From the NCBI GenBank assembly GCA_021378565.1, contig JAACJU010000003.1, positions 96,789 to 160,788 on the forward strand: 64,000 nt of DNA. Direction: 5' to 3'. Below the pieces are notes generated by a model. The model was not told the origin of the DNA. It worked only from the letters and a program-made list of their open reading frames with translations, and searched no databases. The DNA comes from Arcobacter sp. LC1 (GTDB taxonomy: Bacteria; Campylobacterota; Campylobacteria; Campylobacterales; Arcobacteraceae). Shown here piece by piece: positions 1-64,000 of this stretch (the stretch's first letter is position 1; each line of letters opens with the position of its first letter). The position numbers and the translations under genes are program-made.

Positions 1-2
1 GA

Positions 3-152
3 AAAGGTTTAGCAAAAGAGGATTATAAAAAAATAAATCTTGAAAAAGATGAACGATTTTCACAAGATAATCTTTTTTCTACAATCTTAGGTTTTTTCCA
101 TGTAAAAACTAAAGTTTATACTAAAAAGCTTGATATTTTAGCAAAGAACTAA
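3..152 (+). CDS. eptC: C-terminal end of phosphoethanolamine transferase (EptA/EptC family), 5' partial
   Basis: An open frame enters from the left edge and stops at TAA 150-152. Its 49 residues end in a stretch reading DNLFSTILGFFHVKTKVY followed by KKLDIL. This matches the usual C-terminus of inner-membrane EptA/EptC sulfatase-fold enzymes, which transfer phosphoethanolamine to lipid A (and to flagellar rod protein in Campylobacter). The catalytic part lies outside the window. The call rests on this tail and on context: dgkA follows, and in Campylobacter jejuni eptC and dgkA are neighbours as I recall. The next gene, a PAP2 phosphatase, also fits envelope lipid modification. Confidence 0.6.
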   Translation, partial: KGLAKEDYKKINLEKDERFSQDNLFSTILGFFHVKTKVYTKKLDILAKN

Positions 153-347
153 ACAAAAGAGGCAAAATCAATTAAAATGAGATTTAAGTATTTTTAAACT
201 TTCTTCTCTTTTTTTTCATCTCTGCTTTTTTATCTTTTCTTTTGTCCTCTCGCGTCTCTGTTTTTTATCCTTTTTAAAAATTGATTTAAAGCAAGTTGAA
301 GTAAATTTATTTTAAAATTCAAACAAAAAAAGATTGGCAAAGAAAAT
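153..347. other. Intergenic spacer with a polypyrimidine tract
   Basis: This 195-bp gap has no credible gene. From about 198 to 275 the plus strand is almost entirely pyrimidine (CTTTCTTCTC, TCTCTG and TTTTTTATCC blocks), which is unusual strand asymmetry beside the mixed A/T sequence around it. No convincing -10/-35 pair or terminator hairpin was found. The sequence before the following ATG (AAAGAAAAT) is only a weak ribosome site. Confidence 0.4.
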
Positions 348-1088
348 ATGAGCAAAACAAAGCAAATCATACTAAGCATAATTCTTCTAGCTATTGCTAT
401 TATTTATTTTGGGCTTAGTCCCTTAGATATAAATATTCAAAGCAAACTTTATAATTTTCATACGCATACTTGGGTTTTAGGACATTACGAACAGCCTTAC
501 AGACTTATTTTTTATGTACTAGCAAAAAGACTTCTTATTGTTTTTGGTCTTATACTTTTATTCAGTTTGCCTAGTTTGTTTTTTATTAAAAAAGATTATA
601 TAGTACGAACTTACAAAAAAGGGATTATTATAGTTGTTTTAAGTCTTATTTTAGTGCCAAGCATAGTAGGAGAGCTTAAAAAAGATACGAATATGCCCTG
701 CCCTAAAAATATTATGCTTTATGGTGGAGCATTGCCCCAGACAAAAGTTTGGGAAGCTTTTCCAAAAAAATATAAAAATGTAAGAGTTAGGTGTTGGCCT
801 GCTGGGCATGCTAGTGGAGGCTTTGCCTTGCTTAGCTTGCTTTTTCTTTTCAAAAAAAGAAGAAATCAGATTTTTGCTTTCATCTTTGTTCAGGCCTATG
901 CTTGGTCTATGGGGATTTACAAGATGCTAATCGGAGACCATTTTTTTAGCCATAATGTCATAACTATGATTTTAGCTTGGCTTATTATATTAATAATTGC
1001 AAAAATTGTATTTTTTAAAGAAGATAGGCTAGACTATAAGCTACATAGAAAAATACACAAAGGAAGAAAAATTGAGAAATCAGCCTAA
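348..1088 (+). CDS. PAP2-superfamily membrane phosphatase (lipid phosphatase)
   Basis: A 246-residue protein with hydrophobic segments near residues 7-24, 57-80, 90-108, 155-170, 174-190 and 203-222. PAP2 signature pieces are visible: KKDTNMPCP (about 111-119) as a degenerate first motif, PAGH at 151-154 with the catalytic-type histidine, and GDHFFSH at 196-202 as the third motif. PAP2 enzymes remove phosphate from lipid substrates on the periplasmic side of the inner membrane. The position between an EptC-type transferase tail and dgkA suggests a lipid A, undecaprenyl or glycerolipid phosphate substrate, which cannot be told from sequence. The gene end overlaps dgkA by 17 bp, so the two are probably co-transcribed. 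The first motif departs from the classic KxxxxxxRP. Confidence 0.75.
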   Translation: MSKTKQIILSIILLAIAIIYFGLSPLDINIQSKLYNFHTHTWVLGHYEQPYRLIFYVLAKRLLIVFGLILLFSLPSLFFIKKDYIVRTYKKGIIIVVLSLILVPSIVGELKKDTNMPCPKNIMLYGGALPQTKVWEAFPKKYKNVRVRCWPAGHASGGFALLSLLFLFKKRRNQIFAFIFVQAYAWSMGIYKMLIGDHFFSHNVITMILAWLIILIIAKIVFFKEDRLDYKLHRKIHKGRKIEKSA

Positions 1089-1437
1089 ATATAGTTTCTT
1101 TAAAAACTCAAGCTACGCATTTAATGGGCTTAAAGATATGATAAAAACTGAAAGATCTTTTCAGATAGAATTAGTCTTAGCCATAATTTTAAGTCCAATA
1201 TTATTTATTTTTGATTTAAGCTTTGAGAATAAAATGCTAATGCTGATGACTCTTTTTGGAGTTTTAATTGCTGAGACTATAAATTCAGCTATTGAGCGAG
1301 TGGTCGATTTATTCACACTTGAACATCACGTTTTAGCTGGAGCTGCCAAAGATATAGGGAGCACCTTGGTTTTTTTAAATATTATTTTATTTATACTTGT
1401 TTGGGGCATTTCACTTTTTAGATATTTTTATTTCTAA
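1072..1437 (+). CDS. dgkA: Diacylglycerol kinase (prokaryotic DgkA)
   Basis: A 121-residue small integral membrane kinase that phosphorylates diacylglycerol to phosphatidic acid, recycling the diacylglycerol released when phospholipid head groups are transferred to other envelope molecules. The family signature AETINSAIERVVD is at residues 67-79, and the C-terminal AAKDIGS and hydrophobic helix follow, so length and domain are complete. The start is TTG at 1072, inside the end of the PAP2 gene; AGGAAG at 1061-1066 lies five bases upstream and decides this start. Pairing with a phosphoethanolamine transferase is functionally logical because that reaction produces diacylglycerol. Confidence 0.9.
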   Translation: MRNQPKYSFFKNSSYAFNGLKDMIKTERSFQIELVLAIILSPILFIFDLSFENKMLMLMTLFGVLIAETINSAIERVVDLFTLEHHVLAGAAKDIGSTLVFLNIILFILVWGISLFRYFYF

Positions 1438-1464
1438 TAAGCCTTCCAAAAAAATACTGGCCTA

Positions 1465-3270
1465 CTAATAAAAAATACTAATGTGCTTTAGTATATCCTT
1501 AGCAGAAATAAAACCAATTATCCTAGCGCTTCTTAGCTCTTTTTTATTTTTATAAAATATTATAGATGGAGGTCCAAAAATACCAAAATATTTCATTAGC
1601 TCTTTTGAGTCTTTGTTATTTTTTGTAACATCTAAATGAATAAGAGTAAAGTTTTTAAATTTTTGTTTAACTTTTTTATTTGAGAATGTATATCTTTCTA
1701 ACTCTTTACAGACCGTACACCAAGATGCATAAAAATCAATCAAAACAGGCTTTTTAGAAGTTTTAATTATAGCTTTTAGTGCTTTTAGATTTTTTATAGT
1801 TTGGAAAGTTGGGCTAGTACTTTTTTTCAAAGCTCTATTTGATTTTAGCAACTTAAACGAGCTAAGCGAAGTGAGTGGAGCAAGAGGGGCTAAGATATCG
1901 CCACCTCCAAGCAAGGCACCAAACAAAACAAAACCCGCAAGAAGTAAAAATATTTTAGAAATAAGTTTAAAAATAAAATACTTAAAACGCTCAAAAAATA
2001 CACAAAAAGCTAGAAGCAAAATAGCCCAAAAATACATAATAATATTTGCGCTTATGATTCTAGCTAAAAACCAAAAACCAAGTCCAAACATAATAAGACC
2101 AAAAAACTTACTAAGTTCATTCATCCAAGCCCCAACTTTTGGAAGTATTTTTCCTGCACCTAAGCCTACGATAATAAGCGGCACACCCATGCCAAGCCCT
2201 AAAACAAATAAGCTAAGTCCTCCAAAAAAAATATTTCCAGAATGTCCTATATATATCAAAGCTCCTGCTAAAGGTGGAGCTAGACAAGGCCCAACTATTA
2301 AACTTGAGAGAAAACCCATAAGTGCGACGCCTAGCAAGGAATTGCTTTTATTGTCAATATTTTGTTTTTTATTTAAAAGGTTTTGCAAAGATTTTGGAAG
2401 TTCTATACTAAAAAGTCCAAAGAGACTAAGTCCTAAAATAAAAAATAAAGCAGAAAAAACACTTATTACATATGGATTTTGAAAAATAATCTGTAAATTT
2501 TGTCCAAACAAGGCAGCAATTATCCCTGCTATTGCGTAAGCTAAACTCATGCTAATTACATACACTAAAGAAATCATAAAGGCTTTAAAGAGATTTAATT
2601 TTGCCTTTTTATTTGCTTTTACAAGAATGCCTGATATTATAGGAATCATAGGGAAAACACAAGGAGTGAAACTAAGAAGTATTCCAAAACCAAAAAAACT
2701 AAGAAGCACTAAAAGAAAATTTTTATCTTTAAAGCTCTTTGCTACTTTTTGACTTTGGCTTGTCATTTTTGGCACTTTTGCGAAACTTTGTTTTGAGGCA
2801 TTATTTGACTTAGTAAGACCAGCATTTGGTGAGTTTAAATTTTTTGAGAAAATCTTAGAAAAAGTGCTGGGTCTATAACAAATCCCATCTAAAGAACATC
2901 CTTGATAAGAAAAAATTAGTTTGTACTTGCTAGTTTTAGTATCTTTTGAATCTTTCAAATATTTACTTATAAGTTTTTTAGGTACTTCTAAAATAAAACT
3001 TTTAGGATAAATCAAAAGTCCAGTATGCAAAATTGGCTCTGGAAAGTGCAAGACTTTATTTAAAAGAATTTTTTTATTTGTTTGTAAAAACACTCTTGCC
3101 TCAGATTTATAAATATAAACATTTTTGGCAAGTTTAACTATAACTTTAATATTACTAGCATTTTCTTGCATAGTAATATTAAAAGCTTTGTTTTGTTGTA
3201 CTAAATTTGTACTAGCAAAAAGAGGCAAAAACATACAAATTGCACAAAAAACTAAAATTATTTTTTTCAT
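1465..3270 (-). CDS. dsbD: Thiol:disulfide interchange protein DsbD
   Basis: A 601-residue three-part electron carrier that moves reducing power from cytoplasmic thioredoxin to periplasmic proteins. A signal peptide covers about residues 1-20. The N-terminal immunoglobulin-like domain carries the pair C125 and C131 (CSLDGICYRP). The membrane core from about 185 carries C204 in FTPCVFP and C329 in VGPCLAPP, the two conserved transmembrane cysteines. The C-terminal thioredoxin domain has WCTVC with C518 and C521. All six redox cysteines are present, so the protein looks functional. A Ser/Lys/Asn-rich linker at about 140-180 separates the first two modules. It is convergent with dgkA, with only 27 bp between them. 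Confidence 0.93.
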   Translation of the reverse strand: MKKIILVFCAICMFLPLFASTNLVQQNKAFNITMQENASNIKVIVKLAKNVYIYKSEARVFLQTNKKILLNKVLHFPEPILHTGLLIYPKSFILEVPKKLISKYLKDSKDTKTSKYKLIFSYQGCSLDGICYRPSTFSKIFSKNLNSPNAGLTKSNNASKQSFAKVPKMTSQSQKVAKSFKDKNFLLVLLSFFGFGILLSFTPCVFPMIPIISGILVKANKKAKLNLFKAFMISLVYVISMSLAYAIAGIIAALFGQNLQIIFQNPYVISVFSALFFILGLSLFGLFSIELPKSLQNLLNKKQNIDNKSNSLLGVALMGFLSSLIVGPCLAPPLAGALIYIGHSGNIFFGGLSLFVLGLGMGVPLIIVGLGAGKILPKVGAWMNELSKFFGLIMFGLGFWFLARIISANIIMYFWAILLLAFCVFFERFKYFIFKLISKIFLLLAGFVLFGALLGGGDILAPLAPLTSLSSFKLLKSNRALKKSTSPTFQTIKNLKALKAIIKTSKKPVLIDFYASWCTVCKELERYTFSNKKVKQKFKNFTLIHLDVTKNNKDSKELMKYFGIFGPPSIIFYKNKKELRSARIIGFISAKDILKHISIFY

Positions 3271-3333
3271 CTTATCTCAGATTCTTAGTGTTTTTTATAA
3301 TAATTTTCCTTAAACAATTGAAATAAAATATAA

Positions 3334-3558
3334 CTATTTCTTAGAGTCCCTAGCATTTTGTAAAACTTTTATAAGCTCGTCAAGATTTTCATAAGGAATA
3401 TGTGTTTTCCATTGCACTTCTTCACCATCTAAGGCAACTCCAATACTTAACACTTCTGTACTCGATTTTCCATATGGCTCTTTTATGTCATAAACTAAAA
3501 TCTTACCTTTTTTTGTTCCCGCCAAGCCTAGCTCAGCAATTTTTGTTTCTGTTGGCAT
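3334..3558 (-). CDS. Small conserved-looking protein of unknown function
   Basis: A 74-residue soluble protein with no signal peptide or membrane segment. It has a beta-rich start (KGKILVYDIKEPYGKSS), then VLSIGVALDGEEVQW, then a helix ending near DELIKVLQNA. I do not recognise the family. A strong ribosome site (AAGGAG, five bases before ATG) and tight spacing, nine bases after the psd stop, indicate a translated gene in the psd operon. The strand-helix layout vaguely resembles small nucleic-acid-binding PC4-like folds, but I see no diagnostic motif and do not assign a function. Confidence 0.75.
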   Translation of the reverse strand: MPTETKIAELGLAGTKKGKILVYDIKEPYGKSSTEVLSIGVALDGEEVQWKTHIPYENLDELIKVLQNARDSKK

Positions 3559-3567
3559 TTTTTCTCC

Positions 3568-4377
3568 TTAATTTTTATCTGCAACTATTGTTCCAAATTT
3601 TACCTTTTGATTTGCTAAAGGTTTTAACTTAATAAAATCTTTTTGCCAAAGCAAAACTATCGTTGAACCCATTTTAAAGTATCCTAGCAAATCGCCTTTT
3701 TTGACATATAAATTATTATAAGTATATTCTGTTATTTTACTGGTGTTTTTGTTTGTTTCGACTTTTTTTTCAAAAGTAAAGCACATTTGTCCTACATTTA
3801 ACGCGCCTACAAAAACCATATAAAAAAGCCTAGATTTATCATCAATACACTCTAAAATAACCCTTTCATTTTCAATAAAAAGATTTAATTTCTTTTTTAA
3901 AAAAGTAAAATTTACAGGATAAAGTTTACCTGGCACATGGATTAGCCTATTTATTTTGCAAGAACTTGGGCTATGATATCTATGATAATCTTTTGGCGAT
4001 AAATAAAAATTCATAAAAGAGCCATTTTCTAGGGGTTTAATTTTATCACCTATTAAATCTGTTAATAATTTTTCAACACTATAACTCATACCTTTAATCT
4101 GTAAAGAAGTAAGTTTATTAAGTTTACCACATTCACTTACAAAACTATCACATGGGGAAATAAAGTTATCATCAAGCATATCTATTTTTCGCAGATGTTT
4201 TAGAGATCTTGTAAATAATTCATTTAGCGTTTTATAAGAACTAGGACCCAAAAATTCGCTCATATCAAGTCCTAAAACTTTGACATAGGTATTATTTAAA
4301 AAGTTTTGTATTGGGCTTGGAAATTGTGTTTTTGCTAAAAACCCAAAGCCTCTTGAAATAAGATTTGTAATGTGCAT
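3568..4377 (-). CDS. psd: Phosphatidylserine decarboxylase
   Basis: A 269-residue enzyme that converts phosphatidylserine to phosphatidylethanolamine at the inner membrane. The middle contains the typical FYLSPKDYHRYHSP stretch. The self-cleavage site is MGST at about 236-239, where the serine becomes the pyruvoyl group and leaves a short alpha chain of about 32 residues. Phosphatidylethanolamine is also the head-group donor for EptC-type enzymes such as the one at the left edge. A 74-residue gene of unknown function follows nine bases downstream on the same strand. The ATG at 4377 gives the usual N-terminal length. Confidence 0.93.
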   Translation of the reverse strand: MHITNLISRGFGFLAKTQFPSPIQNFLNNTYVKVLGLDMSEFLGPSSYKTLNELFTRSLKHLRKIDMLDDNFISPCDSFVSECGKLNKLTSLQIKGMSYSVEKLLTDLIGDKIKPLENGSFMNFYLSPKDYHRYHSPSSCKINRLIHVPGKLYPVNFTFLKKKLNLFIENERVILECIDDKSRLFYMVFVGALNVGQMCFTFEKKVETNKNTSKITEYTYNNLYVKKGDLLGYFKMGSTIVLLWQKDFIKLKPLANQKVKFGTIVADKN

Positions 4378-4444
4378 AAATATAATCCTTTTTTAAATTT
4401 TTATTTTGAAATGACTGTTTTAGGTATCGTTTTAAATCGCCGTT

Positions 4445-6127
4445 TTACATGTCAGTTTTCAATACTGCACCTTTTGAAGCATTTGTAACAAGGCACCTAT
4501 ATTGTCCTAACCAAGATGATGATATTTTTCGTTTAAAGGGTTTGAAATTTTTTCTTCTAATTTCTAATTCTTCGTCATTTAGCTTAACTTCTAAGATATA
4601 TTTATCTACATCTAAAAAAATCTCATCTCCATCTTCAATCAGGGCCAAAGCCCCACCCTCAGCTGCTTCAGGACTAATATGGCCTACGCAAGCTCCTCTT
4701 GTTGCACCTGAAAATCTTCCATCAGTTATCAAAGCTACTTTATCGCCTAAACCTAGCCCCATGATTAAACTAGTTGGACTAAGCATTTCTTGCATACCAG
4801 GCCCACCTTTTGGCCCTTCATATCTAACAACTACGACATCACCAGCTTTTACCTTGCCGTTTGATATACCTTTTATAGCTTCATCTTGTCCGTTATAGCA
4901 AATCGCTTTACCTCTAAAACTTCTAGAACCAATTATCCCAGCTGTTTTAATAACTGAGCCATCTTTAGCGATATTACCATACAAAATAGCAAGTCCGCCA
5001 ACGCTAGAATATGGTTTTTTTAAAGTATGAATAATATTTGTGTCTTTTATTTCTTTATCTTTTATGCTGTGGAATAAATTTTCTCCACTAATTCTAAGGT
5101 TATCTTTTAAAACTCCAGCTTTATTTATCTCGCACATAACGCTATCAACTCCGCCAGCTCTATCAATATCTTGCATATGAACTGAAGGCAAAGATGGAGA
5201 TATTTTTGCAAGATGTGCTACTTTTTTTGATATTTCATTGATTTGTTTTAGGTCAAAAGCATCTCCACTTTCAGCACTAATTGCGAGCATATGCAAAATA
5301 GTATTTGAGCTTCCACCCATCGCCATATCTACACAAAAAGCATTATGGATTGCATTTTTATTTAGAATATTTTTTAGTTTATATTTTTCTGTATTTTTTT
5401 TATCTTTTGCAATTTCGCAAATCCTTCTAGCTGCTTTTTTATAAAGCTCCTCTCTTTGTTTTGTTTGTGCTAAAATTGTGCCATTTCCGCTAAGCGCTAT
5501 ACCCATAGCCTCACAAAGTGTGTTCATAGAATTTGCTGTAAACATTCCAGAGCATGAACCACCACTTGGGCAAGCATTACACTCAATATCTCTTAAATCC
5601 TCAACACTAATTTTTCCTGCTTCATACTGCCCTACTGCTTCAAAGGCTGATGCTAAATCTATTGGTTCGTGATTTTTTTTATATCCCTTTGCCATAGGTC
5701 CACCACTTACAAATATACTAGGAACATTTACTCTTAAAGCGCCCATTATCATGCCAGGAACTATTTTGTCACAATTTGGTATAGCAATAAGAGCGTCGAG
5801 TTTATGTGCATTCATAACGCTTTCGATTGAACTCGCTATTAGCTCCCTGCTTGGCAAAGAATAAAGCATTCCACTATGCCCCATGGCTATGCCATCATCT
5901 ATGCCTATGGTATTAAATTCAAAAGGAATACAGCCGTTTGCTCTAATCTCATCTTTTATTATTTTAGATACTTTGTCCAAAAAGAAGTGTCCAGGAATTA
6001 TCTCTATAAAAGAGTTTGCAACTCCTATAAAAGGCTTAGCAAAATCTTCATCTTTTAAGCCACAAGCACGAAGCAAAGACCTATGCGGAGTTCGTTCAAA
6101 ACCTTTTTTTATTTCATCACTTCTCAT
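4445..6127 (-). CDS. ilvD: Dihydroxy-acid dehydratase
   Basis: A 560-residue iron-sulfur enzyme that dehydrates 2,3-dihydroxy acids to 2-oxo acids in valine, leucine and isoleucine synthesis. Cluster and metal-site landmarks are present: GIDDG near residue 76-80, NCDKIVPGM with C119, and [19 protein letters not shown] from 183 with C192. The C-terminal GRFSGATRG motif is also intact. Length and order match the IlvD/Edd family, and the lack of a sugar-acid pathway context favours IlvD over Edd. It is a single gene with non-coding spacers on both sides; no leader peptide or attenuator was recognised. Confidence 0.95.
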
Positions 6128-6251
6128 TTTTTACCTTTTTTTATCAAGTATAGTATTTAGAATTAAAATTGAATTATTGTGTTTATTATACTTGGCTTTT
6201 GCTTTAGAACTAGCAAGACTTAGATAGGCAAAATCTAAAAAATCTAAAATT

Positions 6252-6623
6252 CTAAGATTTAAACTTCCAAGCATCTTTTTTTAGAAGCTCTTTTGCTAAA
6301 ACTCTAAAATCTCCTTGAAGCTCAATATAATTATTTTGAATACTTCCACCACTTGCTAGCGTTTTTCTTAACATCGTTAAAAGTTCTTTTTTCTCTTTTT
6401 CTAATAAATAAAATTTTCCTATCAAGCTTATAGTTTTAGCTCTTCTTTTTTCTATCTTAATATGCAAAATATGTTCTTTTTTTACTAAAATTTTATTGTC
6501 AAATTTTTCTTCTTTTGCTTTTCCTTGACCTTTTTGCTTGCAATCTTTTTTTGCCTTTTTTGCTTTTGACCCTTGAATATTTAAGCTATCTTGCTCAAGT
6601 TTTGCACCCATTTTAAACATCAA
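6252..6623 (-). CDS. SUI1/eIF1-like protein (YciH family) with a lysine-rich N-terminal half
   Basis: A 123-residue protein whose C-terminal half (about 50-123) fits the bacterial SUI1 family: [13 protein letters not shown], then [24 protein letters not shown], the region corresponding to the conserved LASGGSV...IELQGDH block of eIF1/YciH proteins. Bacterial members are thought to influence start-site fidelity on the small ribosomal subunit, but their role is not settled. The first 50 residues include an unusual low-complexity lysine-rich run (about 18-42), one of several such insertions in this window. The ATG overlaps the tsaD stop in an ATGA arrangement, so it is translationally coupled to tsaD. 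The real start could be the second or third Met. Confidence 0.7.
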
Positions 6624-7627
6624 AAAACCCTTGATTTTGAAGAAATATCTAGTTCATGCAAAGGTGTAAAATCTTTTATTTTGTACTGCTCAAGAGCTAA
6701 TCTTCCTATCATTACAGCATTATCACTACAATATTCTAATTTTGCTAAAAGTAATTTTGTACCAAATTCATCACAAAGCTTTTGAACTTTAGCCCTTAAA
6801 TATAAATTTGCTGAAGCGCCCCCAACAAGAGCAAAATTTTTAGGTGGATTTAGTCTAAAATATTTTTTGGTTTTTTGCAAAAGATGCTCAACTGCTACTT
6901 TTTGAAAAGAAGCGCAAAGGTTTTTGATATTTTTATCATTGAGTTCATCTTTAGCTTTTAACTCTTCAATTTTAAGTCTTAGGGCATTTTTTAAACCACT
7001 ATAAGAAAATGCAAATTTTGGAGAATTTTTTAAAGGCACGGGAAAAGAAAAAGCATTTTCATCTGCATTAATTGCAAGCTTTTCAATAACAGGGCCTCCA
7101 GGATAAGATAAATTTAGCATTTTAGCTAATTTATCAAAACTCTCTCCAAAACTATCGTCTAAAGTGCTTGCTAGAACTGACATATTATTTAAAGAATTTG
7201 CCTCAATTAGTTCGGTATGCCCACCTGAAACTAATAAAATCAAGCAAGGAAGAGAAGCTTCTTTTTCTATGAAAAGTGAATAAATATGCCCTTTTAAATG
7301 GTTTGAGCTAATCAAGGGAATATTGAGTCCAAGCCCTAGTCCTTTGGCTAGTGCTAAACCTTCCATCAAAGATACGCTAAGTCCAGGCTCTGTTGTTAGC
7401 GCTACAGCTTTTAAATTTTTAAAATAAGGCTTGCATTCTTCTAATATTTTAGGTAAGGCTTCTGCGTGCATTCTTGCGGCTAATTCTGGAACTACTCCTC
7501 CAAATTTAGAATGTTCAAGCTCTTGAGAGATTTTTTTGTGAAAAATTAACTTTTTAGTTTTTATTTCAGTTAGAGCGATAGAGCTATCATCACAACTTGA
7601 TTCTATACTTAAAATCATTTCTTGCAT
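6620..7627 (-). CDS. tsaD: tRNA N6-threonylcarbamoyladenosine transferase TsaD
   Basis: A 335-residue ASKHA-fold enzyme that transfers threonylcarbamoyl to A37 of ANN-decoding tRNAs. The start IESSCDDSS, the metal-binding histidines H110 and H114 in NHLKGHIYS, the SGGHTEL phosphate loop at about 133-139 and the C-terminal [10 protein letters not shown] motif are all present. An alternative ATG three codons in (7618) fits the family N-terminus equally well; neither has a strong ribosome site. The gene is last but one in a minus-strand run from cdsA through dxr. tsaD near dxr and cdsA is, from memory, the Campylobacter jejuni arrangement. Confidence 0.94.
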
Positions 7628-7706
7628 TTTTTTGCTTTTTTTGTATTATCTTTTTTAATATTGGCTTTTTTCATCTTATCTTTTTATACTTCTTTATCTC
7701 TTGCTT

Positions 7707-8225
7707 CTATCTTTGTACCCATTCTAGGGCACAATCTAACTCTCCAAATCCATCTTCACACTCAAAATGTCCAGCTTTAGGCATAATCTTCATTCCGATA
7801 TTCAAAGCACTTTGCAAGGCAATAGCATCTTCAAGGGGTGTAAATTTATCATTATCTCCAAAAGCTATTATCGCTTCTTTGGCTCGCAAATCTTTTGGCA
7901 AAGTAAAGGGTAAAAATGGTTTAAAAATACTCTCAGTTGAATTTGAAAGCACAGGAGCTACAAGCATAAGTTTTTTTACTTTTTTAATTTTATAGGTATT
8001 TACTAGGTGAAACCACAAAGCAACGCCAATGCTGTGACAAATCACAATATCAGGCTGAAATTTTTGCACTTGTTCATGAATTGCTTTTACTCTACTTAAA
8101 TCATGCTCTTTAAAACTTGGAAATGATACCTCAAAATCTTGCTTTTTTAATTCGCTTTCAAGCCAAACTTGCCAATGTGGGAAAATCCCTTTTTTAACTC
8201 CGTGAAGTATTAATACTTTTTTCAT
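7707..8225 (-). CDS. RBBP9/YdeN-type alpha/beta hydrolase
   Basis: A small serine hydrolase of 172 residues from the preferred start. The fold landmarks are ILHG near the N-terminus, CHSIG as the nucleophile elbow (in place of GHSLG), GDNDKFTP carrying the acid residue, and AGHF near the C-terminus carrying the histidine. This is the RBBP9/YdeN layout, whose substrates are mostly unknown. An upstream in-frame ATG exists at 8252, but GAGGAAAA directly before the ATG at 8225 decides the shorter start. The gene follows the DUF1566 gene, whose stop is at 8236, with 10 bp between them. Confidence 0.75.
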   Translation of the reverse strand: MKKVLILHGVKKGIFPHWQVWLESELKKQDFEVSFPSFKEHDLSRVKAIHEQVQKFQPDIVICHSIGVALWFHLVNTYKIKKVKKLMLVAPVLSNSTESIFKPFLPFTLPKDLRAKEAIIAFGDNDKFTPLEDAIALQSALNIGMKIMPKAGHFECEDGFGELDCALEWVQR

Positions 8226-8235
8226 TTTTCCTCGT

Positions 8236-8658
8236 TTAATAATTTCTAACACATCTGATATGCTCAGCGCCTAGTCTATTGTAATAATAAACAGTGCCAC
8301 TTGTAAAATTCATATAATAGCCATAAAAATCAAAAGATCTTAATAATCCATTTCTTGACCAATACCCCGCTCTTTTAATGAAATTAAAAAATGGCTTAAT
8401 ATTATAATGATTAGTTTTATCAACTATAGTTTTTAATTCATTGATACTTGGCAGACGCCAATCATTAAAATCTGCTAAAGATAGCTTAGCACAATATTTT
8501 TTTGCCTTTTTAAAAGATAAAAGAAGTTTTTCATTATTTATATTATCTTGCCACATAAGCTTAGAAACACTATCAAGAACTATCATTTCATGAGAATTTC
8601 TTGAAAATTTAGCCAAAGAAAAACTAAAAAGCAAGCAAAATACTAAAAAAATTTTCAT
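8236..8658 (-). CDS. Secreted DUF1566 (Lcl C-terminal-like) protein
   Basis: A 140-residue protein with a cleavable-type signal peptide (residues 1-16, MKIFLVFCLLFSFSLA). The mature part matches the DUF1566 pattern: LMWQDN, then YCAKLSLADFNDWRLPSINEL, a YWSRNG strand and a closing RCVRNY. This domain is common in extracytoplasmic bacterial proteins and resembles C-type-lectin-like folds in layout; its function here is unknown. GGAG lies six bases before ATG. The start overlaps the preceding gene's stop in an ATGA arrangement, indicating coupled translation in the cdsA-dxr operon. Confidence 0.8.
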   Translation of the reverse strand: MKIFLVFCLLFSFSLAKFSRNSHEMIVLDSVSKLMWQDNINNEKLLLSFKKAKKYCAKLSLADFNDWRLPSINELKTIVDKTNHYNIKPFFNFIKRAGYWSRNGLLRSFDFYGYYMNFTSGTVYYYNRLGAEHIRCVRNY

Positions 8659-8936
8659 CGTTTGCTCCTTAAAATAAATTTCTTAGCCTCAATTGCTAAG
8701 AGATACTCCTTGTCCTCAAGTTCTATAAATATTTTATTATCATTTTTATAAACTATACCTAAAAATTCTTTTTTTCTTGTATTTTCTTCTTTAGAACTTG
8801 GATTATTTTTTTTCCATTGCTCAAATTTTTCTTCATAATCTTTTAAGGTATTTTTTTCATAAGAGGCTCTTGAAAACATAAAATAAATGATGAAGCAAAG
8901 CAAAATTCCAACAGGAAAGGCAAGGTCAAGAGACAC
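8655..8936 (-). CDS. Small single-pass membrane protein between dxr and the DUF1566 gene
   Basis: A 93-residue protein with one N-terminal membrane helix (about 5-22, LAFPVGILLCFIIYFMF) and a charged tail predicted to be mostly coil and strand. It starts with GTG at 8936, inside the end of dxr, and has an AAGGAG ribosome site five bases upstream. I do not recognise a family. From memory, a small gene also lies between tsaD and dxr in Campylobacter jejuni, so this may be its counterpart. The overlaps on both sides argue for a real, co-translated gene. Confidence 0.75.
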   Translation of the reverse strand: MSLDLAFPVGILLCFIIYFMFSRASYEKNTLKDYEEKFEQWKKNNPSSKEENTRKKEFLGIVYKNDNKIFIELEDKEYLLAIEAKKFILRSKR

Positions 8937-9993
8937 AAAAACTCCTTACCTCAGCATTTTTACTAAATACTTCTTCTATTGAATTTAGTTTAATGTTCTC
9001 AAACTTTTCTAGGGCTTTTATGCAAATTTTTGAAATATCTAAAAAAGGAATTTCTTTGTTTAGAAACTTAGCCACAGCTACTTCATTTGCAGCATTTAAA
9101 ACAAGCCCTAAATCTTTATTTTGCAAAATCATATCTTTATATTCCCAGATAGCATATCTTTTACTTGAGATTTCCTCAAATTTTAATGCTCCAAGTTCAA
9201 GCAAATTAAGAGGCTCCAAGATAGGCATATTTATTTTTCCCAAAAGTGCGTAAGCTATGGGTAAGCACATATTTGCTCTTGCAAGGTGAGCTGTTGTACT
9301 TCCATCTAAAAAATTTATGAAAGCGTGAATTAAAGATTTTCTTTCAATCACAGCATTAATCTTTGAATTATCAAAAAGCCAAGAAGCCTCTAGTAATTCG
9401 AAAACTTTATTTACCATAGTTGCGCTATCAATAGTTATTTTTGAGCCCATCTTCCAAGAAGGGTGTTTTAGTGCATCTTCAACGCTAACATTGCTTAATT
9501 CCTTTAAATCTAAGTCCCTAAAAGCACCTCCACTAGCTGTTATGGTCATAGATGAGATTGCTTTATCTTGCAAAAGATACCAAAGTCCAAAATGCTCGCT
9601 GTCTATCGGAACTATTTTTTTTGTATCTAAAAATTTGCCTGCCACAACTAGGGATTCTTTGTTTGCGAGCGCTAGTTTTTTACCATTTTTTATAGCTTCC
9701 AAGCTAGGTTTTAACCCTAAAAATCCAACAAGAGCATTTACAACTAATTTTGATTTTGCTCTAGTGATAGCTTCTAAGATAGCTTCTTCTCCAAAAGTAA
9801 CTTTAGAAAAATTTACCCTAGAAATATCCCTTTTATCTGCAATCACTACCATGCTTGGCTTAAATACTCTTATTTGCTCATTTAATAAATCGATATTTTT
9901 CCCAGCTACTAAAACCTCAACATTTAGTTTAAATTGTTTTGCCATTTTTAGAGTATTTACCCCTATTGAGCCTGTGCTTCCTAAAAGTATCAA
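8926..9993 (-). CDS. dxr: 1-deoxy-D-xylulose 5-phosphate reductoisomerase
   Basis: A 355-residue NADPH enzyme that makes 2-C-methyl-D-erythritol 4-phosphate, the committed step of the non-mevalonate isoprenoid pathway. The start GSTGSIGVNTL is the NADPH loop. LANKESLVVAG, DSEHFGLWYLL, TASGGAFRD and the HPSWKMGSKITIDSATMVNK block carry the metal and substrate contacts. It is somewhat shorter than E. coli Dxr (398) but complete. It overlaps cdsA by four bases (ATGA). Its product feeds undecaprenyl phosphate, made by UppS, which is also encoded in this window. Confidence 0.96.
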   Translation of the reverse strand: MILLGSTGSIGVNTLKMAKQFKLNVEVLVAGKNIDLLNEQIRVFKPSMVVIADKRDISRVNFSKVTFGEEAILEAITRAKSKLVVNALVGFLGLKPSLEAIKNGKKLALANKESLVVAGKFLDTKKIVPIDSEHFGLWYLLQDKAISSMTITASGGAFRDLDLKELSNVSVEDALKHPSWKMGSKITIDSATMVNKVFELLEASWLFDNSKINAVIERKSLIHAFINFLDGSTTAHLARANMCLPIAYALLGKINMPILEPLNLLELGALKFEEISSKRYAIWEYKDMILQNKDLGLVLNAANEVAVAKFLNKEIPFLDISKICIKALEKFENIKLNSIEEVFSKNAEVRSFCVS

Positions 9994-10748
9994 ACGAATG
10001 CTTTAAGTAAAACTAGCATAACAATACTAGCAAATAAGTATCCATCAAGTCTATCTAAGATACCCCCATGACCTGGCAAAATATCGCCGCTATCTTTGAC
10101 TTTAGCTAATCTTTTTAAATAGCTTTCAAACAAATCTCCAAAAACTGAACTTAAGGCTACACAAAAAGAGATAAATAAAGAAGCGAAAACTCCAAGTCCA
10201 TGGACACAAAAGAAAGCTCCTATAAAAGTAGCGATTATCAATCCTCCTGCTAGGCCTTCAAGAGTTTTATTTGGGCTCGTTTTGCAAAATTGTGTTTTTC
10301 CTATACTTTTTCCTACAAAATAAGCACCCGCGTCAGCACAAACTACAAGAACCAAAAGCCAAAGCAAGGTGCCTAAACCATATACTTCGTATAAAGATAA
10401 CAAAAACAAATAAGGCACTAAAGGGTAAAGCAAGATTAAAAAAATCTTTGTATCTTTGGAATTTTTATAAGCTAGGATTGAAGCAGCTATTAAAATAGCA
10501 AGAAAAGAAAGTTCTTGTGGCTCAGGGTAAAAAAATGCCACTAGCCAAAAAGGGACTAAATAAAAATAAGGATTGAAATCTTTAAATTTATAAAGTCTCA
10601 AGGCCTCTTGTGTAGATATTAATAAAAGCACACCGAAAAAAATCCACATTATAAAAAATGAATTTATCCAAGCCAAGAATAGCACAAATACTAAAATACT
10701 GAGCCCCGTTTGAATCCTTGTTTTGCTCGAACTTATCAATTCTATCAT
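9990..10748 (-). CDS. cdsA: Phosphatidate cytidylyltransferase
   Basis: A 252-residue multi-pass membrane enzyme that makes CDP-diacylglycerol, the precursor of all phospholipids. It has about seven hydrophobic helices and the C-terminal signature GDLFESYLKRLAKVKDSGDILPGHGGILDRLDG (quoted in part: KDSGDILPGHGG and LDRLDG). It heads the minus-strand operon cdsA-dxr-small membrane protein-DUF1566-hydrolase, followed after 79 bp by tsaD-SUI1. It joins psd and dgkA as phospholipid genes in the window. Confidence 0.95.
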   Translation of the reverse strand: MIELISSSKTRIQTGLSILVFVLFLAWINSFFIMWIFFGVLLLISTQEALRLYKFKDFNPYFYLVPFWLVAFFYPEPQELSFLAILIAASILAYKNSKDTKIFLILLYPLVPYLFLLSLYEVYGLGTLLWLLVLVVCADAGAYFVGKSIGKTQFCKTSPNKTLEGLAGGLIIATFIGAFFCVHGLGVFASLFISFCVALSSVFGDLFESYLKRLAKVKDSGDILPGHGGILDRLDGYLFASIVMLVLLKAFV

Positions 10749-10844
10749 ATAAAAAATCCCTATTATTTTAATGTTTTTAAATACTATATTCTACAATTTT
10801 TTAGCTTAATTTGGCACTTTGGATTAAATTTATTTCTTTTTCTC

Positions 10845-11789
10845 TTAGTTAAAAGATATAAATTCTTTAATTTCGTTTTGCTTGGAATAAAAAATATATT
10901 TTAAACCCTTATAGGAAAATTCTAAATAATTTGCCTGAAGCCAAAGTCTAAAACTTCCACTTGTTTTTATTCTCTCCTCTTTACTAAGTGAATTTTCTAG
11001 ATATTTAAGAGCGTATTTTTCTTCTATGCCATAAATTGGGTCTCCATAAATTTTATGCCCTATATAAGCTAAGTGCACTCTTAGCTGATGTTGCCTGCCT
11101 GTTAATAACTCTAACTCAACTAAGCTTAAATCTTTTTTCTTTGAATATTTTAAGGGCTTAACTTTTGTAAATGCATCTTTTACACCTTTTTTGCCTTCTT
11201 CATCCTCTTTGCCTTTTTTGTCTTTATCTTCTTCATAGACTTGCATTTTTAAGCCTATGTTTTTGCCCTCTTTTTTTAAAGGTTTTGATATTTCAAGAGC
11301 TTTTTTTAGCTCTCCATAAATCAAAGCTAAGTATTTTTTTTTATATTTTTTTTCTTCAAACATAATTTTTAAAGCTCGCTCATCAATTTTATTTTTAGAA
11401 ACCAAAACAAGCCCAGAAGTCTCAGCATCAATTCTGTGGACTAGATTGGCATTATCTCCAAATAAATATCTAATTTCATCAAGCAAGGAATATTTTGTAT
11501 GTTTTCCAACAGGATGAACCTTTACGCCACTTGGCTTATCAAAAACAGCAAAATATTGATTTTGAAATATTGGCTCTAAGCCCCTAGTTTCTCCTTCAAA
11601 AAGTGCTATATAGATTTTTTTTGTTTTTATAACACCATTTAGCTCAAAAGGTATATGAAATTCATCAAACACCCTTTTTCTTGCTAGTATTTTTTGAGAA
11701 AGTCTAGGATTGAAGCCTAAATCTTGAAGTAAGAAAAGTTGAATTTTTTTTTCTAAAATACCTTTAAATTCTTTAAGTACAAAAGGCAT
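10845..11789 (-). CDS. RluA-family rRNA/tRNA pseudouridine synthase
   Basis: A 314-residue protein. The catalytic motif HRIDAETSGL places the nucleophile at D121. KPSGVKVHP upstream and GRQHQLRVHLAYIGHKIYGDP downstream complete the RluA/RluC/RluD pattern. A short S4-like N-terminal part (residues 10-60, LSQKILARKRV) is present. An acidic-basic low-complexity insertion at about 185-207 (EEDKDKKGKEDEEGKKG) interrupts the catalytic domain between beta strands. The exact target uridine cannot be told from sequence. Confidence 0.85.
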   Translation of the reverse strand: MPFVLKEFKGILEKKIQLFLLQDLGFNPRLSQKILARKRVFDEFHIPFELNGVIKTKKIYIALFEGETRGLEPIFQNQYFAVFDKPSGVKVHPVGKHTKYSLLDEIRYLFGDNANLVHRIDAETSGLVLVSKNKIDERALKIMFEEKKYKKKYLALIYGELKKALEISKPLKKEGKNIGLKMQVYEEDKDKKGKEDEEGKKGVKDAFTKVKPLKYSKKKDLSLVELELLTGRQHQLRVHLAYIGHKIYGDPIYGIEEKYALKYLENSLSKEERIKTSGSFRLWLQANYLEFSYKGLKYIFYSKQNEIKEFISFN

Positions 11790-11849
11790 ATTTCTCCTTG
11801 GGTTTTTCTAATAAATTTTACTAAATATTAATTTATCTCTATGTTTAAA

Positions 11850-11906
11850 TGTGATATTATAGCAAATAATATGTAGAACAAAGCACTTAAATAAGGATTT
11901 TTTCTT
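11850..11906 (+). promoter_or_regulatory. Probable purB promoter and ribosome site
   Basis: TATTAT at 11854-11859 is a reasonable -10 element, and AAGGA lies nine bases before the purB ATG. A -35 element is not clear, as is usual in Campylobacter promoters. Confidence 0.4.
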
Positions 11907-13244
11907 ATGGTACAAAGATATTCAAGAAAGCAAATGAGTTCAAAATGGAGCTTGCAAGCAAAATACCAAGCTTGGCTAGATGTTGAGTTGGCTGTCGTAA
12001 AATCTTGGAATGAATTAGGTTTAATTCCTGATGATGATGCAACAGAAATCTTAGAAAATGCTAGTTTTAATGTCGATGAAATCGATGAAATCGAACAAGT
12101 AACAAAGCACGATTTAATAGCATTTACAACAAGTGTTAGCAAAAGCTTAGGAGCTGAGTCAAGATGGTTTCACTATGGTTTAACAAGTAGTGATACTATT
12201 GACACAGCAGTTGCCTTGCAAATGCGAGATTCCCTAAAACTTATTATTCAAGATGTTAAGATTTTGATGGATTCTGTAAAGCTTAGAGCAAAAGAGCATG
12301 AAAATACTATTATGGTGGGGCGAAGCCATGGAATACATGGTGAGCCTATAACTTTTGGACTTGCACTTTGTGTTTGGTATGATGAGTTAAAAAGGCATAA
12401 AAAAAATCTAAGCCAAACCCTAAAAGTCATAGCAGTTGGTAAAATCTCAGGTGCTATGGGAAGTTTTGCTCACGCACCTTTGGAGCTTGAAGAAATAACT
12501 TGCAAAAATCTAGATTTAGACTTTGCTCTTGTTTCAAATCAAGTTATACAAAGAGATAGATATGCAAGATTGGCAAGTAGCCTTGCTCTTTTAGCTTCTA
12601 GCATTGAAAAATTTGCTGTGCAGATTAGGCATTGGCAAAGAACAGAAGTTTATGAGTGCGAAGAAAACTTTGAAAAAGGACAAAAAGGCAGTTCTGCTAT
12701 GCCACATAAAAGAAATCCGATTTTAAGTGAAAATATCACAGGGCTTGCTAGAATGATTAGATCTTATTCGATTCCAGCTATGGAAAATGTAGCCCTTTGG
12801 CATGAAAGAGATATTTCGCATTCAAGTACTGAGCGTTTTTGGTTGCCTGATAGTTTTATAACAAGTGATTTTATGCTAAATCGTTTTAATGATTTAATAA
12901 GCAATCTTAAGGTATTTCCAAAAAATATGAAAAAAAATCTAAACTTAACTGGTGGACTTGTATTTTCTCAAAGAATATTGCTTGAGCTTCCCTTAAAAGG
13001 TTTTAGTAGAGAAGAGGCGTATAAAATAGTACAAAGAAATGCACTTAAAGTTTGGGAAAGCTTGCAAAACGGTGAACCTTGTGAAAATGTCAGAGGAGAG
13101 CCTTTGTATTTTCAGCATTTGTTAAATGATACGGAGCTTACTAAGGCTTTGAATAAGGAAGAATTAAAAGCTTGTTTTTCTTATGATTATTATAAAAAAA
13201 ATATTCCTAAGATTTTTGCTAGAGTTTTTAAAGATGAAGAATAG
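11907..13244 (+). CDS. purB: Adenylosuccinate lyase
   Basis: A 445-residue fumarase-superfamily enzyme acting twice in purine synthesis (SAICAR to AICAR, adenylosuccinate to AMP). The superfamily signature GSSAMPHKRNPILSEN lies near residue 261-276 and contains the catalytic serine loop. The GRSHGIHGEP and TSSDTIDTAVALQ blocks are also present. The start MVQRYSRKQMSSKWS is typical. nrdA follows 48 bp downstream on the same strand, which groups purine and deoxynucleotide synthesis. Confidence 0.96.
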   Translation: MVQRYSRKQMSSKWSLQAKYQAWLDVELAVVKSWNELGLIPDDDATEILENASFNVDEIDEIEQVTKHDLIAFTTSVSKSLGAESRWFHYGLTSSDTIDTAVALQMRDSLKLIIQDVKILMDSVKLRAKEHENTIMVGRSHGIHGEPITFGLALCVWYDELKRHKKNLSQTLKVIAVGKISGAMGSFAHAPLELEEITCKNLDLDFALVSNQVIQRDRYARLASSLALLASSIEKFAVQIRHWQRTEVYECEENFEKGQKGSSAMPHKRNPILSENITGLARMIRSYSIPAMENVALWHERDISHSSTERFWLPDSFITSDFMLNRFNDLISNLKVFPKNMKKNLNLTGGLVFSQRILLELPLKGFSREEAYKIVQRNALKVWESLQNGEPCENVRGEPLYFQHLLNDTELTKALNKEELKACFSYDYYKKNIPKIFARVFKDEE

Positions 13245-13292
13245 CTCAAAAAAATAAAAGTGATAAAATAAAGATATAAATAAGGTATAAAA

Positions 13293-15680
13293 ATGGCAAT
13301 AATGATTAGCAAAAGAAACGGAAGACAAGAAGACTTAGATATAAACAAAATCCAAAAAAATACCATAGAGGCAACAAAAAATTTATTGGGAGTTAGCCAA
13401 AGTGAGCTTGAACTTGATGCACAAATAAAATTTATTGATGGTATGAGTTCTGAGCAGATTCAAGATGCTCTTATCAAAACTGCTGTTGAAAAAATAGATG
13501 TTGATGTGCCAAACTGGACTTTTGTGGCAGCAAGATTATTTCTATTTGACTTGTATCATAGAGTTGGTAGAGCTACAAAAGGCGTCAAAGGTGATGCGTA
13601 TTGTCATTTAAAAACTTATATTAAAAATGGACAAGATGCGGGACGGCTTGTGCTAAATCTTAGTGATGGTTATGATTTAGATGATTTAAATAATTCTTTA
13701 GTTAAAGAAAGGGATTATTTATTTAATTACCTTGGTATCAAAACACTTTATGATAGATACCTAATCAAAAATTCAAAAAATGAGCCTATTGAATTGCCAC
13801 AGCAAATGTTTATGGCAATAGCTATGTTTTTAGCGCAAAATGAAAAAGACAAACAAGAAAAGGCAAAAGAATTTTATAATGTGATTTCTAAATTTGAACT
13901 TATGCTAGCAACTCCAACACTATCAAATGCAAGAACAAATCGCCACCAACTTAGCTCTTGCTACATAGGAAGTAGCCCTGATAATATAGAAGGCATATTT
14001 GATGGATACAAAGAAATGGCACTATTATCTAAATTTGGCGGGGGCATAGGCTGGGATTGGAACCAAATAAGAGCACTTGGTGGAATGATTGATAATCACA
14101 AAAGTGCAGCTGGTGGAATAGTTCCTTTTCTAAAAATAACTAATGATATTGCCTTAGCTGTGGACCAATTAGGTACTAGAAAAGGTGCAATCGCTGTTTA
14201 TATTGAGCCTTGGCATTTAGATGTAGAAGATTTTATAAACTTAAAGAAAAACTCTGGAGAAGAGCGAAGAAGAGCGCATGACTTGTTCCCTGCTCTTTGG
14301 ATACCTGATTTATTTATGACTAGGGTTACGCAAGATGGGGCTTGGTGCTTGTTTGATCCTTATGACGTGCCTGATTTATCAAACCTACAAGGCAAAGAAT
14401 TTGAAGCTAGATTTGTAGCTTACGAAAAAGATGAAAGTGTTTTCAAAAAAACAATCAAAGCAAAAGATTTATGGAAAAAAATCTTAACTTCATATTTTGA
14501 AAGTGGTTCTCCTTTTCTTTGCTTTAAAGATAATGCCAATAAGACAAACCCGAATCCTCACACAGGATTTATAAAAAGCTCAAATCTTTGTACAGAGATT
14601 TTTCAAAATACAAGTGCAAATCATTATAAAATAAGACTAGAATTTGATGATGGCTCAAGCCAAGCTTATGAAGAAGATGAGCTAGTTACACTAGATACTG
14701 GAGTTAAAAAGAAGGCAAAAAAAGTAAGTGCGCTTGATAGCATAAATAAAAAACAAGTATTTATCGTAGAAAAAGAGAAAATAGATGGACAAACTGCAGT
14801 TTGTAACTTAGCTTCAATAAATTTAAGCAAAATAAATACAAATGAAGATATACAAAGAGTAGTAAAAACAGGCATTAGAATGCTTGATAATGTAATTGAG
14901 CTTAACTTTTACCCTCTAAAAAAAGTAAAAGTTACGAACCTTGACACTAGAGCTATCGGGCTAGGCGTTATGGGAGAAGCTCAGATGCTAGCTGAGCAAG
15001 GGTTAATATGGGGAAGTAATGAACATTTTAAAAAGATTGATAAAATCATGGAAGCAGTGTCATATAACGCTATAAAAACATCTTGTGAACTCTCAATTGA
15101 AAAAGGTGCATATCCAAGCTTTAAAGGCTCAAATTGGAGCAAAGGAATTATGCCTTATGAACATAGCCCAAAAGCAGTTGACGCACTTGTTGAAAAAGAT
15201 TTATTTGATTCAAACGCCTTTGATTGGCAAGAGCTAAAAACCAAGGTTAAAAAAGATGGTATGCGAAATGGCTATTTGATGGCTATCGCTCCAACTTCGA
15301 GCATTTCTATTTTAGTTGGTACCACTCAAGCTATTGAACCTGTGTATAAAAGAAAGTGGTTTGAAGAAAATCTATCAGGTTTTACTCCTGTGGTTGTGCC
15401 AAATCTAAATGCAGATAATTGGCAATTTTACACTCCAGCTTATGAAGTGGAACAAATGGATATTATAAAAGCAGCGGCAATTAGGCAAAAATGGATAGAC
15501 CAAGGGCAAAGTACAAATATTTTTATGAGTCTTGATAGAGCTAGTGGAAAATATTTAAATGACTTGTATGTATTGGCTTGGAAGCTTGGCTTAAAATCAA
15601 CTTATTATCTAAGAAGTCAATCGCCAGAAGCTAGTGAAGATGTAGCCGATAGAAGCTTGGAGTGCTTAGGTTGTCAATAA
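13293..15680 (+). CDS. nrdA: Class Ia ribonucleotide reductase, large subunit
   Basis: A 795-residue catalytic subunit that reduces ribonucleoside diphosphates. An ATP-cone allosteric domain covers about residues 1-90. The active-site set is present: C223 (SSCYIG), N431-C433-E435 (NLCTEI) and C504 (AVCNLASIN). The protein ends in the shuttle pair ECLGCQ. C433 and C504 are about 71 residues apart instead of about 23 in E. coli, owing to an inserted beta-rich segment (about 444-500). I believe related bacteria share such an insertion but cannot verify it. Twelve sense codons follow the TAA in frame before a second stop; see findings. nrdB is 80 bp downstream. Confidence 0.96.
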   Translation: MAIMISKRNGRQEDLDINKIQKNTIEATKNLLGVSQSELELDAQIKFIDGMSSEQIQDALIKTAVEKIDVDVPNWTFVAARLFLFDLYHRVGRATKGVKGDAYCHLKTYIKNGQDAGRLVLNLSDGYDLDDLNNSLVKERDYLFNYLGIKTLYDRYLIKNSKNEPIELPQQMFMAIAMFLAQNEKDKQEKAKEFYNVISKFELMLATPTLSNARTNRHQLSSCYIGSSPDNIEGIFDGYKEMALLSKFGGGIGWDWNQIRALGGMIDNHKSAAGGIVPFLKITNDIALAVDQLGTRKGAIAVYIEPWHLDVEDFINLKKNSGEERRRAHDLFPALWIPDLFMTRVTQDGAWCLFDPYDVPDLSNLQGKEFEARFVAYEKDESVFKKTIKAKDLWKKILTSYFESGSPFLCFKDNANKTNPNPHTGFIKSSNLCTEIFQNTSANHYKIRLEFDDGSSQAYEEDELVTLDTGVKKKAKKVSALDSINKKQVFIVEKEKIDGQTAVCNLASINLSKINTNEDIQRVVKTGIRMLDNVIELNFYPLKKVKVTNLDTRAIGLGVMGEAQMLAEQGLIWGSNEHFKKIDKIMEAVSYNAIKTSCELSIEKGAYPSFKGSNWSKGIMPYEHSPKAVDALVEKDLFDSNAFDWQELKTKVKKDGMRNGYLMAIAPTSSISILVGTTQAIEPVYKRKWFEENLSGFTPVVVPNLNADNWQFYTPAYEVEQMDIIKAAAIRQKWIDQGQSTNIFMSLDRASGKYLNDLYVLAWKLGLKSTYYLRSQSPEASEDVADRSLECLGCQ

Positions 15681-15760
15681 GATAAGGCAGAATATACAGA
15701 TAAAACTTGGAAAAACTAAGAACTTAGCTTGAAGCTAGAACAAAAAAAGAAAGGAACATT

Positions 15761-16780
15761 ATGGCAAGAAAATCAATATATAATCCAAATTCAAAAGAAA
15801 ATTTAAACGATAGAAAAACTTTTGGGGGAGATCCTGATGGTATGATAAATTTTACTAGAGCAAAATATGAATGGGCGCTAAATCTTTGGGACACAATGGA
15901 AGCTAATACTTGGTTTCCACGAGAAGTGCAAATGACAGGAGATGCAAAAGATTATAAATATCTTACAAAAGCTGAAAAAAGAATGTATGATTTGGTGCTT
16001 TCACAACTTATTTTTATGGATTCTTTGCAAACAAATAATCTAATGGATAATATAAATCCTTTTATAACAGCGCCTGAAATTAATGCTATTTTATCAAGAC
16101 AATCTTACGAAGAGGCAAACCATTCAAAGTCTTACGCAGTTATGGTTGAGTCAATTAGTGATAATACTGATGAAATTTATGATATGTGGAAAAATGATTT
16201 AGTTTTAAGAGAAAAAAATGACTATATCGCTAAAGTTTATGAAGACTTAGCTGGAAATATAAGTGATGAAAAGATTGTTTTAGCTATGTTTGCAAATCAA
16301 ATCTTAGAGGGGCTTTATTTTTATGCTGGTTTTGCTGCTATGTATGCACTTGGGAAAAGTGGGAAAATGCTAGGTTCTTCACAAATGATTAGATTTATTC
16401 AAAGAGATGAAGTAACACATTTATATTTATTTCAACACCTAATTAATTCTACAAAAAAAGAGCGACCTGAACTATTCACTAAAGAACTTGAAGTAAAAGT
16501 TAGAGATATGTTTAAAAAGGCAGTTGATTTAGAAGCAAATTGGGGCTCTTATGTAACAGATGGGCAAATTTTAGGCTTTACTGAGGGAATCATTAGACAA
16601 TATATAGAATATCTTGCCGATAGAAGACTTGAAGCTGTGGGTTATGAGCCTGAATACAATGTAAAAAACCCAATACCATGGGTAGATGGGTACTCTAGTT
16701 TTAATGACCAAAGAACAAACTTTTTTGAGGGTAATGTAGTGAATTATTCTAAAGGCTCTATTAATTTTGATGATTTTTAG
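15761..16780 (+). CDS. nrdB: Class Ia ribonucleotide reductase, small subunit
   Basis: A 339-residue diiron-tyrosyl radical protein. Metal and radical residues follow the E. coli spacing: D87 (FMDSLQ), E118, H121 and radical Y125 (EEANHSKSY), then E in [12 protein letters not shown], and E and H in [12 protein letters not shown]. All are present, so this is an active tyrosyl-radical R2 and not a Mn-substituted Phe type. AAAGGAAC precedes the ATG. It forms an operon with nrdA; no NrdR box was recognised. Confidence 0.96.
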
Positions 16781-16800
16781 GACTTTAGCAAATTGATTTT

Positions 16801-16836
16801 TAGCTTTGGAGATTTATTTCATTGGCTCCAAAACTA
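16801..16836 (+). terminator. Hairpin after nrdB
   Basis: TTTGGAG (16805-16811) pairs with CTCCAAA (16826-16832) around a 14-base loop, with TAG/CTA able to extend the base of the stem. It lies 20 bp after the nrdB stop and runs straight into the A-rich repeat, not a T-run, so it is a transcript-end hairpin rather than a classical terminator. Confidence 0.4.
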
Positions 16837-16950
16837 GAAAAACTAGAAAAACTAGAAAAACTAGAAAAACTAGAAAAACTAGAAAAACTAGAAAAACTAG
16901 AAAAACTAGAAAAACTAGAAAAACTAGAAAAACTAGAAAAACTAGAAAAA
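16834..16950. repeat. Minisatellite: 13 tandem copies of a 9-bp unit CTAGAAAAA
   Basis: CTAG recurs every nine bases from 16834 to 16942 without a single substitution: thirteen perfect copies, 117 bp, followed by a degenerate CTAAG at 16951. It sits in the gap between nrdB and truA (16781-17089), which otherwise holds only the nrdB hairpin and unremarkable AT-rich sequence. The period is a multiple of three, and on the plus strand one frame reads as a Leu-Glu-Lys repeat with a possible TTG start at 16822. I see no evidence that it is translated. Confidence 0.97.
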
Positions 16951-17089
16951 CTAAGAATTAAAATTATTACTTAGAATACTTTTTCTTGAGTTTTTAAAAT
17001 AGGGTAAAGCACAAATAGCTCAATAATAAACGCAGTTACCTCACGCAAATCAAAATATTCTAGAGCAAAACAATCTCAGCTTTGAAATT

Positions 17090-17812
17090 TTAATATCCGA
17101 TTTTAGCTAAATACAAGCCATTTGGAGTAGCTAGCCTAAAATGGATTTTTTGCTTTTTTGCTAGTTGATTTTCTAAATCTTTAATATTTATTTTTCCTTC
17201 ATTAAGAGCAAATAAAGAACCTACCATCAATCTTACTTGACTTCTTAAGTAAGAATTTGCTTTAAAAGAAAAAACATAAAAATCCTTATATTTGTAAAAC
17301 CTAGCAAAGTAAATTTTTCTTATAAAATTTGTTTTTTCACTTCCTAACTTATGAAAATATTCAAAATCGTGCTCACCTATAAAAAGTTTGATTGCTTGCT
17401 TTATAAGCTTTTCATTAATATTTGGAAAATATGAAAAAAAATCACTCTCAAAAGCATTTAAGGGACAAGACTTAACCAAATATCTATAAGTTCTTGTTTT
17501 TGCGCTAAATCTAGCATGAAAATCTTTGGAGCATTTTTCTACCTTTGTTATTCTTATTGCTGGATTTAAAGAATGATTTAAGACTTTTTTTAAGACTTTT
17601 TCATCTGCTAAAACGATAGGAATATCAGCAGAAAATACTTGAGCTAAAGCGTGAACACCTTTATCAGTTCGCCCACTCATAAGAATATTTTCTTCAAACC
17701 CAAGCTTAGCAAAAACTTTTAAGATTTCATTTTCTATGGTTTTATCTTTTATTTGTCTTTGTGAGCCTTTAAATTTAGAGCCATTATAAGCAAGAGTGAA
17801 TTTGAAAGTCAT
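17090..17812 (-). CDS. truA: tRNA pseudouridine(38-40) synthase
   Basis: A 240-residue enzyme that modifies the anticodon arm of many tRNAs. The catalytic aspartate is D50 in SGRTDKGVHA. FHARFSAKTRTYRY (about 95-108) and the SYLRSQVRLMVGSL block near residue 198 are the usual substrate-binding parts. Length fits the family. It ends the minus-strand run glmU-coaBC-uppS-prepilin peptidase-LptF/G permease; a 36-bp gap separates it from the permease gene upstream. Confidence 0.95.
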   Translation of the reverse strand: MTFKFTLAYNGSKFKGSQRQIKDKTIENEILKVFAKLGFEENILMSGRTDKGVHALAQVFSADIPIVLADEKVLKKVLNHSLNPAIRITKVEKCSKDFHARFSAKTRTYRYLVKSCPLNAFESDFFSYFPNINEKLIKQAIKLFIGEHDFEYFHKLGSEKTNFIRKIYFARFYKYKDFYVFSFKANSYLRSQVRLMVGSLFALNEGKINIKDLENQLAKKQKIHFRLATPNGLYLAKIGY

Positions 17813-17848
17813 TTTAATTAATTTATCATTTTATAGATTATAAATATC

Positions 17849-18865
17849 TTAATAAATTGGTTTTACTTTTTTAATATACAAATAAATACTAGCAATAATC
17901 CAAGCAAGAGGCAAAACAATCAAGGCTTTAAAAGTGATGCTATTTGCTAAATAATTTGATAAAATATAAAATATAATTATGCTGATAATTGCGTAAGCAA
18001 TACTTAGGTTTTTTTCATACCTAGGATTATAATAACCAAATGCTACTACTAGAAGCATAGAAAGTAAAGGAAAGAGTGAAATTAAGAAATTAAAAACAAA
18101 TTTGCCTACATGATAATTTTGCTTAAAATTTCTTTTCCAATAAGTATAAGGATTGGAGAAAAAATCTTGACTACTACTCCCAAGACTATCGTTTATTATC
18201 ATTTTTTGATAATTAATCTGATTGTATTCACTAGGCTTTAAGATAAAAGCTTTACCGTTGTATAAAACAAAGCTAAGTTTTCCATTATCATTTTTTAGCT
18301 TAGCATTTTTTGCCAAAATAAATTGTTCCAGATTTTTATTAACCTTGAATAATTTAATATTTTGAAAGCTATTACCATTTTTTTTATCTATATAAATAAA
18401 CCAATTTCCAAATTTTTGTCCAAATTGTGAAGGTTTGATATTAAAATTTGCTTCTTTTTTCTTAAGATTTATAATATCATGTTTTAAAATAGAAAATTTT
18501 GGAATAAGTGCAAAAGAAATCACAAGTAAAATAAGCGTAACCATTATACTGATAGGCAAAAGTGCTTTTAAAATTTTTAGAGGATTTAAGCCAAAAGAAG
18601 TAAAAACGATTAGTTCATATTCATTTGAAAGCTTAGCTAAGGTAACTACTAAAGCTATAAAAAAAGTAATGGGCAAGGTGTAGAAAACTATATCAGGAAT
18701 CATATAATAATACAAGGTTAACAATTCTAAAATACTCACACTTACAACTGCGGTCAAGGCTGCAATTTTAATCAAAGAAATCAAAGAAGTTATAAAAAAT
18801 AATGATAAAAAAATAGGGAAAAAGCTTTGTGCTAATTGTAAATATAAATAATTTTTTAACCTCAT
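17849..18865 (-). CDS. LptF/LptG-family permease (YjgP/YjgQ)
   Basis: A 338-residue protein with three N-terminal membrane helices (about 10-120), a periplasmic beta-jellyroll domain (about 130-240, with FNIKPSQFGQKFGNWFIYI) and three C-terminal helices. This is the fold of LptF and LptG, which with LptB extract lipopolysaccharide from the inner membrane. Whether it is LptF or LptG cannot be decided here. It overlaps the prepilin peptidase gene by four bases, so the two are translationally coupled. Confidence 0.85.
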   Translation of the reverse strand: MRLKNYLYLQLAQSFFPIFLSLFFITSLISLIKIAALTAVVSVSILELLTLYYYMIPDIVFYTLPITFFIALVVTLAKLSNEYELIVFTSFGLNPLKILKALLPISIMVTLILLVISFALIPKFSILKHDIINLKKKEANFNIKPSQFGQKFGNWFIYIDKKNGNSFQNIKLFKVNKNLEQFILAKNAKLKNDNGKLSFVLYNGKAFILKPSEYNQINYQKMIINDSLGSSSQDFFSNPYTYWKRNFKQNYHVGKFVFNFLISLFPLLSMLLVVAFGYYNPRYEKNLSIAYAIISIIIFYILSNYLANSITFKALIVLPLAWIIASIYLYIKKVKPIY

Positions 18866-19650
18866 CTAAAAACTCCAAAACCTGAAATGCCAAAAACATA
18901 TTCACAAAAAATACCAAGAGCTAAAAAAGGCACAAAAGCAGTTTCTCTATTTTTTTTATAAAAACTATTTATAAAAGCAGGAATTAGTGCAAAAATTGCG
19001 GCTAGGAAAATAGCGCTTAATCCCGCTTTTAAAGAAAAAATCAATCCTATGCTAGTAACGATAGGGATGTCACCACTGCCTAGTGCTTCTTGATTTAAAA
19101 GTTCAGGATTTTTTAAAAATCTTGCTTTTATATTTTGTATATAAAAACTAAGAAAATAATTTATTAGATAAATCCCACCTGTAAATAAAAGCGCATTTTT
19201 TAAAGCATATAAAAAATTTGTAGGGATAAAAATAGCACTCACTAGGCAAAGAAATAAAAAAACTGAAGGAATAGCTTTGTACTTTAAATCAATAAAACTT
19301 AAAACTACAAGCAAGGAAAAATAAATCAAAACAGCTAGAAAATGCCAAGATAAAGCACTTTGTTTATATAAAAGTAGAAGTCCAAAAGCACAAAGTAGCT
19401 CAACAAAAAAATATTGCCAAGAAATGTGTTTTTTGCAATATCTACATTTTGCTCTTAAAAAGATAAAAGATAAAAGAGGAATATTTTCATAAAATTTTAG
19501 CTTATGCTTACAAAACGAACAATGCGAAGCGGGAGTAATTATAGATAAATTTTTAGGAACTCTTAGAATAACTAGGTTCAAAAAAGAGCCTAAAACTGCG
19601 CCTAAAATAAAAATATAGATATAAATATACACATTATCAGACAAGTCCAA
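18862..19650 (-). CDS. Prepilin peptidase (type IV leader peptidase / N-methyltransferase)
   Basis: A 262-residue polytopic aspartic protease. The two catalytic aspartates are D121 (FIDLKYKAIP) and D194 in the GSGD motif (ALGSGDIPIV). The cytoplasmic loop near the N-terminus has the two CxxC pairs C44/C47 and C69/C72 typical of full-length enzymes that also methylate the processed pilin. Only the peptidase is in this window; pilin-like substrates must be encoded elsewhere (competence or type II-like pseudopilins). It overlaps uppS by 14 bp and the LptF/G gene by 4 bp. Confidence 0.92.
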   Translation of the reverse strand: MDLSDNVYIYIYIFILGAVLGSFLNLVILRVPKNLSIITPASHCSFCKHKLKFYENIPLLSFIFLRAKCRYCKKHISWQYFFVELLCAFGLLLLYKQSALSWHFLAVLIYFSLLVVLSFIDLKYKAIPSVFLFLCLVSAIFIPTNFLYALKNALLFTGGIYLINYFLSFYIQNIKARFLKNPELLNQEALGSGDIPIVTSIGLIFSLKAGLSAIFLAAIFALIPAFINSFYKKNRETAFVPFLALGIFCEYVFGISGFGVFR

Positions 19651-20332
19651 ATCTCCGTTTTCTTGAATGAAATTTTGCTAAGATATCAGCAAATTCACTT
19701 TGCTCAAAATCAGGCCACAAAGTTGTAGTAAAAAACATTTCGGCGTAAGCACATTGCCAAAGCAAAAAATTTGATAGCCTTAGCTCTCCACTTGTTCTAA
19801 TCAATAAATCAACATCTCCAAACTCACTCGTATCAAGGTTTTTTTCAAGGTTTTTTTCGTTTAAGCTAAGTCCTTGCTTTAGGGTCTTTTTTGTAGCTCT
19901 TATAATTTCATCTTTTGAGCCATAATTTAGAGCTAGTATTTGAGTAAGCCCTGTGCAAGTTTTTGTTTGCTCAATATTAAGGGCTATTATATCTTGCAAG
20001 CTTGAAGAAAATTTACTCAAATCCCCTATAGTTTTAAACTTAATATTATTTTTCTTATAAACTTCAAGTTCACTTTTCAAATAATCTTCTAAAAGCTTCA
20101 TCAGAAAATTAACCTCAAGTTTTGGTCTGCCCCAATTTTCTGTACTAAAAGCATAAAGAGTAAGATATTTTATGCCTATTTTTTGTGCGTATTTTGTAAT
20201 CTCTCTTACGGTTTTAGCACCTTGCTCATGCCCCTTAGTTCGGCTAAATCCTCTTTGCTTTGCCCATCTGCCATTGCCATCCATTATGATAGCCACATGC
20301 TTTGGAATAGTTTTTTTTAAGGCTTCAAGCAT
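19637..20332 (-). CDS. uppS: Undecaprenyl diphosphate synthase
   Basis: A cis-prenyltransferase that makes the C55 carrier for peptidoglycan and surface glycans. The MDGNGRWAK motif carries the catalytic Asp (D18 from this start), and the C-terminal DLLIRTSGELRLSNFLLWQ block is intact. Three in-frame ATGs are possible (20359, 20344, 20332). The last one gives the family-like start MLEALKKTIPKHVAIIMDG and overlaps the coaBC stop by 8 bp; none has a strong ribosome site, so the start is tentative. Confidence 0.93.
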   Translation of the reverse strand: MLEALKKTIPKHVAIIMDGNGRWAKQRGFSRTKGHEQGAKTVREITKYAQKIGIKYLTLYAFSTENWGRPKLEVNFLMKLLEDYLKSELEVYKKNNIKFKTIGDLSKFSSSLQDIIALNIEQTKTCTGLTQILALNYGSKDEIIRATKKTLKQGLSLNEKNLEKNLDTSEFGDVDLLIRTSGELRLSNFLLWQCAYAEMFFTTTLWPDFEQSEFADILAKFHSRKRRFGLV

Positions 20333-21680
20333 TAGTAAATTCATTTTTAAGCAAATCAAGCAAATCCATACTCACGGCAAATTTATCTCCGCTAAGTTTG
20401 CTTTCTGTTTTTTTTGTTTTTTCACTTGTTTTTTCACTTGTTTTTTCATTTGTCTTTTCGTTTCTCTTTTCACTTCTCTTTGAAAAAAATTCTATTTCAT
20501 TTTTTTCTCCACCAAAGGGATTTTTATGAGATATTATATTTAAACACACTCCATCAAGTTCTTTATTTTCAAGCATTGCTTTAGCACTAGCTTTTGCATT
20601 TTTCTCATCAAGCTCAGCCTTAAAACCTATAGAAAAAATATCATTTTTTAAATTAGCATTAGCATTAGTTTTAGAATTAGAAAGGCTTGCCAAAATATCT
20701 TCATTTTGCTTAAGCTCTAATTTCCAAGTATCTCCTAAAACTTCTTTTTTTATTTTGCCCTGCTGTGCAAACTTTGGTTTATAATCACTAATTGCTGCGA
20801 GCATAAATAAAAAGGGTTTTTTTTGTATTAATTCTTTGGCTTTATCATCTATAATATTCATTTCACTTAAGACGCCTTTTTTTGCCACTCTTAGACTATC
20901 TTGCAAAAATTGCTTCATTTCATCTGCGCTTTGTACTTGTATTTTGTGTATAGCACTTGGCAAGGTATCCATATTTTTTGTACTTATCAAGCAAACATTT
21001 GCACCTTTTAAATAAAGTGCTAAAGCTAAAGAATTTGCCATTTTTCCTGAGCTAAAATTGCTAATATAACGAACATCGTCAATCTTCTCTATGCTTCCAC
21101 CACCGCTTAAAACTACATTTCTATTTTCCCAAAAATCTTGAGCTAAAAGTGCTCTGGCACTTGCATAAAAAATATCTTCCACCTTAGCTAAAGCACCAAT
21201 TCCAAAATCCTTGCAAAGTAAATCTTTGGAAATTGACTTAATAATCTCATATTTACAAAGTTTTAGCATTTTTAAACTAGCTTGACTTATAGGATTTTCT
21301 AGCATTTTTGTATTTGCTGCTGGTGCTAAAATCTTTATGCCATCATATGCTAAGACAATTTGAGTCAATAAATTATCAGCCAAGCCATTGCTTAATTTAT
21401 TTATAGTATTTGCAGTTGCTGGTGCTAGGACTAAAATATCAGCCCATTTTCCTATCGCTATATGGTTATTATCATTTGCCCAAGACTCAGTATCTTTATC
21501 TAGAACTTTGTTCCCGCAAAGGGCTTCAAAGCAAAGAGGCGTTATAAATCTTTTTGCATCTTCACTCATAACAACTCTTACATTTGCCTCTGCTTTTGTA
21601 AAAAGTCGAATAAGCTCTAAAGCTTTATAAATAGCTATTGAGCCTGTGACTGCGATTAGAATATTTTTAGATTTTAGCAT
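20325..21680 (-). CDS. coaBC: Bifunctional phosphopantothenoylcysteine decarboxylase / phosphopantothenate-cysteine ligase
   Basis: A 451-residue two-step coenzyme A enzyme. The N-terminal flavoprotein (CoaC) half contains NHIAIGKWADILVLAPATANT with the active-site His, and APAANTKML, where the usual PAMN Met is Ala. The CoaB half starts at LSGGGSIEKIDDVRYISNFSSGKM. Near the C-terminus (about 400-428) sits a tetrapeptide repeat of the type EKxx (EKRN, EKTN, EKTS, EKTS, EKTK), encoded by an imperfect 12-bp tandem repeat at about 20410-20480. It lies in a surface loop before the final strand and helix. It overlaps uppS and lies 2 bp from glmU. Confidence 0.94.
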   Translation of the reverse strand: MLKSKNILIAVTGSIAIYKALELIRLFTKAEANVRVVMSEDAKRFITPLCFEALCGNKVLDKDTESWANDNNHIAIGKWADILVLAPATANTINKLSNGLADNLLTQIVLAYDGIKILAPAANTKMLENPISQASLKMLKLCKYEIIKSISKDLLCKDFGIGALAKVEDIFYASARALLAQDFWENRNVVLSGGGSIEKIDDVRYISNFSSGKMANSLALALYLKGANVCLISTKNMDTLPSAIHKIQVQSADEMKQFLQDSLRVAKKGVLSEMNIIDDKAKELIQKKPFLFMLAAISDYKPKFAQQGKIKKEVLGDTWKLELKQNEDILASLSNSKTNANANLKNDIFSIGFKAELDEKNAKASAKAMLENKELDGVCLNIISHKNPFGGEKNEIEFFSKRSEKRNEKTNEKTSEKTSEKTKKTESKLSGDKFAVSMDLLDLLKNEFTNA

Positions 21681-21682
21681 TT

Positions 21683-23002
21683 TTATTTCTCAGTCTTTTT
21701 TGAGAAAAAATCATAAAAAAAGTCTTTTATATTTCTTTGTTTGGCTCTTGAAATTCCTAGTTCACCCTTTTTTAAATCTTTTGTGATGGTGCTTCCTGCT
21801 GCTATCAAGACATTATCAGCTATATTTATAGGAGCAACAACTTGTACGTCACTTCCTATAAAAACATTTTTGCCTATTTTAGTTTTGTGCTTTGTTTTTC
21901 CATCATAATTACAGCTTATAAACCCAGCACCTACGTTTGTGCCTTCTTTTATTTCACAATCTCCTAGATAAGATAGATGCCCAGCTTTTACACCTTCAAG
22001 CTTAGATTTTTTTGTTTCTACGAAGTTTCCAAGTTGAGAATTTATTATCTCACTTTTAGGGCGAACCCTTGCAAATGGACCGACTGAGCTATTTTTTATC
22101 AAGGAATCTTCTATTATTGAAGATGCTTTTATATGCGAAGATATTATTTTACTATTTCCTAAAAGACTAACTCCATTTTCGATAATACTCTCACCTTCGA
22201 TTTTCACACCCTCAGATATAAAAATACTATCAGGTAAACGCATAAGCACACCTTGAAGCATAAATTCTTTTTTTATTCTATTTTGATGAATTTGCTCAGC
22301 ACCTGCTAAATCGTATTTATTATTTACACCTTTAAAATTTTTTTCATTAACAAAAAAGCTTTTCACTTCAAGTTTGGCTCTCAAAGCCTTATGAACTAAA
22401 TCTGTAATATAGTATTCTTTTTGGGCATTATTATTGTTAAGTTTATCTAGGTATTTTTCCAAAAAATCTTTAGCAAAAAGATAAACTCCAGCATTTGCTG
22501 TTTTGATTTTTAACTCTTCTTTGTTTGCATCTTTTTGCTCAACAATTTTTTTCACTTTTTTACAAGTATCTAAAACTACTCTTCCGTAGCCGTTTGCATC
22601 TTTTAAGTTTAGTAAAGACAAAATAAGTTTTGTATCTTTGCCTAGTAAAGCTGTAAATTTTTGCAATTCTTTAGCTTGAATAAGAGGCATATCTGCATTT
22701 AAAACTAAAATATTTTTACCTTTTAGCTCTAAGTTTTTTAGTGCGCCTCCAGTGCCGGGGTAATTGTCGCAGTCTTGAATATGGTATTTAATATCTGTAA
22801 AGTAGTTTTGCATACAAGCTTGTATCTCTTTGGCCTGATGATGCAAAATCACGGTTATATCGCAAGTTATTTTTTTGGCTTCTTTTATAGAAAAATACAG
22901 CATAGGCTTAGATGAAATCTCATGCAAAACTTTTGCCTTTTTTGACTTCATCCTTGTGCCTTGTCCTGCTGCTAAAATCACTATTGATAAATCTTTTTCC
23001 AT
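21683..23002 (-). CDS. glmU: Bifunctional N-acetylglucosamine-1-phosphate uridyltransferase / glucosamine-1-phosphate acetyltransferase
   Basis: A roughly 439-residue enzyme making UDP-GlcNAc for peptidoglycan, lipid A and (via PseB and PseC) pseudaminic acid. The N-terminal nucleotidyltransferase signature LAAGQGTRMKSKKAKVLH is followed by the NADMPLI metal-site region. The C-terminal left-handed beta helix has repeated hexapeptides (IGSDVQVVAPINIADNVLI). A GTG nine bases further out (23011) is possible, but GGAG overlaps it, so the ATG at 23002 is preferred. Confidence 0.95.
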   Translation of the reverse strand: MEKDLSIVILAAGQGTRMKSKKAKVLHEISSKPMLYFSIKEAKKITCDITVILHHQAKEIQACMQNYFTDIKYHIQDCDNYPGTGGALKNLELKGKNILVLNADMPLIQAKELQKFTALLGKDTKLILSLLNLKDANGYGRVVLDTCKKVKKIVEQKDANKEELKIKTANAGVYLFAKDFLEKYLDKLNNNNAQKEYYITDLVHKALRAKLEVKSFFVNEKNFKGVNNKYDLAGAEQIHQNRIKKEFMLQGVLMRLPDSIFISEGVKIEGESIIENGVSLLGNSKIISSHIKASSIIEDSLIKNSSVGPFARVRPKSEIINSQLGNFVETKKSKLEGVKAGHLSYLGDCEIKEGTNVGAGFISCNYDGKTKHKTKIGKNVFIGSDVQVVAPINIADNVLIAAGSTITKDLKKGELGISRAKQRNIKDFFYDFFSKKTEK

Positions 23003-23098
23003 GCACTCCACTTTTTTTATTTAATCTTTCATTATAGCAAATTATACATTAATAAGAAAAATAGCAACACGAAGAAGGTAAAAAGAAAAATCTAAAAA

Positions 23099-24814
23099 CT
23101 AAATAGCTTTTTTATTTTTTTTGAAATATGGTTTTTTTGAAGTGGGTTTACTTGTTTTGTCTTTTTGGATACTTTCTTTTTGAGGGGATTTTTCTTTGAT
23201 ATTCTCTTCTTTAGATTTGTCTTTATACCTGCTTTTATTCTTATTATTATAACTATTATTGTTTTTGTATTTATCTTTTTCTTTGTATCGGTCTTTATTT
23301 TGCTCCTTACTTCTGCTTTTATTTGGAATAAAGGTTCTCTTTGGAATGTGAAATTTTCCTTCTTTTAGCATTTTTCCTATATAAGCGTTTAAAACTTCCC
23401 TTGCCTTAAGTGCTTTATCAATATCAGGAAATAATAAAGGCAATTTAAAAGCAAACCACAAATAAAGTGATATTTTTTTAACCTCATCTTCTAACAAAAG
23501 CAACTCTTTTGGTGAGATAGTTTTATGTTTTAAGCTAAGTTCAAAAGAATATTTAACCATTTTTTTCTTTATAAGAGCCTTTGTGTAATCTTCAAAAGCG
23601 AAAGAGAGGGTTTGTGATTTTAGATAAACAGGAGCATTTACAAGCAAATATTTATCATCTAAACTAAGAGATGCTTTTTTATCAATTATCTTAGAAACTT
23701 CTATCATTGAGCTTATATTTGTAGCCTTAAAAGGTCCGTTAAATTTCATATTTTTTGCGAAAAAACTCAAAATCGCAGAAATACTAGTATTGTTTAAAAA
23801 TACAGCCAAAGATTGCACTTGCTCTATACTTGCTTTTACCCTAAAAGGTGCTTTTATTGTTTTTATAGGCTCATCCATACAAGTTTTTATATGGTTTAGA
23901 ATTTTTTTATTAAGACCTGTGATATGCCCTGCTTCAAACATCCCAAAACGCCCTGCTCGTCCTGCGATTTGCACTACTTCATTTGCTTTTAAAAGTCTTT
24001 TTTCTTTACCATCGAATTTCTTTTCATCAGTAAAAATAATAGTCTCAATCGGTAAATTTAGCCCCATAGCAATAGCGTCAGTTGCAATCAAAATCTCACT
24101 TTTACCTTCTCTGAATCTTTTAGCTTCATGTCTTCTAACTTCAGGAGATAAGTTTCCATAAATTACAGAAATACTATATTTTTTTGATAATTTTGCTTTT
24201 AAGCTTAGTACTTGCGTTCTTGAAAAAGCTATAAGCGCGCTTTGTTTTTTTATATCTTCAAGTTTTACAGGATTGTCTAAAACTTCAAGGGGATTTTTTC
24301 TTTGAAATTTTGTAATCTCTAAAGTCTCATTTAAATAAATAGCGATTTTCTTGATAGCTTCTAGCGAATTGACACTTCCTGTCATGTATATTTCTTTAGC
24401 AGGAGTTCCGATAATTGCATTTACCCAAGACCAACCCCTATCAATATCATCAATCATTTGCACTTCATCAATAACAGCACAATCAAGTTCAAGATTAAAA
24501 TCAAGCATCTCAATAGTTGAACAAATATGCGTTGCCTCATCATCGATAACTTGCTCTTCGCCCGTAACTAGCGAGGCTTTTATCCCATCTTCTCTAAGTT
24601 TTTCAAAGCCTTCTAGTGCTAGTAATCTAAGAGGAGCTAGATAAATCCCACAATCTGCACTTTTTAATTTTTGCATAGCTTGAAAAGTTTTTCCACTGTT
24701 TGTAGGCCCTACGTAAAAATATAATTTTCTATTTAAAGACCTTGCCAAAGGGTATAGCGACTTTAAATCACATTTTAATAAAGTTTGTAGTTTTTCCTGC
24801 CAAGCAGTTGCCAT
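23099..24814 (-). CDS. SUV3-like DExH/D RNA helicase with a Lys-rich tail
   Basis: About 571 residues from the preferred start. Motif I is GPTNSGKT (about 36-43), motif II is DEVQ in AVIDEVQMIDDIDRGWSW, and motif VI is QIAGRAGRFG. This arrangement, with APLRLLALE and CSTIEMLD, is that of the SUV3 family, known from the mitochondrial RNA degradosome and a subset of bacteria. The last 75 residues are low complexity (KDRYKEKDKYKNNNSYNNKN and more), a likely RNA-binding tail. GGAG five bases before ATG 24814 decides that start over the upstream ATG at 24850. It is presumably involved in RNA turnover. Confidence 0.85.
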   Translation of the reverse strand: MATAWQEKLQTLLKCDLKSLYPLARSLNRKLYFYVGPTNSGKTFQAMQKLKSADCGIYLAPLRLLALEGFEKLREDGIKASLVTGEEQVIDDEATHICSTIEMLDFNLELDCAVIDEVQMIDDIDRGWSWVNAIIGTPAKEIYMTGSVNSLEAIKKIAIYLNETLEITKFQRKNPLEVLDNPVKLEDIKKQSALIAFSRTQVLSLKAKLSKKYSISVIYGNLSPEVRRHEAKRFREGKSEILIATDAIAMGLNLPIETIIFTDEKKFDGKEKRLLKANEVVQIAGRAGRFGMFEAGHITGLNKKILNHIKTCMDEPIKTIKAPFRVKASIEQVQSLAVFLNNTSISAILSFFAKNMKFNGPFKATNISSMIEVSKIIDKKASLSLDDKYLLVNAPVYLKSQTLSFAFEDYTKALIKKKMVKYSFELSLKHKTISPKELLLLEDEVKKISLYLWFAFKLPLLFPDIDKALKAREVLNAYIGKMLKEGKFHIPKRTFIPNKSRSKEQNKDRYKEKDKYKNNNSYNNKNKSRYKDKSKEENIKEKSPQKESIQKDKTSKPTSKKPYFKKNKKAI

Positions 24815-24925
24815 ATTTCTCCGTTTTAATTTTTTAATAGATTTTATCATAAAATACTAGCTTTAAAACATTAAACAAATAAAATTCCTAGATTAAATAA
24901 TATTTTAGGAACTAAGGAATAAAAA

Positions 24926-26101
24926 ATGAAGTGCGAATATTTTGGATCTTGTGCATCTTGCACCTTGTATGATATGACTTATGATGAGCAATTTTTGCTT
25001 AAAACTTCAAAAGAAAAAGAGCGTTTTAAAGAGCAGTTTAAAGGCGAGTTTCAAAGCTTTTCAAGCAAAGAAGAAGCTTTTAGAGTAAGAGCTGAATTTA
25101 GGGTTTGGAGAAATTTTGAGAATGGCAAAAAGTTTGAAGATAAAGAAGGCGAAAACAAAAAAAACAAAGAAGGTGAAAAACCTAAGCTTGCAAATTTATC
25201 TTACGCTATGAGTGGATTTGATAAAGAAAAAGTTTTGATAAAGAGTTGCGAAATTGTAATAAAACCTATACAAATACTTATGCCTAAACTGCTTATTGAA
25301 CTTCAAAAATATGAGGTTTTACACAAAAAACTTTTTGCTATTGAATTTCTAAGTTCTTTAGAAGGCGATATTTTAGTAACACTGATTTATCATAAAAAAC
25401 TAGATTTTTCTTGGGAAGAAAAAGCAAAAGTCTTACAAAATTGTTTAGATATTAAAATACTTGGAAGAAGCAAAGGGCAAAGGCTTATCCTTAAAGATGA
25501 TTTTATAAGACAAACTCTTGAAGTAGACAAAAAAACTTATAAATTTTTATATAAAGAAGGTGGCTTTATACAGCCAAATCAAGAAGTAAATAAAAAAATG
25601 CTAACTTGGGTTTTGAAAAATGCTAGTTTGAAAGGCGACTTATGTGAGCTTTATTGTGGAGCTGGAAATTTTACTATAATTTTAAGCAAGTATTTTAACA
25701 AAGTTTTAGCAAGTGAGATATCTAAAACTTCTATTAAAAATGCTAAGCAAAATTGCGAAGAAAATAATATAAAAAATATTGTTTTCTTACGAATGTCAAG
25801 TGAAGAATTTGTAGAGGCATTTTATAAAACTAGAGTTTTTAATAGATTAAAAAATATTGATTTAGAAACTTATAATTTTTCTACTATTTTTCTAGATCCC
25901 CCTAGAAGTGGGCTTGATGACGCAAGTAAAAAATTAGCCAAAGACTTTCGGCAAATTATTTATATTTCGTGCAACCCTGAAAGTTTATATGAAGATTTGG
26001 ATTTTTTAAGTAAAAGTCATAAGATTATAGCATTTGGATTTTTTGACCAATTTGCCTACACGAAGCATTTAGAAAGTGGGGTAATTTTAAATAAAATCTA
26101 A
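24926..26101 (+). CDS. trmA: tRNA (uracil-5-)-methyltransferase (TrmA family)
   Basis: A 391-residue SAM-dependent enzyme. YCGAGNFT is the SAM loop, FLDPPRSGLD is motif IV, and IYISCNPESL carries the catalytic cysteine; the closing FDQFAYTKHLESG is typical of TrmA rather than RlmC/RlmD. Four cysteines at the start (MKCEYFGSCASC) are noteworthy, since TrmA usually lacks the iron-sulfur cluster of RlmD. A Lys/Glu/Gly-rich insertion at about 64-88 is absent from the E. coli protein. The gene stands alone and is divergent from the helicase gene. Confidence 0.9.
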   Translation: MKCEYFGSCASCTLYDMTYDEQFLLKTSKEKERFKEQFKGEFQSFSSKEEAFRVRAEFRVWRNFENGKKFEDKEGENKKNKEGEKPKLANLSYAMSGFDKEKVLIKSCEIVIKPIQILMPKLLIELQKYEVLHKKLFAIEFLSSLEGDILVTLIYHKKLDFSWEEKAKVLQNCLDIKILGRSKGQRLILKDDFIRQTLEVDKKTYKFLYKEGGFIQPNQEVNKKMLTWVLKNASLKGDLCELYCGAGNFTIILSKYFNKVLASEISKTSIKNAKQNCEENNIKNIVFLRMSSEEFVEAFYKTRVFNRLKNIDLETYNFSTIFLDPPRSGLDDASKKLAKDFRQIIYISCNPESLYEDLDFLSKSHKIIAFGFFDQFAYTKHLESGVILNKI

Positions 26102-26124
26102 GATAAAATATAACTAAAATAAAT

Positions 26125-26150
26125 CTAAAATAAAAAATATTTTAGGTTTT
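26125..26150 (+). terminator. Probable trmA terminator
   Basis: CTAAAAT (26125-26131) and ATTTTAG (26139-26145) form a 7-bp stem followed by GTTTT, 24 bp after the trmA stop. The stem is all A/T apart from its C-G closing pair, so it is weak. Confidence 0.45.
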
Positions 26151-26484
26151 GCATTTTCATGAAGTATTTGAGATTATCCCTAGATTATTTAAAAAAATAA
26201 ATTTAGAATAAGAAATAATATTTTTAGGTTTTTTGCTGTAAAACCAAAGAAATGAAATCTAAATTAACTCTAATTTTGATTTAAATAAATTTTGATTTAA
26301 TGCTAAATTTTTTAAATAAATACTTGCAATAAACTATATAAAAAAGCATAAAAGAAAAAAGTGTTTAAAAATACAAAGAAAAAAACTAAAAATCCCTTTA
26401 AAAGGCCAGAAGATAGCCTTTTTAAACCTAACTTAAGATAACTTTAGCTATCCTAAATAAATACTTATTTACTTAAGGACTATT
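26151..26484 (+). promoter_or_regulatory. Upstream region of the first flagellin gene with hairpins
   Basis: This gap holds no gene. GGTTTT/AAAACC (26227-26245) makes a small hairpin. TTTAAAAGGC and its near-complement GCCTTTTTAAA (26397-26427) make a strong 10-bp stem about 58 bp before the ATG, which probably lies in the 5' untranslated region. AAGGA precedes the ATG by five bases. I could not find a convincing sigma-28 or sigma-54 promoter. This region shows no similarity to the leaders of the other two flagellin genes. Confidence 0.4.
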
Positions 26485-27351
26485 ATGGTAATTAACACAA
26501 ATGTAGCAGCATTAAATGCGATTGAAAACGAAACTCTAGCTGGCAAAAGACTAACTCAATCTTTAGAAAAATTGTCTTCTGGTCTACAAATCAACAAAGC
26601 AAGTGATGACGCATCGGGTCTTGCAATTGCGGATAAACTTAGAACTCAGGCCTCAGGTATCTCTCAAGCAATCGCAAATGGTAACTCAGCAGTTGCATTA
26701 GTGCAAATTGCAGATAAAGCTATGGCTGAAGATTCTAATATTTTAGATACTGTAAAACGAAAATTAGTTCAAGCAGCGACAGCTACCACTTCAGGAACAG
26801 GTAGAGAAGCGATTGCTAAAGATGTTAGTAAGTTACTTCAACAATTAAATAATATTGCGGCACAAACAAACTACAATGGTATGTATCTTTTGCAATATTC
26901 AGCAGCTAATTCTACACAAGCAGCAGATACTTTGACTTTCCAAATGGGTGGGCTAGCAGCAAATACTATGAGTACAGTTTCAGGAGTTAGAGCAAATATT
27001 TCTGGACTTGGACTTACAACTTTGCTTACACTAACTGAAATTGGTGGTGCAACTCTTGGCTTATCTGCAACACACGCAAGAGATCAAATGATTATAGTCG
27101 ATCATGCTTTATCAAAAATGAATGAATGGAGAGCTGATTTTGGTTCAACTCAAAATCAAGTTGAATCTGCGGTTAGAAATATGAATTCACAAGAAACAAA
27201 TATTAAAGCTGCTGAGTCTGTTATTAGAGATGTTGATTATGCTGCAGAATCTGCTAAATTTTCTCAAGAAAGCATAATAGCTAAAGCTGGAACTTACGCG
27301 ATTAGTCAATCAGCTCAAATTCAGAAAAATGTATTAAGATTATTACAATAA
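26485..27351 (+). CDS. Flagellin, copy 1 (short type)
   Basis: A 288-residue filament subunit. The N-terminal D0/D1 part (MVINTNVAALNAIE, SLEKLSSGLQINKASDDASG) and the C-terminal part (SAVRNMNSQETNIKAAESV, NVLRLLQ) are classic flagellin. The variable D2/D3 region is almost absent, leaving about 60 residues between the conserved ends, so the filament should be thin with few exposed loops. The D1 helix NILDTVKRKLVQAA resembles the epsilon type that escapes TLR5 recognition in C. jejuni (inference). It is the most divergent of the three tandem copies and has its own unrelated upstream region. Confidence 0.95.
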   Translation: MVINTNVAALNAIENETLAGKRLTQSLEKLSSGLQINKASDDASGLAIADKLRTQASGISQAIANGNSAVALVQIADKAMAEDSNILDTVKRKLVQAATATTSGTGREAIAKDVSKLLQQLNNIAAQTNYNGMYLLQYSAANSTQAADTLTFQMGGLAANTMSTVSGVRANISGLGLTTLLTLTEIGGATLGLSATHARDQMIIVDHALSKMNEWRADFGSTQNQVESAVRNMNSQETNIKAAESVIRDVDYAAESAKFSQESIIAKAGTYAISQSAQIQKNVLRLLQ

Positions 27352-27391
27352 TTTTTAGTTTGAGTTTTAATAAATGAAAAGTATAAGACTA

Positions 27392-27425
27392 CATACTAAA
27401 ACTACAAAACGGTAGGTTTAGTATG
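27392..27425 (+). promoter_or_regulatory. Hairpin that includes the start codon of the next small gene
   Basis: CATACTAAA (27392-27400) pairs perfectly with TTTAGTATG (27417-27425). After one A/G mismatch, CTAC (27402-27405) pairs with GTAG (27412-27415), closing a 6-base loop AAAACG. The stem is 13 bp in total. The ATG at 27423-27425 is the last three bases of the stem. There is no T-run after it, so it is not a normal terminator for the flagellin gene. Confidence 0.75.
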
Positions 27426-27620
27426 AATGAAATAAACGATAGCATACCTAAAAATATTATCAAAATTCAAAAAAAACTAGCTAGCTTTGAAAAAGGCTCT
27501 AGGAATTATGTAAAATATACAAAAATATTAAGAAAACATATAAAAAACCTTACTATGAAAAAAAGACTTCATTCAAATATCAAAACTATTGAAGAAGCTA
27601 AAAAAATATCTGGGTACTAA
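27423..27620 (+). CDS. Small basic helical protein between flagellin genes, unknown function
   Basis: 65 residues, rich in Lys (about 15 of 65), Ile and Asn, and predicted to be almost all helix (IKIQKKLASFEKGSRN, ILRKHIKNLTMKKR). It has no membrane segment and no signal peptide. I do not recognise a family. Its start codon is buried in the hairpin described at 27392-27425, and no clear Shine-Dalgarno sequence stands free, so translation would need the stem to open (for instance by ribosomes from upstream or a partner RNA). Its position between flagellins suggests a flagellin regulator or chaperone-like role, which is inference only. Confidence 0.6.
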   Translation: MNEINDSIPKNIIKIQKKLASFEKGSRNYVKYTKILRKHIKNLTMKKRLHSNIKTIEEAKKISGY

Positions 27621-28128
27621 AACTCTCTCTTCTTTTTTTATTTTTAATTTTCTTCTTTCGTTTTTATTTTATCTCTGTTTTTTCTAGTGCTTTATTTTAA
27701 ATAATCTATAAAAAACGGTTTTAGATTCTAAATATTTCTAAATATTTTAGTAAAAAATAAAAAACTACAATAATTCTTTTCTTTTTTCTAGTGCTTTATT
27801 TAAATTAATCTGTACAATAATGCCTATATTAAAAATATTTTAGATAAATAATAAAAAATTAAAAGCTTTTGTCGCTGACTTAAACTATAATTTAATTCAA
27901 ATTAATTCAAAATTACTGCTATTTATTGCTAAATTTTTACTATTTCATAAAATTTTAGCTATCAAAAAACTCTTTTTATGATTAAAAACTCAAAATTTTC
28001 AAAAAATATTAGCTTTCAAAGCCCATGAAAACGCTAAAACACCTAAATTTACTAAACTTTTCTCAAAATTAGTTTATATTTAAGCTAAAATTTAGAATTG
28101 TAGTGTCATACTTTCATTAGTTATTTTA
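27621..28128. other. Long AT-rich intergenic region with a direct repeat
   Basis: About 500 bp without a credible gene on either strand. A block of about 30 bp starting TTTTTTCTAGTGCTTTATTT occurs twice, at about 27678-27707 and 27782-27811, with small differences at its right end. The first 80 bases are pyrimidine-rich on the plus strand, like the spacer at 198-275. The flagellin copy 2 promoter must lie at the right-hand end. Confidence 0.5.
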
Positions 28129-28239
28129 TAGGGGTTGATTAACTCCGAAGATTTACGTCTATGCTTGTGGATAATTACAAGAATGTATCAAGGCTTCCTG
28201 TCGTCAGGATAAACTTTTTCATAATGGAAAGGATTTATT
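28129..28239 (+). ncRNA. Structured 5' leader of flagellin copy 2
   Basis: Four hairpins can be drawn: GGGGTT/AACTCC (28131-28136 with 28141-28146, loop GATT); CTTGT/ACAAG (28164-28168 with 28177-28181); TCCTG/CAGGA (28196-28200 with 28205-28209); and CTTTTTC (28214-28220) with GGAAAG (28226-28231), the last covering part of the AAGGA ribosome site that ends six bases before the ATG. A homologous leader precedes flagellin copy 3. ATAGG at the 5' end may mark the transcript start. The loop of hairpin 2 contains TGTGGATAA, a perfect DnaA-box sequence, possibly by chance. Confidence 0.65.
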
Positions 28240-29112
28240 ATGGTAATTAACACAAATGTAGCAGCATTAACTGCAATAGAACACGAAACAGAAACATCTA
28301 AAAAGCTAGGTCAATCTTTAGAGAAGCTATCTTCTGGTTTAGAAATCAACAAAGCAAGTGATGATGCGTCTGGTCTTGCAATTGCGGATAAACTTAGAAC
28401 TCAAGCATCAGGTATAAAACAATCAATTGCGAATGGTAACTCAGCAGTTGCATTGATGCAAATCGCAGATAAAGCTATGGGTGAGCAGTCTACTATTTTA
28501 GATACTGTGAAACAAAAATTAATCCAAGCAGCAACAGCAACTACTTCAAAATCCGGTAGGGACGCGATAGCTAAAGATGTTGGTAAATTGCTTCAACAAT
28601 TAAATAATATTGCGGCACAAACAAACTACAATGGAATGTATCTTTTACAATATTCGGCAACTAGTCAAACATCAGCAGATGCACTTACTTTTCAAATGGG
28701 TAACTTAGCAGCAAATACTATGAGTACAGTTACAGGTGTTCGAGCAAATATTGATGGCTTAGGATTAACTTCGCTTAAAACATATGCTGATGTTGGAAAT
28801 GCAACTTTAGGTGGAATAGGTTTAAGTGCTACACATGCAAGAGCTGAAATGGCAAGTGTTGATAAATCTTTATCGAAAATGAATGCATGGAGAGCTGACT
28901 TTGGTTCAACTCAAAATCAACTTGAATCTGCAGTTAGAAATATGGATTCGCAAGAAACAAACCTAAAAGCAGCTGAGTCTGTCATTAGAGATGTTGATTA
29001 CGCATCAGAAAGTGCTACATTTTCAGAAGAAAATATCATAGCAAAAGCGGGAACTTACGCCATAAGTCAGGCTAATGCCACACAAAAAAATGTATTAAGA
29101 TTGCTTCAATAA
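28240..29112 (+). CDS. Flagellin, copy 2 (short type)
   Basis: A 290-residue filament subunit with intact terminal domains (SLEKLSSGLEINKASDDASG; SAVRNMDSQETNLKAAESV; ATQKNVLRLLQ) and a minimal central region (SATSQTSADALTFQMG to GGIGLSATHAR). It is closer to copy 3 than to copy 1, both in protein and in the shared leader, pointing to a duplication that carried the 5' region along. Surface serines and threonines in the centre are candidate sites for pseudaminic acid; the maf and pse genes follow downstream. Confidence 0.95.
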   Translation: MVINTNVAALTAIEHETETSKKLGQSLEKLSSGLEINKASDDASGLAIADKLRTQASGIKQSIANGNSAVALMQIADKAMGEQSTILDTVKQKLIQAATATTSKSGRDAIAKDVGKLLQQLNNIAAQTNYNGMYLLQYSATSQTSADALTFQMGNLAANTMSTVTGVRANIDGLGLTSLKTYADVGNATLGGIGLSATHARAEMASVDKSLSKMNAWRADFGSTQNQLESAVRNMDSQETNLKAAESVIRDVDYASESATFSEENIIAKAGTYAISQANATQKNVLRLLQ

Positions 29113-29290
29113 TAAAGCATCATAATAGTATTTAAAAAATTTAAGTAAATCCAATACAAGGAGAATAAATAAAAAGAAAGAAATGAGTTTTAGGTTTTTG
29201 TTCTAGATTTGATTCTAGATATTTGTTTTTGAGCATTTATTTCTGAACATTTGCCGTTGATAACCAAAAAAGTCAAACTTGAATACTGTA
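29113..29290 (+). other. Spacer between flagellin copies 2 and 3
   Basis: It contains two TCTAGA palindromes (29202-29207 and 29214-29219) that can pair with each other around a 6-base loop and are followed by a T-rich stretch, a weak terminator candidate. GTCAAACTT followed by TACTGTATAGG just before the leader corresponds to GTCATACTT and TATTTTATAGG in front of copy 2, so the promoter is probably duplicated as well. Confidence 0.4.
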
Positions 29291-29397
29291 TAGGTGCTGA
29301 TTAGCTCCGAAGACTAAGAATCTATGCTTGGTAACACAAGAATGTATTCAGGTTCCTGGCATCAGGGTAAACTTTTTCATAATGGAAAGGATTTATT
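29291..29397 (+). ncRNA. Structured 5' leader of flagellin copy 3
   Basis: The homologue of the copy 2 leader. Hairpins: GGTGCT/AGCTCC (29293-29298 with 29303-29308, same GATT loop); CTTG/CAAG (29327-29330 with 29337-29340, shorter loop); TCCTG/CAGGG (29354-29358 with 29363-29367); and CTTTTTC/GGAAAG (29372-29378 with 29384-29389) over the ribosome site. Against copy 2, one pair in hairpin 1 changes T-A to C-G and one pair in hairpin 3 changes from T-A to a T-G wobble, while hairpin 2 keeps its stem with a different loop. That pattern is expected of a conserved RNA fold. Confidence 0.65.
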
Positions 29398-30282
29398 ATG
29401 GTAATTAACACAAATGTTGCAGCTTTAACTGCGATAGAAAACGAAACACAAACTTCTAAAAAGCTAACTAGTTCTTTAGAGAAGTTATCTACTGGTCTAG
29501 AAATCAACAAAGCGAGCGATGATGCGTCTGGTCTTGCAATTGCTGATAAACTTAGAACTCAAGCATCAGGTATAAAACAATCAATTGCGAATGGAAATTC
29601 AGCAGTTGCATTGATGCAAATCGCGGATAAAGCTATGGGAGAACAGTCTAATATTTTAGATACTGTGAAACAAAAACTTATCCAAGCAGCAACAGCAACT
29701 ACCTCAGAAGCAGGTAGAAGTGCAATAGCTAAAGATGTTCACAAATTGTTGGACCAAATAAACAACATTGCAAGTCAAACAAACTACAATGGTATGTATC
29801 TTTTACAAAAAGGTGCTGGAACAACAGGTACTGGAGCGACATCAGCTGATACACTAACTTTCCAAATGGGTAACCTTGCAAGTGATACCATGAGTACAGT
29901 TACAGGGGTTCAAGCAAATGTTGCAGGTTTAAAATTAAGTACCTTATCGAGTTCAACTAAAAGTGGGAATGCAACTTTAGGTGGAGCAGGTTTAAGTGCT
30001 ACAAATGCAAGAGCTGAGATGGCAGTTGTTGATAATGCTTTGACACAAATGAATGCATGGAGAGCGGATTTTGGTTCAACTCAAAATCAACTTGAATCTG
30101 CAGTTAGAAATATGAGTTCGCAAGAAACAAACCTAAAAGCAGCTGAGTCTGTTATTAGAGATGTTGATTACGCATCAGAAAGTGCTACATTTTCGCAAGA
30201 AAATATTATAGCAAAAGCTGGTACTTACGCAATAAGTCAAGCTAATGCTACACAGCAAAATGTTTTAAGACTGCTACAATAG
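29398..30282 (+). CDS. Flagellin, copy 3 (short type)
   Basis: A 294-residue filament subunit with intact ends (SLEKLSTGLEINKASDDASG; SAVRNMSSQETNLKAAESV; NVLRLLQ). The slightly larger centre is Thr/Ser/Gly-rich (GAGTTGTGATSAD and STLSSSTKSGNATLGG), offering more glycosylation sites than the other copies. N-terminal DNA is nearly identical to copy 2. It is the last of the tandem array and is followed by a clear terminator. Confidence 0.95.
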   Translation: MVINTNVAALTAIENETQTSKKLTSSLEKLSTGLEINKASDDASGLAIADKLRTQASGIKQSIANGNSAVALMQIADKAMGEQSNILDTVKQKLIQAATATTSEAGRSAIAKDVHKLLDQINNIASQTNYNGMYLLQKGAGTTGTGATSADTLTFQMGNLASDTMSTVTGVQANVAGLKLSTLSSSTKSGNATLGGAGLSATNARAEMAVVDNALTQMNAWRADFGSTQNQLESAVRNMSSQETNLKAAESVIRDVDYASESATFSQENIIAKAGTYAISQANATQQNVLRLLQ

Positions 30283-30297
30283 CTTTCTTTTTTATTT

Positions 30298-30340
30298 AGG
30301 CCAGTGCTCTAAGAAATTCTTAGAGCTCTTGGGCTTTTTT
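30298..30340 (+). terminator. Rho-independent terminator after the flagellin array
   Basis: GCTCTAAGAA (30306-30315) and TTCTTAGAGC (30317-30326) are perfect inverted repeats; the inner pairs will open to form the loop. GGCC upstream can pair with GGGCT downstream, and TTTTTTT follows at 30334-30340. This is the clearest terminator in the window. Confidence 0.85.
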
Positions 30341-30381
30341 TATCTTATTATTTAAATCTATCTTTGAAATATTTTATTAAT

Positions 30382-32454
30382 CTAGAAGTCTTGTTTTTCA
30401 ATAGTTTTTATATAAAACTCTATTATATGGCAAAGTTGTCTAGACCATAAAACTACTACTTCATTTAAAATCTTTGAGTTAAATTTATTATCTTTTTGTA
30501 GAAAATAAAACCTTATATACCTTTGTATAATAAGATTATAACTTATGCAAATACTAGATAAGTATGAGTGACAAAGTGCCTTAAAAAGCATATCAATAAA
30601 TTCTTTTTGTTTTATAAAAAATTCTTCTTCATCTTTAAAATCTTCATTTTCAAAAGTCCTTAAAAATTCTAATATCGGCTCTAAATTTACTAATTCTTTT
30701 TTAAAACTTTCTTTTTCTTTTTTATTTAGAGATTTTATAGAGATTCTAGTAAAAATATCTTTTAGTATAGTGTTGTAGTTTTTAGTAACTTTTTGTTTTG
30801 TATTTTCTGATTTTTCTAGCTTCTCTGTCTTATGAAGATTATCTAGTTTTAAATCTTTTATTTTAAGTGGGATAGTGCCTTCAATAAATGCACCTTGCTC
30901 ATTAAGGTTATAAATCTTTGTTTGTTCTTGTCTAAAAATCTTAATCAAAGTTACATAAATTTTTAAAGAGATTTGAAATAGCCTTGTAGTTAGTACTTCA
31001 TCTAAAAAGTTTCCTTTGATTTTTACAAGTTCATCTCTTAAAGAAAAAGTATCTTTTTTTTCTAAAGCATCTTTATCTTTTAGATTATGTTTTGTATCAG
31101 TATATCCGCTATCATGAGTTTGTCCTGTTTTTTGGTCTAGGGCTAAATCAGTTCCTAAAAGATAAATATTTTCAAATTTTAATAAAAGCAAAATTTGCAT
31201 ACTAACTTCACCGACACTTCGCCCTGAGACTTGAGTGTTATTTTCTAAGATTGAAGAAAAGGTTTCAAGAGCAAAGCAAAACTTATCGTTTTTAAATTCT
31301 TTAAAAATATTATTATCAGAATTACTTGAAATAAGTTTTATAGTATCTTTTATAGCACTTAAAGACTCTTTAAAATGATTGTCGAAAACAAAATTTTGTC
31401 CATCAAGGCTAGTTATGATATCTATTTTTATATTATTTTGTGTTAATTTTTTTATACTTGCTGCCATAGCTACGATAATAAATTTATCCTGATTTTTTTC
31501 TAGCCAAGCAATATTTTTACCCAAAGATGGCCCTGCTCCTGTGAGCAAAACAGGCTTTTGTTTTAGAGTATTTAACTCTTTTAATTTAGAGAAATTTATA
31601 AATCTTTGTTTTCCAAGTAAAGAAATATGCCTTTGAAATGTGTGATAAAGTTGGGCATTAAAGTTATAAAGATAGGGGTCATTATCCATAACATTATTTG
31701 TGATTTGTGAAAAAAGTCTATCAACATTATAATTTGTACTAATATATTTTAAAAAACAACATTCGCCTAAGTTATTTATCGTAAACCTTGAAAATCCTTC
31801 ATAAAAATCAGCTTCATCTTCCATAATAGAAAATACTACACTTTTGCCATCTCTTGCAAAAAGCGAATAATCACAAACGAAGCAAGATAATCTAAAAATC
31901 TCTAAATTATCTTCACAAACAAAAAAATCTCTTGCTTTTATATGAGCTAGGATTTTAGGTATATGCCTTCCTAAAAGTGTCCCTATAAAAATAAACTTAT
32001 CGACTTTTTTGATTTTTTGCTCTTTATCTGTTAAATTGCATTTTAGTATTTTAGTAAATTGTTTTATAGTACCTACTAATCTAGAATTATCGAGGATAAA
32101 CATATTATCAAAATCTTCTGCGCTTAAATCTACATTATTTTGTTCATAATAATAAGGGTTTATTAAGCCTATGGTATTATCTAGATTAAATTTTGTTTTT
32201 ACTATAAGTCTAGAATTAAAAGACTTTGGTTTTTTGTTATAAATATATTTTTTTGTTTTATTATCTAAGATATCAAAATCATTTTCTTTGTCTAAAAGTT
32301 CTAGTGCAAACCTTTCTTTGTAAGAGCCTTGCCCTATTTCGTTTGAAAGATAACCTATTCGCTCAAAAAGTCTTTTATCATAAGTCTCAAAAAATTTTAG
32401 GTTTCCTAAAAAACAAGTTAAAAGTGCACTATTTAAATTTTCTTCTTTTGTCAT
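30382..32454 (-). CDS. Motility accessory factor (Maf), flagellin glycosyltransferase
   Basis: 690 residues. The central domain carries VLLTGAGPSLGKNIAWLEKN (about 302-321) with IITSLDGQ downstream, the DUF115 / 6-hydroxymethylpterin pyrophosphokinase MptE-like core of Maf proteins, which transfer pseudaminic or legionaminic acid to flagellin in the cytoplasm. The N-terminal half matches the Maf helper domain, and the C-terminal 180 residues are helical. It sits directly between the flagellin genes and the pse genes on the opposite strand, as expected for flagellar glycosylation. Eight bases separate it from the pseI remnant upstream. Confidence 0.88.
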   Translation of the reverse strand: MTKEENLNSALLTCFLGNLKFFETYDKRLFERIGYLSNEIGQGSYKERFALELLDKENDFDILDNKTKKYIYNKKPKSFNSRLIVKTKFNLDNTIGLINPYYYEQNNVDLSAEDFDNMFILDNSRLVGTIKQFTKILKCNLTDKEQKIKKVDKFIFIGTLLGRHIPKILAHIKARDFFVCEDNLEIFRLSCFVCDYSLFARDGKSVVFSIMEDEADFYEGFSRFTINNLGECCFLKYISTNYNVDRLFSQITNNVMDNDPYLYNFNAQLYHTFQRHISLLGKQRFINFSKLKELNTLKQKPVLLTGAGPSLGKNIAWLEKNQDKFIIVAMAASIKKLTQNNIKIDIITSLDGQNFVFDNHFKESLSAIKDTIKLISSNSDNNIFKEFKNDKFCFALETFSSILENNTQVSGRSVGEVSMQILLLLKFENIYLLGTDLALDQKTGQTHDSGYTDTKHNLKDKDALEKKDTFSLRDELVKIKGNFLDEVLTTRLFQISLKIYVTLIKIFRQEQTKIYNLNEQGAFIEGTIPLKIKDLKLDNLHKTEKLEKSENTKQKVTKNYNTILKDIFTRISIKSLNKKEKESFKKELVNLEPILEFLRTFENEDFKDEEEFFIKQKEFIDMLFKALCHSYLSSICISYNLIIQRYIRFYFLQKDNKFNSKILNEVVVLWSRQLCHIIEFYIKTIEKQDF

Positions 32455-32462
32455 TTTATTCC

Positions 32463-32705
32463 TTAAAATCTTTTATTTAAAAATAAATATTTTTGGGCAA
32501 AATATCCTTTTAGGCTAACTATAAAATATGGATTTTTTACATCAAGAGTGGCAGAATCGGCTCTATAAGTTTGAACCTTAGTGGTGTCAGCTTCATATTC
32601 TTTTGCTGTATTCAAATAGTCTTTTGGAATTTGGAAGTCTTGATTATGGTTTGCTGATAACTCTGCTACGATATAAGTATGATTTTTTTTTAGAAAATTT
32701 TTCAT
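32463..32705 (-). pseudogene. pseI: N-terminal remnant of pseudaminic acid synthase
   Basis: An 80-codon frame whose residues 11-60 match the N-terminus of PseI/NeuB-type synthases: YIVAELSANHNQ, then KVQTYRADSATLD and NPYFIV. A full enzyme has about 340 residues; here the similarity fades after about residue 65 and the frame stops just before maf. The TIM-barrel remainder and the C-terminal antifreeze-like domain are missing. AGGGAAAAG still precedes the ATG, so a short peptide may be made, but it cannot be an active synthase. A second, intact pseI should exist elsewhere if pseudaminic acid is still produced. Confidence 0.8.
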
Positions 32706-32781
32706 CTTTTCCCTATATTCTAGGACTTATAGTCTTATTTTGTTATAATTATGCCCTAAAATAAATAAAACGGAGTTTATT

Positions 32782-33153
32782 ATGCTAGTACCAAAAAAAA
32801 ATGCAAAATCTTTTGGAGCAGTTCATGTAGATAATTATCTAGGATTTATAGGATTTTGTAAAAGTGCGAAATCAAGCGAAATAGAGGAAGTTGATGTTTA
32901 TCTTGATAATAAGAAATTTAAAACTATTAAGGCTAACGAAAAGATAGATAAAATAATAAAACTTTATGATTTAGAAGATGATGAACTTAGCTCTTGCTTT
33001 TCTTTTGACTTAGACTTAAAATACTTTGATAAAACTCATACTCTAAAATTTAAATGCAAAGATGAGGAACTAACAAATTCTCCCATCAAAACTATAAATA
33101 AAAAGCATGAGAATTTTAAAAAATTTAAGAAATTTTATAATGAAAATAAATAG
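32782..33153 (+). CDS. Unknown protein resembling a glycosyltransferase-associated beta domain
   Basis: A 123-residue soluble protein. The pattern HVDNYLGFIGFCKSAK, then VDVYLDNKKFKTIKAN, then CFSFDLDL and a basic C-terminus resembles beta-sandwich repeats found attached to surface-glycan proteins in Campylobacter. I recognise the style, not a named family. It is the only plus-strand gene in this otherwise minus-strand glycosylation block and has its own spacer upstream with AACGGAG before the ATG. No signal peptide. Confidence 0.6.
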   Translation: MLVPKKNAKSFGAVHVDNYLGFIGFCKSAKSSEIEEVDVYLDNKKFKTIKANEKIDKIIKLYDLEDDELSSCFSFDLDLKYFDKTHTLKFKCKDEELTNSPIKTINKKHENFKKFKKFYNENK

Positions 33154-33210
33154 TCCAAATTTTCATAATTTAGGGCTTGATAATATTTGATATTTTACTC
33201 TGCTTTTTAA

Positions 33211-33234
33211 TTAAAAAAAGAACTTCAGTTCCCT
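33211..33234 (-). terminator. Probable terminator of the pseC operon
   Basis: On the minus strand, GGGAAC, a TGAA loop and GTTC are followed by seven T (plus-strand 33213-33231). It lies about 30 bp beyond the pseC stop. The stem is short (4-5 bp), so the call is moderate. Confidence 0.5.
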
Positions 33235-33261
33235 CCTCTAGCTGGGATTATCGCTATACAT

Positions 33262-34416
33262 TTAGGCATTTCTTTGATTCTTTTGTAAAATATCTAAGAT
33301 AGTTTTTACTATATATTTTTGCTCTTCTACACTTAGTTTTGTGTACATTGGCAAAGAAAAAGCTTGACTATTATACATGTCCATTGTTGGAGTTTTTTCC
33401 TTTCCATAATCTTCGCCTAAGTCTAGCTCTTTATAATATTTTTGTTTATTTATAGGATTATAGTGAACTTGCGTGCCTATGTTTTTAGCTCTTAAAAGCA
33501 ATAAAAGCTCCTCTTTTTTTATGTTAAATTTTCTAAAATCCACTCTTACTACAAATAAATGATAAGATGAATTTGGTGTATATTTATATATTGGCTTAAC
33601 ACAAGTATTTAAAAAAAGTTCGTTGTATAATTTTGCTAATAATCTTCTTTTTTCTAAAAAAGTTTCAATTTTTTTTAATTGGCTTAATCCCAAAGCACAA
33701 GAAATATCACTAAGCCTATAATTAAATCCAAGATAAAGCATATCATAAGTCCAAAAGGTTTCGCTTTTAGCTGGGCTTATGCCGTGACTTCTTAAAAGCT
33801 TCATTTTTTCATAAAGCTTTTTTGAATTTGTGGTAATAGCCCCACCCTCGCCTGTGGTTATATGCTTTACGGGATGAAAAGAAAAAATACTACATTCACT
33901 ATTTTTGCAAGAACCTGCTTTTGTGCCTTTGAAACTTGCGCCCAAAGAATGTGCGCAGTCTTCTAAGATTTTGATATTATATTTTTCTTTTAGGTATTTT
34001 AGTTTTTCTTGATTTAGAGAGTTTCCACTAAAATGTACTCCAAAAAGGGCTTTTATATTTTTATTTTTTTTAAGTTCTGTTTCGCATAAAGTGAGATTTA
34101 TATTTCCATCTTCACAAATATCTACAAATTTAGGTTTTGCTCTTGCATAAAGCACGGCATTGCTTGTGCTCACGAATGAATTTGGTGTTGTTAAAACTTC
34201 ATCATTTTGATTTAAAAGTGCCAAGGCACAAAGATGAAGTGCGGCAGTTCCTGAGCTTACAACAAGACAATATTTTGCACCACAATATCCGCTCAAGGCA
34301 TCTTCAAAAGCTTGTACTTTTTCTCCACCTGTTAAAAACGCAGAGCGTAGTACCTCGCAAACACTAGATATATCATCTTCATCAATATCTTGTTTTGCGT
34401 ATGGTATAAAGTTCAT
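33262..34416 (-). CDS. pseC: UDP-4-amino-4,6-dideoxy-N-acetyl-beta-L-altrosamine transaminase
   Basis: A 384-residue PLP aminotransferase of the DegT/DnrJ/EryC1 family, the second step of pseudaminic acid synthesis. SSGTAALHL, LEDCAHSLGASFKGTKAG and FSFHPVKHITTGEGGA are the family blocks; K184 is the Schiff-base lysine. It directly follows pseB (13 bp gap), which supplies its substrate. The neighbourhood (pseB, pseI remnant, maf, flagellins) favours PseC over other sugar aminotransferases. Confidence 0.92.
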   Translation of the reverse strand: MNFIPYAKQDIDEDDISSVCEVLRSAFLTGGEKVQAFEDALSGYCGAKYCLVVSSGTAALHLCALALLNQNDEVLTTPNSFVSTSNAVLYARAKPKFVDICEDGNINLTLCETELKKNKNIKALFGVHFSGNSLNQEKLKYLKEKYNIKILEDCAHSLGASFKGTKAGSCKNSECSIFSFHPVKHITTGEGGAITTNSKKLYEKMKLLRSHGISPAKSETFWTYDMLYLGFNYRLSDISCALGLSQLKKIETFLEKRRLLAKLYNELFLNTCVKPIYKYTPNSSYHLFVVRVDFRKFNIKKEELLLLLRAKNIGTQVHYNPINKQKYYKELDLGEDYGKEKTPTMDMYNSQAFSLPMYTKLSVEEQKYIVKTILDILQKNQRNA

Positions 34417-34429
34417 ATTTAAGCCTTAT

Positions 34430-35482
<1,053 letters not shown>

Positions 35483-35502
35483 CTAAAAAACTCCTATGGG
35501 AT

Positions 35503-36697
35503 TTATGAATCCATAACCCTACTGAGAGCTAGCATCTGAAGAATTTTTGTAGCTCTTTGTTTCCAAGTAAAATTTTTCTCGGCTAAGTGCTTTGCTCTTT
35601 TGGAAATTTCATAAAGTTCTTTTGGATTATTTAAAATATCTTTAAGTCCTAAAATATCTTTTTCAAGTCCTTTTTGCGAATAATACAAAATCTCTTTTTT
35701 ATCCTTAAAATTTCCTTGCAAATAAGGATTTGAATCTGTGAACACTACTGCATTATGAAGCATAGCTGTGAAAATTCGTTCATGCCCACCTCTTGTAAAG
35801 TTTGGATTAATATTTAAGACAATTTTAGCTCTTTTAACAAGGGCTAGAACTTCTTTAATATCTTTTTCTCCTATATAATCAACATTAGTATATTCTTTGG
35901 CTAAATCTTCCCAGCCTTTTCCACAAAGTACAATTTTTAGTCCGCTTTGAAATATTTTTTTTATAATTTTATCTCTTTTTGACCCTCTAAAATAACTAGA
36001 TGTCAAAGCTAAAATATTTGCCGTTTGGGGTTTTGAAATTTGCGAAAATGATATTTTTTCTTTTTTAAAAATTTTTTCGAAAGCTTCATGAACACAAAGA
36101 TTCTCATCTTCTTCTAAAAGTTTTATAGTATCGTCAAATAAATAATTAGGAAAATTAGGCACCCCCTCCCATGGAATTTTTTGACTTAAATTTGTAACGG
36201 ATATAAAGATATCAATATCTTTAATTTTTTTATAATTTTCAAAACTGAGTACCTTATCTTCATTTACATCTTCTATGTTTTCTATCCCAGCATGTGGTAA
36301 GAAAAAATTAATTTTATGAGAAAAAGGGAAAGTTTGTTCTACATAATCTACATGTTTTTTATCTACAAAAGATACTAAATATTTTTTAATAGGTTCAGCT
36401 AGCCTTAAACTATGAGCACAAGGATCATCGACAAAAATCCCTAGAAAATAAATATTAAAAACATCATAGGCTGAGCGATTATCAATCTTTAACTCACAAC
36501 CTATACCATTAAATCCTATGACTAAATCTAAGCTTTTTTCTCTTAAAAGTTTAGTAAATATTACGACATCATTCTCCTTAGAGTTGTCAATATTGTATAC
36601 TTTAATGTCCAAGCTTTTCAAAAGCTAGCTTTAGTTCCTTGGCAAAACAATCTACAACACCATACTGAAAGATTCCCTCATAAATTGCTATATTCAT
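35503..36697 (-). pseudogene. CgeB/YkvP-like glycosyltransferase split by a +1 frameshift
   Basis: Two frames together make one protein. The first starts at ATG 36697 behind AAAGGAAA, reads MNIAIYEGIFQYGVVDCFAK and ends LAFEKLGH then TAA at 36602. The second, offset by one base, runs from about 36621 to 35503 (372 residues from a TTG) with KVYNIDN, LVIGFNGIG and the C-terminal GGHERIFTAMLHNAVVFTD block of CgeB/Glycos_transf_1-type enzymes. Removing one base near CATTAAAG gives a continuous GHKVYNIDN. It is probably a broken or phase-shifted gene, or a sequencing indel. The position beside pseB suggests a surface or flagellar glycan role. Confidence 0.7.
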
Positions 36698-36869
36698 TTT
36701 ATATTTCCTTTATTATTTAGATTATTCTAGCACAAAAATAAAAAAATATAATTTAATCACTACAAATAATTAAAAAACATTACAAAATGTAATAAATTGC
36801 CAAAGTTTAGAAAATCTTGGCTAGAATACTTAAATAAATAGCAAGAAAAATCATTATTAGGAAAATATT
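36698..36869 (+). promoter_or_regulatory. recA upstream region
   Basis: ATTACA-AAA-TGTAAT (about 36780-36794) is a perfect 6-bp inverted repeat with a 3-base centre, a possible operator. TAGAAT about 36 bases before the ATG is a -10 candidate. No LexA-type box is recognised; I recall that Campylobacter lacks a classical SOS LexA. Confidence 0.4.
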
Positions 36870-37889
36870 ATGGATGATAATCAACAAAAATCTTTAGATT
36901 TAGCAATCAAACAATTAGACAAGGCCTTTGGAAAGGGAACACTGGTTCGACTAGGTGATAAAGAAATAACGCCTATTGAATCTATAAGTATGGGTTCACT
37001 TGGACTTGATTTAGCTCTTGGTGTTGGCGGTATTCCAAGAGGTAGAGTAACTGAGATTTATGGACCTGAAAGTTCTGGAAAAACTACACTTACCTTACAT
37101 GCAATAGCTGAAGCGCAAAAAGCTGGTGGAGTTTGTGCTTTTATTGACGCTGAACATGCCCTTGATACAGTTTATGCAAAAAACTTAGGCGTTGATGTTG
37201 ATAATCTTTTGGTATCTCAACCTGATTATGGAGAACAAGCTTTGGAGATTTTAGAAACTCTTATTAGAAGTGGGGCTGTAAATTTGATAGTTATTGATTC
37301 AGTAGCTGCACTTACACCAAAAGTTGAGATTGATGGTGATATGGATGATATGCAAGTAGGAGTTCAAGCAAGACTTATGTCAAAAGCACTTAGAAAAATC
37401 ACAGGAATTTTGCACAAAATGAACTGTACGGTCATCTTTATAAATCAAATTAGAATGAAAATAGGAATGACAGGATATGGAAGTCCTGAAACTACCACAG
37501 GTGGAAACGCTTTAAAATTTTATTCTTCTGTTAGGCTAGATATTAGAAGAATTGCTACGCTAAAACAAGCTGAGCAAAGTATTGGAAATAGAGTCAAAGT
37601 AAAAGTAGTTAAAAACAAAGTTGCACCTCCGTTTAAATTAGCTGAATTTGATATTATGTTTGGAGAGGGAATCTCTAAAATGGGTGAACTTGTAGATTAT
37701 GGCGTTAAACTTGATATTGTTGACAAGGCGGGAGCTTGGTTTTCTTATAAAGATAGCAAAATAGGACAAGGTAGGGAAAATTCTAAAATATTTTTAAAAG
37801 AAAATCCTGAAATAGCAAAAGAAATTGAAGAAAAAATTAAAAATTCTATGGGCTTTGAGGCAAAAGAAGATGATAAACTTGAAGACTAG
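36870..37889 (+). CDS. recA: Recombinase RecA
   Basis: A 339-residue DNA-pairing ATPase. Walker A is GPESSGKT (65-72), Walker B is [11 protein letters not shown], and loop L2 with [16 protein letters not shown] is intact. The C-terminus is acidic (KEDDKLED), as usual. eno follows 309 bp downstream on the same strand, an order I recall from Campylobacter. Confidence 0.98.
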
Positions 37890-37924
37890 ACAAGAATAAA
37901 TAAATACTAAGAAGACTAACTAAA

Positions 37925-37952
37925 GCTAGAGCAAAGAGATTTTTGCTTTAGC
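37925..37952 (+). terminator. Hairpin after recA
   Basis: GCTAGAGCAAA (37925-37935) pairs with TTTGCTTTAGC (37942-37952), 11 bp with one G-T wobble and a 6-base loop, 36 bp after the recA stop. There is no strong T-run behind it. The rest of the 37890-38198 gap is AT-rich and contains the eno promoter. Confidence 0.5.
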
Positions 37953-38139
37953 CTTGCTGTAAAAGATTTTAAAGATTTTAAAGTTTTTCGGAAAATCTTA
38001 GAAACCTCAAAAAGCTCTAAATGTATCAAATACTTACTAATGATAAAAGCCTAAATTAAATAAGAAAACAATATAAAATTTTATTTTGTATTTGGATTTG
38101 AATTTTCTGATTAAAAAATAGGGATATATTTTAACATTT

Positions 38140-38198
38140 AAGCAGATTTCTCTTATAATATAAGTAATTTAAAGAAGTTTAACTAAGAGGATACAAAA
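38140..38198 (+). promoter_or_regulatory. eno promoter and ribosome site
   Basis: TTATAATATAAG at about 38154-38165 contains a consensus -10 (TATAAT). GAGGA lies eight bases before the TTG start of eno. The upstream T-rich stretch fits the periodic A/T pattern of Campylobacter sigma-70 promoters. Confidence 0.55.
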
Positions 38199-39470
38199 TT
38201 GGTTTATATTGATGATATTTATGCAAATGAAGTGCTCGATAGCAGAGGTAATCCAACTGTAAAAGCCACTGTTGTTTTAAGTGATGGAACAGTCCAGTCT
38301 GCAATAGTTCCAAGTGGAGCAAGCACAGGGCGAAAAGAAGCAGTTGAACTTAGAGATTTTGACAAAAGATTTTTAGGTAAAGGCGTTTTAAAAGCTGTTG
38401 AAAATGTCAATTCTATAATTTGTGATGAACTTATGGGGCTTAGTCCTTTTAACCAAACTGAGCTTGATGGTATTTTAAAAGAGCTTGATGGCACAGGAAA
38501 TTATTCAAACCTTGGAGCAAATGCAGTTTTGGGTGTGTCAATGGCGCTTGCTAGAGCGGGAGCAAAGTCACTAGAAATTCCACTTTATAGATATCTAGGT
38601 GGAATAAATGCCCTTACTTTGCCTGTTCCTATGTTTAATGTAATAAATGGTGGAGAACATGCAAATAACAATGTAGATTTTCAAGAATATATGATTATGC
38701 CTGTTGGGTTTGATAAATATAGTGAAGCACTTAGAGCAGTTTGTGAGGTTTACCAAAGACTAAAAATTTTATTAAATGAACTAGGACACAGCACAGCTGT
38801 TGGAGATGAAGGAGGCTTCGCTCCTGATTTAAAATCAAATGAAGAACCTTTGGAGTTAATTTCTAAAGCTGTTAGAAAAGCTGGATACAAAATGGGTGAT
38901 GATATAGTTTTAGCCCTTGATATTGCGGCATCTGAGCTTGTAAATAAGCAAGGTAAATACGTATTAAAATCACAAAATACAGAACTAAGTTCAGATGAAC
39001 TTATTGATTATTATGAAGAAATATGTAAAAAATATCCTATAATTTCTATAGAAGATGGCTTAGGTGAAGATGATTGGGATGGCTGGAAAGAGCTTAACAA
39101 AAGATTAGGGGATAAAATCCAATTAGTCGGAGATGATATTTTTGTAACAAATGAAAGTATCTTAACTGAGGGAATTTATCAAGAGATTGGAAATGCTATT
39201 TTGATAAAGCCAAATCAAATAGGCACAGTTACTCAAACAATGCAAACTATAAGACTTGCACAAAGAAATTCTTATAAATGCATAATGAGTCACAGAAGTG
39301 GAGAAAGCGAAGATACTTTTATAGCAGATTTTGCGGTTGCACTAAATTGTGGGCAAATAAAAACAGGGGCAACAAGTAGGTCTGAGCGAAATGCGAAATA
39401 TAATCGTTTGCTTGAGATTGAGGATGAAATAGAATTTTGCGATTTCTTAGGAAGAAAATTATTTCCTTAA
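38199..39470 (+). CDS. eno: Enolase
   Basis: A 423-residue glycolytic and gluconeogenic enzyme that interconverts 2-phosphoglycerate and phosphoenolpyruvate. [12 protein letters not shown] at the start, [17 protein letters not shown], the metal acids in [16 protein letters not shown] and [10 protein letters not shown], and the LIKPNQIGT and SHRSGE blocks are present. The start is TTG (38199), set by GAGGA and by alignment to the family N-terminus. Confidence 0.97.
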
Positions 39471-39479
39471 AATAATATT

Positions 39480-39749
39480 TTGGTAACTTATTTGAAACTA
39501 TCAACTTTTATTGTACTTTGTAAAACTAGGAAAAAATTTGTCTTGCTTGTATGTGCTTGTATTTTTTGTACGGTATTTCTTGCAAGTCATTTTGCTTCTT
39601 TGCTTTTTGGAATAAATTCTTTAGAAGTTTATAAAGAGTTAAAAACAAAAAAACAAAATATGAAAGTTGATATTTTTATCTTGCAACATGATAATGCGAA
39701 ATTGCAAAAAGAATATTTTGAATTAAAAAACTTGGAGCCAGAACAATGA
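39480..39749 (+). CDS. DivIC/FtsB-like small membrane protein
   Basis: About 89 residues: one membrane helix (about 20-42, KFVLLVCACIFCTVFLASHF) followed by a coiled coil (VYKELKTKKQ through LQKEYFELKNLEP), the layout of septum-formation FtsB/DivIC proteins. The start is uncertain: TTG at 39480 has no ribosome site, and other in-frame TTGs (39492 and later) are possible. It is tightly packed between eno and the AMIN protein, overlapping the latter by four bases, as I recall from Campylobacter jejuni. Confidence 0.7.
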   Translation: MVTYLKLSTFIVLCKTRKKFVLLVCACIFCTVFLASHFASLLFGINSLEVYKELKTKKQNMKVDIFILQHDNAKLQKEYFELKNLEPEQ

Positions 39750-40807
39750 GAATTTTATTTATATTAGTACTTTTTATTTCTCTTAGTCTTGGAAGAGAAA
39801 ATCCTTTTATAAAAACAAAATCTTATGAAAATAAAATAAATGCGAATATCCAAAAAAAGATAAACCAAGTAAAACAAAAAGCAAAAGAAGAGCGAGCTAT
39901 ACAAAAAGCCAAATTAGAGGCGAGAAGAGCAAAAAAAGAGAGATACATACAAAAAGCAAGAAGATTAGTAGCTAAACGAAAAGCAGAAGCCTTGCGAATA
40001 CAAGAAGCCCGAAGAAAAGCGTTAGAGAAAGCAAAGTTGGAATTTCAAGCAAGAGAAAGCGTAAAACGAGAAGCTAGAAATCTAGAAGCTAGGCATGAAG
40101 AGGCAAAAAGAGAGAAAATAGCAATAAGAAAAGCTAAACAAAAAGCTAGACGAGAAGAAATCAGACGAAAAAAAGCAAGAGAAGTTAGAGAAGCTAAGCT
40201 AGAAGAAATCAGGCAAAGAAAAGCAAGAGAAGTTAGACGAGAAGAAATCAGACAAGAAAAAGAGGAAAAAGCTGAAGAAGATAAAAAGCAAAAAGATAAA
40301 GAAAGTCTAAATCCACAAGAAAAGCAAGAAAATGAAGTAGCAAATATAGTAAAAAATGAAGAAAATGAACATCATCAAGCAGAAGAAGCAAAAAATGATG
40401 GAGAAGCACAAGTTAAAAATCAAGGTGAAATATCTCCAAGTGTTAAAATTTCGTTTGAAAAAGTTGGTGCATTTAGTCCAAGAGGAATAAATGAACTGCC
40501 TATTGGCTCTTATAAATTATTGCCCAAGCTTAATATTAGTTTTACTAATAATACTTTTTTTATTTACACAAAATATAAGGTATATAAAAAATTTGTTTTA
40601 AAAAGAGAAAGAAAAATTGTATTTGATTTTAAAGCGCATGTTAATTTTTATACTAGAAGAAATGTCTTAAACTCAGAAAATTTCAAACACCTAACTATTG
40701 GTAGTCATAAAGGTGGAAAATATTTAAGAGTTGTTATAAATGTATCAAAAAATCCAAATTCTTTTAATATAGGATATAGTGATAAGGGTGTAATTATAGA
40801 AAAGTAA
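39746..40807 (+). CDS. AMIN-domain envelope protein with a long charged helix (CgpA-like)
   Basis: 353 residues. A signal peptide covers 1-16 (MRILFILVLFISLSLG). From about 28 to 195 the sequence is almost entirely Lys, Arg, Glu, Ala and Gln, with short repeats such as AREVRxEEIRQ, and is predicted to form one long single alpha helix. The last 120 residues contain the AMIN-like beta domain (VLKRERKIVFDFKAHV, LTIGSHKGGKYLRVVINVSKN). AMIN domains localise periplasmic proteins to the wall or septum. From memory this is the position of the C. jejuni glycoprotein CgpA; I name it only by resemblance. Confidence 0.75.
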   Translation: MRILFILVLFISLSLGRENPFIKTKSYENKINANIQKKINQVKQKAKEERAIQKAKLEARRAKKERYIQKARRLVAKRKAEALRIQEARRKALEKAKLEFQARESVKREARNLEARHEEAKREKIAIRKAKQKARREEIRRKKAREVREAKLEEIRQRKAREVRREEIRQEKEEKAEEDKKQKDKESLNPQEKQENEVANIVKNEENEHHQAEEAKNDGEAQVKNQGEISPSVKISFEKVGAFSPRGINELPIGSYKLLPKLNISFTNNTFFIYTKYKVYKKFVLKRERKIVFDFKAHVNFYTRRNVLNSENFKHLTIGSHKGGKYLRVVINVSKNPNSFNIGYSDKGVIIEK

Positions 40808-40870
40808 TTTTAGCCTTTCTTGTGTCTTATAATTTATACTAAAATAGTTTTGAAAATATGAAATCTTTAT

Positions 40871-42016
40871 TTATTTTTCTTTATATAAAAAGTCAAAACC
40901 TTTAATCAAGGCCATGCAAATCAATACTTCTAAAATACTAGCTTGGATAAAAGCATAATAATAAAATGATGAAATACTTTTATTTTGAAAAGCTAGAGTG
41001 GCTATTGCGATTAGAAGGCTAAGAGGCATAGCGTGAGAAAGTCCCAAAAGAAAAAAGTTTTTCTTAAGCTCTTTTAAAAAGATTAAAGATGCAATAAGTC
41101 TTATAAAAATCATAGCAAAACAAATGTAAAGTGAAGATAAAAAAAGATTTTCTTGAAAAATAGATGATAAATCAAAAGAAGAACCAACAGAGATAAAAAA
41201 TATAGGGACTAACCACCCAAAGCCAAAATGTTCTAGTTTTGCTGGTAACCTTGAGTTGTGTTCAAAAAAAGTTGATATAAAGCTACCAGCTACGAAGGCA
41301 CCCAAAGCAAGCTCTAGTCCAAGATAAATCATGACACTTATTAAAATAAAAAATATTGCCATAGAAAGTCTTATGTCTTGTTCATTCACATCATCATGGG
41401 GCATTAAATAAGTTTTTATCTTTGGATACCACCAAATAAGACTATGAAAAAATTTGTAAAAAATTGCCATAATAAGTATGAAAAGGACAAAGAAAAAAAG
41501 TGTATAAAATAAAGAAAAAGAAAATCCAAATTTAAACCAAGCACTAATTGCGGTTAAAGTAATTATCGATACAATCTCACCTAAAAGACCTACGGTAATT
41601 CCTAGCTTTATCCATTCTTTTTCACCAAATTCTTTTTTTAAGCTTGCCAATAATCCTACAGAGATTAAAGGTAAAACCACAATAAAAATCTTCGCCAAAG
41701 AAAAATAAAAAGTTACAAAAACAGAGCAAGCATATAAAATAACTATGTAAAGTAAGGCTTTTTTTATAAGAGTTTTTGGAATTGTTAGGATTTGTTTTAA
41801 GTCAAGTTCAAGCCCAGCCAAAAACATAAGATATAAAAATCCCAATTCAGCGACAAGCTCAAAAACTTTATTGTGATAAAGCACTCCTAGCAAAGAAAGA
41901 GCGGAACCGAGTATTATCTCGATAGTAACACTTGGTAATTTAACAAGTCTTGAGACTAAAGGGGATATGAAAATAATAAATGATATAGATATTATCATTA
42001 GTATTTCATGTGACAT
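40871..42016 (-). CDS. Cation:proton antiporter (CPA2, KefB-like membrane part)
   Basis: A 381-residue polytopic protein with about 11-12 helices. LPSVTIEIILGSALSLLG near the start and FLYLMFLAGLELDLKQI at about 60-76 are the CPA2 family blocks; LGLELALGAFVAGSFIS at about 230-246 corresponds to the core helix. The regulatory RCK/TrkA-N domain of full KefB/KefC is absent, so it is a membrane-only exchanger. The transported cation (Na+ or K+) is not decided by the sequence. It follows bioB on the same strand. Confidence 0.85.
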   Translation of the reverse strand: MSHEILMIISISFIIFISPLVSRLVKLPSVTIEIILGSALSLLGVLYHNKVFELVAELGFLYLMFLAGLELDLKQILTIPKTLIKKALLYIVILYACSVFVTFYFSLAKIFIVVLPLISVGLLASLKKEFGEKEWIKLGITVGLLGEIVSIITLTAISAWFKFGFSFSLFYTLFFFVLFILIMAIFYKFFHSLIWWYPKIKTYLMPHDDVNEQDIRLSMAIFFILISVMIYLGLELALGAFVAGSFISTFFEHNSRLPAKLEHFGFGWLVPIFFISVGSSFDLSSIFQENLFLSSLYICFAMIFIRLIASLIFLKELKKNFFLLGLSHAMPLSLLIAIATLAFQNKSISSFYYYAFIQASILEVLICMALIKGFDFLYKEK

Positions 42017-42062
42017 TTTCTTAAATCCTAATTAAAATTGAAATTGCAATCAACTATTACAA

Positions 42063-42908
42063 TTAACTATCGCAAGTTTGTGCTATTTCGTGTCCTGCAT
42101 CCAAAATATTAGCAATATCTTGCTTAGCGCTTGCCCCTTTTGTAGTAAGGTAATCACCTATTACGATAGCGTTTGCACCATATTTAAAAATGTCCATAGC
42201 CTTTGTGTTAAACATAAGTTCTCTACCACCTGCAATCATAATCTTATGCGCTTTTGGAATCATTTTTTTTGCTAATTTTATTATCTCAAAAGCTTCATCT
42301 TGACTAAGAGGATTTGTTTTTAAAGGCAAGGCAGGATTTGGGTGGTAAAAATTTAAAGGTACATTCATAGGCTCTAAACTGCTAAGAGTTTTGAATAAAG
42401 ATATTCTATCATAAATACTTTCTCCTAGCCCAAATATCCCTCCGCAAACTAACCCAAGCCCAGCCTCTTTGACATTCAAACAGGTTTTTAATCGTTCTTC
42501 CCAAGAATGAGTTGTACAAATTTTTGGATAGAATTCTTTTGATGTTTCAAGATTGTGGTTATAATTGTCAACTCCTGATTTTTTGAGTTCAAGTAAATCT
42601 TCTTTACTTGCTATTCCGTTGCAGGCTATTATTTTTAAATCAAGTTTTAATTTTTTAATCTCACTTGCTGCACGGCAAACAAAATCTAAGCGTTTAGGAT
42701 TTAGTCCTTTTCCTGAACTCACAAGACAAAATCCAATAGCTTTGTTTTCTTTTGCTCTTTTTGCTTCTTCTAAAATAGTGCTAATTTCTTTTTTTGTATA
42801 CTTTTCTATATCTGCTTGGTATTTAGCACTTTGAGCACAATATGAACAATCTTCACCGCAAGCTCCACTTTGGATATTTGAAATAGCGCATAAATATATT
42901 TTTGACAT
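42063..42908 (-). CDS. bioB: Biotin synthase
   Basis: About 281 residues from the preferred ATG at 42908. The radical-SAM cysteines are in GACGEDCSYCAQS (CxxxCxxC), and the second-cluster region with CNGIASKEDLLEL and NHNLETSKEFY follows. It is shorter than E. coli BioB (346) but like the compact Campylobacter form. The frame extends upstream into topA in another phase, but AAAGGA eight bases before 42908 and one base of spacing after the topA stop set the start. It inserts sulfur into dethiobiotin. Confidence 0.93.
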   Translation of the reverse strand: MSKIYLCAISNIQSGACGEDCSYCAQSAKYQADIEKYTKKEISTILEEAKRAKENKAIGFCLVSSGKGLNPKRLDFVCRAASEIKKLKLDLKIIACNGIASKEDLLELKKSGVDNYNHNLETSKEFYPKICTTHSWEERLKTCLNVKEAGLGLVCGGIFGLGESIYDRISLFKTLSSLEPMNVPLNFYHPNPALPLKTNPLSQDEAFEIIKLAKKMIPKAHKIMIAGGRELMFNTKAMDIFKYGANAIVIGDYLTTKGASAKQDIANILDAGHEIAQTCDS

Positions 42909-42909
42909 C

Positions 42910-45411
42910 TTATTTATCCTTTGGTGGTGTTTTTTTAGTGGTGGCTTTAGTAGCAGTTTTTGTAGTTTTTTTGACAGGTTTTTTGACGGGTTTTTTGGCT
43001 GTCGTTTTCGCAGTTTTTGTCGCTGTGCTTGTTTTTTTAGCTGGACTTTTCTTAGCTGCAATTTTTTTTGTAGCAGTTTTTGTAGCAGTTTTTATAATTT
43101 TCTTGGCTGTTGCTTTAGATGCTTTTTTAGGAAATTTCTTTTCTAAGTTTTCTATAATCTCCAAGCATTGCTCAAGTTCTAAATCTTTTGCTTCCATTCC
43201 TTTTGGAATTTTATAATTTTTTCGCCCTTTTTTTATATAAGCTCCATATCTTCCAATCAAAACTTGAATTTTTTCTTTTTCAAAAACTTTAATAGTCGCT
43301 TTTGCCTTTTCTTCATCCATGAACTGTATAATCTCCAAAGCTCTTGGAAGCTCTATTGTATAAGGATCATCTTCTTTTAGCGAATAATAGGTAGTTTTTA
43401 CTTGTAAATAAGGTCCAAAACGCCCAATATTTGCCTTGATATCTTCATTTTTTTCATTTAACCCTACCACTCTTGGCAAGGCAAAAAGTCCTAAGGCTTC
43501 TTCTAAAGTTATAGTGTCGATATTTTTATCTTTTGGAATTGCCGCAAAAGCAGGCTTATCTTCATCATCTTTTGTACCATTTTGCACAAAAGGGCCAAAA
43601 CGCCCAATTCTTGCACTTACTTCTTTTTTGCTTTTTGGATCAGTTCCTAAAACTCTAATCTGCAAATAATCACTTTTATTTACAGTTTTTTCTTTTTCTA
43701 TAATATTTTCTTTAAAATCTCCGTAAAAGCCTCGCATTACTTCTTGCCAAGATATTTTGCCTTCTGCGATTTTATCAAAATCTTCTTCTATTTTTGCAGT
43801 AAATCCAAGGTCTACAATATCAGGAAAATGGTCTTGCAAAAATGAATTAACGATTACGCCTGTTGGAGTTGGAACAAGTTTTTTATCCTCAGTTTTTACT
43901 ACATATTCTCTAGCTTGAATAGTTGATATGGTAGGTGCGTAAGTTGAAGGTCTTCCAATACCCTCAGCTTCAAGTTTTTTAACCAAACTAGCTTCAGTGT
44001 ATTTTGCAGGTGGCTTAGTAAAATTTTGCTCTAATTTTAAGTCCTCTAAATCAAGCTTAAGCCCTAGTTTTAAATCAGGCAAAAACTTTTGACTAGCTTC
44101 TAAAAATTCCTCTGGATTTTCATTTTCTGACGCGTATGCTTTTATAAAACCTGCAAAAATAATTTTTTGCCCCTTTGCAACAAACTCTAATTCTTTTTTC
44201 TCTCCAGCTTGTATCTTGTATGTTGTATTCGCCATTTTAGCATCTGCCATTTGAGTGGCTATTGTTCTTTTCCAAATTAGGGCGTAAAGTCTGTATTGAT
44301 TATTGTCTAAATATGCTCTAATCGCTGATGGTCTTAGACTCATTTGTACAGGTCTTATAGCCTCATGCGCTTCTTGTGCACCTTTTGATTTTGACTTGTA
44401 AACTCTTGGACTTTTTAAGCAATATTCATCTCCAAAATCACTTTTTACTAAGTTATTAGCATCATTTATTGCTAAAGTTGAAAGATTTAGTGAGTCTGTT
44501 CTCATATAAGTTATTAGCCCACCTGTATGGTTTGGAATATTTGAAATATTTCCTTCATATAATTGCTGAGCTAAAACCATAGTTTGCTTGACTGAGAAAC
44601 CAAGCTTTGAACTTGCATCTTGTTGCAGTGTTGAAGTGGTAAATGGAGGTGGGGGAGTTTTTTTGCTATCTTTTTGCTCAATTTTTTCTAAAACAAACTC
44701 GCCTTTATGCGCTGAACTTTCAATGTTTTTAGCTTCTTCTTCATTTTTTATTTTAAAAGTTTTAGCAAATATTTTAGCTAATTCAGTTTGTAAAATCTCT
44801 TTATCTTTTAATAAAAAATCTGCTTTAATCTTCCAAAACTCTTCAGGTATAAAAGCGTCAATCTCTTTTTGTCTATCTACAATAATTCTAACAGCAACAC
44901 TTTGAACTCTACCCGCACTCAAACCATAACGGACTTTTTTCCAAAGTAAAGGCGACAGCTCATACCCCACAGCCCTATCAAGCACTCTTCTTGCTTGTTG
45001 AGCATCTACTAAATCTTGGTTTACTTCTCTTGGATGTTTTAGTGCTTCTTCAATCGCTGTTTTTGTAATTTCGTGAAAAACTATTCTTTTTATAGGATTT
45101 TTTTCTATTTTTAGCGATGGGATTAAATGCCAAGCGATGGCCTCACCCTCTCTATCCTCATCGGCCGCTAGGTAAATAGTTGTATCTTTTGTAATATTTT
45201 TTTTGAGTTCGCTAATGATTTTTTTCTTATCACTCGTTACTAGATAATCTGGTTTAAAATTGTTCTCTGGATCAAAGCCTAGTTTTGATTTTGGCAAATC
45301 CCTAACATGTCCCATAGAAGCCATAACTACATAGTCACTTCCTAAGAATTTTGATATAGTCCTTGCCTTGGCTGGTGATTCTACTATTATTAAACTTTTT
45401 GAATTGCCCAT
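42910..45411 (-). CDS. topA: DNA topoisomerase I with histone-like C-terminal tail
   Basis: 833 residues. The Toprim domain carries LIIVESPAKARTISKFL and YLAADEDREGEAIAW; the nicking tyrosine is Y302 in ITYMRTDS. In place of the E. coli zinc fingers, the C-terminus has three copies of a topo-repeat (ARIGRFGPFVQ, ANIGRFGPYLQ, LIGRYGAYIKK). Residues 758-833 are a Lys/Ala/Thr/Pro tail (SPAKKTSTATKTAKTTAKK and KKPVKKPVKKTTK) resembling histone H1, likely DNA-binding. The enzyme relaxes negative supercoils. It is followed directly by bioB. Confidence 0.95.
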   Translation of the reverse strand: MGNSKSLIIVESPAKARTISKFLGSDYVVMASMGHVRDLPKSKLGFDPENNFKPDYLVTSDKKKIISELKKNITKDTTIYLAADEDREGEAIAWHLIPSLKIEKNPIKRIVFHEITKTAIEEALKHPREVNQDLVDAQQARRVLDRAVGYELSPLLWKKVRYGLSAGRVQSVAVRIIVDRQKEIDAFIPEEFWKIKADFLLKDKEILQTELAKIFAKTFKIKNEEEAKNIESSAHKGEFVLEKIEQKDSKKTPPPPFTTSTLQQDASSKLGFSVKQTMVLAQQLYEGNISNIPNHTGGLITYMRTDSLNLSTLAINDANNLVKSDFGDEYCLKSPRVYKSKSKGAQEAHEAIRPVQMSLRPSAIRAYLDNNQYRLYALIWKRTIATQMADAKMANTTYKIQAGEKKELEFVAKGQKIIFAGFIKAYASENENPEEFLEASQKFLPDLKLGLKLDLEDLKLEQNFTKPPAKYTEASLVKKLEAEGIGRPSTYAPTISTIQAREYVVKTEDKKLVPTPTGVIVNSFLQDHFPDIVDLGFTAKIEEDFDKIAEGKISWQEVMRGFYGDFKENIIEKEKTVNKSDYLQIRVLGTDPKSKKEVSARIGRFGPFVQNGTKDDEDKPAFAAIPKDKNIDTITLEEALGLFALPRVVGLNEKNEDIKANIGRFGPYLQVKTTYYSLKEDDPYTIELPRALEIIQFMDEEKAKATIKVFEKEKIQVLIGRYGAYIKKGRKNYKIPKGMEAKDLELEQCLEIIENLEKKFPKKASKATAKKIIKTATKTATKKIAAKKSPAKKTSTATKTAKTTAKKPVKKPVKKTTKTATKATTKKTPPKDK

Positions 45412-45502
45412 TTTTTCACCTTAAATATTTTTAGCTGTGAATTCTATCACAATTTATTTAAAAACATATAATAACATTTTTTAGTTAATATATTTTAAAA
45501 CC

Positions 45503-46306
45503 CTAAAGAATTATTATTTCTAACTCTAAATTAATGTCCAATTCTTCTTTTGCTTTTTGCTTAGCTAGGTTTATCAAAGATAAGGCTTGCGAAAAAGTGC
45601 CTCGCCCATTATTTACCAAAAAATTAGCATGAACTTTTGAAAAACTCATATCGCCAAGGTTAAATCCTTTTAGTCCAAGCTTATCCAAAATCTCTCCTGC
45701 AAAGGCATTTTTTGGATTTTTAAAGCAAGAACCAGCTGAAGGAACTTTTGGCTGATTTTTTCTCATTTTTTTAAACATATCTTCTTTTTCTTGAGAATAT
45801 TCAAGCTTGGAATCTATTTCAAAAACTACTTCGTAAATCATATCTTTTATATTTGTTTTTCTATAAGAATATTTTAAATCTTCTTTTTTTATATAGCCTT
45901 TTGCAGTTTTTATAGAACTTATATAAGAGAAAATCTCATATTCTTTTAAACCTGCATTCATCTTAACGAGCCCACCCAAAGTACCTGGGAGATTTTTTAT
46001 AAATTCTAAATTCGCAATATTATTATTTTTTGCAAAAGAGGCAAGTTTACTAGCTCCTGTGCCTGCTCCTACAAAAAATAGATTTTGCTCTTGTTTTATA
46101 TAGCAAAACTGCTTACCTAGCATTGCTAATTTAGGAGGATTATCTGAGATAAGCAAATTTGAAGCCTTACCTATGATATAAAAATCTTTATACTTATCTA
46201 GTTTAGGTGAGGTATCTAACTCATTTATTATAAGTACTTCAAAAGTCTTGCCAATTTTTATAGAGCTAAAAAATGAAAAATCTATTTTTTTATAGAAATT
46301 TTTCAC
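45503..46306 (-). CDS. murB: UDP-N-acetylenolpyruvoylglucosamine reductase
   Basis: A 267-residue FAD enzyme that makes UDP-MurNAc. LISDNPPKLAMLG and NLPGTLGGLVKMNAG form the FAD site; PSAGSCFKNP carries the proton-donor serine. The protein is short and of the compact type II form. It overlaps mqnD by four bases, so the two are translationally coupled even though their pathways differ. Confidence 0.94.
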   Translation of the reverse strand: MKNFYKKIDFSFFSSIKIGKTFEVLIINELDTSPKLDKYKDFYIIGKASNLLISDNPPKLAMLGKQFCYIKQEQNLFFVGAGTGASKLASFAKNNNIANLEFIKNLPGTLGGLVKMNAGLKEYEIFSYISSIKTAKGYIKKEDLKYSYRKTNIKDMIYEVVFEIDSKLEYSQEKEDMFKKMRKNQPKVPSAGSCFKNPKNAFAGEILDKLGLKGFNLGDMSFSKVHANFLVNNGRGTFSQALSLINLAKQKAKEELDINLELEIIIL

Positions 46307-47166
46307 TTAGCTCTTAATTCTTCATAATGGCTTGGAATAAGATATTCTTTTACTTTTACAAGACTTTTATAATATCCATGCTTAAATCCTAGTTCAAAAA
46401 GTTTATCAAGCGCTTTGTATTGCAAATCACTCATATTTATAGAATCAGCATTTGCATAAAGGTTTAAATATTTGTCTAAAATACCAGAATCAACTCTTAC
46501 TAAATCTTGGGCGATTAACATTTTTGACAAAAGTTTTTTATTTGAAAACGCAACTTCAACAGCTTTTATCAAAGTATTTTCATATAAAATCGCTTTATTT
46601 ATAGGGATTGAGCGTCTAAGCGCCATACCACCAAGTGGCAAGGGAAGATTTTTACCTGCTAATTCTTGCCAAATATCCCAAACTTCTTTTTCAACTTCTA
46701 ACTTAGTATCATACATTAAAATAGACTCATGTATCAAAACTCCAGCGTCAACTGTGCCGTCCAAAACTGCTTGTTCGATATCTAAAAAATTCATATAAGT
46801 GACTTTTGCTTCAGGATAATAAATCTTAAATAAAAGCCCATTTGTAGTATGTTCGCCACTTAAAGCAACGCTAAAATTTTTCTTTAATTTGACACCTTTT
46901 TTCTTCATAACTTTAGGACCATAACCATCTCCAAAACTAACTGCAGTTTTTAACAAGGCATAATCATCTTTTATAAAAGGATAAAGTCCAAAAGAAATAG
47001 CACAAATATCATATTTACCATCTAAGGCAGCGTAATTTAGTGTTTGTATATCATCAGCGGTATTTTCAAAACTTGTTTGTTTGAGTCCTACCCAACCAAA
47101 TTTGATAGCGTAATACATAAAAATATCATCAGCATCTGGAGAATGTGCAACTGAGATTTTTGTCAT
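46303..47166 (-). CDS. mqnD: 1,4-dihydroxy-6-naphthoate synthase (MqnD)
   Basis: A 287-residue periplasmic-binding-fold enzyme without a signal peptide. The start VAHSPDADDIFMYYAIKFGW is diagnostic of MqnD, which converts cyclic dehypoxanthine futalosine to dihydroxynaphthoate in the futalosine route to menaquinone used by Campylobacterota. DAGVLIHESILMYD and LPLPLGGMALRR are the remaining family blocks. It is coupled to murB downstream. Confidence 0.92.
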   Translation of the reverse strand: MTKISVAHSPDADDIFMYYAIKFGWVGLKQTSFENTADDIQTLNYAALDGKYDICAISFGLYPFIKDDYALLKTAVSFGDGYGPKVMKKKGVKLKKNFSVALSGEHTTNGLLFKIYYPEAKVTYMNFLDIEQAVLDGTVDAGVLIHESILMYDTKLEVEKEVWDIWQELAGKNLPLPLGGMALRRSIPINKAILYENTLIKAVEVAFSNKKLLSKMLIAQDLVRVDSGILDKYLNLYANADSINMSDLQYKALDKLFELGFKHGYYKSLVKVKEYLIPSHYEELRAK

Positions 47167-47191
47167 AAATAAATCCTTTTCTTTTTCTTTT

Positions 47192-47959
47192 TTATTTTAT
47201 ATTTTTCGTGATTTTTATTTTTTTATATGGATAATTTTTTGTTAAAATATTATCATTTTCGCTTGAGTAAAATGCAATAGCACCTTTTAAAGAAGTATCT
47301 AATGCAAAATCTGCTGATATTTCTGAGCACTCAAAACAAATATTTATTTTATCTTTATCCTTAATCTTAGCTAGCCTAGCAAAACTTGTCCCTGCAAAAA
47401 GAGTATTTTTTACAAAGCTTTTTGCACCTGAATAAAGCACAGTTCCATCATAAGAAAAAACCTCACAATCTTTGGCTAATGAGTTTGATTGCAATTTTAT
47501 TCCCTCAGGCAAGATTAAATCAAAAATCTTAAATTCATCAAGTTTAGCTAGCAAAGCTTTGATATTTTTTACATTTTTATGTAAAAATATATCTTTAGAA
47601 ATAAGCAAGGCTACATTTTTTTTTCTTTTATTTTTGTCTTCGCAAAGTATTTTTAAATCCTCAAATTCTTCTTCACTAATATTTGATTCAGCAGATAAAT
47701 ATCCGATATCTAAGCTAGATAAAAATGCATCAAAATCCTTCTTTAGACCAATACTAAAATAATAAAGTAAAAGCAAAATTATTGCTTCTTCGCTAGCAAT
47801 TTCATATTTTATGAAATTAATCTTGAAATTATATTTTCTTTTCAAGTCTTCGTTATCACTTGTATTTATATACACCAAATCACAGCCAAAATCTGGCTTT
47901 TTATCTATAAACATTTCTCCTAAGCTAATAAGTAAATCATAAGATTTTAAATTTTTCAT
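47192..47959 (-). CDS. Protein of unknown function upstream of mqnD
   Basis: 255 residues, no signal peptide or membrane segment. The N-terminal half is helical and acidic; the C-terminal half has FSYDGTVLYSGAKSFV, then NTLFAGTSFARLAKIKD and LKGAIAFYSSENDN, a beta-barrel-like end that recalls the C-terminal part of molybdopterin/NuoG-type proteins. That is only an impression and I do not assign it. AGGAG precedes the ATG, and mqnD starts 25 bp after its stop, so it is in the mqnD-murB operon. Confidence 0.7.
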   Translation of the reverse strand: MKNLKSYDLLISLGEMFIDKKPDFGCDLVYINTSDNEDLKRKYNFKINFIKYEIASEEAIILLLLYYFSIGLKKDFDAFLSSLDIGYLSAESNISEEEFEDLKILCEDKNKRKKNVALLISKDIFLHKNVKNIKALLAKLDEFKIFDLILPEGIKLQSNSLAKDCEVFSYDGTVLYSGAKSFVKNTLFAGTSFARLAKIKDKDKINICFECSEISADFALDTSLKGAIAFYSSENDNILTKNYPYKKIKITKNIK

Positions 47960-47978
47960 AATTCTCCTAAATTTCTAG

Positions 47979-47999
47979 TTTTGCATTTTGCATTTTGCA
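47979..47999. repeat. Three tandem copies of a 7-bp unit TTTTGCA
   Basis: Perfect copies at 47979-47985, 47986-47992 and 47993-47999, followed by TTTTTT. They lie in the 56-bp gap between the AAA ATPase stop and the next gene start, about 20 bp before that gene's ribosome site. Confidence 0.9.
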
Positions 48000-48015
48000 T
48001 TTTTTAATTTCAAGC

Positions 48016-49761
48016 CTAAAAAAAGCCCACTTTATTTTCACTATCAAACATACTTTTTTGCTCTTTTTTTATTTCTTCTATAAAATCTTTGGTGCAAAAA
48101 ATAGGCTTAATATTGTCAGCTACTGTAGCAGCTATTTTATAGGCTGTATTTTTTATAACAAGCTCAATCTGCCCCCCACTTAAATCAAAAGCACTAAGCT
48201 CTTTTAAATCAAGCTCTTTTTCTAAGGGGATTTTTTTGGGCAAAAGTATCTCCCAAAGCTTTAACCTTTCATCAAAGTTTGGCTTAGTAAATTCTATTTT
48301 ATAATTAAAACGCCTTGAAAAAGCTTTATCAATATTTTCAAGTAAGTTTGTTGTCGCTATCAAAATCCCATCAAAACGCTCAATTTGCTCTAAAAAAATA
48401 TTTTGCATTTGGTTATGCATTTTATCACTGCCACCTTGACTTTGGCTTATTCTTGAGCTTAAAAATTGGTCGGCCTCATTTAAAAGTAAAATCGGCTCAC
48501 TTTTGCTTTTTGAAACTATGTCTTTATAAGTATCAAAAATACTTCTAACATTTTTTTCACTTTGCCCTACATACATTGACAAAATCTTGGAACAATCAAA
48601 GCTAAGAACTTGCTTTTTAAGCGCTTTTGCTAGGGCTAGAGCTGTCAAGGTTTTCCCAGTTCCAGCTAATCCGTAAAAAATAATTTTTGCTTCAAGTCCA
48701 CCTTTTTTGTCTTTTATACCCCAAGCCTTGAGCCTAGCACTTACATTTTTATCAACTTGTTTTAAAAGTGCATTTAATGTGTCTTTTGTCTTTGGATTTA
48801 ACACAACATCATCAAGGCTTTTACTTGTATCAATTAGTTCAAAAATATTTTGCTCTTTGATTAGACTTTGCATTTTTACTTTTGGATTTTTGGATTTTTT
48901 CTTAGAAGGGTGAGAAATTTTATATAAAATATCATCAGGAATATAAAAATTTCTGTTTATTCCTCCAAAAGGATTTAGCATTTCATCATAATCAACCAAA
49001 GCATTTGAGACAAGTGTTGAGCTTTCTTCTAGCAAAGAACGATGCTTTATTTTTTCATAATCATCTGTGCTAATCAAATCAATCAAAGAACTCATATCAC
49101 GGATTGAGCTGTTTCCTCCTGAATATTCTTCTTTTAAAAGAGCTAAAAAAATTGTTCTTTCTTTTTCGTTTAAATCATGTTCTTTAAAAAAGCTTTCAAG
49201 AATAATCTCTTTGTCTGTTACTAAGATTTTTTCTTTTATTCTATTTTCTAGGGATACTAACTTTGTTTTTAGTCTGCTAATATTTGGTGAGTTTTTTTCA
49301 AAGTTATGCTTAGTATTATTTAGTTTTTGGGCTAAATCAATTTTAAAAAACTGATCTTGTAAGTATTCTAAGTGGTCTGAATACTTAGTCACTTCAGGCA
49401 AGGCAAAATCAAGTGAACCATCTTCTAGGAGTTTAAAATAAGATGAAGATAAAGTTAAACTGCAAGATAAAAGCTCTAGCTTTGACATTTCGCCTAGTTT
49501 AACATGACTAAAAGTGCTTTGACTTACCCAGCCTAATTCTAAAAGATTTTTGATTGTTTTTAAAGCGTCTAAATGCTCAAATTTATCTATATCGTAAAAT
49601 TCTTTTAAAATATCGAGCACCAAAAGATTGTCAGCTCCTAAAACATATTCTTTAGTCATATATTTTAAAATTTTCGCCTCAATTAAAGAGCATTTTAGTT
49701 GTAAAAAAACTTGAGTTTTTTCTAAATTTTTTACATTTAAAAATTCTAATACTTCTTTCAC
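48016..49761 (-). CDS. AAA+ family ATPase
   Basis: A 581-residue cytoplasmic protein. An N-terminal helical part of about 330 residues without a recognised domain is followed by one AAA module: Walker A YGLAGTGKT (364-371), Walker B ILLLNEAD, in which the usual Asp is Asn (N428) while the catalytic Glu (E429) stays, sensor-type ATTNLLENIDKAFSRRF, and sensor 2 region LSGGQIELV. FtsH/SpoVK-like ATPases are the nearest relatives; no protease motif is present. The target is unknown. I recall a similar gene in Campylobacter jejuni. Confidence 0.8.
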   Translation of the reverse strand: MKEVLEFLNVKNLEKTQVFLQLKCSLIEAKILKYMTKEYVLGADNLLVLDILKEFYDIDKFEHLDALKTIKNLLELGWVSQSTFSHVKLGEMSKLELLSCSLTLSSSYFKLLEDGSLDFALPEVTKYSDHLEYLQDQFFKIDLAQKLNNTKHNFEKNSPNISRLKTKLVSLENRIKEKILVTDKEIILESFFKEHDLNEKERTIFLALLKEEYSGGNSSIRDMSSLIDLISTDDYEKIKHRSLLEESSTLVSNALVDYDEMLNPFGGINRNFYIPDDILYKISHPSKKKSKNPKVKMQSLIKEQNIFELIDTSKSLDDVVLNPKTKDTLNALLKQVDKNVSARLKAWGIKDKKGGLEAKIIFYGLAGTGKTLTALALAKALKKQVLSFDCSKILSMYVGQSEKNVRSIFDTYKDIVSKSKSEPILLLNEADQFLSSRISQSQGGSDKMHNQMQNIFLEQIERFDGILIATTNLLENIDKAFSRRFNYKIEFTKPNFDERLKLWEILLPKKIPLEKELDLKELSAFDLSGGQIELVIKNTAYKIAATVADNIKPIFCTKDFIEEIKKEQKSMFDSENKVGFF

Positions 49762-49788
49762 TAAATTCCTTCGGTAGTTTTATTTTTA

Positions 49789-50184
49789 TTAGCTTTTATT
49801 GATTTTTATCAAAATTCTATTTTTTTTATCTCTAAAAATTATATTTTTTTTATTTTGTCCTAAAAGGTTAAACAAAAAATCATCCCTATAGCTAGCACTT
49901 AGATTTTGCGCGTTAAAAGCTGTGGCATTCAAGCATTTAAAAGCTGAAGTGCAAACTTTATCTTTATAAACAAAAAGTTGTAAAATGCTTTGTCCTGCTT
50001 CATAAATCTGCAAAACAACATGATTAGAATCTTTGATTATAAACCCTTTATCATAATATTTCATACTAGGGGTTTTAAATAAAATTAAAGCACCTTGCGT
50101 TGTACTTGGCAAAGATGGCGAGCAAGCAGAAAAAAAAGCTGTAATAAATACAATACAAGCAAAAATAAAAAAATTTTTGTAAAT
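49789..50184 (-). CDS. Lipoprotein with an apparent ATT start codon
   Basis: From TTG 50112 the frame encodes 107 residues, but in-frame codons upstream spell a lipoprotein signal: IYKNFFIFACIVFITAFFSAC, ending in an FSAC lipobox. Between this and the in-frame stop at 50211-50209 there is no ATG, GTG or TTG. AAGGAG (50195-50190) lies five bases before ATT at 50184-50182, so translation probably starts there, giving 131 residues. The mature protein is a small beta-rich domain (KGFIIKDSNHVVLQIYEAGQ) of unknown function, anchored to the envelope by lipid. The AAA ATPase gene follows 27 bp downstream. Confidence 0.65.
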   Translation of the reverse strand: MYKNFFIFACIVFITAFFSACSPSLPSTTQGALILFKTPSMKYYDKGFIIKDSNHVVLQIYEAGQSILQLFVYKDKVCTSAFKCLNATAFNAQNLSASYRDDFLFNLLGQNKKNIIFRDKKNRILIKINKS

Positions 50185-50246
50185 AATGACTCCTTTATTA
50201 AAGAGTGATTATACTATAAACTTGAGAGAATATTGCTAATTTCATA

Positions 50247-50278
50247 TTTCCAAAGTGCTTTTGTGAGCTTTTTGGAAA
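50247..50278. other. Stem-loop in the divergent spacer before lpxB
   Basis: TTTCCAAA (50247-50254) pairs with TTTGGAAA (50271-50278); inside, GCTT pairs with GAGC around TTGT. Together they form a 12-bp stem with a small internal loop. It lies between divergent genes, so it could be a protein-binding site or a 5' leader element. Confidence 0.55.
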
Positions 50279-50337
50279 AGCAATCTTAGGAAATCTAGTA
50301 TTTTAAATAATAATTTTGATTTTCTAGCATTTTCTAA

Positions 50338-50415
50338 TATAATGTTAAATATTTTAAGCTAAAATATAATATTAGTAATATTATAAACTTAGACTATTAT
50401 TTTAAAAGGCACAAA
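50338..50415 (+). promoter_or_regulatory. lpxB promoter candidates
   Basis: Two consensus TATAAT hexamers occur at 50338-50343 and 50365-50370, both at workable distances from the GTG start at 50416. The ribosome site is weak (AAGGC seven bases upstream). Confidence 0.45.
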
Positions 50416-51465
50416 GTGAAATTGTTAGTATCAGCACTCGAATTTTCCTCAAATCTACACTTAGGTGAGCTTAAAAAACACCTAGGTGATGAAGTAGAAT
50501 TTGTAGGAATCTTTGCAAAACATCTTGGCAAACCAAAGCATGATTTAAAAGAATTGGCTATTATGGGAATAGTTGACGCTTTTAAAAAATTGCCTTTCTT
50601 CTTAAAACTTAAAAATGAAATGCTTGAACTTGCAAAAGATTGTGATAAGGTGCTTTTACTTGATGCCTCAGGCTTTAATCTTCCCCTTGCAAAGGCTATA
50701 AAAAAAGCGTATCCAAATAAAGAGATTATTTATTATATTTTGCCTCAAGTTTGGGTATGGAAAAAATACAGAGTTTTTAAAATGCAGAGATATTGTGATA
50801 AATTATGCTCAATTATCCCTTTTGAAAAAGATTTATATCCAAATCCAAAAAGAGTGGATTTTGTAGGGCATCCTCTTTTAGATGAAATTTCAGAATTTAA
50901 AAAAGAATATAAAAAAACCAAAAGATTAGTTTTTATGCCAGGAAGTAGAAAAAATGAAATTATTAGGCTAATGCCTTTATTTAAAGAACTTTGCAAAAAA
51001 GATGAAGTGAAAGATTATAAACATATTTTGATAATCCCTAAAAATTTTGCAAAAAATAAAATCGATGAACTTTATGGAAATATTGATGATTTTGAAGTAC
51101 AAAATGATGCAAACAAAGAGCTTATAAAGGCTGATTTTGCTTTTATCTGCTCAGGAACTGCGACTTTAGAGGCTGCTTTGATTGGAACTGCTTTTGTATT
51201 GGTTTATATGACAAAAGCACTTGATTTTTTCATAGCTAGGAAAATTGTTCGTGTGCCTTACGTCGGACTTGCAAACATTTTTTTTGAAAAAATGGGCTTG
51301 GGGGCTATGCATGAAGAACTTTTACAAAATAGAGTTAGTATTGAAAATATGCTTTATGCCTTTAAAGCAGTAAATAAAGAGCGTTTTATAGAAAACTCGA
51401 AAAAGTTAAGAGCTTATTTAGTAGGTGGAAGTTCAAAAAAAGTTAAAGAACTAATCTTAAAATAA
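50416..51465 (+). CDS. lpxB: Lipid-A-disaccharide synthase
   Basis: A 349-residue GT19 glycosyltransferase that joins UDP-diacylglucosamine and lipid X. The start SALEFSSNLHLGEL corresponds to the usual SGExSGD block in its Campylobacter form. YYILPQVWVWKKYR, PFEKDLYP, VDFVGHPLLDE, VFMPGSRKNEI and CSGTATLEAALIGTAFVLVY are all recognisable. The start is GTG. It begins the plus-strand run lpxB-fabZ-lpxA-clpX-mreB-mreC. Confidence 0.95.
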   Translation: MKLLVSALEFSSNLHLGELKKHLGDEVEFVGIFAKHLGKPKHDLKELAIMGIVDAFKKLPFFLKLKNEMLELAKDCDKVLLLDASGFNLPLAKAIKKAYPNKEIIYYILPQVWVWKKYRVFKMQRYCDKLCSIIPFEKDLYPNPKRVDFVGHPLLDEISEFKKEYKKTKRLVFMPGSRKNEIIRLMPLFKELCKKDEVKDYKHILIIPKNFAKNKIDELYGNIDDFEVQNDANKELIKADFAFICSGTATLEAALIGTAFVLVYMTKALDFFIARKIVRVPYVGLANIFFEKMGLGAMHEELLQNRVSIENMLYAFKAVNKERFIENSKKLRAYLVGGSSKKVKELILK

Positions 51466-51514
51466 TATAAGATTGGGTAAAATAATCAACTTTAAATTAG
51501 TTTTAGGAAAGTAA

Positions 51515-51958
51515 ATGTTAGATATCTTAGAAATACAAAAATTATTACCTCACAGGTATCCTCTTTTATTGGTTGATAGAGTGACAGAAATGGAGCTAGG
51601 TAAAAGTATTGTAGCTTATAAAAATATTTCTATAAGTGAACCTGCTTTTATGGGGCATTTTCCTGGTCATCCTATTTATCCAGGAGTTATGATTTTGGAA
51701 GGTTTAGCCCAAGCTGGTGGAATATTAGCTTCTAAAAGCTCAAAGCTTAGCAAAGAAGAGCTAGCTTCTAAAGTAATCTATTTTATGAGTATTGATAAAG
51801 CAAAGTTTAGAGCTCCTGTGAAACCTGGAGATCAACTTGTGTATAAGGTAGAAGTTGATAGAATAAAAGGTGCTGTTATTGCGCTTATTACTAAAGCTTA
51901 TGTTGATGACAAGCTCTGTGCACAAGCAGAAATGAAAGCTATGATGGTGGATATATAA
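51515..51958 (+). CDS. fabZ: 3-hydroxyacyl-[acyl-carrier-protein] dehydratase FabZ
   Basis: A 147-residue hot-dog-fold enzyme of fatty acid elongation. LLPHRYPLLLVDRV is the usual start, and GHFPGHPIYPGVMILEGLAQ carries the catalytic His and Glu. AGGAAAGTAA precedes the ATG. It competes with LpxA for hydroxyacyl-ACP and is encoded 5 bp upstream of lpxA, as in many bacteria. Confidence 0.97.
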   Translation: MLDILEIQKLLPHRYPLLLVDRVTEMELGKSIVAYKNISISEPAFMGHFPGHPIYPGVMILEGLAQAGGILASKSSKLSKEELASKVIYFMSIDKAKFRAPVKPGDQLVYKVEVDRIKGAVIALITKAYVDDKLCAQAEMKAMMVDI

Positions 51959-51963
51959 AAAAT

Positions 51964-52767
51964 ATGAAAACAAACAATAAAATCCACCCAAGTGCAATTA
52001 TTGAAGATGGAGTAATCCTAGGGAATAATATCAATATTGATGCTTACGCTATTATTAAAAATGGCGTCAAAATAGGTGATAATACTTCTATTGGGGCATA
52101 TTCATTAATTCAAGGAAATACTACAATCGGCAAAAATAATGAAATATTTTCTCATACAAGTATAGGTTCGATTCCACAAGATTTGAAATATGCTGGTGAA
52201 GATGTTAAGCTTATTATTGGAGATTTTAATAAAATAAGAGAATTTACTCTTTTAAATCCAGGTACGGAAGAAGGTGGTGGCAAAACAATCATAGGCTCAA
52301 AAAATTTGCTTATGGGGTATGTACATGTTGCTCATGATGTTATTATAGGAGACTCTTGTATATTTGCAAATGCAGCGACTTTAGCAGGGCATATAACCTG
52401 TGGTGATTATGTTGTAGTTGGTGGTTTAACTCCTATACATCAGTTTTGTAGTGTTGGAAGTCATGCTATGATTGCAGGGGCTTCAGCACTTGCTCAAGAT
52501 GTGCCACCTTTTTGCTTAGCTGAAGGAAATAGAGCAAAACTTCGAGGTTTAAACTTAAATGGATTAAGAAGAAGATTTAAGAATAAAGAAGATATAAGTT
52601 TACTAAAAAAAGCCTATAAGCAACTTTTTATAAGTTCACAATGTTTGCAAGATACTGCGCATGAATTAAAGCAGACAAGTGAAAATGCTTTAGTGCTTGA
52701 GCTAGTAGAATTTGTTTTGAATACAAAAAGAGGCATACCTCTTAAACAAAAAACTTTGGAGAAATAA
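51964..52767 (+). CDS. lpxA: UDP-N-acetylglucosamine O-acyltransferase
   Basis: A 267-residue left-handed beta-helix acyltransferase that starts lipid A synthesis. Hexapeptide repeats run from residue 3 to about 190; [19 protein letters not shown] contains the catalytic histidine region; [18 protein letters not shown] is the typical C-terminal turn. It uses UDP-GlcNAc from GlmU. clpX follows immediately (2 bp gap). Confidence 0.97.
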
Positions 52768-52769
52768 TT

Positions 52770-53975
52770 TTGGCAAATAAACAAATTTGTGATTTTTGTG
52801 AACAAGAAGAAACTAAAATCAATCCTGTTATTTCAGGAGATAATGCAACAATTTGTAAAAACTGCATAGAAGCAGCTTATAATATCATACAATCAGATTA
52901 TAAACTAGAAAATGAAAAACTTACAAAAAATAAAAAAAGTAAATTTCCAACACCTGAAGAATTAAAAAAATTGATTGATGGTTATGTAGTAGGTCAGCAT
53001 AAGGCAAAAAAAGTCCTTTGTGTGGCAGTTTACAATCACTATAAAAGAATTTTTAAAAATGATTCAAGTGATGATACGGAACTTAGTAAATCAAATGTGC
53101 TTTTTATAGGTCCAACTGGGAGTGGGAAGACTTTACTTGCTCAAACAATTTCAAAATATCTTGATGTTCCTTTGGCAATTGCTGACGCAACAAGCCTAAC
53201 AGAAGCTGGATATGTCGGTGATGATGTTGAAAATGTTGTAACTAGGCTATTAAATGCAGCAGATGGTGACATAAAAAAGGCTGAACAAGGTATAATATTT
53301 ATAGATGAAATAGATAAAATAGCTAGAATGAGTGAAAATAGAAGTATTACTCGTGATGTTAGTGGAGAAGGAGTTCAACAAGCTTTACTTAAAATAATCG
53401 AAGGAAGCTTGGTAAATGTCCCTCCAAAGGGTGGTAGAAAGCACCCTGGTCAAGATTTGGTTCAGATTGATACTTCAAATATTTTATTTATTTGTGGAGG
53501 TGCTTTTGATGGTTTAGAAGACATTATTAGGTTAAGAATGGGAGCAAATGTTCTTGGGTTTAATCATAGTAAAAAAAATACCCTAAGTGGTGAGCTAAGT
53601 AGTTTTGTAGAACCAGATGACTTAGTAAAATATGGGCTAATTCCTGAACTTGTAGGAAGGCTTCATATGACAGGTATTTTAAATGAAATTACCCTTGATG
53701 ATATGATTCATATTCTAAGTGAGCCAAAAAATGCATTAATCAAGCAGTATAAGAAACTCTTTACTATTGATGATGTAGACTTAGAATTTGATAAAGATGC
53801 CTTAAAAGAAGTGGCGCAACTTGCAATCAAACGAAAAACAGGCGCTAGAGGGCTACGCTCAATCTTAGAAGAGTCTATGCTTGATATTATGTTTAAGCTA
53901 CCAAGTTACAAAAAGAAGACGATGACAATTACCAAAGAAGTAATAAACAACAAAGCAAAACCAAAAATAGCATAA
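52770..53975 (+). CDS. clpX: ATP-dependent Clp protease ATP-binding subunit ClpX
   Basis: A 401-residue AAA+ unfoldase. The N-terminal zinc-binding domain has C-x2-C (CDFC) and CKNC. Walker A is GPTGSGKT, the pore loop is GYVGDD, Walker B is [12 protein letters not shown], the RKH loop is present as GRKHPG, and sensor 2 is [11 protein letters not shown]. The start is TTG at 52770, set by the family N-terminus and the two-base gap after lpxA. The ClpP-binding IGF-type loop reads LGF (ANVLGFNHS). Confidence 0.97.
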
Positions 53976-53992
53976 AAGGACAAGGACAAAAA

Positions 53993-55024
53993 ATGATTTT
54001 AGATAAGTTTATAGGATTTTTTTCTAGCGATATGGCGATTGACTTAGGAACAGCAAATACGATTGTTTCGGTAAAAAATAAGGGTATTATCATAAATGAA
54101 CCCTCTGTTGTTGCCGTTCAAAATGATAGGTTTGGAAAAGATAGGATTCTAGCCGTTGGCGAAGAAGCAAAAAAAATGATAGGGAAAACTCCTTTAAATA
54201 TTCATGCAGTTAGACCTATGAAAGATGGAGTAATCGCTGATTTTGAAATGACTGAGCGAATGATTAGATATTTTATTGAAAAAGCACATAAAAGAAAATC
54301 TTTTATAAGACCTAGAATATTTATTTGTATTCCTCATGGAATTACACAAGTTGAACGAAAAGCTGTTAAAGAATCTGCGATTAGTGCAGGAGCTAGAGAA
54401 GTATTTTTGGTTGAAGAGCCTATGGCAGCTGCTATTGGCGCTGGTATTCCAGTATCTGATCCTGATGGTTATATTGTTGTAGATATTGGTGGTGGAACTA
54501 CTGAAATTGGAGCTACATCTTTAGGTGGACTAGTTTTGAGTAAATCTATTAAAGTAGCTGGAGATAGATTTGATAAAGCTATCATTGATTATATTAGACA
54601 AAATTATAATCTTTATATCGGAGAACGAACTGCTGAAACTATTAAAATAGAAATAGGAACAGCTACAAGACTTGATAGAGAACTTAAAATCAAGGTAAAA
54701 GGGAGAGATAACTCAGGCCTACTTTCTACTGTAGAATTAGGAAGTGAAGGAGTTAGAGCTGCGATTAGAGAACCTTTAAGAGAAATAGTTACAGCTATAA
54801 GAAATGTTTTAGAGGATATGCCACCTGATTTAGCTGGAGATATTGTTGACAATGGAATAGTTTTGACAGGCGGTGGAGCACTTATAAGAGGTCTTGATAA
54901 ATATTTAACTGATATTATAAGACTTCCCGTAAAAATAGCAGATGAGCCTTTGCTTGCAGTTGCATATGGAACTTCAAAAGTACTTGATGAGGATTCTTTA
55001 CTAAAAATTATATCGAATGAATAA
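53993..55024 (+). CDS. mreB: Rod-shape determining protein MreB
   Basis: A 343-residue actin-like filament protein that guides lateral wall synthesis. IDLGTANT is phosphate loop 1, VVDIGGGTTEIGATS is phosphate loop 2, and VLTGGGALIRGLDKYL is the adenosine motif. It is downstream of clpX (17 bp) and overlaps mreC by 8 bp, so MreB and MreC are co-translated. Confidence 0.97.
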   Translation: MILDKFIGFFSSDMAIDLGTANTIVSVKNKGIIINEPSVVAVQNDRFGKDRILAVGEEAKKMIGKTPLNIHAVRPMKDGVIADFEMTERMIRYFIEKAHKRKSFIRPRIFICIPHGITQVERKAVKESAISAGAREVFLVEEPMAAAIGAGIPVSDPDGYIVVDIGGGTTEIGATSLGGLVLSKSIKVAGDRFDKAIIDYIRQNYNLYIGERTAETIKIEIGTATRLDRELKIKVKGRDNSGLLSTVELGSEGVRAAIREPLREIVTAIRNVLEDMPPDLAGDIVDNGIVLTGGGALIRGLDKYLTDIIRLPVKIADEPLLAVAYGTSKVLDEDSLLKIISNE

Positions 55025-56003
55025 ACTCTTTTTTACAATAGCTTTAATAGTGGGTATATCTTTATACCTGTTTAAAGCTGATGTTAAAATAAGCTCAGGA
55101 CTCACCTTTCTTGATAGCTTAAAATCATTTTATCTTCAAGGTGTTACTTCTTTGGCCGAAGATAAAAGAAAATATTTTTTTGATATAAAAGAAATTCAAA
55201 AACTAAAAAAAGAAAATATCGCATTAGGTCAATATAAAATTAATTTTTATGAAGCAAAAGCTTATGTCAAGGCCATAAAAAGAGCTCACGCAAGTATACA
55301 TAATCTACAATTTTCAAAACTACCTTTAGTTGCAGTATTATCTTATCAAAATTTAAGAAGTCCTACTAGAGTAATTTTAGACAAAAAACTTGAAGATGGA
55401 AAAATTTATGGACTAATAGAGGGAAATAGTGTAGCTGGGATTGCGCTTAGAGAAAATGGTCAAAATATTGGTTTTTTAAATGGAGATGAAAGATGCAATT
55501 ATACAATCTTGATAGGAAAAGAAGAAGCTACGGGAATAATAAGTAATCAAGAAAATTCTGACATTTTAAAAGCTAATTATATACCTTTGACTTATGACCT
55601 TTCTATTGGAGACGAAGTTGTCACAGCTGGAATGGGTAAAGTCTTTTTTAGAGGGCTAAAAGTCGGACGAGTAATTGCGATTGATGTAAAAGAAGATATG
55701 CAAGAAGCATTTATTAAGCCCTTTGCAGATACTAAAAATAATAGATTTTATAGACTTTATGATTATGCAAAAAAACACGATTATAAAGAAAATTATGAAG
55801 TAGGAAATAATGACTCAAACAATACTAAGCAAAATATTTTAGCAACAAATACAATAGAGAGAAATTACCATAAAAAAAATATAACTCATAAATCATCAAT
55901 AAAAAAAAGTAATAAAGAGAAAAATAAAGAAACTATTAAAGAATTAAAAAATATAACCAAAAATGAATCATATAAAAAAACAGAAGATACTCAAGAAAAA
56001 TAA
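55017..56003 (+). CDS. mreC: Rod-shape determining protein MreC
   Basis: A 328-residue periplasmic scaffold that connects MreB to wall synthases. One N-terminal membrane anchor (about 2-19) is followed by a short coiled coil and the MreC beta domain (LPLVAVLSYQNLRSPTRVILDK, then GDEVVTAGMGKVFFRGLKVG). The last 60 residues are Asn/Lys-rich low complexity (HKSSIKKSNKEKNKETIKE). No mreD follows; the next 450 bp are non-coding. Confidence 0.92.
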   Translation: MNKLFFTIALIVGISLYLFKADVKISSGLTFLDSLKSFYLQGVTSLAEDKRKYFFDIKEIQKLKKENIALGQYKINFYEAKAYVKAIKRAHASIHNLQFSKLPLVAVLSYQNLRSPTRVILDKKLEDGKIYGLIEGNSVAGIALRENGQNIGFLNGDERCNYTILIGKEEATGIISNQENSDILKANYIPLTYDLSIGDEVVTAGMGKVFFRGLKVGRVIAIDVKEDMQEAFIKPFADTKNNRFYRLYDYAKKHDYKENYEVGNNDSNNTKQNILATNTIERNYHKKNITHKSSIKKSNKEKNKETIKELKNITKNESYKKTEDTQEK

Positions 56004-56061
56004 AATAAATAAACCCCAATAAATTAAGAATAATTCCATTTAATATAATTAGATTAAAGAA

Positions 56062-56193
56062 TTATCCCCAAAAAGCATAAATAATCAAAATCTTAAAATT
56101 GTTATGTATTTACGTGTGGATGGAGGTTGGATTCTATCTTAAGATAAATCTTAGATTATCCAAGTTGCTCCATTTCATTAGTACTTATCCACA
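56062..56193. other. Cluster of DnaA-box-like nonamers
   Basis: TTATCCCCA (56062-56070, one mismatch to TTATCCACA), TGTGGATGG (56115-56123, reverse orientation, two mismatches), TTATCCAAG (56156-56164, two mismatches) and a perfect TTATCCACA (56185-56193). An extremely A/T-rich stretch follows at about 56300-56454. Converging gene orientation and the absence of dnaA make a primary origin unlikely; a DnaA-titrating or regulatory site is possible. Confidence 0.35.
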
Positions 56194-56276
56194 CTCGTGA
56201 TTCCAAGCAGAGGTTTAGCACAAAACAATAACTCTAAAGAAATATTGCCTCTGTGCTAGGCTTGATTTGAAACAAA
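56099..56276. ncRNA. Candidate structured non-coding RNA in the mreC-ogt spacer
   Basis: Domain 1: GTGTGGA (56114-56120) with TCCACAC (56188-56194), inside it TGGAG (56121-56125) with CTCCA (56168-56172) and TTGGAT (56127-56132) with ATCCAA (56158-56163). Domain 2: CAAGC (56204-56208) with GCTTG (56260-56264) and TAGCAC (56216-56221) with GTGCTA (56253-56258); alternatively CAGAGG (56208-56213) with CCTCTG (56248-56253). TTGTT and AACAA can close the whole unit at about 180 bases, which is about the length of 6S RNA, though I recognise no 6S motif. TATAAT boxes exist on both strands (56044-56049 plus; 56318-56313 minus), so the strand is open. The rest of 56004-56454 holds nothing else. Confidence 0.45.
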
Positions 56277-56454
56277 AAGGAAAGTTTATGGCAACTAATT
56301 ACCATATATAAAATTATAGCACATTTAACTTAAATAAAAATTATTTATATTTTTTTTAAATTAAAAATAAGTTTTATATCTAAATCTTTAATAAAAAAAA
56401 TCTTAAAATTATTTCAGCAAATTTTTATTAATTTAGAATTATCAAATTATTTTT

Positions 56455-56967
56455 TTAGAGGAAGATATCTCCATTTTTTGCTTTTTTTAAACTATGCCCT
56501 TCAAATTTCAAAAGCCAAGCCTTTTTATCAACTCCACCATTGTAGCCTGCAATTGCATTGTTTGTTGCGATTACTCTATGACAAGGTATGATTATGGGGA
56601 TTTTATTTTTAGCATTAGCATTTCCTACAGCTCTACAAGCTTTAGGATTATCTATAAGCTCTGCTATTTCTTTGTAAGTTCTTAAATCTCCAAATTTTAT
56701 CTCACAAAGTTTTTTATAAACTTTTTTCTCAAAATCAGAAGCTTGGATTTTTAAAGGCAAATCAAAAACTTTTCTTTTTTGATTAAAATATTCATCTAGC
56801 TGTTTTAGGATTTTTTTACTTAGGTTATTTAGTATAAATTTTTTTTCCTTTGCTTTTTTCTCTTTTACAATTTCATTGTTTATAAAATTAATCTCAAGTA
56901 AGACATCTTCATTATTTATAATCTCAAGCTCGGAAAATGGTGCTTGATAAAAAATTTTATAAATCAT
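56455..56967 (-). CDS. ogt: Methylated-DNA--protein-cysteine S-methyltransferase
   Basis: A 170-residue suicide repair protein removing alkyl groups from O6-guanine. The active cysteine is C129 in IPCHRVI; KIPI before it and the preceding GNANAKN turn are typical. The N-terminal half is divergent and lacks the Ada zinc cysteines. The ATG overlaps the stop of the MATE gene by one base (TAATG). Confidence 0.93.
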   Translation of the reverse strand: MIYKIFYQAPFSELEIINNEDVLLEINFINNEIVKEKKAKEKKFILNNLSKKILKQLDEYFNQKRKVFDLPLKIQASDFEKKVYKKLCEIKFGDLRTYKEIAELIDNPKACRAVGNANAKNKIPIIIPCHRVIATNNAIAGYNGGVDKKAWLLKFEGHSLKKAKNGDIFL

Positions 56968-58334
56968 TAATGTTTAAAATTAATTAGATTTTCCATTGTA
57001 CTTTTGTGATACCATCTGAAATTTAAAATTACAGCAGAGAAAACCACAGAACAAATACCACCAATAGTCATACCAATCAAACCAATATGAAAATAAAAAG
57101 CAAGAATATATGAAATCGGTACACCTATAATCCAAGCACTTGCAAAAGAAACTTTCATAGGAGAACTAGTATCAAGTAAACCTCTTAAACTCCCTGCTCT
57201 AATTTGTGCAATTATGTCAAAAAACAATCTGCACCCTGTCATAATAAGTACGATTATAGCAAGATGGATTAACGCTGGTGAAATATTTGTTTCATCATGG
57301 AAGTATATTCTTACTAAGGCTTTAGGGTCATAAATAAAAATAAACATAATAATTGCGCCAAAGAATAAGCCAACGGCAAGCCCTATTCTTGCGTAATGCC
57401 TAACCTCATTATACTCTCTTGCGCCGTGAGCCTTACCGACTAAAATAGCACTTGCTTGAGAAAGAGCAAACACAGGCACGACTAAAAGCATAAAATATTG
57501 TGTTACGATTTGCTGAGCAGCTAGAGCGTCAACACCAAGCCACCCTACCATAACAGTTGTAAATGAAAATGAAAATAAATCACTAGATGCTTGCAAGCAT
57601 ATAGGAAAACCTAGTTTAAAAAGTGTTTTCATAAGAATGAAATTCTTTTTAATATTTTTAAAGTTTATTTGAAATTTTCTAAAACCTTTAGGAAGATGAC
57701 AAAAAAGAAAATAACCAATAAGACTAAGCCAAGCTTGGATAGCGTAAGCTAGTCCTAGCCCAGAAACTCCAAGTTTTGGAGCACCAAAATGCCCATAAAC
57801 AAAAGCATAGGCCAAAAGCAAAGATACTGCAAGTGAGAATGCACTCATTATGATTACAAAAAATTGCTTATTGATAGAGAGTAGAAATTGTGTATAAACC
57901 ATACTCCAAAAAAAAGCAGGAATTGCGAAAATATATGTTTTAAAATACTCATCATTTACTAAAATTATCTCTTTTCTTTGTCCAAAAAAAGTCAAAATTG
58001 AGTGTATATTTGCTACCAAAATCACAACAAGAAATGCTAAAATGGTAGCTAAAATTAGCCCTTGTTGAACAAGTTTTCCAATTTTTTGGTAATCTTTACT
58101 ACCATTTGCCCTAGCTACTAAAAGTCCGACTGAAAACAAAAGAGACATTCCAAGCATTAAAGCAGTCGCTTGAAGTGAAGTTATCAAAGCACTTGCCGCT
58201 AAAACATAATGCCCTAGTCTTGAAATCATCATAGTACCAATAAACATAGAAAGTATATTTAAAAGTCTTGAAATACTAAGGGAAAATCCTAGTTTGCAGG
58301 TTGCTTTAAAAATGCCAAGTGTTGATGTTTCCAT
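56967..58334 (-). CDS. MATE-family multidrug/organic cation efflux pump
   Basis: About 455 residues with 12 predicted helices in two similar halves. Family blocks are visible at ALITSLQATALMLGMSLLFSVGLLVARANG in the first half (only parts quoted: LMLGMSLLFSVG) and FALSQASAILVGKAHGAREYNEV in the second. It exports cationic compounds using Na+ or H+. The ATG at 58334 follows AAAGGAAAAAA; a longer frame to 58358 lacks a ribosome site. It forms a two-gene operon with ogt. Confidence 0.9.
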   Translation of the reverse strand: METSTLGIFKATCKLGFSLSISRLLNILSMFIGTMMISRLGHYVLAASALITSLQATALMLGMSLLFSVGLLVARANGSKDYQKIGKLVQQGLILATILAFLVVILVANIHSILTFFGQRKEIILVNDEYFKTYIFAIPAFFWSMVYTQFLLSINKQFFVIIMSAFSLAVSLLLAYAFVYGHFGAPKLGVSGLGLAYAIQAWLSLIGYFLFCHLPKGFRKFQINFKNIKKNFILMKTLFKLGFPICLQASSDLFSFSFTTVMVGWLGVDALAAQQIVTQYFMLLVVPVFALSQASAILVGKAHGAREYNEVRHYARIGLAVGLFFGAIIMFIFIYDPKALVRIYFHDETNISPALIHLAIIVLIMTGCRLFFDIIAQIRAGSLRGLLDTSSPMKVSFASAWIIGVPISYILAFYFHIGLIGMTIGGICSVVFSAVILNFRWYHKSTMENLINFKH

Positions 58335-58486
58335 TTTTTTCCTTTGAAGTAAAACCAAATATAAAAAAAATATAAAAAATTTTATAATAAATTTATTTGT
58401 AAGTATAAAGAAGATTTTAGCAGAATGTAACCAATATTATCATAAAATTATAATCTCACTAAGTTTCATAATAAATATCAAAGTTT

Positions 58487-59695
58487 TTAGAGACTAATTC
58501 CCAGAATACTTTGATAAAAAAACATTCTTTTTCTAACTTTTTTTAGATAAGTTTTTGTTTCTTGGTATTTTAAATGTTTTAGAAGGTAAAAGTAAACTTC
58601 TTTTGGACTCATGGTATTAATCTTAAAACTTGCTTTATAAATATTATTATCTCCCTCAAAAGCCTTAGCGACATTGCCTGAACCTGTATTATAAGCACAA
58701 ATTGTGCAATAAATCCGACTTAGAGGATTTTTGATATTTTTCATATATTTAAAATATATAATATGCAAGTAGCCAACGCCTATAAAGATATTATTTTTAG
58801 GCTCATATAAATAAGCAGGGCTTAAAAGTCTAGCTTTACCAAAAAAGTATCTATAAGTATCAAGCCCCGCACTCTCAGGCACTATTTGCATAAGTCCAAA
58901 AGCTGGAATATTTGAGCGAGCTAAAGGGTTAAAATAGCTCTCACACTCGATAATTGCGTAGCTTAGAGCTGGAGGAATACTATTTTTACTAGAGTTTTTC
59001 AAGACTAATTTTTTATAAATTTTTGCACTTTTAAGTAAGCTATTTTTTGGAAATTGAAGAACTATTTTATAAGTATTCTTAGCTTTTTGCTTGTCTTTTT
59101 CAAATACTTTTATTTCGCTGTTTTTGCTTATCTTATTTATCTTGCTTTCTTTGCTTAGAGTTTTAAGTGCATTTTCTAGATAATTTTTAGGCAAAATACT
59201 AGCTAAAATCTTCATTTTTGAATTTGGAGTATTGTTTTCTTTTGTAATTTTACTTAAATTTTGCTCAAAATGGTCATTTTGAAAAGAATTTTTTATATTC
59301 GCTTTTAAGAGTTGCTTTTGCATAGCTTGAAATCTTTTTATCGCTTCTTTTTTATTTTTAGCAAACACTTCAAAAGTTATTTTTTGATTTTTAAAATCAA
59401 CAACTTGTTTACTATTATAAAATTTTCCATAAGATACCCACTTAGAAGGTGTGCTAAATTCAGCCTTGTTCCACTTTTTTAATATTGATTTTTTGTAAGC
59501 TTTAAAAGCCAAAGCATAAGCTTTTTTGTACTTTGTAAAATCATTGTTTAGATTTTTTTTGTACATTTTAAACTTATTATTTTGCTTTTGCTTATATTGC
59601 TCAAAATTATTATTGGTATTAGTAGTAGAATTAGCAAAAAGATTTGAGGATAAGAGAAATAAAAAAACTATAAAGATAATTTTTAAAATTCTCAA
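58487..59695 (-). CDS. Membrane-bound lytic murein transglycosylase (MltC-like)
   Basis: 402 residues. A signal peptide covers about 1-21. The N-terminal part to about 235 has a Lys/Asn-rich coil and a domain with VDFKNQKITFEVFAKNKKEAIKRF resembling the MltC N-terminal domain (DUF3393). The C-terminal SLT domain has the catalytic Glu E252 in ECESYFNPLARS, then PAFGLMQIVPESAG and YNTGSGNVAKAF. It cleaves the glycan backbone of peptidoglycan. The lipobox cysteine usual for MltC is not obvious. Confidence 0.88.
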   Translation of the reverse strand: MRILKIIFIVFLFLLSSNLFANSTTNTNNNFEQYKQKQNNKFKMYKKNLNNDFTKYKKAYALAFKAYKKSILKKWNKAEFSTPSKWVSYGKFYNSKQVVDFKNQKITFEVFAKNKKEAIKRFQAMQKQLLKANIKNSFQNDHFEQNLSKITKENNTPNSKMKILASILPKNYLENALKTLSKESKINKISKNSEIKVFEKDKQKAKNTYKIVLQFPKNSLLKSAKIYKKLVLKNSSKNSIPPALSYAIIECESYFNPLARSNIPAFGLMQIVPESAGLDTYRYFFGKARLLSPAYLYEPKNNIFIGVGYLHIIYFKYMKNIKNPLSRIYCTICAYNTGSGNVAKAFEGDNNIYKASFKINTMSPKEVYFYLLKHLKYQETKTYLKKVRKRMFFYQSILGISL

Positions 59696-59741
59696 ATCAA
59701 ATCCTTTTTTACTTCTTGCTTTATCTTATTATCTTAGATAA

Positions 59742-60347
59742 TTATTTTTTTGCCTTGCTTAATTCTTTGTCTAAATCACCCTGTGCTTTTGATGCTAAAA
59801 AATTTTGATACATTGCTTTATCATTTTTAAAAGATGTTTTTATATCTTTTCCCATTTGATTTTTTATAGAACTTGTATCGAGTACAACTAAAACATATAA
59901 AGTACCTTTTGGACTTTTCCACATTTTTGTGATTTTTGAGCCAACAAGAACATTTGAAGAGATTTGTTTTGATACATTTTCTATAGAACTATCATAAGTT
60001 CCTTTAGCTCCTGCGCCTGTTGTTGATTTAAATGTTTTTAGCATAGTCGAAACTTTTATATTTATTTGATTTGATAAATTTTCTCTTGCATCTGCTGCTG
60101 CAACTTGTCTTTGCAAAGAAAAATCATCTCCCGCATTTGGCTTAGCACTTCCTAAATCAGCAATTTTACCTTTAGCTTGTGGGCTTAATACCCAAGTAGG
60201 AGCATTTGCAAATTCCCCCACTCTTTGTAAAGAACCATTATTTGCTGAGCTTGCACACGCTAAAAATAAAGCACAAGGCAAAAGCCCCACAAAAATCATC
60301 TTAGCAAAATTTAAACCTAAATTTAAACCTATCATCTTTTTCATCAT
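59742..60347 (-). CDS. LPP20-family lipoprotein
   Basis: 201 residues with a signal peptide ending in a lipobox LFLAC (Cys about 31), so it is lipid-anchored to the outer membrane or cell surface. The mature part (NAPTWVLSPQ, AADARENLSNQI, SSNVLVGSKITKMWKSPKGTLYVLVVLD) matches the LPP20 domain first described in Helicobacter pylori. Its function is unknown. It has an 8-bp gap after gatB and lies in a minus-strand run gatB-LPP20-transglycosylase. Confidence 0.85.
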   Translation of the reverse strand: MMKKMIGLNLGLNFAKMIFVGLLPCALFLACASSANNGSLQRVGEFANAPTWVLSPQAKGKIADLGSAKPNAGDDFSLQRQVAAADARENLSNQINIKVSTMLKTFKSTTGAGAKGTYDSSIENVSKQISSNVLVGSKITKMWKSPKGTLYVLVVLDTSSIKNQMGKDIKTSFKNDKAMYQNFLASKAQGDLDKELSKAKK

Positions 60348-60355
60348 AACTCCTT

Positions 60356-61780
60356 TTATTTTAATGCTTTTTTCAAAAGCTCATTTGCCTTAGCAGGGTT
60401 TGCACTTCCCTTACTAGCCTTCATCACTTGTCCTACAAAAAATCCAAAAAGTTTGTCTTTTCCACTTTTGTATTCTTCTACCTTATCTTGATTTTTAGCT
60501 AAAACTTCTTCAATTATAGCTAATATTGCACCATCATCAGATACTTGCTTAAGCCCTAGTTCATCGATAAGAGTATCGATACTTGCCTCTTTTTGAACCA
60601 AAACATCCAAAATCTCTTTTGCGGCTTTTGCAGAGATTATCCCATCTTCAATATGCTTTATTAGGCTTGCTAATTTTTTAGCATCAACTAAGCACTCATT
60701 TAAACTTGCACCTTCTTTTAGCCTTGCTTGAAGCTCAACACAAAGCCAAGTAACCGCATTTTTTGGGCTAATCTCAAACTTTAACATAGCTTCAAAAAAG
60801 TTTGCCATTTCTATGGAGCTTATCAAAACATTTGCATCATATTCTTTTATTTTATAAGTTTGTATAAATCTTTGTTTTTTAGCATCTGGTAATTCTGGGA
60901 TTTTTGAGTATTTGTCTATAACTTCTTGGCTTAGAACTAAAGGTTTTAGGTCTGGGTCTGGAAAATATCTATAATCAGCGGCATCTTCTTTGCCCCTCAT
61001 GCTTCTAGTTTCTCCTAGATGAACATCAAAAAGTCTAGTTTCTTGAACCACTTCTTTTTCATAAGTACCATCTTCCCAAGCTTCACTTTGTCTTTGAACT
61101 TCATAGGCTATAGCTTTTTGAATAAATTTAAAACTATTCATATTTTTTATTTCACATCTAGTATAAAGTTTAGTTTCACCTTTTGGACGGATTGATACAT
61201 TTACATCACATCTAAAGCTACCTTCTTGCATATTTGCGTCACTTATGCCTAAATATCTAACTATTGAATGGAGTTTTTTAAGGTATCTCAAAGCTTCATC
61301 AGCTGAACGCATATCAGGCTCAGACACAATCTCAAGTAAAGGCGTACCAGCTCTGTTTAAATCTACGCAAGAATAATCACCTTTATGAATATTTTTTCCT
61401 GCATCATTTTCTAGGTGTGCTCTTGTCACTCCTATTGTTTTTTTACTTCCATCATCAAACTCAATCTCTAAAGAACCAAGCCCAACTATTGGTATCTCAA
61501 ATTGTGATATTTGATAGCCTGTTGGTAAATCTGGATAAAAATAATTTTTTCTATTGAAAATCGATTTTTTATTTATTTTTGCATTTAATGCGGTGGCTAA
61601 CATAATCGCTTTATGTGTAGCTTCTTTGTTTATCACAGGTAAAGAACCTGGCAAAGCTAGGCATACTTCGCAAACATTTGTATTTGGTTTTGAACCAAAA
61701 GAAGTAGCACAAGAGCAAAATAATTTAGTTTTTGTATTTAACTGAACATGAACTTCTAAACCTATAACTATCTCAAACAT
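60356..61780 (-). CDS. gatB: Aspartyl/glutamyl-tRNA amidotransferase subunit B
   Basis: A 474-residue subunit that activates Glu-tRNA(Gln) or Asp-tRNA(Asn) before amidation. [12 protein letters not shown] opens the protein, [19 protein letters not shown] has the zinc-type cysteines, [16 protein letters not shown] and [20 protein letters not shown] are core signatures, and the C-terminal YqeY-like helical tail ([20 protein letters not shown]) is present. gatA and gatC are not in this window. Confidence 0.97.
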
Positions 61781-61786
61781 TTTTAC

Positions 61787-62626
61787 CTACCTTATATATT
61801 CGATATCAGCTTTAAGCCGTAATTTTTGTGAATAATCTCTTAGAAATTTTTGCTCTCTTTGCTTCATCAAAATAGTAAATATTTTTGGTTTTGCTTCCTT
61901 GAAAGATATTTTCTTTAATCCTGTTTTTGACTTCATAAAAAGCATAAGAAATTGTTTGTTTGCGGGAAAGATATTTGTAAAATTATCAACTTTTGTATTT
62001 GCTAAGATATATTTTATTTGTGAATTAAGATTTTTTCTTATTAAACTTATTGGTTTTGCTGTGACACTTTTATATTGCAAAAGAGGATTTTTTCTTAGTG
62101 CTTCCAAATCTGCTTTTGAGCGTGAAAAATATTGGATTACCTTGTATTTTGAAGCTAAGCGAAACTGATTAAGGTTGTTTTGATAATAAATCTTCATATC
62201 TGCTGTACTTGCTGGAGAAATATTTCCTTTGATTATCTTGGACATTAAAGCTTTTTTATTTATTTCTAATTTTAGCTTTGCCTTAAACAAACTTAAACTT
62301 TTATATCTTTGTCTAACAATAGATTTAAAGGTTGCTAAGTCTACACCATTTCTTTTTGCAAGTGCGGAAAGATAATTATTTATCTCAAAATCTCCTGTAT
62401 GAATATTGTATTTTTTTAATTCTTCTTCATAAAGTCTTTTATCTATAAGAGTATTTATAGCTTGTTTTTTTGTACTGTGTTGTTTTTGCATCATCACATC
62501 TATATCATAAAGAGTAATTCCTTGATTATTAACTTTGATAGCAATAGCATCTATCAGCCCAGCTTGTAAATATGTAGTGAAAAAAGTAAAAAGTAAAAAG
62601 ATTAAGACTTTTTTTGTTTTTGTCAT
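61787..62626 (-). CDS. SurA-like periplasmic chaperone
   Basis: 279 residues with a signal peptide (1-22). The N-terminal helical domain with IKVNNQGITLYDIDVMMQ and LIDKRLYEEELKKYNI follows the SurA pattern. A parvulin-like isomerase domain is not clearly recognisable in the C-terminal half, so this may be a chaperone-only member assisting outer membrane protein folding. It lies six bases upstream of gatB. I recall a similar SurA-like protein (Cj1289) in Campylobacter jejuni. Confidence 0.72.
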   Translation of the reverse strand: MTKTKKVLIFLLFTFFTTYLQAGLIDAIAIKVNNQGITLYDIDVMMQKQHSTKKQAINTLIDKRLYEEELKKYNIHTGDFEINNYLSALAKRNGVDLATFKSIVRQRYKSLSLFKAKLKLEINKKALMSKIIKGNISPASTADMKIYYQNNLNQFRLASKYKVIQYFSRSKADLEALRKNPLLQYKSVTAKPISLIRKNLNSQIKYILANTKVDNFTNIFPANKQFLMLFMKSKTGLKKISFKEAKPKIFTILMKQREQKFLRDYSQKLRLKADIEYIR

Positions 62627-62639
62627 TGCTTCCCTTTTA

Positions 62640-63047
62640 TAAAGAATTATTTTAGCATATTTTTATAAAATTGTACGAATAAACAAAATTAGATTTTGGC
62701 TAAAGCCTTAGGAGGTAGTTAAGTAAAAAAATCTAGTATATGCAAAAAATATATAATAATTTTATTATAGATATATAAACTAAAAAATCTTTTGAATTTT
62801 ATTTTTTTGAAAAAGAGCAAACATTTAAATAAAAGCCCTAGTTTTAAAATCATATTCAAGACTTTGCATTTTTTTATTTGTAGGTTTTATCTTTGCTTTT
62901 AGGAAGGGGCAAGATAAACCCCAAGTATTTTAAAAGTCTAAATCTTGAAAATCTATTCCTAAGCCATAAATTGACTTAGGATATTTAGAGTCTTTTGGCA
63001 ATTTTGAATAGTCTAGAATAATCTAAAACAATCTAAATCTGCTTAGC
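62640..63047. other. Non-coding spacer before the SurA-like gene
   Basis: About 400 bp of AT-rich sequence without a credible gene. CCTAAG and CTTAGG (about 62973-62996) form a hairpin that may mark the end of the autotransporter transcript. An A/T-only inverted repeat lies at about 62745-62772. A stray GGAGG at about 62709 has no frame behind it longer than a few codons. Confidence 0.4.
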
Positions 63048-64000
63048 TTAGAACAAATAAACTAAACTAACCCCACCGTTTACATCAGCTTTTTTATCTC
63101 CAGCGTTAAACTGTGCATTTGCATTAAGTGAAAGTCCTTTAATTATTTTATAATCAGCTTTTACTGCAAAGTCTGCTTCATAAGTATTCATTCCATTTTT
63201 TGGATTTAATGTAATTTTTGAAGTTGCAGGAGCAGGATTTTGTTTTTCTGTTGCATTTACTTTATTGTTTGTATTTCCTAAGTTGTAAATACCTTTTGCA
63301 CTAGCAAAGACATTAAGAGTTCCTTGCAAGAAGTTAAGCCCAGTTGCAATACCTAAAGAAGGTTTGATTAGATAAGTATTGTTTTTAGCTATGTTTAAAC
63401 CTCCAAGATAACCACCATATCCATCAGAGACTGTATTGCCTTTTTCATCTATTTTATCTTGCATAACCATAGTAGCACCAAGTCCAGCTAGAGGTGCAAA
63501 GTAAAAAGATGAACTTTTGTAATATTTTTTAGAAAGATTAACATTTGCTCCATAAAACAAATTTGAAGTATCTGCTGTAAATTTTGTCATTAGTGCTACA
63601 TCTTGTTTACCTACTTTTCCATCTGTTCTTTTTATTGATATAGCATCTTTTCCTGCAAATATTGTACCTGTTATATTCAAATTTCTTTTAGAATATTTCA
63701 TAAAAGAAGATACTTGAAGTAATGAATCATCTCTTGTACCTAAGCTATCTGTATAAGTTGTACTTGCTGTTGTGTATGAACCTAGTAAGCCTGCATTTAT
63801 ACTTGAACCAAGTTGTTTTGCAAATCCAAAGTAAGCATTATATGAATTTGAGCTATATCCTTGTACTTCTTGATCTAAGTCATCAGCTCCTGAATACGCT
63901 CCATAATTAACTCCAGCTATTGCAGAGTAGCCTTTTTTATTTGTTTTATTTATGATGTTACTTACTAAGATATCGCTGTTATTATTTATTAATCCATAAG
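63048..64000 (-). CDS. Autotransporter beta-barrel domain, 5' part outside the window
   Basis: An open frame runs from the right edge to the stop at 63048 with no interruption; about 317 residues are seen. It alternates polar and hydrophobic residues as outer-membrane strands do (YSAIAGVNYGAYSG, NAYFGFAKQLGSSINAGLLG, LSLNANAQFNAGDKKAD) and ends in VSLVYLF, a terminal aromatic signal for the BAM complex. This is the C-terminal translocator of a type V secreted protein; the passenger domain is beyond the window. An internal ATG at 63701 is not a real start. Confidence 0.8.
   Translation of the reverse strand, partial: YGLINNNSDILVSNIINKTNKKGYSAIAGVNYGAYSGADDLDQEVQGYSSNSYNAYFGFAKQLGSSINAGLLGSYTTASTTYTDSLGTRDDSLLQVSSFMKYSKRNLNITGTIFAGKDAISIKRTDGKVGKQDVALMTKFTADTSNLFYGANVNLSKKYYKSSSFYFAPLAGLGATMVMQDKIDEKGNTVSDGYGGYLGGLNIAKNNTYLIKPSLGIATGLNFLQGTLNVFASAKGIYNLGNTNNKVNATEKQNPAPATSKITLNPKNGMNTYEADFAVKADYKIIKGLSLNANAQFNAGDKKADVNGGVSLVYLF

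Follow-up and report, generated by a model that had tools for sequence, protein, structure and literature searches.

In the flagellin array of Arcobacter sp. LC1, two of three flagellin genes are preceded by closely related stretches of DNA, and the question that this locus raises is what these stretches are and how they might bear on the synthesis of flagellin. The window analysed here comprises 64,000 nucleotides (assembly GCA_021378565.1, contig JAACJU010000003.1, positions 96,789 to 160,788 of the forward strand; positions below are counted from its first letter). The original prediction, made from the letters of this DNA, had placed two related leader RNAs in front of the second and third flagellin copies. 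The analysis finds both at these places; they are 83% identical to each other, and each ends at the flagellin ATG (28240 and 29398). They were scored with two covariance models: R1, built from 22 aligned leaders (one identical leader of 23 having been dropped), and R2, a core-only model built from 80 cores. Apart from leaders 2 and 3, nothing in the whole window scores above 14.1 bits with R2. The features are as follows, P1 to P4 being hairpins.

26485..27351, + strand: flagellin 1 (288 aa), leaderless in the R2 scan of the window and so a built-in contrast
27423..27620, + strand: 65-aa basic protein, a speculative candidate partner; no Pfam or NCBIfam match; present in 81/104 family genomes, where it co-occurs with the leader
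28083..28112, + strand: promoter-like block before leader 2, AGCTAA..AGAATT..TGTCATACT, a pattern common upstream of leaders; extended -10-like CATACT at 28107-28112
28126..28239, + strand: leader RNA 2, before flagellin 2; R1 92.6 bits, R2 57.1 bits over 28126-28187
28131..28146, + strand: P1 of leader 2, GGGGTT/AACTCC, loop GATT; covariation across the family, double changes in 4/6 pairs
28149..28160, + strand: P2 of leader 2, AGA/TCT; a short stem in the window and a longer one in relatives; double changes in 5/5 pairs family-wide
28164..28181, + strand: P3 of leader 2, CTTG/CAAG; 100% paired, double changes in 2/4 pairs
28197..28208, + strand: P4 of leader 2, CCTG/CAGG, from folding and relatives; double changes in 7/7 pairs of the P4 that belongs to the other type of module
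28210..28237, + strand: alternative 1 of leader 2, predicted SD-masking hairpin TAAACTTTTTC/GGAAAGGATTTA of type A leaders; 98.2% of cells paired, no double changes
28219..28243, + strand: alternative 2 of leader 2, hairpin TCATAAT/ATTATGG that pairs the start codon and leaves the SD in its loop, part of the minimum-energy fold; relatives 97.1% paired and nearly invariant
28240..29112, + strand: flagellin 2 (290 aa), Pfam Flagellin_N and Flagellin_C
29288..29397, + strand: leader RNA 3, before flagellin 3; R1 106 bits, R2 62.8 bits over 29288-29346
29293..29308, + strand: P1 of leader 3, GGTGCT/AGCTCC with one U-U mismatch, from sequence and family covariation
29311..29323, + strand: P2 of leader 3, AGA/TCT, from sequence and family covariation
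29327..29340, + strand: P3 of leader 3, CTTG/CAAG, from sequence and family covariation
29355..29366, + strand: P4 of leader 3, CCTG/CAGG, from sequence and folding
29368..29395, + strand: SD-masking hairpin of leader 3, in the minimum-energy fold; at 37 °C predicted unpaired 0.22 (SD) and 0.13 (AUG)
29398..30282, + strand: flagellin 3 (294 aa), Pfam Flagellin_N and Flagellin_C
30382..32454, - strand: gene with a Maf-type glycosyltransferase N-terminal domain, beside the flagellin array

Alternatives 1 and 2 of leader 2 are mutually exclusive.

A leader of flagellin genes with clear matches in one family only

A search at the DNA level found matches to the leader in 11 of 104 Arcobacteraceae genomes. 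R1 matches 72 of the 104 and R2 matches 76, including 69 of the 88 good genomes and 15 of the 20 genera; the weakest R2 family matches at E <=1e-5 score 35.2-47 bits (G098, two of the four in G051, G025 and G041). The tie to flagellin genes is close. R1 has 123 matches, spread over 86 loci and comprising 106 distinct copies, and 104 of these copies precede a flagellin start, the remaining two being one at a contig end and one orphan after a flagellin. The orphan core (L094:813-950) closes its flagellin array, with no flagellin downstream and an opposite-strand gene opposite. Viewed from the genes, the leader was found by pattern at 77 of the 97 flagellin genes with sufficient upstream sequence in loci L036-L111 and was absent at 20. 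By genome, it occurs in 76 of the 95 that bear flagellin (three of which, G018, G044 and G066, match flagellin only at ~1e-5) and in none of the nine that do not. Several of the 19 flagellin-bearing genomes without a detected leader are fragmented assemblies; the existence of these 19 suggests that the leader is not essential for flagella.

Beyond Arcobacteraceae, no clear match was found, either in 397 genomes of the phylum or in a pattern scan of 84,980 named species genomes. R1 matched 33 of the 397 genomes, all of them Arcobacteraceae. At E <=0.1, R2 listed 112 of the 397 genomes, of which 36 belong to the family, two of them weak (G045 and G053), and 76 lie outside it; the latter reach at most 30.6 bits, as compared with at least 53.5 bits for the clear family matches in the same search. 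These 76 exceed the ~36 expected from the E-values, which are themselves rough. Nine weak matches were inspected, eight of the 76 outside ones and a second weak match in the family genome G007, and eight of the nine fall inside reading frames; the best (G320) spans the start of a non-flagellin frame of 81 aa. From the eight inspected, we take the outside matches as chance. The pattern scan returned 30 stretches, 28 of which have an R2 match at E <=1e-5 and carry mostly the names Arcobacter, Aliarcobacter, Poseidonibacter, Malaciobacter and Halarcobacter. Of these 28, L144 bears the title Sulfurospirillum sp. and is likely the same record as contig C30 of the family genome G042. The two remaining stretches (Bryobacteraceae and Chitinophaga) have no R2 match.

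In agreement with the original prediction, which did not recognize a known riboswitch class, no Rfam 15 family matches the window at the gathering score, and leader 2 has no match up to E 10; up to E 1, 19 related loci gave only seven miRNA or Thr_leader matches, all far below the cut-offs. No description of the leader was found in the literature on Arcobacter flagellin untranslated regions and RNA motifs, which for the screen of structured RNAs in Arcobacter sp. L by Stav et al. (2019) means its main text (PMC6429828). That screen reported several unnamed candidates confined to Arcobacter, and the string 'flagell' is absent from the main text (PMC6429828). The leader may be among those unnamed candidates, which would amount to an earlier, unnamed sighting.

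A covarying core of three hairpins

The folding energies of the two window leaders are ordinary when set against dinucleotide shuffles (z of -0.95 and -1.58), so that two copies alone are no proof of structure and the case rests on the relatives. The core alignment (A4) holds 80 sequences, that is, 83 non-redundant cores minus three from locus L082 with long P3 insertions. In these 80 MAFFT-aligned cores (P1-P3), 97.2% of cells are paired as compared with 83.1% after shuffling, 151 cells are changed on both sides as compared with 32.3, and the covariation is 0.420, versus 0.154 in shuffles and at most 0.109 when the partners are slid by 1-3 columns. Least convincing of the five measures is the count of pairs that show any double change: it stands at 11 of 15 versus a shuffle mean of 9.0, and since 37 of 500 shuffles also reach 11, this count alone is weak. 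A structure model served to select the core members, and the covariation counts therefore lean toward structure. When all column pairs were scanned freely, the P1 and P3 pairs came out on top, with 11 of the 15 helix pairs among the best 25; the rest of these 25 involve neighbours or columns rich in gaps, and no additional long-range pair stands out.

Across the family, P1 is closed by a loop of four bases, mostly AATG or AATT by eye, P2 ranges from three pairs in the window up to long stems in relatives, and P3 accommodates long insertions, while the joining bases TAGG, ATGCT and AGAA show almost no variation or none among the 80 cores. The locus L082 (G051, minus strand) holds six tandem flagellins, with a long P3-loop insertion in three of the leaders and the remainder apparently intact.

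On the evidence of this sequence comparison, we regard it as confirmed that the leader is a real conserved structured RNA of ~110 bases with five hairpins, of which P1-P3 form the core. Most of what had been read from the two window copies stands: the sequence does contain the change from T-A to C-G in hairpin 1, that from T-A to T-G, and the altered loop length of hairpin 2. The fold also holds, but the number of four hairpins has to be raised to five, P2, which is weak in the window, having been overlooked. The original prediction had further named a lack of other covarying homologues as the outcome that would speak against it, and the search of Campylobacterota genomes with a covariance model gave the opposite. 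The same data bear on the sceptical view that the leaders are a functionless upstream region carried along by tandem gene duplication. The window copies are indeed paralogous and as similar as that view would expect; however, compensatory changes run across the family and the leader is present in 15 of its 20 genera. We find a functionless duplicate hardly credible and consider it refuted by the covariation.

Two exchangeable 3' modules

Downstream of the core, the leaders part ways. Sorting by pattern divides 101 leaders into 30 of type A, 63 of type B and 8 of neither. In type A, a short P4 is followed by UAAAUCUUUU or UAAACUUUUU, able to pair with the SD region. In type B, a different P4, in which 7/7 pairs are changed on both sides, is followed by UCAUAAU, able to pair with AUUAUGA at the start codon. 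The type B alignment (A5) consists of 51 sequences, obtained from 56 distinct 3' parts by removing five (three miscut and two of another type); in these 51, the start-codon helix is 97.1% paired and nearly invariant. As the SD and start-codon helices hardly vary, covariation cannot test them. The sorting and the alignments of the leaders show one core joined to alternative 3' modules.

Possible masking by these modules was approached by ensemble folding of 80 distinct leaders, each compared with eight shuffles from our own dinucleotide-preserving segment-swap routine. In the 19 leaders of type A, the SD is predicted to be unpaired at 0.08, versus 0.49 in shuffles, and the AUG at 0.39 versus 0.41. 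In the other 61, mostly of type B, it is the AUG that is predicted to be closed (0.11 unpaired versus 0.40 shuffled), with the SD at 0.82 versus 0.50. The 3' module is thus predicted to mask one translation-initiation signal more than the shuffled controls do. For 32 leaderless flagellin genes, folded with 60 nt of upstream sequence only, the predicted unpaired values are 0.47 for the SD and 0.35 for the AUG. Start-codon stems of at least seven pairs occur in 56 of the 101 leaders versus 27% of shuffles, a moderate excess; stems of six pairs or fewer are frequent by chance in such AT-rich sequence.

Both window leaders are predicted to be able to form either terminal hairpin. The hairpin that had been proposed to cover the SD is therefore a possible one, but it is one of two alternatives, the other pairing the start codon (CAUAAU/AUUAUG). 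At 37 °C, leader 3 is predicted to be masked, whereas the prediction for leader 2 is not clear-cut, its SD being unpaired at 0.45 and its AUG at 0.61.

Temperature, which the original prediction had offered as a possible signal, is not favoured by these data. An RNA thermometer would act by melting the ribosome-site hairpin, and the AU-rich SD-masking hairpin of type A leaders would suit it. Yet in the window leaders the SD and the AUG are predicted to be paired to nearly the same extent from 15 to 37 °C (the largest change, from 0.00 to 0.13, is that of the leader 3 AUG), and the large conserved core would be both unnecessary for a thermometer and unusual in one, which makes this reading very improbable. 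A peptide-coding leader (attenuator) was also considered and rejected: among the 101 leaders, the frames from the invariant AUG are split 39/33/29 and run for 3-29 codons, with one stopless.

A promoter-like block upstream

Of 99 distinct leader upstreams, 63 carry the promoter-like block, which ends 10-21 nt before TAGG and in relatives takes the form CTAA..TTAAGAATT..TGTCATAAT. The same pattern is met in 110 of 20,000 random 75-mers from the loci and has a single match in the window. We infer that the block at 28083..28112 functions as a promoter. The leaderless flagellins of the g20 genome G102 retain the block (L174, by eye), so the leader resembles a separate module placed between promoter and ribosome site. 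These genomes are without FliA, and the block could be an activator site.

Such an arrangement is of interest for another explanation, in which hairpins at the 5' end passively shield the flagellin mRNA from decay and no signal is involved. Flagellin is an abundant gene product, as that explanation would have it, and wherever the block is found, TAGG, the beginning of P1, would lie near the likely 5' end. For mere protection, however, any stable hairpins would suffice, whereas here the joining bases are near-invariant and the predicted masking of SD or AUG is conserved; we regard a passive stabiliser as quite unlikely.

Known flagellar regulators

The flagellar regulators of Arcobacter have been termed 'yet unknown' (PMC9321776). 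With the FliA model, none of the 104 family genomes scores above the cut-off and 103 score below it, most of the best matches lying in frames of ~600-660 aa, as expected of a housekeeping sigma factor. CsrA (PF02599) is found in none of the 104, whereas three of 14 control genomes are positive.

The closest known parallel is the flaA leader of Campylobacter jejuni, controlled by CsrA-FliW, which likewise is a structured flagellin leader of the same phylum with compensatory changes and a ribosome site in a hairpin (PMC4894983), and which is under translational control, the logic proposed here (PMC4894983). It differs in being 45 nt long, with two stem-loops and a CsrA-bound ANGGA (PMC4894983), whereas the present leader has ~110 nt, five hairpins and a different core. 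In Caulobacter crescentus, a flagellin 5' UTR bound by FlbT likewise serves post-transcriptional control (as cited in PMC4894983); that system belongs to another class and is likened here by description alone.

Could the present leader nevertheless be of the CsrA type? The gene and the logic are the same, the SD contains ANGGA in 99 of 101 leaders, and in 80 of them a GGA lies farther upstream, before the last 25 nt. But unlike in C. jejuni, no CsrA match was found in any of the 104 genomes, GGA is conserved at the SD only, just 56 of the 101 leaders have an ANGGA before their last 25 nt, and window leader 3 has no GGA in that part at all. FliW, present in 66 of the 104 genomes, has no match in the window's own genome and shows no association with the leader (55/76 genomes with it versus 11/19 without, p 0.27, among flagellin-bearing genomes). 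We give this reading virtually no weight: a CsrA-controlled leader is rejected because PF02599 matches none of the 104 genomes and upstream ANGGA is not conserved, and FliW is rejected as a partner of the leader for want of association. It is a separate observation that FliW is retained in 66 genomes of a family in which its C. jejuni target, CsrA, is found in none.

A model for control of flagellin translation

With a little better than even confidence, we propose that the leader prevents the translation of flagellin for as long as its three-hairpin core is not bound by a trans-acting factor, which is probably a protein. Transcription would begin from the conserved promoter-like block, a few bases ahead of P1, and the core would be the recognition part of the RNA and the 3' part its output. 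In type A leaders, the SD is predicted to be sequestered by the pairing segments described above; in type B, a CAUAAU-AUUAUG pairing is predicted to close the start codon and leave the SD in the loop. The signal might report the state of flagellum assembly, in place of the absent FliA and CsrA. The leaderless flagellin of an array would escape this control, and the leader would thereby determine both the choice of flagellin and the timing of its synthesis.

The main competitor is a new class of riboswitch, in which the core would bind a small molecule, a second messenger being the natural guess, and the same output modules would control translation. Riboswitches, too, combine a conserved core with interchangeable expression platforms that mask the SD or AUG, and of these features a covarying conserved core is found here, together with near-invariant joining bases and interchangeable output modules, the masking platform being a prediction made against shuffles. 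Against it stand the single gene type served by 104 of the 106 distinct copies, the restriction of clear matches to one family and the lack of any Rfam riboswitch match. A narrow range together with a single type of target gene is typical of protein-bound leaders. Given that the RNA is tied to one type of gene and to one family, the factor is more probably a protein than a metabolite, and we see a riboswitch as possible, though unlikely. As proposed, the leader would work in the manner of known leader switches, yet it belongs to none of those tested.

If translation is indeed held off in this manner, the family offers a concrete and testable answer to how its filament genes are regulated, namely an RNA seemingly built to block the start of translation. 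The joining of one core to two different blocking devices, moreover, shows regulatory RNAs exchanging their output modules.

A candidate partner protein

For the protein that would bind the core, the small basic protein whose gene lies between those of flagellins 1 and 2 is a weak candidate, suggested by gene content and position: a lead, not a result. It is lysine-rich, and in some relatives as well its gene sits beside flagellins (L110, for example). None of its 81 family genomes is among the nine without flagellin; two of the copies (G049 and G098) contain stops. Among flagellin-bearing genomes, it is present in 73 of the 76 with the leader versus 8 of the 19 without (Fisher p 2.7e-7, kinship ignored). 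The predicted model consists of two helices (pLDDT 87), and a Foldseek search with it gave nothing at E <=0.001. In eight other loci, most of them chosen for their distance from flagellins, the gene lies directly before a RecA-like frame (Pfam RecA for one), which weakens a purely flagellar role.

It is tempting to combine these threads into a new flagellin checkpoint that arose after the loss of FliA and CsrA, with a core and exchangeable modules read by the 65-aa protein, which would release or lock translation according to filament assembly. As a whole, this extended scenario is doubtful. At G098:C4:7075-7718, a weak leader match lies beside the broken copy of the 65-aa gene, as if the two were decaying together.
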